From positions 1 through 25,531 of IMG/VR virus record IMGVR_UViG_3300046809_000909: DNA of 25,531 nt. One strand, written 5' to 3'. This DNA is from a virus. The notes beneath the pieces are model-generated. The model saw nothing but the letters and a program-made list of their open reading frames with translations. It made no database searches and had not been told where the DNA came from. Positions 1-25,531 of the stretch are shown in pieces; within the stretch, counting starts at the first letter, position 1; each line of letters starts with the position of its first letter. The position numbers and the translations under genes are program-made.

Positions 1-279
1 GTGGACCGCGAAGATCTGGAAATGATGCGCGAGGCTCGCCGGAACGGCGAGACCATCACGACGCACGACGCGCGCAAGATCGCCTCTTGGTATCAGTCCC
101 CCGGTCGCGACGGAATCGGGTTCGCTCAGTTCGCGTCCACCGGCACGCTTCCGACTCGCCGAGACATGGAACGCGCTATCAGCCGTGAGCAGCGGGACGC
201 CGGTCCGATCGAGCGGGGCGCCCTGGCCGCGCTCCGGTTCTACGTCCGCAACCCGCGTCTCCGTCCGGACGCGCTGTGA
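1..279 (+). CDS. Small phage protein, unknown function (may be 5' truncated)
   Basis: Codes for 92 residues from a GTG at the first base of the window, so an upstream start cannot be excluded. The protein is charged and soluble, with no membrane segment. The stretch from about residue 22 to 85 (DARKIASWYQSP, then an FAQFASTG stretch, then RGALAALRFYV) resembles small alpha-helical proteins common in Streptomyces phages, with an alternating helix pattern and a conserved-looking SWY; this is recognition by eye only. Its stop overlaps the next gene's GTG start (GTGA at 276-279), which indicates translational coupling in a rightward operon of small genes. No enzymatic motif is visible. Confidence 0.7.
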   Translation: MDREDLEMMREARRNGETITTHDARKIASWYQSPGRDGIGFAQFASTGTLPTRRDMERAISREQRDAGPIERGALAALRFYVRNPRLRPDAL

Positions 280-458
280 GTGCCTGGCGTGACCGCGTAG
301 CGGTTTCCTACCGGCGCCTCATGGCGCACTGCGCAACGTGCGCCCTCTGCGAAGTGCAGACGTACGGATATCACCAGATCACTAACCCTCATGGGCAGTG
401 CGCGGACGGGATGGCGCTTCTGACTGCCCACGAAGACGCTATACAGGCGGAGGACTGA
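276..458 (+). CDS. Small cysteine-containing protein, unknown function
   Basis: Encodes 60 residues starting at GTG inside the GTGA overlap with the preceding gene. An HCATCALC stretch near residues 18-25 supplies three cysteines and a histidine, and another cysteine lies at about residue 42 (HGQC), so a single zinc-binding site is possible. No catalytic motif is seen. Gene order and overlap place it in the same rightward transcript as its neighbours. Real gene status rests on the overlap and on the good ribosome binding site of the next gene; the function is unknown. Confidence 0.65.
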   Translation: MSAWRDRVAVSYRRLMAHCATCALCEVQTYGYHQITNPHGQCADGMALLTAHEDAIQAED

Positions 459-461
459 CCC

Positions 462-686
462 ATGATCGGGTTTATCGCGTTCGGCGCGCTGGTCGCGCTC
501 GGCATCATCCACGCTCGCCGGAAGCGGCGTGAAGCGGAAGCGCGCGAAATCGTCGCAGCGCACAAGGCGCGGCAGGCACGCGCTGAGGCTGACAAGGCAG
601 TGGCCGAATTGGAGCTTCACAAGGCGCAGAATCCGCCCCGCCGTCCGGGGCGTCCGCGCAAGGCGCCGGAAGGGACTGCGGAATGA
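462..686 (+). CDS. Small membrane-anchored basic protein with AT-hook-like tail
   Basis: Encodes 74 residues. Residues 2-17 form a hydrophobic N-terminal segment that could be a signal anchor. Residues 18-56 are highly charged and rich in Arg, Lys, Glu and Ala, predicted as a helix or coiled coil. The C-terminal part carries RRPGRPRK at residues 60-67, which matches the core of an AT-hook (GRP flanked by basic residues). The start ATG is supported by a GGAGG at 449-453. A membrane anchor joined to a DNA-binding tail could tether DNA to the membrane, but this is inference; the tail could simply be a basic cytoplasmic domain. It overlaps the next gene by four bases. Confidence 0.7.
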   Translation: MIGFIAFGALVALGIIHARRKRREAEAREIVAAHKARQARAEADKAVAELELHKAQNPPRRPGRPRKAPEGTAE

Positions 687-922
687 TGGGCCCGTTTGAA
701 TCCGTCGCCATCCGAACCGCTGGCGGCCTGGCGACAGACACCGTGTGCCTTAACCGGTGGCTCAACCTGAAAACGGCCGGACACCCGGACGTGTACACGT
801 CGGAAGAGATAGCCGACTCCACCAGGGCGGCAGAGATCTACACGCACGTTCTGAAAGAGCGCAAGCAAGCGTCCCGGTGGGACGCGTCCGCCCACACCTG
901 TCGATTCTGCAAGAGCGTCTAG
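683..922 (+). CDS. Small protein with C-terminal CxxC, unknown function
   Basis: Encodes 79 residues from an ATG that overlaps the upstream stop (ATGA), as expected for coupled translation. The protein is soluble and mixed alpha/beta, with a cysteine at about residue 22 and HTCRFCKS at the very C terminus. That terminal CxxC with the adjacent histidine could bind zinc or be redox active. It is the last gene of the rightward operon, and a strong intrinsic terminator begins 14 bases after its stop. I do not recognise a family. Confidence 0.65.
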   Translation: MMGPFESVAIRTAGGLATDTVCLNRWLNLKTAGHPDVYTSEEIADSTRAAEIYTHVLKERKQASRWDASAHTCRFCKSV

Positions 923-935
923 CCCACCAGACAAG

Positions 936-967
936 AAAGACCCTCCCCCAACGGGGAGGGTCTTTTT
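936..967. terminator. Strong bidirectional intrinsic terminator
   Basis: A 13-bp perfect stem with arms AAAGACCCTCCCC (936-948) and GGGGAGGGTCTTT (953-965) encloses a CAAC loop and runs into a T tract (963-967). The A-rich left side gives the reverse strand a short U tract too. It lies between convergent operons, so it probably stops transcripts from both sides. Confidence 0.9.
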
Positions 968-981
968 CGTGTGCCCAGACA

Positions 982-1073
982 TGCCCTTGGGCAACGGAAG
1001 GCCTTAAAGGCGTCTCTCACGGCCTAGCAGACCCCTTAGGGTCTCCCAACACCAGGACGGCCCCACGGGGCCG
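982..1073. other. Hairpin cluster between convergent operons
   Basis: Three perfect inverted repeats occur in this gene-free stretch: TGCCC/GGGCA at 982-993; AGACCC/GGGTCT with a CTTA loop at 1029-1044; and CGGCCCC/GGGGCCG at 1058-1073. They lie downstream of the leftward gene that ends at 1108, so they may act as its terminators, but none has a clear U tract. No gene is seen in 923-1107. Confidence 0.6.
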
Positions 1074-1089
1074 CGTACGGGCCTGCCAG

Positions 1090-1103
1090 ATACCGCCCTT
1101 GAC
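1090..1103 (-). promoter_or_regulatory. Copy 1 of the GTCAAGGGCGGTAA-type motif
   Basis: The minus strand reads GTCAAGGGCGGTAT. It lies four bases beyond the stop of the leftward gene at 1108 and is bracketed by a GATAC/GTATC inverted repeat (1089-1108). It matches other non-coding copies at 2467, 2942, 4734, 4750, 23059 and 23081. The function is unknown; an operator or promoter element is most likely. Confidence 0.55.
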
Positions 1104-1107
1104 GTAT

Positions 1108-1374
1108 CTAGGACAGCGGCCTAGCTAGCCGGAAGTGAACCGCAGACGAAACGGGCTCAACGGCAAACCCGATCGGGGCCGCGCCCCCAACGAACGGCTT
1201 AGCCGAGATAAACGCGTACTCGAACGCTGCGGAAGGGCCCTCCGCGCTCACGGGAAGCCCTGTGACGAGCCGACCGGCCGAGGATGCCACCCATGCCCCG
1301 TCAAGCTCTTCAAGGCCGCTCTCAACGTCTTCCGTAGCCAGGTCCCACACCACGGTCACCATGAATTCAGACAT
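1108..1374 (-). CDS. Hypothetical phage protein, last gene of the leftward cassette
   Basis: Encodes 88 residues beginning MSEFMVTVVWDL. The predicted pattern is alternating beta strands and a helix, with a hydrophobic Ala/Gly-rich middle (FEYAFISAKPFVGGAA) that is too irregular for a clear membrane span. The opening beta strand followed by an acidic helix and AWVASSAG suggests a compact alpha/beta fold. No catalytic residues can be assigned and no strong ribosome binding site precedes the ATG. A terminator-like hairpin at 1403-1428 separates it from the upstream gene, so it depends on read-through or its own promoter. Confidence 0.7.
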   Translation of the reverse strand: MSEFMVTVVWDLATEDVESGLEELDGAWVASSAGRLVTGLPVSAEGPSAAFEYAFISAKPFVGGAAPIGFAVEPVSSAVHFRLARPLS

Positions 1375-1402
1375 AGCGCCAGCGTAGCCGGAAACGCGAA
1401 AC

Positions 1403-1428
1403 GGGCCGCCCCCCTACGGGGACGGCCC
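1403..1428 (-). terminator. Intrinsic terminator of the leftward cassette
   Basis: On the minus strand a GGGCCGTCCCC arm is followed by GTAG and a GGGGGCGGCCC arm, pairing almost completely, then GTTTCG. It sits between the stop of the gene ending at 1441 and the start at 1374. The short U tract suggests partial termination. Confidence 0.65.
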
Positions 1429-1440
1429 TTTGGTGCCTTC

Positions 1441-1713
1441 CTACAGCTCTGAGAAGTCCACACCGAACATGGATAGCCAGTGCGCCAGCCTCAGAACGTC
1501 TTGCACGTCCTCCGGGTACCGGTAGCGCAGTCGCGTCCGTAGGTAGTCCGGGACGTCCGACCAGCGGTCGGCCGGAACCCATTGGAGCTTAACCCACGTA
1601 GCCACTAGGCCAAGCTTCCGACCGGGCACGTACTCCGTTGTCACCTTGTACCCCTGGGATGCCGCTATAGCCGCTATGCGGTCAACGGCGGCCGGAATCT
1701 CAAACAGGGGCAC
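1441..1713 (-). CDS. Hypothetical phage protein, Trp-rich
   Basis: Encodes 90 residues from a GTG whose G overlaps the stop of the upstream gene (TAGTG). An ATG at 1770 would give 109 residues but forces a 58-bp overlap, so the coupled GTG with GGAAGG about 11 bases upstream is preferred. The protein starts with a helix (PAAVDRIAAIAASQGYKV), then beta strands with VATWVKLQWVPADRW, then a helical end with several tryptophans and arginines. The fold looks like a small alpha/beta domain. No motif identifies a function. Confidence 0.7.
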   Translation of the reverse strand: MPLFEIPAAVDRIAAIAASQGYKVTTEYVPGRKLGLVATWVKLQWVPADRWSDVPDYLRTRLRYRYPEDVQDVLRLAHWLSMFGVDFSEL

Positions 1714-1901
1714 TAGACCAGCCTTCCATCCGGCGTAACGGTCCAGATGTGACCCTCGATCCGCTCCCACCCGATCGGCTCCGCGAGGAACGTCCGCGTT
1801 CCGTCCATTTGGGTGATCCGAATGAGGCGGTACTCAGTCCCGTTGATCAGCCGGAAGAAAGCCTCATACCGCGTTCCGTTCGGAATCCGGTAGTCCGCCA
1901 T
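1713..1901 (-). CDS. Small beta-rich hypothetical protein
   Basis: Encodes 62 residues from ATG at 1901 (MADYRIPNGTRYEAFF). The reading frame extends upstream to 1973 but would then overlap the secreted-protein gene by 52 bases; the ATG at 1901 leaves a 20-base gap after that gene's stop. Alternating hydrophobic residues (EYRLIRITQMDG, TFLAEPIGWERIEGHIWTV) suggest a small all-beta barrel. It couples to the next gene through TAGTG. Function unknown. Confidence 0.7.
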   Translation of the reverse strand: MADYRIPNGTRYEAFFRLINGTEYRLIRITQMDGTRTFLAEPIGWERIEGHIWTVTPDGRLV

Positions 1902-1921
1902 AGTGCGACGTGGCCCGATCT

Positions 1922-2395
1922 TCACTTGCAGCCCCCGAACCACTTCACCGGAGACTGAACGGTCACGACCCACCGGCCGTCATGCACGTAGCTGGTAGTC
2001 GTGTTGTACCAACCGGCCACCGGGCAACCGTCATACATGGCGTCACAGCCGTAGCCGTCCCATGAACGGGCCGTCGCAGACTGCCCGCGCACCGGGTACG
2101 CCCTGCCACGCGCAACCCGGTTGAGCTGCACGCGGCATTCCGACACCCGACCAGCCTTGACCGACGTCTCTCCGATCACGTTGGTAATCGCCTCAGCGCC
2201 AAAGTGCCCGTTCGTAATGCGACCGGCGCAAGCGTCGCTGATCACACCCCGATAGGTGTACTGCACACCCTTCACAGTGCTACGGCAGCTGTACGGGTTA
2301 GTGCTGGCAGCACTGGCGCGCACAGCACCAACGGCCGTCATGCCCAACAGCAGGCCGATCAACAGTGCCGTGACCTGCCCTAGACGCTTCCACAT
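1922..2395 (-). CDS. Secreted six-cysteine protein
   Basis: Encodes 157 residues. The N terminus is a textbook Sec signal peptide: MWKRLG, a hydrophobic core at residues 8-24, and a likely signal peptidase site after ASA near residues 27-30. There is no lipobox cysteine. The mature part has six cysteines (residues 37, 56, 87, 117, 124, 156), enough for three disulfides, which fits an extracellular location. The start ATG is preceded by AGAGAGG on the minus strand. It is the first gene of the leftward cassette and is separated from lysis and tail genes, so a role as a lysogen or infected-cell surface factor (for example superinfection exclusion) is possible but unproven. No homologous family is recognised. 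Confidence 0.8.
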   Translation of the reverse strand: MWKRLGQVTALLIGLLLGMTAVGAVRASAASTNPYSCRSTVKGVQYTYRGVISDACAGRITNGHFGAEAITNVIGETSVKAGRVSECRVQLNRVARGRAYPVRGQSATARSWDGYGCDAMYDGCPVAGWYNTTTSYVHDGRWVVTVQSPVKWFGGCK

Positions 2396-2417
2396 GGCTT
2401 GCTTGCCTCTCTTGTCT

Positions 2418-2436
2418 GGGGCTGCTGTACAGCCCC
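2418..2436 (-). promoter_or_regulatory. Leader hairpin of the secreted-protein gene
   Basis: GGGGCTG (2418-2424) and CAGCCCC (2430-2436) form a perfect 7-bp stem with a 5-base loop, 23 bases upstream of the ATG on the minus strand. It also contains the palindrome GCTGTACAGC. It could be an mRNA leader stem or an operator. Confidence 0.45.
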
Positions 2437-2461
2437 CCGTTTCATGCTGGCGGGATCAGTA

Positions 2462-2488
2462 GACACGTCAAGGGAACTACGTGTCAAG
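2462..2488. promoter_or_regulatory. Copy 2 of the GTCAAG motif, inside an inverted repeat
   Basis: GTCAAGGGAACTAC at 2467-2480 is flanked by the perfect inverted repeat GACACGT (2462-2468) and ACGTGTC (2479-2485). A second GTCAAG begins at 2483, exactly 16 bases after the first. The 14-base motif is identical to the minus-strand copy at 23059-23072. It lies upstream of the leftward secreted-protein gene and is well placed for an operator. Confidence 0.6.
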
Positions 2489-2628
2489 CCCAAGCAAGAG
2501 CAGACAAGGCACGGCAGGCAGCCGTGCATAGAGGAGTGCCACCGGCAAGGCACAGCACAGACAGGCACGAAGTAAGGCAGCCCTAACCCATCCCCCGGAA
2601 TTCAGACCCCACCCGCCTAGACCAGGCG

Positions 2629-2692
2629 CCCGACCACGGTCGGGGGATCAGATAAGTACCCAGTTGGCAGGTTCTCATCACAAGAGCCTGCC
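2629..2692. other. Two hairpins flanking the AT-rich island
   Basis: CCCGACC (2629-2635) pairs with GGTCGGG (2638-2644). GGCAGG with CTC (2666-2676) pairs with GAG and CCTGCC (2684-2692), with a two-base bulge. Neither is followed by a T tract, so they are recorded as structures and not as terminators. Confidence 0.5.
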
Positions 2693-2699
2693 CTGTTCC

Positions 2700-2783
2700 G
2701 GTATGTCCAAATTTGATATCAAGAATGATAGTTAGAAACAAAAGTATGGGGATAGGGGGGTCAAAAGTGTAATGTCCGATTTG
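2700..2783. promoter_or_regulatory. AT-rich island with palindrome and direct repeat
   Basis: This is the only clearly AT-rich stretch in the window. It contains the perfect palindrome TTGATATCAA (2713-2722) and an imperfect direct repeat, ATGTCCAAATTTG (2703-2715) and ATGTCCGATTTG (2772-2783). It is followed at 2755-2760 by six Gs. A clear -35/-10 pair cannot be fixed by eye on either strand. Possible roles are divergent promoter, protein-binding site (such as IHF-like bending for packaging) or replication-related unwinding element. Confidence 0.4.
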
Positions 2784-2941
2784 GCCAGGACCCGCGCAGG
2801 CTTATTTTTTACGCTGCATGTTTGGCCGGCCTTTTGCACCACAACGCAAAGAGGGCCCCCAGTGGGGCCCCGGTCGATCGCTCGACGTGGGGGCCGTTGA
2901 AGGCCCAGCGGGAGCAAGCTAAGCACGCCTCAGGGCACGCC

Positions 2942-2955
2942 GTCAAGCGCGGTAA
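2942..2955 (+). promoter_or_regulatory. Copy 3 of the GTCAAG motif
   Basis: GTCAAGCGCGGTAA, differing from the 23081 copy at one position. It lies inside a CGTCA/TGACG inverted repeat (2941-2961), just upstream of the hairpin array. Confidence 0.5.
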
Positions 2956-2999
2956 GTGACGAATCTCGCGGGTTAGCCGCGTTCTTTCACGATTACAGC

Positions 3000-3367
3000 C
3001 GTGATCCTGGCGGATCACGCTGTGTTGTGTGACCAAGGCCACACGAGCAAGGCGAACACCCCTCGGCAAGGGGTCACCGATGTATAGGTTAGAGCCCCTG
3101 GGGGGGGTAAGGGGGGGCCAAGTATGGCCCCTTAGGGCCAAGGGCTCTCAAGAGCCCCGAAGGGCGCCAGCCCGAGAGGGGCTGACACCCGACAACCCCA
3201 GAAGCGGCCTCAGGGCCGCTAAGTAAAGACCTAGCGCGCATGCGCGCAAGCTACGGCGTCCGCTCCTTCGGGCTACCGCCGCTTCAACTACCCGCCGGTG
3301 ATCCCGGCGGGGAGGCCACATGCCGCCCTTGAGGGGCGGATATCGCATCGGCGCTTACCGCCGATGC
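3000..3367. other. Dense hairpin array upstream of the HNH gene
   Basis: Consecutive inverted repeats with different sequences fill this stretch. Clear stems: CGTGATCC/GGATCACG (3000-3019), ACCCCT/AGGGGT (3058-3074), TGGCCC/GGGCCA (3125-3140), GGGCTC/GAGCCC (3142-3157), CAGCCC/GGGCTG (3168-3184), AGCGGCC/GGCCGCT (3203-3220), the 14-bp palindrome GCGCGCATGCGCGC (3234-3247), CGGCG/CGCCG (3254-3281), CCCGCCGG/CCGGCGGG (3291-3311), CCGCCC/GGGCGG (3323-3339), and GCATCGGCG/CGCCGATGC (3345-3367). GGGGCCA (3114-3120) can also pair with TGGCCCC (3125-3131), competing with the third stem. Two G runs (8 and 7) separated by TAA lie at 3100-3117. It may be a structured leader RNA, a series of terminators, or part of the cohesive-end region. 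Confidence 0.7.
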
Positions 3368-3379
3368 TCTTAGGCGGGG

Positions 3380-3667
3380 GTGTTCAAGATCCCTCGGTCT
3401 ATGTGCCGCCGATGCCGGCGGCTTGTTCCTCTCGGTGAAGCCTTTTGTTCGAGGCACCGCGCAGAAGCGCGGTACTCAAACGCGTGGGCGACGAACAGTC
3501 GCCTAGCAAGGCTTGCGCACCCCTGGTGCGTTCGCTGCGGTTCGGTCGTTGACCTCACCGCCGATCACATCATCCCGCGTTCGCGCGGCGGGACAGACGA
3601 ACTCCACAACATCCAAGTTCTGTGCCGGTCCTGCAATTCGCGCAAACACAACCACCGAGGGGGGTGA
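3380..3667 (+). CDS. HNH endonuclease
   Basis: Encodes 95 residues. Residues 50-53 and 82-85 are two CxxC pairs (WCVRCG, LCRSCN) that bind a structural zinc. The HNH core is visible: DH at 62-63 (TADHIIPRSRGG), N78 in the LHNIQVLC stretch, and H90 in SRKHN. An extra N-terminal set C9, C12, C23, H26 suggests a second zinc site. HNH proteins located just before the terminase genes work with the large terminase in cutting packaging sites in HK97-like phages; this is the probable role. The start is GTG at 3380; an ATG at 3401 is an alternative. The stop lies 7 bases before the small terminase ATG, so the two are co-transcribed. Confidence 0.88.
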   Translation: MFKIPRSMCRRCRRLVPLGEAFCSRHRAEARYSNAWATNSRLARLAHPWCVRCGSVVDLTADHIIPRSRGGTDELHNIQVLCRSCNSRKHNHRGG

Positions 3668-3674
3668 AATTCTC

Positions 3675-4133
3675 ATGCCGGGGCCACCGCCGAAGCCAAC
3701 CCACCTGAAGGTTCTGACTGGCAATCCAGGCAACAGGCCTCTTCCTGAGAACGAACCCCAGCCGGCGAAGGGCGAGCCGGTAAAGCCCCCATGGTTGAAG
3801 GGCCGCGCGGCTGCCGCGTGGCGGGAGCTGGTCCCCGAGCTGGCCCGCATCGGGCTTCTCACGGTCGTGGACGGTCACGCACTCGCGGTCTACTGCGAGG
3901 CGTGGGCAACGTACGTCCAGGCCTCCGAGATCGTTCGCACCGAAGGGATTCTGATCGACTCCTACCGGGGCGGGAAGGCGAAGAACCCCGCAGCTCAGAT
4001 CATGAGGGATTCCGCGGATCTGATGATGAAGGTCGGGGGGCAGTTCGGGCTGACGCCCGCGACCCGCGCCCGGCTCCAGGTGCCGGACGACGGCACAGAC
4101 GGATTCGACATGGAGTCGCTTTTGAGCGGCTGA
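3675..4133 (+). CDS. Terminase small subunit, P27-like
   Basis: Encodes 152 residues beginning MPGPPPKPTHLKVLTGNPG, the typical start of P27-family small terminases with its Pro-rich opening and LxGNPGxRPL motif. The middle (AAAAWRELVPELARIGLLTVVDGHALAVYCEAW, residues about 40-75) matches the helical domain of the family, and the C terminus carries GLTPATRARL. The frame is open upstream to 3513, but the ATG at 3675 has GGGGGGTG about 10 bases upstream and gives the family's usual length. The protein recognises the packaging site and assembles the motor with the large subunit. Unusually the large subunit gene is 1.6 kb downstream, separated by tRNAs, a His-rich protein and a winged-helix protein. 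Confidence 0.88.
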   Translation: MPGPPPKPTHLKVLTGNPGNRPLPENEPQPAKGEPVKPPWLKGRAAAAWRELVPELARIGLLTVVDGHALAVYCEAWATYVQASEIVRTEGILIDSYRGGKAKNPAAQIMRDSADLMMKVGGQFGLTPATRARLQVPDDGTDGFDMESLLSG

Positions 4134-4138
4134 GGCTT

Positions 4139-4206
4139 CCAGCGGACGCGGGGGGCCGCTGGATGGCGGTTGAGGCCCCGGGGTTGAGTTCGACTCCCCC
4201 GGGGTT
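4139..4206. other. Two GC-rich hairpins after the small terminase, possibly a tRNA remnant
   Basis: CCAGCGG (4139-4145) pairs with CCGCTGG (4156-4162). CCCCGGGG (4176-4183) pairs with CCCCGGGG (4197-4204) around a loop containing GAGTTCGACTC, which looks like a T-loop. GCGGG near 4147-4152 and CCCGC at 4208-4212 could form an acceptor-like stem, but no anticodon arm fits. It could be a decayed third tRNA or a processing/terminator structure. Confidence 0.4.
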
Positions 4207-4215
4207 TCCCGCAAA

Positions 4216-4290
4216 CTGCCGGTAAGCTCAATTGGCAGAGCTGCCTTCTCAGAATGAAGGCGTGTGCAGGTTCGAGGCCTGCCCGGTCGG
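4216..4290 (+). tRNA. tRNA-like gene, anticodon position reads AGA, C at position 33
   Basis: A complete cloverleaf can be drawn: acceptor 4216-4222 with 4283-4289 (one T-C mismatch and one G-U), U8 A9 at 4223-4224, D arm with a GG-containing loop, anticodon stem CCTTC/GAAGG, 5-base variable loop, and T arm GCAGG/CCTGC with loop TTCGAGG. The CCA is not encoded. The seven-base anticodon loop is TCAGAAT, which puts AGA (Ser-type) at 34-36 but C at 33 in place of the near-universal U. With a nine-base loop (opening C31-G39) a normal-looking CTCAGAA sequence would present CAG. The amino acid identity is therefore uncertain. Confidence 0.75.
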
Positions 4291-4294
4291 CTTT

Positions 4295-4366
4295 TCTCGG
4301 GTAGTTCAATGGCAGAACAGCGGGACTATATCCCGTGCGTTGCGGGTTCGAGTCCCGTCCCGAGAG
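4295..4366 (+). tRNA. tRNA gene, anticodon position reads TAT, C at position 33
   Basis: A near-perfect cloverleaf: acceptor TCTCGGG/CCCGAGA (7 bp), U8 A9, D arm GTTC/GAAC, anticodon stem GCGGG/CCCGT, variable loop GCGTT, and T arm GCGGG/CCCGT with loop TTCGAGT, discriminator G73. CCA is not encoded. The anticodon loop is ACTATAT, which places TAT (Ile, AUA codon) at 34-36 but again C at 33. It begins four bases after the first tRNA, so both come from one precursor. The isoacceptor call is tentative because of the loop. Confidence 0.82.
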
Positions 4367-4381
4367 CTTCAAGGGGGTTAC

Positions 4382-4660
4382 ATGGCACGGCTCGTTCAGA
4401 CCAGGGTTGCGCGGATTCCGCGCGTCAGGGCGCCGAAGGCGGTTCGGGCTCCGAAGCCCCCGAAGCCTCCGAAGGCGGTTTCCCTTCCCGGAGTCACGCT
4501 TGGCCGGACTTCGAACCGGTCGCCCCGCGCAGGGGCGCATGTCCATCACCACCACGCGACGCCGCACGCGCCGCACGCGCACCACGTTCCGCCGCACCAC
4601 ACGCCGCACCACGCGGCGCCGAAGCCCCCCGCCGGCCACCGCCGACACAAGCACCACTGA
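4382..4660 (+). CDS. Basic His/Pro-rich small protein
   Basis: Encodes 92 residues from ATG at 4382, preceded by GGGGGTT (4373-4379). The first half is Arg/Lys/Pro-rich (residues 1-35, with APKPPKPPKA). The second half is dominated by histidine, alanine and proline: HVHHHHATPHAPHAHH from about residue 53, continuing to HRRHKHH at the C terminus, with about 20 histidines. No fold is expected. Such a composition could bind Ni, Zn or Cu, bind nucleic acid in a pH-dependent way, or be a head-associated DNA-compacting peptide; none is demonstrated. The frame is open through the tRNA upstream, but that part is not coding. The pronounced His bias argues for selection on the protein in this frame. 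Confidence 0.6.
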   Translation: MARLVQTRVARIPRVRAPKAVRAPKPPKPPKAVSLPGVTLGRTSNRSPRAGAHVHHHHATPHAPHAHHVPPHHTPHHAAPKPPAGHRRHKHH

Positions 4661-4662
4661 AG

Positions 4663-4726
4663 GCCCGTGTTCCTGAGCGCCCGTGTTCCTGGGCGCTCAC
4701 GTTCCTGAGCGTTCGCGTTCCTGGGC
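4663..4726. repeat. Four tandem 16-bp units with interchangeable stems
   Basis: Four head-to-tail units of exactly 16 bp start at 4663, 4679, 4695 and 4711. Each contains GTTCCTG at the same place (4669, 4685, 4701, 4717). Unit ends are complementary to neighbours: GAGCGCCC (4675-4682) pairs perfectly with GGGCGCTC (4691-4698), which can instead pair with GAGCGTTC (4707-4714). The stems are mutually exclusive, as in an attenuator or in an iteron-like binding array. Confidence 0.8.
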
Positions 4727-4733
4727 GCCTCAA

Positions 4734-4763
4734 GTATTGCGCTTGACGAGTCAAGGGCGCTAA
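4734..4763. promoter_or_regulatory. Inverted pair of GTCAAG motifs upstream of the winged-helix gene
   Basis: The plus strand has GTCAAGGGCGCTAA at 4750-4763. The minus strand has GTCAAGCGCAATAC at 4747-4734. Together they form the perfect palindrome CTTGAC GA GTCAAG (4742-4755). The site is 75 bases upstream of the winged-helix protein start, so autoregulation by that protein is a fair hypothesis. Confidence 0.6.
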
Positions 4764-4780
4764 CGTCTCCCCTGAAAGAA

Positions 4781-4810
4781 CGCCAGGGGCCGCGCCAACG
4801 GCCCCCGGCG
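4781..4810 (+). promoter_or_regulatory. Leader hairpin before the winged-helix gene
   Basis: CGCC with GGGGCCG (4781-4792) pairs with CGGCCCC and GGCG (4799-4810), giving 11 pairs with one A-C mismatch and a 6-base loop. No T tract follows. It ends 27 bases before the start codon. Confidence 0.5.
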
Positions 4811-4837
4811 TAGAGCACACCAGGGAACGGACCCCCG

Positions 4838-5674
4838 ATGCGCATTCAGCGTAGCAACCCGACCACGCGGTTTGTGGTCCTGCCGAACGAGACGGCCCAG
4901 AACCACGCCCTGAGCTTTACGGCCCGGGGCATCCTGGCCTACCTGGTGTCTCTGCCGGACGGAGCTGCGGAGACTGTCAAGACGCTGGCCGCGAAGTCGC
5001 GGGAGGGCCGCACGGCCGTCACGCGGGCCATGCAGGAACTTGAGGACGCCGGTTACCTGCGCCGCGAGGCGAAGCGGGTTGCAACCGGCTTCAGCGGTAC
5101 CGAGCTGGTCATATCCGACGTCCCCGCTGGTGAAGCTGAGCGCCCGGAAATGCGGGCGCCCGGGTCTTCGGGCGATGAAACCCTAAAGAACCTCTCTTCA
5201 AAAAACCCAAACCCAACCCCGGAGGCGCCTGCGGCGCCGGTCGGGTCTGGTTCGGTCGAGATGACCGAATCGGAGAAGGCCCTTGCGGGCCTGGCGGCGA
5301 TCGACAGCCGTCTGCACCTGACCGCCGCTGACGTAGCGGCCTTGATGCCTCTTGCGGATGAGTGGTTTGCCCGGGGCGCCGATGGGCGGCAGTTCGCTGC
5401 CGTGCTGACGCTGGCCCTTCCGGAGACCATCAACCGTCCGGCGGCGTTCCTGCGCCGTCGCCTCACCGACAAGATGCCCGCTGCGCGGCCCGTAGTGGCC
5501 GCTGTGACGGCCTCGCAGGCGGCCCGGCACCTCTGCCCCGAGTGCGAGCGTCCGAAGGCCGCTGAAGGCCTCTGCGCGGATTGTGACGTCAAGGAAGTTA
5601 CGCCCGTCGAGACTGGCTCCCGCGACTGGCGCCAGATGGCCCGACAGTTCGGCGTCGGAGCCTTGACGGCCTAA
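4838..5674 (+). CDS. Winged helix-turn-helix DNA-binding protein with C-terminal zinc motif
   Basis: Encodes 278 residues. Residues 1-80 match the N-terminal winged-helix domain widespread in Streptomyces and actinomycete mobile elements: RFVVLPNETAQN, LSFTARGILAYLVSLPDG, then TAVTRAMQELEDAGYL as recognition helix and wing. Residues 105-140 are a Pro/Ala/Ser linker. Residues 145-212 form a helical domain (ADVAALMPLADEWFARG). C233, C236, C246 and C249 (CPEC, CADC) form a four-cysteine zinc knuckle. It lies between small and large terminase genes, an unusual place for a regulator; a role in transcription control, replication or DNA handling during packaging is possible. Motif copies and structured DNA lie just upstream. 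A hairpin terminator follows. Confidence 0.8.
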   Translation: MRIQRSNPTTRFVVLPNETAQNHALSFTARGILAYLVSLPDGAAETVKTLAAKSREGRTAVTRAMQELEDAGYLRREAKRVATGFSGTELVISDVPAGEAERPEMRAPGSSGDETLKNLSSKNPNPTPEAPAAPVGSGSVEMTESEKALAGLAAIDSRLHLTAADVAALMPLADEWFARGADGRQFAAVLTLALPETINRPAAFLRRRLTDKMPAARPVVAAVTASQAARHLCPECERPKAAEGLCADCDVKEVTPVETGSRDWRQMARQFGVGALTA

Positions 5675-5702
5675 CCCCTGACCCTTCTAGAAACGGCACC
5701 GG

Positions 5703-5722
5703 AGGCCCCTACGGGGGCCTTT
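5703..5722 (+). terminator. Hairpin terminator before the large terminase
   Basis: AGGCCCC (5703-5709) and GGGGCCT (5714-5720) form a perfect stem with a TACG loop followed by TTC. The T tract is short, so partial termination is likely. It ends shortly before the large terminase start. Confidence 0.7.
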
Positions 5723-5744
5723 CGGCGTGTGCTTGGGGGTGCGG

Positions 5745-7391
5745 ATGCTTCTCGCTCCCCACGCGCCCGCAGATGCCGCTGAGGGCCTGTTCCGGTGGGA
5801 CGAAGGCGCGGCCGATCGGGTCGTGAACTTCTTCGAGAAGGTCTTGGTTCACACCAAGGGCCGTCACGCGCGTAAGCCGTTCCTGTTGACGGGCTGGCAG
5901 AAGAACGACATTGTCCGGCCGCTGTTCGGGACGATGGCCTATGACGAGCAGTACGACGAATGGGTACGTCAGTACCGCGTTGCGTGGCTTGAGATGGCCC
6001 GCAAGAACGGCAAGTCCGAGCTTGCCTCCGGCTTTGCCCTGTACGGCCTTGTAGGCGACGGGGAAGAGTCGGCCGAGGTTTACTCCGTCGCGGCCGACCG
6101 CGATCAAGCCTCATTGGTCTTCGACGTCGCTAAGCGGATGGTCGAGCTTTCTCCCGTCCTGTCTAAGCGGCTCGTGGTCGTGGCGTCCAAGAAACGCATC
6201 ATTGACCCGAAGACGAACAGCTTTTACGCGGTCCTCCCCGGGGACGCCTCCGGCGCCCTCGGCACTAACCCGTCAATGGTCTTGTTTGACGAGGTTCTGA
6301 CGCAGAAAGACCGGCATCTTTGGGATGCAATGCGCCAGGGCTTCGGTACCCGGCGTCAGCCGATTCTTATCGCCACCACTACAGCCGCGTACACGTCGGC
6401 TCGTTTCGCCTTGGAGGAACACGAGTATGGAGAACAACTCCTCAGCAAACCTTCCGGCGACCCTTCCCGGTTCGTGTTCATGCGGAATACTCCACGCGAT
6501 TGGGATTGGCGTGACGAAGGAACACCAGCCAACCCCGACACTGGAGAGCCCGCAACCGGCTGGTACCACGCCAACCCCGCCCTCGGAGACTTCCTCAGCA
6601 TCGGAAACCTGAGGTCCGAGGCCCTAGAAGCCGAGTCGAAGCCGAGCGCTGAGAACGCCTTCCGGGTGTTCCGGCTGAACCAATGGGTGTCGCAGGCGGA
6701 GCGCTGGCTTGATATGGCCGTGTGGGACCTGAACGCGGCTCAGCCCGTGTCCAGGGAAGCCCTCAAGGGGCGTTGCTGCTTTGCCGGCCTGGACCTTGCC
6801 TCCGTGTCCGACTTCACCGCGTGGGTTCTGCTGTTCCCGGGGTCTCCAGAGGACCCCGACGCGGGCGGGTTCACGGTGCTACCCCGCTTCTGGATTCCGT
6901 CGAAGGCTCTCAAGGCCAGGGGCGCTCAGCGCCAGACGCTTGAGTACTGGCGGGACCTCGGTTATCTCACCATCACCGACTCTGACACCACGGATTACAA
7001 CGTGGTGCGGGAAGAGATCGGCAAGGACGCCGAGGATTTCTGTATAGACCTCTTCGGCTATGACCCTTGGAACGCTACTCACCTAGTGAGCGAGCTTGAA
7101 GACGGGGGCCTTGACGGCGTTAAGGCGCCTCAGACGTCGGCCCGCATGACCGATCCGTGCAAGTGGCTGGAGTCCCTTCTAGCGCAGGGCGAGCTACACC
7201 ACGGCGGGAATCCGGTCCTCCGCTGGATGGCGGACAACGTAGAGATTCAGCGCACGGCGGAAGGCTTGTTCAAGCCTTCTAAGGCCAAGTCTGGCGACAA
7301 GATCGACGGCATTAGCGCGCTGCTTAACGCGCTGTTTGTCGCATTCACTGAAGACGACACAGAGGCGGGTTTCGTCAGCCTTGCCGACTAA
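5745..7391 (+). CDS. Terminase large subunit
   Basis: Encodes 548 residues from ATG at 5745, with GGGGG five bases upstream; a GTG at 5727 would add six residues but has no binding site. The N-terminal ATPase shows an atypical Walker A, ARKNGKS (85-91), Walker B MVLFDE (178-183), and a TTT coupling motif at 211-213. The C-terminal RNase H-like nuclease has D350 in GLDLASVSD, D356, D440 in FGYDPWN, and D518/D521 in GDKIDGISAL, which are good metal-binding candidates. The domains and length match HK97-type phage terminases. It cuts concatemeric DNA and pumps it into the prohead through the portal encoded two genes downstream. Confidence 0.95.
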   Translation: MLLAPHAPADAAEGLFRWDEGAADRVVNFFEKVLVHTKGRHARKPFLLTGWQKNDIVRPLFGTMAYDEQYDEWVRQYRVAWLEMARKNGKSELASGFALYGLVGDGEESAEVYSVAADRDQASLVFDVAKRMVELSPVLSKRLVVVASKKRIIDPKTNSFYAVLPGDASGALGTNPSMVLFDEVLTQKDRHLWDAMRQGFGTRRQPILIATTTAAYTSARFALEEHEYGEQLLSKPSGDPSRFVFMRNTPRDWDWRDEGTPANPDTGEPATGWYHANPALGDFLSIGNLRSEALEAESKPSAENAFRVFRLNQWVSQAERWLDMAVWDLNAAQPVSREALKGRCCFAGLDLASVSDFTAWVLLFPGSPEDPDAGGFTVLPRFWIPSKALKARGAQRQTLEYWRDLGYLTITDSDTTDYNVVREEIGKDAEDFCIDLFGYDPWNATHLVSELEDGGLDGVKAPQTSARMTDPCKWLESLLAQGELHHGGNPVLRWMADNVEIQRTAEGLFKPSKAKSGDKIDGISALLNALFVAFTEDDTEAGFVSLAD

Positions 7392-7404
7392 CGGGGGTGG
7401 GTTG

Positions 7405-7602
7405 ATGAAGCGCTATTCGCTCGTGAAGGACCTGACCGCCTCGGCGCTTCAATGCTCCGGGGTGTTCGTGTTCGCGGTCGGCGCCTATCAGGTGTATAGG
7501 CCGCTTGGGTATTTGCTTGCCGGGCTCTTCTTGATGCTCGTTGGCTTCTCGCTGACGCCGAAGCCGGACGAGGCAAACGAACGGGGGCCTGAGTACCGGT
7601 GA
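7405..7602 (+). CDS. Small two-span membrane protein
   Basis: Encodes 65 residues from ATG at 7405 with GGGGGTGGG upstream; the frame is open back to 7336, but that part lies within terminase. Two hydrophobic segments at residues 12-29 (ALQCSGVFVFAVGAYQV) and 33-51 (LGYLLAGLFLMLVGFSL) suggest two membrane spans joined by a short YRP turn, with a charged C-terminal tail. It lies between terminase and portal, where small membrane proteins of unknown function are often found in actinophages. It overlaps the portal start by GTGA. A holin-like role cannot be excluded but a better candidate lies after the lysin. Confidence 0.8.
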   Translation: MKRYSLVKDLTASALQCSGVFVFAVGAYQVYRPLGYLLAGLFLMLVGFSLTPKPDEANERGPEYR

Positions 7603-8954
7603 GCGTCTTCTCTCGCATTGAGAAGCGCACTGGTGGTCTCGGGTGGCTGTCTTCACAGCCTCCCGTTGACTGGGTGCGTAATGCCTTCCTCGCTAATGAC
7701 CCGATCTACTCGGGTAAGCAGGTCAACGAACAGACGGCTATGCAGGTCTCGGCGGTCTACTACTGCGTTGGCCTCATCTGCGACGCTATCTCGTCGCTGC
7801 CGATCCAGACCTTTAAGGAATTCCCGGACGGCTCCACGGACTACGTCCGGGCGCCGGCATGGCTGCGGAAGCCGAATTACCGGATGACCCCGTTTGACTT
7901 CTGGCAGCGCGTGTTTATGTCGCTGCTTGTTGCGGGCAACGCCTACATTTTCACTCTGCGCAACGACAAGGGCGACGTTGTAGAGCTGTGGCCGATCCAT
8001 CCGAGCTGGGTTTACCCGTACCCGGAGCAGGGCTCGACAGACATCCTGTTTGACGTCAACGGGACCACGATGGACTCAACCGAGATCCTTCATATCCCGG
8101 CTATGTCGATGCCGGGATACCTGACAGGCCTTAGCCCGCTTGAGGCTGCCCGGCAGGCTATCGGGATCTCGATGGTTACCGAAGAGTTCGGGGCCCGGTT
8201 CTTCTCACAGGGCGCATACATGTCCGGTGTCATTCAGACCACGGGCAAGATGAACCCCGACGAGGCTAAGCGCCTCAAAGAAGACTTCATGAAGAAACAT
8301 CAGGGAGTCGCCAACAGCCACGCCGTGGGCGTCTTGACCGGTGGTGCCACTTGGCACCCGATCACCATCACGCCCGAGCAAAGCCAGTTCCTACAGACAC
8401 GGAACTTTACGAAAGCCGATATCGCGCTGTTCTACCGTGTGCCGGCCTACCGCGTTGACCCTGCCGTTACGTCGTCTTGGGGTAAGGGCGTTGAGGAGCA
8501 GAACTATCAGCTTGCACAGGACACCTTCGCGCCGTGGGCGGCGCGTGTCGAGCAGGCTATTAGTACGTTCCTTCTGCCCGGCTTCCAGACTATGCGTTTC
8601 AACATGGACGCCCGCATGAGGGCCAAGCTGAGCGAGCGCTACCAGGCGCACGCGCTAGCCATTCAGAACGGCATCAAGAGCCCCGACGAAGTCAGGGCCG
8701 AAGAGGGCGAACCGCCGATCCCTGGAGGTAAGGGCGATCAGTGGTTCCGCATGGCAACGGTTGTCGGCATTGACGAAAACCTGCCCACGATCAGCGACAA
8801 GAACAAGCAACCGGATGTTGTGGACGGCGGCGACGCCGGTTCGTTCATGTTCACGCCTCCGGCGACTGTTGACCCGAACGCCCCGCCGGGGCCTCAGGCG
8901 GCCCAGTCTCCCCCTCCGCAGACGACACCTACAGCTCCGAAGGGGAAGAGATGA
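7599..8954 (+). CDS. Portal protein, HK97 type
   Basis: Encodes 451 residues from GTG at 7599, coupled to the previous stop. It has the usual HK97 portal features: an early VNEQTAMQVSAVYYCV helix with CDAISSLPIQTF, the segment FWQRVFMSLLVAGNAYIF, the wing region with PLEAARQAIGISMVTEEFGARFF, and the clip/stem region with YRVPAYRV. The C-terminal 50 residues are Pro/Ala-rich and probably disordered. Length is typical for the family. The dodecameric portal forms the vertex through which DNA enters, docking the terminase and later the connector. It overlaps the protease gene by ATGA. Confidence 0.93.
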   Translation: MSVFSRIEKRTGGLGWLSSQPPVDWVRNAFLANDPIYSGKQVNEQTAMQVSAVYYCVGLICDAISSLPIQTFKEFPDGSTDYVRAPAWLRKPNYRMTPFDFWQRVFMSLLVAGNAYIFTLRNDKGDVVELWPIHPSWVYPYPEQGSTDILFDVNGTTMDSTEILHIPAMSMPGYLTGLSPLEAARQAIGISMVTEEFGARFFSQGAYMSGVIQTTGKMNPDEAKRLKEDFMKKHQGVANSHAVGVLTGGATWHPITITPEQSQFLQTRNFTKADIALFYRVPAYRVDPAVTSSWGKGVEEQNYQLAQDTFAPWAARVEQAISTFLLPGFQTMRFNMDARMRAKLSERYQAHALAIQNGIKSPDEVRAEEGEPPIPGGKGDQWFRMATVVGIDENLPTISDKNKQPDVVDGGDAGSFMFTPPATVDPNAPPGPQAAQSPPPQTTPTAPKGKR

Positions 8955-9592
8955 CGCTTGAGCGCCGCGCGGTTGATACCGCGTTCAACATCACCAACGC
9001 CGGGGACCGGTGGACGTTCACCGGCTACGCCGCGAAGTTTGACACCCGAAGTCATGACCTCGGGGGCTTCATCGAGACGGTTCGGGGTGGCGCGTTCCGA
9101 CGCGCCCTCAATGAGGGCCAGGACGTGCGGGCCCTCATCAACCACGATGCCGGCCTGATCCTGGGGCGGACCGCGTCCGGCACGCTGAAGCTGGCCGAGG
9201 ACTCGACGGGGCTTCACTACGAGGTGGCGGCCCCGGACACGTCCTACGCGCGGGATCTTGCGGAGTCGATGCAGCGGGGCGACGTCACACAGTCGTCTTT
9301 CAGCTTCCGCGTCCGCCAGGACGATTGGCAGAAGGAAGGCCGCGGGCGTCTCCGGACCCTGATCGACGTTGACCTACTCGACGTTAGCCCCGTGACCTAT
9401 CCGGCCTATGAGGACACCGAATCGGGCTTGATGGGCGCAGCTCGGGCGCTGCGGGCCGCGTGCGAAGCGCGCGGTTGGGACCTGGTGGCCGACGACATGG
9501 CCGGCTCTTGGAACCCGCTTCCTCCGGCACCAGACAGCAACGACGTACTGAGGACCGCTCTTCGGGCGATCCAGCTTAGGGGCCGCGCCTAA
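8951..9592 (+). CDS. Prohead maturation protease, HK97 family
   Basis: Encodes 213 residues. The N-terminal part shows the family pattern FTGYAAKFD, then FIETVRGGAFRRAL (about residues 40-53). The likely catalytic residues are H65 in LINHDAG and S116 in TQSSFSFRV; an acidic partner may be D141 or D144 in DVDLLDVSPVTYPAY. That last segment is a signature of this serine protease clan. It cleaves the N-terminal delta domain of the capsid protein encoded next, and itself, during head maturation. It overlaps the portal gene by four bases, so stoichiometry may be kept low. A terminator-like hairpin follows before the capsid gene. Confidence 0.92.
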   Translation: MTLERRAVDTAFNITNAGDRWTFTGYAAKFDTRSHDLGGFIETVRGGAFRRALNEGQDVRALINHDAGLILGRTASGTLKLAEDSTGLHYEVAAPDTSYARDLAESMQRGDVTQSSFSFRVRQDDWQKEGRGRLRTLIDVDLLDVSPVTYPAYEDTESGLMGAARALRAACEARGWDLVADDMAGSWNPLPPAPDSNDVLRTALRAIQLRGRA

Positions 9593-9613
9593 GGCGCGTT
9601 GCTCCACCACTTC

Positions 9614-9650
9614 AGAGGCCTTCCCCGAACGTGCGGGGTGGGCCTCTTTC
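9614..9650 (+). terminator. Terminator-like hairpin between protease and capsid
   Basis: AGAGGCC (9614-9620) pairs with GGCCTCT (9641-9647), with an inner CCCC/GGGG pair (9623-9626, 9635-9638), followed by TTTC. It may limit transcription upstream while a further promoter serves the capsid gene, or stabilise the capsid mRNA 5' end. Confidence 0.75.
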
Positions 9651-9688
9651 GTATGCCGCTTTAGCGGCCCCTAGGGGGAGGCAAGACC

Positions 9689-10966
9689 TTGACGAACTAC
9701 GCGGCTCAGGCCGAAGCCCTGCTGACCAAGCGGGCGAACATTTTCGAGCAGCGCAAGGCGCTGACTGACAGTCTGAAGGAAGGCGAGGCGCCGACCGCCG
9801 AGCAGCGTTCCCAGCTCGACAGCATGGACGCGGACCTGAACCGGCTGGGCGCGGAGGCGCGCTCGATCGTGGAGGAGGGCGAGCGGGAAGCGCAGGCGGC
9901 GGAGCTGCGTCAGCGCGCTATCGCTCTGGGCGCGAAGCCCAACGTGTTCACCGGCGATCAGCAGCGACAGGCGCAGGGGTCGAGCCTGTCTGACGAGATT
10001 CGGGCCCTGGACTACGGCAAGACGATCACCATCGGCAATGACCTGTACATCCGGCCGGGCGAGGAGGCCCGCGCGGCGCTGGCGGGCGTTGAGAGCCGCG
10101 TTGCGACCACTGGCGTTGCGGCCAACGCTGGCGCGACCATCCCGACCAGCTTTGTCGCTCGGGTGCTTGAGTACATGCTCCCGAACATCGGCGTGTGGCA
10201 GGCGGGCCCGACCATCATCACCACGGCGTCGGGCAACCCGATGACGTTCCCGCGCCTGACCGCGCGGCCGACCGTTGCGCCGGTCGCGGAGAACACTGTT
10301 TTCCCGACGAGTGACGCGGCGTTCAACAGCTTCACTCTGGGCGCCAAGAAGTACGGCGTGATCGTCCAGGTCTCTAAGGAGATGGTCGAAGACTCCGGGA
10401 TTGACATCGCGGGCTTCATCGCTCAGCAGGCCGGCATCATGGCGGGCCGTCAGGTCGCCCATGACCTTCTGGTGGGCACGGGGGCCGGCGGTCAGCCGAA
10501 CGGCGTTCTGACGGCCGCTGTCGCGGCCAACGCGGGGACCACCATGGGCACCATTGGCGCCATCTCCGGCGATGACATCATCGCTGGCTACTACAGCGTG
10601 ATTGACGCCTACCGGGGCAACGCTAAGTGGCTGATGGCTGACGCCACCGTGGGCAAGCTGCGAGGCGTCAAGGACGCTTACGGCCAGTACCTGTGGCAGC
10701 CCGGCCTGGTCTCGGGTGCCCCGGACGTGCTGATGGGCAAGCCCGTTGTCACGGACATCAACATGCCGGTTGTCGCGACCGGCAACAACGCCGTTCTCTT
10801 CGGCGACTTCTCCAGGTACTACGTGCGCCAGGTCAACGGCATTCAGGTTGAGAAGTCCTTCGAGTACGGCTGGGGCTCCGACCTGGTGTCGTACAAGGTG
10901 ACTTGGCGTGGTGACGGCGGCCTGTCGGACACGACCGGCGCTCTCAAGACCCTGCTCGGTAAGTGA
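9689..10966 (+). CDS. Major capsid protein with N-terminal delta (scaffold) domain
   Basis: Encodes 425 residues from TTG at 9689, with GGGGGAGG (9674-9681) as the best classical ribosome binding site in the structural region. Residues 1-80 are a charged coiled coil typical of the HK97 delta domain that acts as an internal scaffold and is removed by the protease. Residues about 140-425 are the HK97 fold, with TTGVAANAGATIPTSF, FPRLTARPTVAP, the E-loop and spine region, and the C-terminal LVSYKVTWRGDGGL. The cleavage site is likely between residues 110 and 140. No obvious decoration-protein gene is adjacent. A strong terminator follows. Confidence 0.95.
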   Translation: MTNYAAQAEALLTKRANIFEQRKALTDSLKEGEAPTAEQRSQLDSMDADLNRLGAEARSIVEEGEREAQAAELRQRAIALGAKPNVFTGDQQRQAQGSSLSDEIRALDYGKTITIGNDLYIRPGEEARAALAGVESRVATTGVAANAGATIPTSFVARVLEYMLPNIGVWQAGPTIITTASGNPMTFPRLTARPTVAPVAENTVFPTSDAAFNSFTLGAKKYGVIVQVSKEMVEDSGIDIAGFIAQQAGIMAGRQVAHDLLVGTGAGGQPNGVLTAAVAANAGTTMGTIGAISGDDIIAGYYSVIDAYRGNAKWLMADATVGKLRGVKDAYGQYLWQPGLVSGAPDVLMGKPVVTDINMPVVATGNNAVLFGDFSRYYVRQVNGIQVEKSFEYGWGSDLVSYKVTWRGDGGLSDTTGALKTLLGK

Positions 10967-10973
10967 TTCGTAG

Positions 10974-11004
10974 GGGCAGGGCTTAGCGGCCCTGCCCTTT
11001 TCTC
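10974..11004 (+). terminator. Strong terminator after the capsid gene
   Basis: GGGCAGGGC (10974-10982) and GCCCTGCCC (10989-10997) form a perfect 9-bp stem with a TTAGCG loop, followed by TTTTCTCTTT. It would reduce transcription beyond the abundant capsid message. Confidence 0.88.
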
Positions 11005-11022
11005 TTTACCGAGGGGGTTCGG

Positions 11023-11901
11023 TTGTCTCTTATACGCGGCTATTCGGGAACGCTTAGCGCTACGTTCATGACGGATGAGACGGCCGTTGACGCTGGGGCG
11101 GTTACGGTCACGGTCACTAACCGGGCCGGTACTACCGTGGCTTCTGGCGCGGCTACTACCGGTTCAACGGGCGTCTACACGTTCCCTATCCCGGCTCAGA
11201 CGGCCCTAGGAACGCTTACCGTGACGTGGGCGGGCGCGTCCCTGTCGCAGACGACTCAGGTTGACGTCATCGGCTCTCCCTTGTTCAACCTGCCCGATCT
11301 GCGGGCGGCGGATAAGGCCTTTGCCGACACTTCCAAGTTCCCCACGGCGTCGCTGAGTGCGGCCCGGAACGCGGTCACTGACGAGTTCGCCCGCATCTGC
11401 GGCCGGTCGTTTGTCCCTAAGGGCGACACGTATACGACCATGCTCGACAACACCGGGTTTCTTCTGTTGCCGCATGCCGACGTCACGAAGCTTGTTTCCG
11501 TCTCAATCGACGGCACGTCGCAGGACGTGACAACGCTTCAGCTCGACCCAATCGGCAAGGTGACGGGGCTTCCGACGCTTCAGACGGCGACGCTTACTCA
11601 GTTGTGGGATGGCTCGATCGGCTCGGGCACTCCGGGGCCGGGCCTCACGGTCACCACCTACGAATACGGGTTCACGTACGTTCCGAACGATCTGTATCGG
11701 GCAGCTGTACAGCGCGCCCGCTTCATCCTGGCGTCTGTCGCCTCCGGCATCCCGGACCGCGCAACGAGCTTCGTTGCGACGGAAGGCGGTTCTTTCACTC
11801 TGGCTACGCCCGGCTCTGGCATATGGCAGACCGGCATTCCGGACGTTGACGCGGTGCTGGCCCGCTACACCATCGCCCCGAAGGGCGTGGTTGCGATATG
11901 A
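11023..11901 (+). CDS. Head-tail connector (adaptor) protein with N-terminal Ig-like domain
   Basis: Encodes 292 residues from TTG at 11023, preceded by GGGGGTT (11013-11019). Residues 1-85 are Thr/Val/Gly-rich beta structure (TVTVTNRAGTTVASG, TGVYTFPIP) resembling an immunoglobulin-like domain. From about residue 90 on, the helices LPDLRAADKAFADTSKFP and AARNAVTDEFARICGRSF match the gp6/gp15-like connector that forms a ring under the portal. The position directly after capsid supports this. Fused Ig-like domains are known on head and tail proteins and bind cell surfaces or extend structures. The gene overlaps the next by four bases. Confidence 0.75.
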   Translation: MSLIRGYSGTLSATFMTDETAVDAGAVTVTVTNRAGTTVASGAATTGSTGVYTFPIPAQTALGTLTVTWAGASLSQTTQVDVIGSPLFNLPDLRAADKAFADTSKFPTASLSAARNAVTDEFARICGRSFVPKGDTYTTMLDNTGFLLLPHADVTKLVSVSIDGTSQDVTTLQLDPIGKVTGLPTLQTATLTQLWDGSIGSGTPGPGLTVTTYEYGFTYVPNDLYRAAVQRARFILASVASGIPDRATSFVATEGGSFTLATPGSGIWQTGIPDVDAVLARYTIAPKGVVAI

Positions 11902-12332
11902 CCGGCAACGGCTCAACCAACGCGCTTGCTGTCAAGGCGGCCGTACAGACTGCCTTGCAGGCTGATCCCGGGCTTACCGGGATTGAGATCGTATGGGGTC
12001 CGGACCCGAGGGACCAGCCTCAACAGTGGGTGCTGTTGGGCGGTATCCGTTGGGATAACGAGGACTGGAAGACGCTTAAGACTAAGCAAGAGGTCTTCAC
12101 CCTCGATCTGATCATTGAGGTTATGGAGACGGCTTCCAGCTCGTTCGAGGTGGAGACGCAGGCGGCTTCGATCAACACCCGCCTTGAGTCGTTCTTCAAG
12201 GCCAGCCCGGGGCTTGGCCTTTCGTACGTCGTCTCATCCATCTACAACCCCGGCAAGCTGCTTTCGTTCCCCGCAGATGACCGCTGGGTGGGCCAGTTTC
12301 ACGGGGAATTGCGCGTCATAGCGCGTGTCTAA
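11898..12332 (+). CDS. Tail terminator candidate
   Basis: Encodes 144 residues. The pattern VKAAVQTALQADPGL, then VQVxWG-like IEIVWGPDP, then beta strands (EVFTLDLIIEVME) and a helix (ETQAASINTRLESFF), closing with FHGELRVIARV, is that of gpU/HK97 tail terminator proteins that cap the tail tube and join it to the head. The C-terminal beta strand is typical. Its position between connector and major tail protein fits. No separate head-closure stopper gene is obvious, so this or the next gene may fill that role. It overlaps the connector gene by ATGA. Confidence 0.7.
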   Translation: MTGNGSTNALAVKAAVQTALQADPGLTGIEIVWGPDPRDQPQQWVLLGGIRWDNEDWKTLKTKQEVFTLDLIIEVMETASSSFEVETQAASINTRLESFFKASPGLGLSYVVSSIYNPGKLLSFPADDRWVGQFHGELRVIARV

Positions 12333-12346
12333 TCGGGGGGTTCATC

Positions 12347-12643
12347 TTGGCTACGGCCATTGTCTACGGGGGCCCGTCTACGGCTGTCACAGCGCCGGAC
12401 GGCACCCTGTTTCCACGCGGGGTATCGGTTCCCGTTTCTGACGAGCTGGCGGCTTCTCTCCTGCTTCAGAACTTCACCGTTGCCCCGGCTTCTACGCCCG
12501 CGCCTACGGCGCTTGCGGGGCCCGCTGAGGCCCCGGCTATCCAGGCTCCGGCTCCGGCCGTGAGCGTTGCCCCTGCGGCCGTTCCTGAGGCCGCCCCGGC
12601 TGCCGTTGTCGCGCCGGTTCTTAGCCCTTCCACGGGGGTGTGA
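12347..12643 (+). CDS. Ala/Pro-rich small protein, unknown function
   Basis: Encodes 98 residues from TTG at 12347, with GGGGGGTT at 12335-12342. Residues 1-45 look folded, with a beta-rich GGPSTAVTAPDGTLFPRGVSVPV and the helix SDELAASLLLQNF. Residues 46-98 consist almost only of Ala, Pro, Val and Ser, an extended linker-like tail. It lies between the tail terminator and major tail protein genes, suggesting a virion-associated or assembly function. It is not recognised as a family. A stopper role is possible but not supported by motif. Confidence 0.72.
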   Translation: MATAIVYGGPSTAVTAPDGTLFPRGVSVPVSDELAASLLLQNFTVAPASTPAPTALAGPAEAPAIQAPAPAVSVAPAAVPEAAPAAVVAPVLSPSTGV

Positions 12644-12646
12644 TCC

Positions 12647-13630
12647 ATGACCGTTTACAGCGTTCATGACAGTTTTCTAGGGATGGGCGAAGAGGCGGCG
12701 TACGACACGCCGATAGCTCCGGCCCGGTTCTTCGAGCTTCAGACCGAGAGCTTTGCCGGCAAGTACACCCGCATTGACGCTAAGGGCGTCAGGGCGGGTA
12801 ACCGGGTGCTCCGAAATGACCGGTGGGCGCCGAACTTCAAGGGTGCTGACGGCACCGTGAAGCTTGAGGTTCTGGACTCCGGGTTCGGGCTTCTGTTCAA
12901 GCACATGCTTGGTGCTCTCGCGGTGGGCACGCCCACGGGCGGGTTCACAACGTACACGGCCACGGTCGGGCCCCTGCGGGGCCTGTCTTCGACTTGGCAG
13001 GCGGGGCGGTACGCCACTGACGGAACCCTGACGCCGTTCACCTACAGCGGCGGCAAGATTCACAACTGGGAGCTGTCCGCAGCCGTGGACGGCATCTTGG
13101 AGCTGTCCCTTGCAATGGACTTCGCCGAGGAACACATAGGCGTTGGCGCGGGTCCGCTGGCTCTGGCCACGCCGACCTATCCGGCCGCGTCTCAGCTCTT
13201 CACCTACGTTGGCGGCACGGTCACCGTGGCCGGCACCGCGTTCTACGCGCACGACGTCATGTTCAAGGGCGATAACTCCTTGAAGGTCGATCGGTTCTTC
13301 ATGGCTAACAACGGCTTCAAGAAAGAGCCGCTTGAGCAGGAGATGCGAAAGCTGACGTGGGAGCTTAAGGGCGAGTTTGACGGCATGACCCAGTTCAACC
13401 GGGTTTCTGCGGCGACTAACGCCGGGGCTACCGCTGCGATCGTGGCCAACTTCGCGACCCCTCAGGGCGCGGCACTGACCGTCACCATTCCGGCGGCGCG
13501 GTTCGACGTGGGCCCGCCTCACGTTGATGGCGCGAAGATTCCCGAGATCACCTTTACCGGGATCGCCACTGACGACGGTACGGACCCGCCGATCTCGATC
13601 GCCTATTCGTCTAAGGACGTTTCGGCCTGA
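12647..13630 (+). CDS. Major tail protein
   Basis: Encodes 327 residues. The opening SVHDSFLGMGEEAAYDTPIAPARFFELQTESF is characteristic of actinophage tail tube subunits, followed by a mostly beta protein with repeated short strands and the helix FGLLFKHMLGAL near residues 82-93. The C-terminal region (PEITFTGIATDDGTDPPISIAYSS) agrees with tube proteins. Many copies stack as rings around the tape measure to form the tail tube. The start codon lies three bases after the preceding stop. The stop and the next ATG overlap by one base (TGATG), so the following protein is translationally coupled. Confidence 0.88.
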   Translation: MTVYSVHDSFLGMGEEAAYDTPIAPARFFELQTESFAGKYTRIDAKGVRAGNRVLRNDRWAPNFKGADGTVKLEVLDSGFGLLFKHMLGALAVGTPTGGFTTYTATVGPLRGLSSTWQAGRYATDGTLTPFTYSGGKIHNWELSAAVDGILELSLAMDFAEEHIGVGAGPLALATPTYPAASQLFTYVGGTVTVAGTAFYAHDVMFKGDNSLKVDRFFMANNGFKKEPLEQEMRKLTWELKGEFDGMTQFNRVSAATNAGATAAIVANFATPQGAALTVTIPAARFDVGPPHVDGAKIPEITFTGIATDDGTDPPISIAYSSKDVSA

Positions 13631-14139
13631 TGGCCGGCGGCCGTGGCAAGCAGTTCACTAGCAACTACTCAAACGACTTCTCACAGAAGATCGAGGTTCA
13701 GGGGCTCTATGAGTTCCTGGCGCAAGTTAAGGCCACCACTCCGGAGGTGGCTAAGCAGGTTGCCGACGTGAACAAGAAGGCGGCGGACATCGTTAAGGAT
13801 GCCGCCGCCGCCAAGGCCGCCGGGATCGGTTCTACGGCCGCTAAGGCGGCCGGTTCCCTGGCGACTTCTAAGGCGACTCGGCAGGCCTCTGTGCGCCTTG
13901 GTCGCGGTATGCCTTTCGCCTTCGGCGCCGAGTTCGGCGCTAAGAGATACAACCAGTTCAAGCCGTGGACCGGCAACCAGTGGGTTAAGGAGTCTGGCCC
14001 CGCCGGGGGCGTGGGCTACTTCCTATACCCGGCGATTCGGGAACAGAAGGCCCAAGTTGAGGCCGAATACATGGCTTCAATGCTGGCGCTTATGCGCATG
14101 GCCGGTTTCCACGTTTCTGACTCCGGCCTTTCCGACTAG
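13630..14139 (+). CDS. HK97 gp10-like head-tail/tail completion protein
   Basis: Encodes 169 residues. The segment KIEVQGLYEFLAQVKATTPEV resembles the opening of gp10-family proteins, followed by an Ala/Lys-rich helix (residues about 45-85). The segment RLGRGMPFAFGAEFGAKRYNQFKPWTGN followed by GGPAGGVGYFLYPAIRE is a signature seen in Streptomyces phage tail-completion proteins. Members are small and act at the head-tail joint or in tail assembly. Unusually it lies after the major tail protein, not before it. A terminator-like hairpin follows. Confidence 0.7.
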   Translation: MAGGRGKQFTSNYSNDFSQKIEVQGLYEFLAQVKATTPEVAKQVADVNKKAADIVKDAAAAKAAGIGSTAAKAAGSLATSKATRQASVRLGRGMPFAFGAEFGAKRYNQFKPWTGNQWVKESGPAGGVGYFLYPAIREQKAQVEAEYMASMLALMRMAGFHVSDSGLSD

Positions 14140-14147
14140 CTAACTCT

Positions 14148-14168
14148 GCCCCCGTCCCGCGCGGGGGC
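14148..14168 (+). terminator. Terminator-like hairpin before the tail chaperone genes
   Basis: GCCCCCG (14148-14154) and CGGGGGC (14162-14168) form a 7-bp stem with a 7-base loop followed by CTTCTACTTT. It ends just before the GGGGGTT leader of the next gene. Confidence 0.65.
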
Positions 14169-14189
14169 CTTCTACTTTGGGGGTTTCGC

Positions 14190-14498
14190 ATGTCTGCTCT
14201 GAACCTGAACCCGGAAGATCTGTCCCTTGGGGACCTTGAGGACTTCGAGAACATCACCGGCATGCAGCTTCAGGACGCGCTAGCGGCTAAGCCGGTGATC
14301 GACCCCGAGACCGGCAAGCAGAAGAAGGACGCTAAGGGGCGTCCGCTGCGTGAGGCCCAGCTCTCCATCACGGTGATTAAGGCGCTGGTCTTTCTGACCA
14401 AGCGCCGGGAAGACCCCGCGTTCACCATTGAGGACGCCCGCAACGTGAAGGTTACTGAGCTGAACTTCGCGGAGGCTGATGAGGCGGGAAACGCCTAA
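14190..14498 (+). CDS. Tail assembly chaperone, short (G-type) form
   Basis: Encodes 102 residues with GGGGGTT (14179-14185) before the ATG. It contains the pattern NPEDLSLGDLEDFENITGMQLQDAL and RRREDP-like TKRREDPAFTIEDA, typical of the first tail assembly chaperone in actinophages. The last codons hold a GGGAAAC slippery heptamer, and the -1 frame continues to 14650. The chaperones coat the tape measure protein during tail assembly and are absent from the mature virion. The gene lies immediately upstream of the tape measure gene as expected. Confidence 0.88.
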   Translation: MSALNLNPEDLSLGDLEDFENITGMQLQDALAAKPVIDPETGKQKKDAKGRPLREAQLSITVIKALVFLTKRREDPAFTIEDARNVKVTELNFAEADEAGNA

Positions 14499-14650
14499 GG
14501 CTGGAACGGCTTAAGGACTGGGCTCTACTTTCCCAGTTCTACGGTTGGACTCCGGCCCAGATTCGAACGCTAACGCTTGGCGAGTACCGCGTGTATCTCG
14601 CCCATGCGAAGTACTTACGCGACTCGGGGGGGTCTCGTGGCGGCTGGTGA
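14190..14650 (+). CDS. Tail assembly chaperone, -1 frameshift fusion (GT form)
   Basis: Ribosomes that slip back one base at GGGAAAC (14486-14492) read on in the -1 frame to TGA at 14648-14650. The product is the first 101 residues plus about 52 more (RLRLERLKDWALLSQFYGWT and onward). The extension includes LSQFYGWTPAQIRTLTLGEYRVYL, a conserved signature of T-type chaperones. The -1 frame has a stop at 14480-14482, so the extension cannot start upstream of the slip and has no start codon of its own. Its end overlaps the tape measure start (GTG at 14637). The ratio of short to long forms sets tail assembly. Confidence 0.88.
14486..14492 (+). promoter_or_regulatory. Programmed -1 frameshift site GGGAAAC
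   Basis: In the zero frame it reads G GGA AAC, the canonical X XXY YYZ pattern. The short hairpin GCCT/AGGC (14493-14501) follows at once, and ACTGGG (14517-14522) can pair with CCCAGT (14532-14537) about 25 bases downstream as a possible stimulator. The stop codon lies six bases after the AAC codon. Confidence 0.9.
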
Positions 14651-17552
14651 GAAGATTCTCCGCGTCATCATCGCGGGTGACGCAATGGGCGCGGTTACCG
14701 CGCTTGGGGAGCTGTCCCACGGGCTTGAGCACGCCCACTCGGAAGCGGACAAGCACGGCGGCGGCATTACGTCGATGCTCGGGGGAGCCGCTAAGGGCAT
14801 CGGCTTGTTCGCGGTTGGCGCCGTGGCGGCGGCCGGCGTGGTCGCGGACGAGTTCTACAAGATCGGCTCGGGCTACGAACAGAACTTGAACGCCATTCAG
14901 GCGTTCACGCACTCGACCACGGGCCAGATGAAGGCTCTTGAACAACAGCTGTACAGCATGTCTCCGCAGTTCGCTGCGATGGGTCAGACCGTTGGCGACG
15001 CCTCAGGGGCTCTGTATGACCTGACCAAGGCTGGCGCCAACAGTAAGGACGCCATGGCCGAGCTTGAGCCGACCATGGCTCTCGCTAAGGCCACGAACAC
15101 GGACTACTCCGAGTCGGCTAAGGAAATGACTCGGGTCCTGAACTCGTTCGGTCTGAAGGCTTCCGATGCGAGCATGGTTGCGGACACGCTGACCAACGCG
15201 ACGCACACAAGCACTCAGACGCTTCAGGACATGGCGGACGGCCTGAAGTATGTGAGCGTCGCCGCTCACGACTTCGGCATTGACTTGCAGACCACGTCGG
15301 GCGTCATGGCGATGTATTCCAACGCCGGCCTCAACGGCACGCAGGCGGGTACCGCGTTCCGTCAGATGCTTCTGAACATGTCGGCTCCGACCAAGGCCGC
15401 TAGGGACGGCATGAAGGCGATAGGCCTTCAGGCGTTCGACACGCAAGGCAAGCTGAAGCCGCTTGGGGACATCTTCCAACAGTTGCAAGACAAGTTCGGC
15501 AAGGGCCTTGACGCTCATTCGCTTCAGCAGATCGCGCCGTACCTGAAGGACATTTTCGGGGCTCGTGGCGTGGAGCCGATCCTTGCCGCTATCCGGCAGG
15601 GTGGCGGGGGTCTTCAGAACTACATCAACTTGATGCACCGCACGGGCGAGGCTAGCGCGATCGCTCAGGCCAAGTCCAAGGGCCTTTCCGGCACGTTCAA
15701 CGAGCTGCGGGCCACGGTTGAGTCAACCGTGCAACACCTGTATATGCAGGCCGCTCCGAAGCTGGCGGCGTTCCTTCAGCCGATGGTTGCGGCCCTCCCC
15801 GGGGCGCTTACCAAGTTCGGGAAGTTCGGCAAGGAAGCTTGGGACGCCTTCTCTCAGGGCGCCTCCGGCGGTGGCACTGGCGGCACGTCCGGCGTAGGTA
15901 AGATCTTCGCTTCGCTCGGTGACTTTGTGCGGAACGTCCTTGTCCCTGAACTTAAGGGGATAGGCCAGGTCTTCGAGCGGGACATAGTCCCGATCATGAA
16001 GGACGGTCTACGGGTCTTCGCGGCGCTGGCGCCGATTGTGCTGCGGATAGCTAAGGACATCTCTAAGGACCTGGCGCCGATCCTGCGGGACATTGGCAAG
16101 TTCGTTGAGAAGGACATTCTTCCGTCGTTCAAGAAGCTGTCTGTGTGGATCGCAACGGACCTAACACCGAAGGTCGAACGGCTCTGGTCGAAGATCCAGC
16201 CGATTCTAGCGATGCTCGCACAGTGGATTGACAAGAAGATCATTCCGCTTCTCGATTGGGCCTGGAAGAAGCTTCAGCCGCTCTTCGGGCAGCTAGGCAA
16301 GCTCATCGGGACTGTGATCGATGACCTGTCGAACCTTCTCGGGTTCCTCAAGCCGGTCTTGTCCTGGATTCTCGACACCTTCGGCGGCCCGCTGATTGAC
16401 GTAGTCAAGGGCTTCATAAACGGCGTTGTCCTTCTCGTTAGCGGAGTCACCCGGTTCTTCCAAGGGCTCTTGGACTTCCTTAACGGCGTCTTCTCCGGCA
16501 ACTGGTCGAAGATCTGGACCGGCATTAAGGAGATGCTTCGCGGCATCTGGGATACCATCGTGGGCTTCCTTGAAGTGGTCATCTTCGGCAAGCTGTTGAA
16601 GTTCGCGGTTGAGGGCTTCAAGGCCATCGGTGACGCGATCATGTCGCCGATGAAGGACGTAGGCACCTTCATGAAGGGCCTATGGGACGACATGACGGGG
16701 CTTTGGGACAGGTCGGTTGCCGGGATCAAGCAGCTTTGGTCTCAGCTTTGGGTGAACGTCAAGGCCGATTTCTTGGACTTCGTCACTCGCCAGTGGCGGG
16801 ACTTCACCGACTGGGCAGGCCGTCTCTACAACTGGTTCTTGGAGCTGCCCGGCAAGATCGGCGGGGCCCTCAGCCGCGCCGGAACGTGGCTTGTGCAGAC
16901 CGGTATTGACGTGCTCAACGGCATGATAAACGGGATCACCCGTGGGGCTGTCGGCTTGTGGAACTGGCTTAACGCGCTCCCGGGGAACGTCACTTCCTGG
17001 TTGGGCGACGTCGGTAACTGGCTCATTGACGCCGGCTGGAACATGATCATGGGAATGGTCAACGGCATCAAGCAGGCAGCCGGGAACCTGAAGAACGCGG
17101 CCGTCAGCGTGGTGTCAGACGCCTATAACGGCGTCCTAAGCTTCCTCGGCATCAAGTCGCCTTCGCGACTGTTCATGGTGGTTGGCGGCCACACCGCACA
17201 GGGCTTCATCAACGGCATTCAGGACAAGGCGCAAGGCGCCCATGACGCACTCGTGGGCATGGTGAACGTCCCGGCGTCGAAGTTCTCTGCGGCGTTCCAG
17301 AAGCAGTCCCAGACGGCCGCTGCGGCGGCTGCGGCTAACGCCCGCAACGCGGGCCAGCTCTGGGCTTCTGCGGGCTCTCAGGGCGGCGCTCAAGGCGCTA
17401 ACGGTCCGGCCGTCAACGTCACTATCAATGTCGCCGGGAGCATCCAGGCCGAGAAGGACTTTGCGCGGAAGATGTCCACGGCCATCCGCGACGAGATCCG
17501 CCAGATTGGCCGCCGCAACGGCGGCGCTACGGGGCTTACGGGGATCTCCTAA
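14637..17552 (+). CDS. Tape measure protein
   Basis: Encodes 971 residues from GTG at 14637, preceded by seven Gs (14626-14632); an in-frame ATG at 14577 would overlap more of the chaperone gene and lacks a binding site. Residues about 50-70 are hydrophobic (GIGLFAVGAVAAAGVV). Residues about 85-300 match the TP901-type tape measure domain (LYDLTKAGANSKDAM, AMYSNAGLNGTQAGTAFRQM). The long C-terminal part is Trp-rich with helical segments and two degenerate repeats around WLVQTGIDVLNGMINGI and WLIDAGWNMIMGMVNGI, then ends in an Ala/Gln-rich region. Length predicts a tail of roughly 140-150 nm by the usual 0.15 nm per residue rule. It sets tail length and passes DNA into the cell. Confidence 0.94.
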   Translation: MAAGEKILRVIIAGDAMGAVTALGELSHGLEHAHSEADKHGGGITSMLGGAAKGIGLFAVGAVAAAGVVADEFYKIGSGYEQNLNAIQAFTHSTTGQMKALEQQLYSMSPQFAAMGQTVGDASGALYDLTKAGANSKDAMAELEPTMALAKATNTDYSESAKEMTRVLNSFGLKASDASMVADTLTNATHTSTQTLQDMADGLKYVSVAAHDFGIDLQTTSGVMAMYSNAGLNGTQAGTAFRQMLLNMSAPTKAARDGMKAIGLQAFDTQGKLKPLGDIFQQLQDKFGKGLDAHSLQQIAPYLKDIFGARGVEPILAAIRQGGGGLQNYINLMHRTGEASAIAQAKSKGLSGTFNELRATVESTVQHLYMQAAPKLAAFLQPMVAALPGALTKFGKFGKEAWDAFSQGASGGGTGGTSGVGKIFASLGDFVRNVLVPELKGIGQVFERDIVPIMKDGLRVFAALAPIVLRIAKDISKDLAPILRDIGKFVEKDILPSFKKLSVWIATDLTPKVERLWSKIQPILAMLAQWIDKKIIPLLDWAWKKLQPLFGQLGKLIGTVIDDLSNLLGFLKPVLSWILDTFGGPLIDVVKGFINGVVLLVSGVTRFFQGLLDFLNGVFSGNWSKIWTGIKEMLRGIWDTIVGFLEVVIFGKLLKFAVEGFKAIGDAIMSPMKDVGTFMKGLWDDMTGLWDRSVAGIKQLWSQLWVNVKADFLDFVTRQWRDFTDWAGRLYNWFLELPGKIGGALSRAGTWLVQTGIDVLNGMINGITRGAVGLWNWLNALPGNVTSWLGDVGNWLIDAGWNMIMGMVNGIKQAAGNLKNAAVSVVSDAYNGVLSFLGIKSPSRLFMVVGGHTAQGFINGIQDKAQGAHDALVGMVNVPASKFSAAFQKQSQTAAAAAAANARNAGQLWASAGSQGGAQGANGPAVNVTINVAGSIQAEKDFARKMSTAIRDEIRQIGRRNGGATGLTGIS

Positions 17553-17578
17553 GCAACTACTACGGGGAGGGGTGAACG

Positions 17579-17606
17579 GCCCTCACGCTCGCGCGTGGGG
17601 GCCTTC
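17579..17606 (+). terminator. Terminator-like hairpin enclosing the leader of the minor tail gene
   Basis: GGCCCTCACGC (17579-17589) pairs with GCGTGGGGGCC (17594-17604) with one G-U pair and a TCGC loop, followed by TTCT. The GGGGG that would serve as ribosome binding site for the ATG at 17612 lies in the 3' arm, so the structure may also limit translation. Confidence 0.72.
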
Positions 17607-17611
17607 TAGCT

Positions 17612-20600
17612 ATGGCTACAACTCTTGGGGTTCACGTCTCTTGGACCGGCCTTCCGGGTGACTCTGCCGTTCAGTGGTCCGACGTCAGTTCTGACGTTAC
17701 GGCCATCGACACACAGCGCGGTCGCTCGACCGAGCTGGATCAGGTCCAGACCGGCACGGCGTCTATCCAGTTCGACAACGCGGACGGCGCCTACACGCCC
17801 GGCCGCGCCTACGGCCCGGAGCTGCTTCCCTCTCACGTCAGGAACACCGATGACGCCTCGCAGTGGACGCACGGCACGCATGCCGCCCTGTCGATCAACA
17901 GCGGACTGAATCCCCCGGCCGGGTACCTGGGAAGCTCCACGGCCCTTCAGATCAACATGACGTCGGCTGTTTCGGGGGAAGACCAGGCAACCTCCGCGAA
18001 GATCCCCGTGACGCCGGGGAAGGCCTACAAGGGGTCGCTTCTGGCGCAGTCAACGACCACGGCCGCCGGCATCGTGTCGGCGCGTATCGCCTTCTACAAC
18101 TCGGCCGGGGCCGAGATCACCTCCGGCGTTGACCATGACTACGCCTACAACCAATACCCGAACGTGGTTCGGATGAGCCTTCCCGACACGTATCACCGCA
18201 TGGGCGCCGGGGAGACCCTGACGAACCAGTCCAACGCGGTTGTTGGGATTGACCCGATGGTCTGCTACAACGTCACGTCGGTGCCGTCGTGGGACAAGTA
18301 CGGGACAGGCACCGCGGCTTCGTTCAACGGAACCAGCTCGATCGCGGAGCCTACGGGCATACACCTTTACGTTGCCGCTAACACCGGTTCTTCGGTTGAG
18401 TTCTGGTTCAAGACCACGACCGCCGGGCCGATCCTCGGCGACTACAACATGACCGGGTCTAGCTGGGCTAACCCGATCTCGCCCACTGGGGCCCCGGACT
18501 TGTCTTCCGGCAAGCTGTGGCCGGCGCTGTACGTCGGCACGGACGGCTACCTGTATTGCCAGGTAACGTCACAGATCCAAACTCAGGTGAAGTCGCCCCA
18601 GCTCGTGAACGACGGCTACTGGCACCACTACGTTGTTTCGGTCGCTTCGTACGTCGCCAGCTACTACCTCGACGGCGTGTTGATCGGGACGGACAGCGTT
18701 TCGACCACGGGCGGCCCCGGCCGCCCGATCCTTGGTTGTGCTGACACTACCCACAACACCACCTATCACCAGGGGGCGGGAACGCCGGCCCTGACCGCGC
18801 TTCCCGCAAGCAACTGGTTTTCTGGCCAGATCGCGGACTTTGCGCAGTACCGACAGGGGTTGTCTGCGCAGGACGTTGCGGATCACTACCGGCACGGCTC
18901 GACCGAGACGAAGCGGATTCCGATCAACAGCGGCGCGAACCTGGGATGGTGGTTCCCGGTGCAGGCTGTTGGAACGGCCCCGACAGGGGCGGTTAAGGCG
19001 TCCCTTGTCCTGAGGACAGAGCAGGCGGTTAGCTCTTCGAGCCTCTACCTGTATTCGCCTTCGCTCAAGGAGATCTCGCCGAACTACGGGAACATTCTGC
19101 CGCGCCGCAAGGTGCGCGTGTTCGAGACCACCGGGCAGAACCTCATGCCCCCCGGGCTGAACCTTGGCTATGACACGTACGACGGCGTGCCAGCCGGTAT
19201 GGACGTGAACGAGGTGGGCGCTTGGGTTCTCGCTAACGGGACGAACTTTTCTCACGATAGCTCTAGCGGCGTAACGACGTATTCGGCGACCACGTCGTCT
19301 GTGTCTTCGCTGTCGCTCTATGGGCCCTCGGGGAACGGCGTTGCCGTTCCGTGGATGCTGATCCCGGGCAACACGTACACGTTCAACTGCCAGGTTGCCT
19401 CTTGGCGGTTCGCTGCGAACAGCACGGGCGTAACCATCGGGATCAACACGACCGTAAACTCTGCGCCGGGCTCTTCAACGTTCTTCAACGGGGCAGTGCC
19501 GGTACAGCACATCAGCCCCGGAGACTTCGGCTGGAAGACCGTTTCTTGGACGTTTACGATCCCGAGCACCTACCAACAGCCCGAATTCCAGTTCACTCTT
19601 TACACCAGTGAAACCCTCTCGTCGGGTTCCACGTACGGGTGGAACACCGCGATTTGGGACCTTCAGCTAGTCGATGTCACTAAGGGGCAGACGGTTCCGG
19701 CGTACACGCCGGGAGACGGAACCATGCCCGTGTTTCAGGGCTTCGTTGACAAGTGGGAGTCCCTGACGGAGTACGACGACACGGCTTCAGTCGTGGCGAC
19801 GTGCACTGACCCGATGCGGATCATGGGCGACACGCAGTTGCCTAAGCCTCCTCAGGCCTTCGGCTTCCAGCCGGATTGGCGGGTGTTGGGCTCTTGGGAG
19901 ATGGACGGCCAAGCCGACACCAACTGGGTTGACCCCAATCAGCAGATGATCGGCGGGTCCGTCCAGAACGCGAACACGGTCTACAACAACATGAACTATT
20001 CCCCGGGGTTTAGTTCGTCGGCTCTGCCGGGAGACTTCCTCGGCGTCGGCAACAACGGCGTGAAGTGGCCGATGTCTCCGGCCATCTACCTGATGTCTTT
20101 CGGGAAGCTCGCCGCCGGGATGTCCATAGAGTTTTGGTATCTGATGCGCCAGAACACCAGCGACCCGAACCCGGGTTTGCATCCGGGTGGTGACCAGTAC
20201 ATGTCGGCGTTCGGGCCGGTGCTGTCGTTTTATACAAGCGGCTCTAGCGGTTACTTTTCCGGCGGGTGGCTTGACCGAAACGGGAACTCAGGAACGATTG
20301 CCAGCGGCGCCGCAAAGGACATGTTCCAGGGCGGTCACTGCGCCCTAGAGCTGACCACCTCGGGGGGCTCAAGCCCCACGGTGGTTACGAAGTGCTTCTA
20401 CAACGGGCAACTCATGTTCACGTCGGGTGCCGAGTCGCTGACCATGCCGCCTGCGCCTCAGTTCCGCCTGTCGGGGCCTGCGGCGTTGACCATCGGCGGC
20501 GTGTCCATCAACTCGGCTACGTTCGAGTTGTACGCCCCGGCGTCCTACGCCGGGACGGGCCTGGATTGGGCCGGCCGCCTGGCGGCGTTCAATTCGGCCC

Positions 20601-21385
20601 GGGTGTCGGGCGTCTGGAACACGTCTCAGGTGGTTAACGGGCCTCCGGCTCAAAAGGTGCTGCCGTGGCTTATGGGCGCCTGCGGGCTGGCGCGTCCTTC
20701 GGCTCAGCTCGTCACGGGGTCGCCTTCGACGTCTACGGCGTCCCTTGTGGACCCGCCTTCGTTCAGCAGCGCGACCGGCCTGGAAGGCTTGAACACGGCC
20801 GCTTCGCAGATAGGCGGCCTGGTCTGCATGTCGCGCTACAGCGCGGTGATGGTCCAGGACTCGTCTTACCGGTCTGATTCGGTAGTGCCTTACGTGTTCT
20901 CGGCGCTGGGCTCGACCGCGCCGGACTCGTCTCTGTTGTTCCTGTCGGACATCGACAGGACTTGGACTGAGGTTGACGCTACGTCAGGCAACGTCGGCAT
21001 ACCGACGCAGACCCTGACATGGAACATCGCGAACTACCCGGCCTATCTGCGGTACGGCTCTCATCGGCAGTCGATGAACATTCGGGCGGCGGACCTTAAC
21101 GAGACGCAGCGGGCTGCGGCGTTCCTGGCCTCATACGTGACGCCGTCTACGCGCTGCGACTCCGCACAGTTCACGGTCATTAACCAGGATCTAGCTTCGC
21201 TGGTCCCAATGGTTGACGTGGGCTCTCGGGTGGTGTTCACGGACCTTCCGGCGAACGCCCCAACAGATCAGTACTTCGCTTGGGTTGAGTCCGTGAGCGT
21301 GTCGGCTAAGGCCGAGGGAGGCACGTTGGTGCCTACCTACACCTTCAGCCTGTCGCCGGACTTCGCCCATCTTCCTATCCAGTAA
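17612..21385 (+). CDS. Large minor tail protein (tail tip) with lectin-like insertions
   Basis: Encodes 1257 residues. N-terminal residues 10-65 (WSDVSSDVTAIDTQRGRSTELD, TASIQFDNADGAYTPG) match the distal-tail/baseplate core of actinophages. The continuation of that core reappears at residues 490-505 (NILPRRKVRVFE) and 705-735 (MPVFQGFVDKWE). Between them lie beta-rich modules. LamG/concanavalin-like domains are seen at about 232-430 (SVEFWFKTT, GYWHHYVVSV, YYLDGVLIGTDS) and 755-990 (GMSIEFWYLM). C-terminal residues about 1010-1257 (GLEGLNTAASQIGGL, VDVGSRVVFTDLP, YTFSLSP) match the usual end of such proteins. Only one such gene lies between tape measure and lysis genes, so it probably forms most of the tail tip and binds surface glycans. 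Confidence 0.85.
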   Translation: MATTLGVHVSWTGLPGDSAVQWSDVSSDVTAIDTQRGRSTELDQVQTGTASIQFDNADGAYTPGRAYGPELLPSHVRNTDDASQWTHGTHAALSINSGLNPPAGYLGSSTALQINMTSAVSGEDQATSAKIPVTPGKAYKGSLLAQSTTTAAGIVSARIAFYNSAGAEITSGVDHDYAYNQYPNVVRMSLPDTYHRMGAGETLTNQSNAVVGIDPMVCYNVTSVPSWDKYGTGTAASFNGTSSIAEPTGIHLYVAANTGSSVEFWFKTTTAGPILGDYNMTGSSWANPISPTGAPDLSSGKLWPALYVGTDGYLYCQVTSQIQTQVKSPQLVNDGYWHHYVVSVASYVASYYLDGVLIGTDSVSTTGGPGRPILGCADTTHNTTYHQGAGTPALTALPASNWFSGQIADFAQYRQGLSAQDVADHYRHGSTETKRIPINSGANLGWWFPVQAVGTAPTGAVKASLVLRTEQAVSSSSLYLYSPSLKEISPNYGNILPRRKVRVFETTGQNLMPPGLNLGYDTYDGVPAGMDVNEVGAWVLANGTNFSHDSSSGVTTYSATTSSVSSLSLYGPSGNGVAVPWMLIPGNTYTFNCQVASWRFAANSTGVTIGINTTVNSAPGSSTFFNGAVPVQHISPGDFGWKTVSWTFTIPSTYQQPEFQFTLYTSETLSSGSTYGWNTAIWDLQLVDVTKGQTVPAYTPGDGTMPVFQGFVDKWESLTEYDDTASVVATCTDPMRIMGDTQLPKPPQAFGFQPDWRVLGSWEMDGQADTNWVDPNQQMIGGSVQNANTVYNNMNYSPGFSSSALPGDFLGVGNNGVKWPMSPAIYLMSFGKLAAGMSIEFWYLMRQNTSDPNPGLHPGGDQYMSAFGPVLSFYTSGSSGYFSGGWLDRNGNSGTIASGAAKDMFQGGHCALELTTSGGSSPTVVTKCFYNGQLMFTSGAESLTMPPAPQFRLSGPAALTIGGVSINSATFELYAPASYAGTGLDWAGRLAAFNSARVSGVWNTSQVVNGPPAQKVLPWLMGACGLARPSAQLVTGSPSTSTASLVDPPSFSSATGLEGLNTAASQIGGLVCMSRYSAVMVQDSSYRSDSVVPYVFSALGSTAPDSSLLFLSDIDRTWTEVDATSGNVGIPTQTLTWNIANYPAYLRYGSHRQSMNIRAADLNETQRAAAFLASYVTPSTRCDSAQFTVINQDLASLVPMVDVGSRVVFTDLPANAPTDQYFAWVESVSVSAKAEGGTLVPTYTFSLSPDFAHLPIQ

Positions 21386-21399
21386 CGGGGGTTCTGGGT

Positions 21400-21684
21400 G
21401 TGAGCCTTGACACGCTTGTCAACGTGGCCGCCTTAGCGGCTGGCGGCATCGGCCTTGGATCGGGCGCCAAGGCGCGCATAAAGGCGTCTCGGCAGATAGC
21501 CACACAGGAAGTGTGGCGTGAAGAGGCAGAGGCCCAGAAAGCCCGCGGTGACCGCCTTGAAGTGGCGGTAGAGGCTTTGACGGCCGAAATCTCTTCGCTG
21601 AAGAAGCAGATTCACAATCTTACGGGGGTGCTCCGGGCTGTAGCCCCGGAGCTAGTCAAGGGGGGATTGAATGACGACAGCTGA
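21400..21684 (+). CDS. Small coiled-coil protein with hydrophobic N terminus
   Basis: Encodes 94 residues from GTG at 21400, after GGGGGTT (21387-21393). Residues 4-22 (DTLVNVAALAAGGIGLGSG) are weakly hydrophobic and small-residue rich. Residues 35-75 form a heptad-like coiled coil (AEAQKARGDRLEVAVEALTAEISSLKKQI). It overlaps the endolysin start by 14 bases. It could be a tail-associated chaperone, a lysis regulator, or a holin-like membrane peptide; the position just before the endolysin keeps the last option open. Function not known. Confidence 0.72.
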   Translation: MSLDTLVNVAALAAGGIGLGSGAKARIKASRQIATQEVWREEAEAQKARGDRLEVAVEALTAEISSLKKQIHNLTGVLRAVAPELVKGGLNDDS

Positions 21685-22654
21685 GACTGTTCTCAACGTC
21701 GCGCGTAACCAGCTCGGCACGATCGAGAACGGCTCTGGAGACACGCTGTACAGCGATTGGTACGGCCTGTCGTCCGAGTCGTGGTGCGACATGTTCGTGT
21801 CGTGGGTGGGCTCGACTGCCGGCGCGTCCGGCGTCATCGGACACTTCGCCTACTGCCCGAGCCATGTGAACTGGTTCAAGGGCCGGGGCCAGTGGGGCAA
21901 GACTCCGCGCGTCGGCGCGGTGGTGTTCTTCGACTGGAACGGGGACGGGGAGGCCGATCACGTCGGCCTGGTCGAGACCATCAACGCCGATGGGTCTATC
22001 GGCACGATCGAGGGCAACAGCACCAATCCCAACGGCGGGCGTTACGGCGTCTTCCGCCACACGGAGTGGCCCCGGTACATCCTCGGCTACGGCTACCCGG
22101 CGTACGACGCTCAGGGCAACACGGGCGTTGGCAACCCGAAGACCTACACGGTGAAGCGCGGTGACACCCTCTGGGGGATCGCTGCTCTTCTCGGCGTGAG
22201 CCTGACGGCCCTCATGTCCGCGAACCCGGGCCCGGCCGCACATCCGACGCAGCTTCAGCCGGGCCAGACGATCACCGTTCCTCAGGGCGGGCACGTTCCG
22301 ACGCAGGCGCCGACCACGGCACCGAAGCCGGTTCAGACCACTCCCCCGCCGAAGCCGACCAGCCCGACGCCGGCACCCCCGAAGGGGCCGGTTTCCACGC
22401 CGCCGAAGCCGGTTCCTGTGACCAGCCCGGCGCATGTGCGGGTTCTGTCCTACGGCATGTCGGGTGACGACGTGCGGCGCATTCAGGCCTGCCTGCATGA
22501 GCGGGGATACAGCCAGCCCGTCACGGGCTGGTATGGGCCTATCACCTCGGCGAACGTCCGCTATTTCCTCAGCCTGCGGTCTTGGCTCTGGAACACCGGC
22601 GGCCCGGATGAGACGGCCGGCCCGCTCACCCAAAACGCAATCTGCAAGTACTGA
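21671..22654 (+). CDS. Endolysin: CHAP amidase/endopeptidase, LysM, peptidoglycan-binding
   Basis: Encodes 327 residues. Residues 1-145 form a CHAP-type domain with catalytic C39 in SWCDMFVSW and H97 in ADHVGLVE, and the GxxVFFDWNGDGEADH stretch. Residues 157-204 are a LysM domain (TYTVKRGDTLWGIAALL, ANP, LQPGQTITVP) that binds N-acetylglucosamine-containing glycan. Residues 205-255 are a Pro/Thr/Lys linker. Residues 257-323 are a PG_binding_1-like helical domain (YGMSGDDVRRIQACLHERG, GWYGP). The catalytic domain cuts peptidoglycan cross-links or amides. No signal peptide is seen, so export needs the holin. Start ATG follows GGGGGG with correct spacing. Confidence 0.93.
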   Translation: MTTAETVLNVARNQLGTIENGSGDTLYSDWYGLSSESWCDMFVSWVGSTAGASGVIGHFAYCPSHVNWFKGRGQWGKTPRVGAVVFFDWNGDGEADHVGLVETINADGSIGTIEGNSTNPNGGRYGVFRHTEWPRYILGYGYPAYDAQGNTGVGNPKTYTVKRGDTLWGIAALLGVSLTALMSANPGPAAHPTQLQPGQTITVPQGGHVPTQAPTTAPKPVQTTPPPKPTSPTPAPPKGPVSTPPKPVPVTSPAHVRVLSYGMSGDDVRRIQACLHERGYSQPVTGWYGPITSANVRYFLSLRSWLWNTGGPDETAGPLTQNAICKY

Positions 22655-22677
22655 TCTCTACCTCGGGGGGTTACTTC

Positions 22678-23007
22678 ATGAACCTGTCTCTTCTCAAGCT
22701 CAAGCTTGCCAATGAGCCTGTCTGGCTGGTCCAGGCCTTCAACGCGGCCGTTGGCGTCGCGGTCGCGCTGGCGACCGGCGGCGACTGGCAGTCGCTTGTG
22801 CCGTCCGTCCTGGTGGCGCTGTCCGCGCCTCTGATCCGCTCCCGGGTTACTCCGGTGCGCGTCGTCGCGCAGCTCGTCAATGAGGCTCTGCACACGCCGG
22901 CCCCGGGGCCGGGCCCGGTCGAGCCCGCTCCGGCGGCGGCGGCCGTGGCGGAGGCCGCAAAGGTCGTGGTTGCGGATGTGACCAAGATTCTTCCGCCGAC
23001 TCACTGA
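22678..23007 (+). CDS. Holin candidate
   Basis: Encodes 109 residues, with GGGGGGTT (22665-22672) before the ATG. Two hydrophobic segments at residues about 15-33 (PVWLVQAFNAAVGVAVALA) and 39-54 (SLVPSVLVALSAPLIRS) suggest two membrane spans. The tail (residues 73-109) is Ala/Pro/Val-rich. Position directly after the endolysin and the two-span layout fit a holin that makes membrane holes for lysin release. It is the last gene before the strong terminator. Family membership is not clear. Confidence 0.72.
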   Translation: MNLSLLKLKLANEPVWLVQAFNAAVGVAVALATGGDWQSLVPSVLVALSAPLIRSRVTPVRVVAQLVNEALHTPAPGPGPVEPAPAAAAVAEAAKVVVADVTKILPPTH

Positions 23008-23020
23008 GCACTCAGAGATA

Positions 23021-23049
23021 CCCCCGCCTTCGGGCGGGGGCTCTTTTTT
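23021..23049 (+). terminator. Strong terminator ending the late operon
   Basis: CCCCCGCC (23021-23028) and GGCGGGGG (23033-23040) form an 8-bp stem with a TTCG loop, followed by CTCTTTTTT. It is the most canonical terminator in the window and closes the structural/lysis transcript. Confidence 0.95.
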
Positions 23050-23058
23050 GTTGCCCGA

Positions 23059-23094
23059 GTAGTTCCCTTGACTGGTGTTCGTCAAGGGCGGTAA
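23059..23094. promoter_or_regulatory. Inverted GTCAAG motif pair with overlapping promoter candidate
   Basis: The minus strand has GTCAAGGGAACTAC at 23072-23059, identical to the copy at 2467. The plus strand has GTCAAGGGCGGTAA at 23081-23094. The inverted pair CCCTTGAC/GTCAAGGG is separated by 8 bases. A sigma70-like promoter can be read across it: TTGACT (23068-23073), an 18-base spacer, TAAGTT (23092-23097). An operator overlapping the promoter of the downstream operon is the simplest reading. Confidence 0.65.
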
Positions 23095-23137
23095 GTTCTT
23101 CCCTGCCAGCACGAAACACCGGCAGGAAGGCAGGTCC

Positions 23138-23332
23138 TTGGCCTATACGCTCCAAATGGCTATTGACTCGCTCGGCGAGTACGAAGGCCTTTATGACGTC
23201 GCCTGGACGGCGGCGCTTCTGAGGCTTCAGGACGCGAATTCTAAGGGTCCGGGGGCGCTCAAGGCGGAGGCCGCTCGACTGCGGGAAGCCTTCTACATCT
23301 ATTCGCAGGGGTTCGAATATGGCCGGGCTTGA
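23138..23332 (+). CDS. Small hypothetical protein, first gene of the rightward early-type operon
   Basis: Encodes 64 residues from TTG at 23138, with GGAAGG (23125-23130) at good spacing. The frame is open to a GTG at 23075 but that start lies within the motif/promoter region. The protein is helical, with an acidic amphipathic start (MAIDSLGEYEGLYDVAWTAALL) and a helical C terminus (AARLREAFYIYSQGFEYGRA). No motif is recognised. It overlaps the next gene by 14 bases. Confidence 0.65.
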   Translation: MAYTLQMAIDSLGEYEGLYDVAWTAALLRLQDANSKGPGALKAEAARLREAFYIYSQGFEYGRA

Positions 23333-23672
23333 AGTCCTCTCCCCCGCACAGCGGGCCGCTCGTCACCGCGACGGCATGCGCCGGATAGCGGAGCTGGAAG
23401 CCGCGAACGCGCGGCTTGAAGCCGACTTGACGAACGCCAAGAACTACCTTCGCGCCGCCCATCGGCGCGTCAACGACCTGGAGAAGGAACGGGCGTTCCT
23501 GCAAGGCCGTGTCGATGAGCTGGAAGCCCTTCAGGGGCGCCATGAGGGCGCCGTACACGCCGCGTACTTCGCGGCCTGGAACGAGTGCACACAGCAGATG
23601 GAGAAGGCCGCCTATGCGGCCCGCAACGCCAACCCGGAAACGATCCTCAACCTGATGGGGGAACACGCATGA
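23319..23672 (+). CDS. Coiled-coil hypothetical protein
   Basis: Encodes 117 residues. Residues 20-80 are a long charged heptad pattern (RRIAELEAANARLEADL, then RRVNDLEKERAFLQGRV) predicting a coiled coil. The C-terminal part includes YFAAWNECTQQMEKAAYAAR. It begins within the end of the preceding gene and ends in an ATGA overlap with the next. A structural or regulatory adaptor role is plausible, but no function is assigned. Confidence 0.75.
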   Translation: MAGLEVLSPAQRAARHRDGMRRIAELEAANARLEADLTNAKNYLRAAHRRVNDLEKERAFLQGRVDELEALQGRHEGAVHAAYFAAWNECTQQMEKAAYAARNANPETILNLMGEHA

Positions 23673-24046
23673 GCAACGAGCAGGCCATCAAGGACCTTCG
23701 CACCACGGCCGACGTGATCGACCGGAACGGCCTGACGAAAGACGCGCTGTTTGACCGGGTGGCCGGCAAGGAACCGCCGGAGTGCCCCGTGTGCTCGCTG
23801 GGCGGCATCAACGTCACCGTGTGGGGGCACCCGGGCGGCCCGGGTCCCGAGTACAAGGCAGACCAGGACGAATGGCGTTCCCAGACGGATCGGGACGTCA
23901 ATGCCGAGCGGGCCCTGTCCGCCTACTTGGGTCTTGGCGAGTTCGGCAGCATTCCCGCCTGGAACGACCAGCCGGAGCGCACGCAGGCGGAAGTCGTTGA
24001 GGCGTTCCGCGCCGCCGCTGACGCCCTTGAGGGGGTGTCCAAGTGA
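23669..24046 (+). CDS. DUF6197-like protein, copy 1
   Basis: Encodes 125 residues from ATG in an ATGA overlap. Layout: an N-terminal helix (AIKDLRTTADVIDRNG), a CPVCSLGG motif near residues 39-46, an acidic linker, a helix ERALSAYLG, then IPAWNDQPERTQAEVVEAFRAAADALE. The order helix, CxxCxxG, AL, WND, helix matches DUF6197 of actinomycetes and their phages as I recall it. It shares this plan with the next gene, so both come from a tandem duplication. Function is unknown for the family. Translation is coupled to both neighbours. Confidence 0.78.
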   Translation: MSNEQAIKDLRTTADVIDRNGLTKDALFDRVAGKEPPECPVCSLGGINVTVWGHPGGPGPEYKADQDEWRSQTDRDVNAERALSAYLGLGEFGSIPAWNDQPERTQAEVVEAFRAAADALEGVSK

Positions 24047-24405
24047 ACACGGTTCTTGAGGCCCGTAAGCAGCTCGTTGACGATCTGCGCGACACGGCCA
24101 ACCTGATCGAAAACAACGGCTGGATACAGGGCGACTTCTTCGAGCCGAGGGAAGACCTCCCGGCCGACAAGTGCCCCGTGTGTTCCATCGGCGCCGTCTA
24201 CACCGTGACCGGTGGACACCCGCTGCCGGGCCGTGGCGACTGGGCCACGATTCAGCGTTTCGTGGCCATCAAGAACGCCCTCTACAACTACTTGGATCAG
24301 GCCATCATCGACTGGAACGACACCCCCGGGCAGACGGCGGAGAACGTCATTCAGACGTTCCGCCTGGTGGCCGATGAGATCGAGTCCGGCCGGGCGTTCA
24401 AGTGA
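24043..24405 (+). CDS. DUF6197-like protein, copy 2
   Basis: Encodes 120 residues from GTG at 24043 (GTGA overlap). It has DLRDTANLIENNGWIQGDFF, CPVCSIGAVYTVT, a helix NALYNYL, then WNDTPGQTAENVIQTFRLVADEIE, the same order as its neighbour. Sequence identity outside the motifs is moderate, so the duplication is not recent. The WIQG near the N terminus fits the family better than copy 1 does. It overlaps the next gene (GTGA at 24402-24405). Confidence 0.8.
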   Translation: MNTVLEARKQLVDDLRDTANLIENNGWIQGDFFEPREDLPADKCPVCSIGAVYTVTGGHPLPGRGDWATIQRFVAIKNALYNYLDQAIIDWNDTPGQTAENVIQTFRLVADEIESGRAFK

Positions 24406-24671
24406 ACTCGAACGCGGGACACGTCCCGCTCTACGCGGAGCCACCGGCCGACAACCCCATGGGCATCATCGCCCACCTTCGCCGGGAGAACGAAGCGCTG
24501 AGGGTTGCGAACCTGGCCATGACGCACGACTACGCCGCACAGCGGCCGGATGGGGAAATCCTCGGGATCTTCTCCACCCGCCAAGAGGCGGAGGCCGAGA
24601 CGCGGCGCGTCGCAGGCCGGGCACATGTGGTCGAGCGGCTGTCTTCGCCCTGGTCCAAGCCGCTTACGTGA
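24402..24671 (+). CDS. Small hypothetical protein
   Basis: Encodes 89 residues from GTG at 24402. Residues 20-40 are helical (MGIIAHLRRENEALRVANLAM) with a leucine/asparagine coiled-coil character. The middle GEILGIFSTRQEAEAETRRV looks like a small beta-alpha unit. No catalytic motif is found. It overlaps the next start by GTGA. Confidence 0.7.
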   Translation: MNSNAGHVPLYAEPPADNPMGIIAHLRRENEALRVANLAMTHDYAAQRPDGEILGIFSTRQEAEAETRRVAGRAHVVERLSSPWSKPLT

Positions 24672-24982
24672 CGCCGGCTTTCTGCGACTTCTGCGCCCTG
24701 ATGGCGCTCTGTTTCGGTCAGTACGTGGTCGGGCTCTACGTCCGGCCACGCTACGGCCTGCCTGCGAGAAGGGGGAAACGGATGTCCAACACCTATGGCC
24801 AGCTCCCGGAGCTGGCCAACGTTTGGGATGACTACGGCTATGAGGACGACTGGGACTCGCACCAGTGTTCTGAGTGCCAGCGCTGGACGGAAAACGGCAT
24901 CTTCTCCGAGCTGGACGACTCGTTCGTGTGCGACGAGTGCGCCATGGGCTACACGCACCCCCACGGGGGCGACTGTGAGTGA
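24668..24982 (+). CDS. Small zinc-ribbon protein with possible internal start
   Basis: Encodes 104 residues from GTG at 24668 in the operon's usual GTGA overlap. An in-frame ATG at 24782 has a good GGGGG upstream and would give a 66-residue protein. The N-terminal part is hydrophobic with CDFC (FCDFCALMALCFGQYVVGLYV). The C-terminal part has CSEC and CDEC about 24 residues apart, a plausible zinc ribbon, then an HPHGGDC end. Both starts may be used, giving a membrane-associated and a soluble form. The function is unknown. Confidence 0.65.
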   Translation: MTPAFCDFCALMALCFGQYVVGLYVRPRYGLPARRGKRMSNTYGQLPELANVWDDYGYEDDWDSHQCSECQRWTENGIFSELDDSFVCDECAMGYTHPHGGDCE

Positions 24983-25163
24983 GCTTGCAGGCGTGATCAT
25001 CATTCCGCCGCCGGTCATCATCACCAACGGCGCCGAGCTACACGGCCCGGTCCCGTGGTGGTTCTGGCTCGTACTGGCCGGGGCCGTGGCACTGTTCCTC
25101 GCCCCTGTCGGGTGGATGGTCTACAGCGATTGGAAGCGGGAGAAAGGGAGGTCCCGGCGGTAA
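24975..25163 (+). CDS. Small single-span membrane protein
   Basis: Encodes 62 residues from GTG at 24975, overlapping the previous stop by 8 bases. A hydrophobic N-terminal stretch (LAGVIIIPPPVIIT) is followed by a clear transmembrane segment at about residues 28-50 (WWFWLVLAGAVALFLAPVGWM) and a basic tail (DWKREKGRSRR), so the C terminus is probably cytoplasmic. Stop and next start overlap as TAATG. Function is unknown. Confidence 0.72.
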   Translation: MSELAGVIIIPPPVIITNGAELHGPVPWWFWLVLAGAVALFLAPVGWMVYSDWKREKGRSRR

Positions 25164-25531
25164 TGGTTGAGCGAAGCGAACTGACCGAGAGGCAAGAGGT
25201 TCGGGTGTACGGCACCCTGCGCCGCGCAAGCGACGGCGTCCCGGGTTGGGTGCACAGGATCGGCCGCACGCTCGTCCAAATCGAATACGCCGGGCACCAC
25301 GGCCCGGAAAAGTTCTACATGGACAGTCAGCAGCGGGCAGGCGAGACCTACGGCGTTGGCGTCTGGTTCCGGACCCTCGATCAGGTGGCCCTACACGACC
25401 GGGAGTTGAGGGCCCTGGAAACCCTCCGACAGCACGGCCTAGGGCCTCTGGGGTGGGGAGGCCCCAAGGCCTCTCTAAACGTCTTGGAGGCTGCCGCTGA
25501 GGCGGTATTGGCGGCAACAGAAGACCTGTAG
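25163..25531 (+). CDS. Hypothetical protein, beta-rich N-terminal half
   Basis: Encodes 122 residues from ATG in TAATG; GGGAGG lies 11 bases upstream. The first half (EVRVYGTLRR, WVHRIGRTLVQIEYAG, EKFYMDSQQ) has alternating hydrophobic residues typical of a small beta barrel. The second half (DRELRALETLRQHG, LNVLEAAAEAVLAAT) is helical. It ends at the last base of the window. No family is recognised. Confidence 0.72.
   Translation: MVERSELTERQEVRVYGTLRRASDGVPGWVHRIGRTLVQIEYAGHHGPEKFYMDSQQRAGETYGVGVWFRTLDQVALHDRELRALETLRQHGLGPLGWGGPKASLNVLEAAAEAVLAATEDL

Follow-up and report, generated by a model that had tools for sequence, protein, structure and literature searches.

Why should about 1 kb without coding potential, much of it packed with short hairpins, stand directly in front of the packaging genes of a phage? 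The question is raised by the virus record IMGVR_UViG_3300046809_000909, a 25.5-kb record (25,531 nucleotides) that we analysed at its full length and call the window. Its terminase, portal and head maturation protease mark it as an HK97-type phage, and its close relatives are metagenome contigs. The non-coding stretch lies between a leftward gene (2395-1922) and the first late gene, which encodes an HNH endonuclease (3389-3667, plus strand; assigned by PHROGs and Pfam, with the start placed by comparison). Downstream on the same strand are the genes for the small terminase subunit, terS (3675-4133; phrog_83, 3.6e-51), and the large subunit, terL (5727-7391; phrog_9, 4.5e-144).

Little is known about how actinobacterial phages activate their late genes. 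A first-pass annotation had suggested that the hairpins form a structured non-coding RNA, a packaging or cohesive-end region, or a leader that protects the late mRNA, and our analysis partly supports this interpretation. Our preferred reading, to which we give about even odds (roughly 0.5), treats the array as the structured, untranslated start of the HNH-terS-terL mRNA, a 5' leader acting as a series of attenuators that lack U tracts and are passed by antitermination. The finding reaches past the window, as the array is a trait common to several actinophage lineages and hidden from sequence similarity.

The hairpin array of the window

Positions 2990-3380 contain 11 non-overlapping perfect hairpins (stem of at least 5 bp, loop of 3-10 nt), compared to 3.4 +/- 1.5 in dinucleotide shuffles, and 11 was reached in 0 of 300 shuffles. 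The run of about eleven hairpins that the first-pass annotation had noticed is therefore far outside expectation. The same stretch has five stems of at least 7 bp where 0.3 are expected, and 73 stem-forming bp where 18 are expected. It is the hairpin-densest stretch in the window, and the equivalent place is also the densest in three other genomes or contigs of the clade (four including the window); most other non-coding gaps in those genomes have far fewer hairpins. Relative to shuffles, the folding energy of the region has a z of -5.2 on the plus strand and -7.3 on the minus strand.

Seven of these hairpins lie between the head of the array and the HNH gene (all plus strand). GGGCTC-TCAA-GAGCCC (3142-3157) is an alternative to the outer arm of a larger stem-loop at 3091-3148. 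It is followed by CAGCCC-GAGAG-GGGCTG (3168-3184), which has the same stem in relatives L056, L053 and L009, and by AGCGGCC-TCAG-GGCCGCT (3203-3220), whose arms are AGGCTCGC/GCGAGCCT in L053 and L009. Next is GCGCG-CATG-CGCGC (3234-3247), the palindrome GCGCGCATGCGCGC, which had been described as 14 bp; the palindrome exists, but it is 14 nt long and consists of a 5-bp stem and a 4-nt loop. The last three are CCCGCCGG-TGATC-CCGGCGGG (3291-3311, from the perfect-stem scan), CCGCCC-TTGAG-GGGCGG (3323-3339) and GCATCGGCG-CTTAC-CGCCGATGC (3345-3367). The gaps between hairpins are mostly 5-13 nt, but three are longer (18, 39 and 43 nt), and the last hairpin ends only ~10-20 nt before the ribosome-binding site of HNH.

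These hairpins are not U-tract intrinsic terminators. In a simple terminator scan, the core hairpins had no T-rich tail, as first noted, but a few T-containing tails were called, mostly at the edges of the array. The A/T flanks around the hairpins are weak and symmetric. The true terminators that these phages possess differ from the array hairpins in their longer stems and their T tails.

Conservation as a trait and covariation in relatives

An excess of hairpins upstream of HNH is found in all tested members of the window's soil-phage clade (z 3.2-7.1), in Salinispora prophages (z 6.0 and 6.3; one strain is S. pacifica CNT603, recognized via its IMG number in PMC6426641), in a second soil clade (z 2.0-5.5), in R4-like phages (z 1.7-4.6) and in the mycobacteriophages Severus (z 4.3) and Kampy (z 4.0-4.5). 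Unrelated HNH loci gave z near zero, at most about 2. The stems, the loops and the number of hairpins differ even between relatives that are ~80% identical, and whole hairpins are gained or lost; for example, an insert in L053 and L056 reuses AACCCC seeds. The stem sequences are no more conserved than the spacers. A nucleotide search of 50,697 phage records with the window region, the Salinispora array and the head elements as queries gave no meaningful match, and a terL search of 394 Actinobacteria genomes found Parafrankia only.

Such variability argues against a discrete large non-coding RNA of fixed fold (GOLLD- or ROOL-like) and against an RNA that partners the HNH protein. An untranslated RNA that is highly expressed in Kampy (see below) and an HNH gene that is always adjacent would fit such an RNA. 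However, its hairpins should not change in number, order and sequence among relatives so similar, and the array region matched no Rfam family at gathering or relaxed thresholds, large phage non-coding RNAs included. We consider this explanation very improbable.

The pairing itself is maintained. The first-pass annotation had pointed to a covariation test on homologous phages, and compensatory changes are indeed present: the covariation score was above all 500 shuffles in each of four alignments (the head hairpin described below, window positions 3323-3367, the second clade and the R4-like phages). In the window, the hairpin at 3323-3339 has a compensatory C-G to G-C change among relatives, and that at 3345-3367 has compensatory changes in L007 and L053. 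In the second clade, 100% of cells are paired and five positions have double changes (0/500 shuffles), with loops masked with N and arms put in register by hand. In the R4-like alignment (last hairpin and outer helix), seven positions and 18 cells contribute (0/500 shuffles), and there are G-U intermediates. A -10-like repeat inside the array of the second clade is a possible internal promoter.

Could a stretch with no function, tolerant of change, keep acquiring perfect palindromes by template switching? The gain and loss of whole hairpins, as in the L053/L056 insert, would be expected, as would the presence of perfect stems with no excess of imperfect helices and the lack of extra conservation in the stems. 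But the trait recurs at one place across lineages that share almost no sequence, it comes with ordered elements (a Crp-type site, a -10-like hexamer and a G-run), and hairpins are far scarcer in most other non-coding gaps of these genomes. We regard the absence of function as improbable.

A likely cos block to the left of the array

A conserved block at 2752-2828 (plus strand) contains a likely cos core, AGGACCCGCGCA/GGCTTATTTTTTACGCTGCA. It is 79-92% identical in relatives whose array fails to align. In two different phages, the contigs (L052 and L059/L181) have exactly the homolog of 2799 as their first base, which suggests that these starts mark the left end of the virion DNA, probably with the overhang GACCCGCGCA. 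A left end at ~2799 stays probable only, because we found no contig that ends at this base from the other side. In R4-like phages with cohesive ends, the left end is 600-850 nt before the HNH gene. Thus, the proposal of a cohesive-end region appears correct for the neighborhood and not for the hairpins: the likely cos core (~2785-2830) lies 200-300 bp before the array and is likely a separate element that is not built from array hairpins. The arrangement resembles the cos region of phi12/phiSLT-like phages with an HNH-type terminase in its HNH-terS-terL order and in the likely cos site just to the left, and differs in that the window's cos core is not formed by the hairpins. In Salinispora prophages, we discarded a cos-like match upstream of terS because it lacked significance.

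One assembly of 89,947 bp (G005, IMGVR 3300046678_000420) contains two different phage genomes of the clade in tandem, at 44133 and 89173. Its likely cos blocks are 45,040 bp apart, as in tandem prophages, a concatemer or a chimeric assembly.

The proximity of cos raises the alternative that the array works as DNA, with inverted repeats near the left virion end that serve binding by terminase or HNH, replication or recombination. The likely cos is close and a packaging-type HNH gene is always adjacent. In addition, array stems are strictly Watson-Crick, with no internal G-T, and they have no plus-strand bias: single changes to G-T (27) are as frequent as those to A-C (26), and a strand comparison of array folding gave z of -5.8 vs -5.2. 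Against this, stem sequences that differ wholly between relatives would be unusual for a protein-binding DNA site, and the Salinispora prophages have other sequence between HNH and terS. Furthermore, the head hairpin and the leaders of R4-like phages such as Zemlya contain plus-strand G-U pairs, consistent with a plus-strand RNA, and the corresponding region is transcribed late in Kampy. A role as DNA is in our judgment unlikely, if somewhat less so than the lack of any function.

A Crp-type site, a candidate promoter and a G-rich head

The left part of the array coincides with what may be a promoter region. The palindrome TGTGACCAAGGCCACA (3028-3043) matches 9 of 10 positions of the Crp-type consensus TGTGAN6TCACA (PMC5327559) and is probably an activator site; a hairpin at 3027-3044 coincides with this operator. 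The site matches at 9-10 of 10 positions in the close clade, in the Salinispora prophages and in contigs L084 and L290, and at 8-10 of 10 in R4-like phages. It is not universal, being absent upstream of the array from Severus and most of the second clade. Downstream is a -10-like hexamer, TATAGG (3083-3088, plus strand), which is TATTAA, TATAAG or TATAAC in relatives and sits 45-48 nt from the center of the Crp-type site in most of them (read by hand; the distance in L053 is about one helical turn longer). We detected no -35 match and no consensus promoter there. Transcription probably starts downstream of the three hairpins that precede ~3083: CGTGATCC-TGGC-GGATCACG (3000-3019, plus strand), the operator hairpin, and ACCCCT-CGGCA-AGGGGT (3058-3074, plus strand), which lies between the Crp-type site and the hexamer and is replaced by a hairpin of different sequence in relatives.

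The hexamer is followed by the head of the array, a stem-loop with arms AGAGCCCCTGG and CCAAGGGCTCT (3091-3148, plus strand) that encloses another hairpin (3114-3131). It contains a G-run, GGGGGGGGTAAGGGGGGG (3100-3117, plus strand), of the form G8-TAA-G7, which is the local version of an element, GGGGGTAAGGGGG, conserved in both soil clades. In most relatives the next feature is a ladder hairpin with a GC-GNA-GC cap and tandem G-A pairs, found as a single copy in each full phage genome that has one. Its outer stem covaries (score 0.273 vs 0.106, 0/500 shuffles), and the U-G pairs that the hairpin retains on the plus strand point to a plus-strand RNA. The window has lost the ladder and matches the head-hairpin model weakly (18.4 bits). 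The cap motif alone is not diagnostic, because similar capped hairpins also follow ordinary actinobacterial genes. A search of 394 Actinobacteria genomes with the head-hairpin covariance model returned nothing but generic hairpins with a GAGCGNAGCGA cap, located downstream of genes and tRNAs.

Two further observations concern the head. The same GGGGGTAAGGGGG element with a GAGCGAAGCGA-capped hairpin occurs at 1420-1466 of L337 (IMGVR 3300048691_000182), an AT-rich 96-kb contig of uncertain nature. Some relatives have a direct repeat with two copies per phage (TTTTACATGTCTATAG in L319; AACAGGTCTA in L289 and others), one ~20-30 nt before the G-run and one within the array. The two copies change together between phages, and the repeat is possibly a pair of promoters or a binding site.

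Comparison to known phages and regulatory leaders

The window can be linked to known phages by anatomy, not by pairwise sequence. BLASTP of its HNH protein against those of R4 and Kampy gave no direct similarity, and the three share only profile matches (phrog_144, phrog_589). The link to R4 emerged only when we read through the left ends of well-known phages. The first gene of R4 is HNH, and the 670 nt in front of it contain a perfect Crp-type site and hairpins; R4 positions 1-1000 are matched by 176 records, and one related record describes its virion ends as cohesive. Like the window, the R4-like Streptomyces phages (Arquatrovirinae: R4, Hydra, Zemlya and Sujidade) combine a Crp-type palindrome, short covarying hairpins and HNH as the first rightward gene. 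Unlike the window, they have fewer hairpins and only a degenerate G-run head, and there is no nucleotide similarity. The papers that we found contain no description of the R4-like left end as a regulatory leader.

The cluster A mycobacteriophages are similar in outline. In Severus, GGGGGGATAAAGGGGGG is followed by long hairpins, which directly precede HNH. In Kampy, gene 1 is HNH and a hairpin array is in front of it, as in the window, although Kampy is a distant phage with no nucleotide similarity and no identified Crp-type site. In RNA-seq of Kampy, the region that corresponds to the array is the strongest late transcript and is untranslated (PMC4626039). The authors interpreted the peak as a pile-up of 5' reads at the start site, did not mention hairpins, and reported the leader to be conserved only within its own subcluster (PMC4626039).

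Clusters of U-less hairpins less than 15 nt apart are reported to act as terminators and to be common in Actinobacteria (Gupta and Pal 2021, PMC8355165), and nearly 90% of terminator structures in M. tuberculosis are without a plain U trail (PMC8355165). The array likewise has no U tracts, and the spacing of its several hairpins is mostly below 15 nt. In contrast to the reported clusters, which are found after stop codons, it is far longer and fronts an operon that must be expressed. It also resembles the lambda nut/qut and HK022 put leaders: it is close to the 5' end of a long phage operon and has possible terminators downstream of it. Those leaders have a fixed element, whereas an antiterminator or a conserved binding RNA is only hypothetical in this case, and the ladder hairpin has been lost from the window. 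We identified no antiterminator.

The array as a probable late mRNA leader

The array is most likely an mRNA leader, because its counterpart in Kampy is transcribed late and abundantly and because the 10-20 nt after the last hairpin leave almost no room for a promoter before HNH. We have good confidence in this part, a transcribed late leader. The late transcript (HNH-terS-terL-portal onwards) would start near 3090-3100, downstream of the Crp-type site and the -10-like hexamer, and would pass the G-rich head and then about eight close-packed short perfect hairpins up to the ribosome-binding site of HNH. We postulate that each U-less hairpin could stall or release part of the RNA polymerase, and that the late operon might be read through only after modification of the polymerase late in infection by processive antitermination, for which the head element may be the loading site. 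The hairpins would count, and not their sequence, so that stems could be gained, lost and rewritten between relatives.

Attenuation is the more tentative part, with a chance that we put at somewhat below even. It is favored because U-less clusters are reported as terminators and because the leader peak in Kampy, which exceeds the downstream genes (PMC4626039), fits partial termination. Several observations weigh against a leader or against attenuation: the array has no strand bias, its stems are no more conserved than the spacers, and the true terminators of these phages are different. The pile-up of 5' reads could also explain the Kampy peak.

The main alternative is a transcribed leader whose hairpins do not terminate, but stabilize the late mRNA against nucleases or block the loading of Rho. 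It draws on the same transcription in Kampy, the hairpins without U tracts would be in keeping with it, given that the phages' own terminators have T tails, and the short free stretches would leave little open RNA for Rho. A single 5' hairpin is usually enough for mRNA stability, so a long structured leader would be unnecessary, and stabilization of the whole mRNA alone would not lift the leader peak above the downstream genes. We therefore think it unlikely, although it is the strongest of the alternatives. Accordingly, the earlier suggestion of a late-mRNA leader is upheld as to a structured leader, by the compensatory changes, the retention of the trait and the Kampy transcript, but attenuation fits somewhat better than a protective role.

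We speculate, with considerable doubt, that cos-type actinophages share an unrecognized class of late-leader RNA whose defining property is the packing of hairpins rather than any sequence. Interchangeable hairpins behind a Crp-gated promoter would restrain the operon of packaging and structural genes until read-through is brought about by a phage factor loaded at the G-rich head. If so, a leader common to R4-like phages, cluster A, Salinispora prophages and uncultured soil phages would be a shared control point missed by sequence comparison, and the recurrent Crp-type site would couple late expression to host cAMP signaling.

The HNH start and neighboring features

The start codon of HNH in the window is probably AUC at 3389, since ATC occurs at this position in all five members of the window's subclade (the window, L056, L053, L009 and L007), a G-run lies ~6 nt upstream of 3389-3391, and the next codons change only synonymously. 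Other relatives have ATG, GTG or TTG, and the window has an in-frame GTG at 3380. In L056 and L009 a perfect hairpin, GGGGGAT-CACC-ATCCCCC, would mask the ribosome-binding site and the AUC start; its counterpart in the window is imperfect.

Several small features follow terS. ARAGORN calls a tRNA-Ser(AGA) of 76 nt at 4216-4291, which Rfam does not report. Serine tRNAs have a long variable arm, and 76 nt leaves no room for one. The call adjoins a tRNA-Ile(TAT), with the anticodon for a codon that is rare in GC-rich hosts. Farther downstream, a small open reading frame (4383-4660) encodes a histidine-rich tail (HHHHATPHAPHAHHVPPHHTPHHAAPKPPAGHRRHKHH), and a short imperfect repeat, GTTCCTGRGCG, follows it at ~4670-4735.
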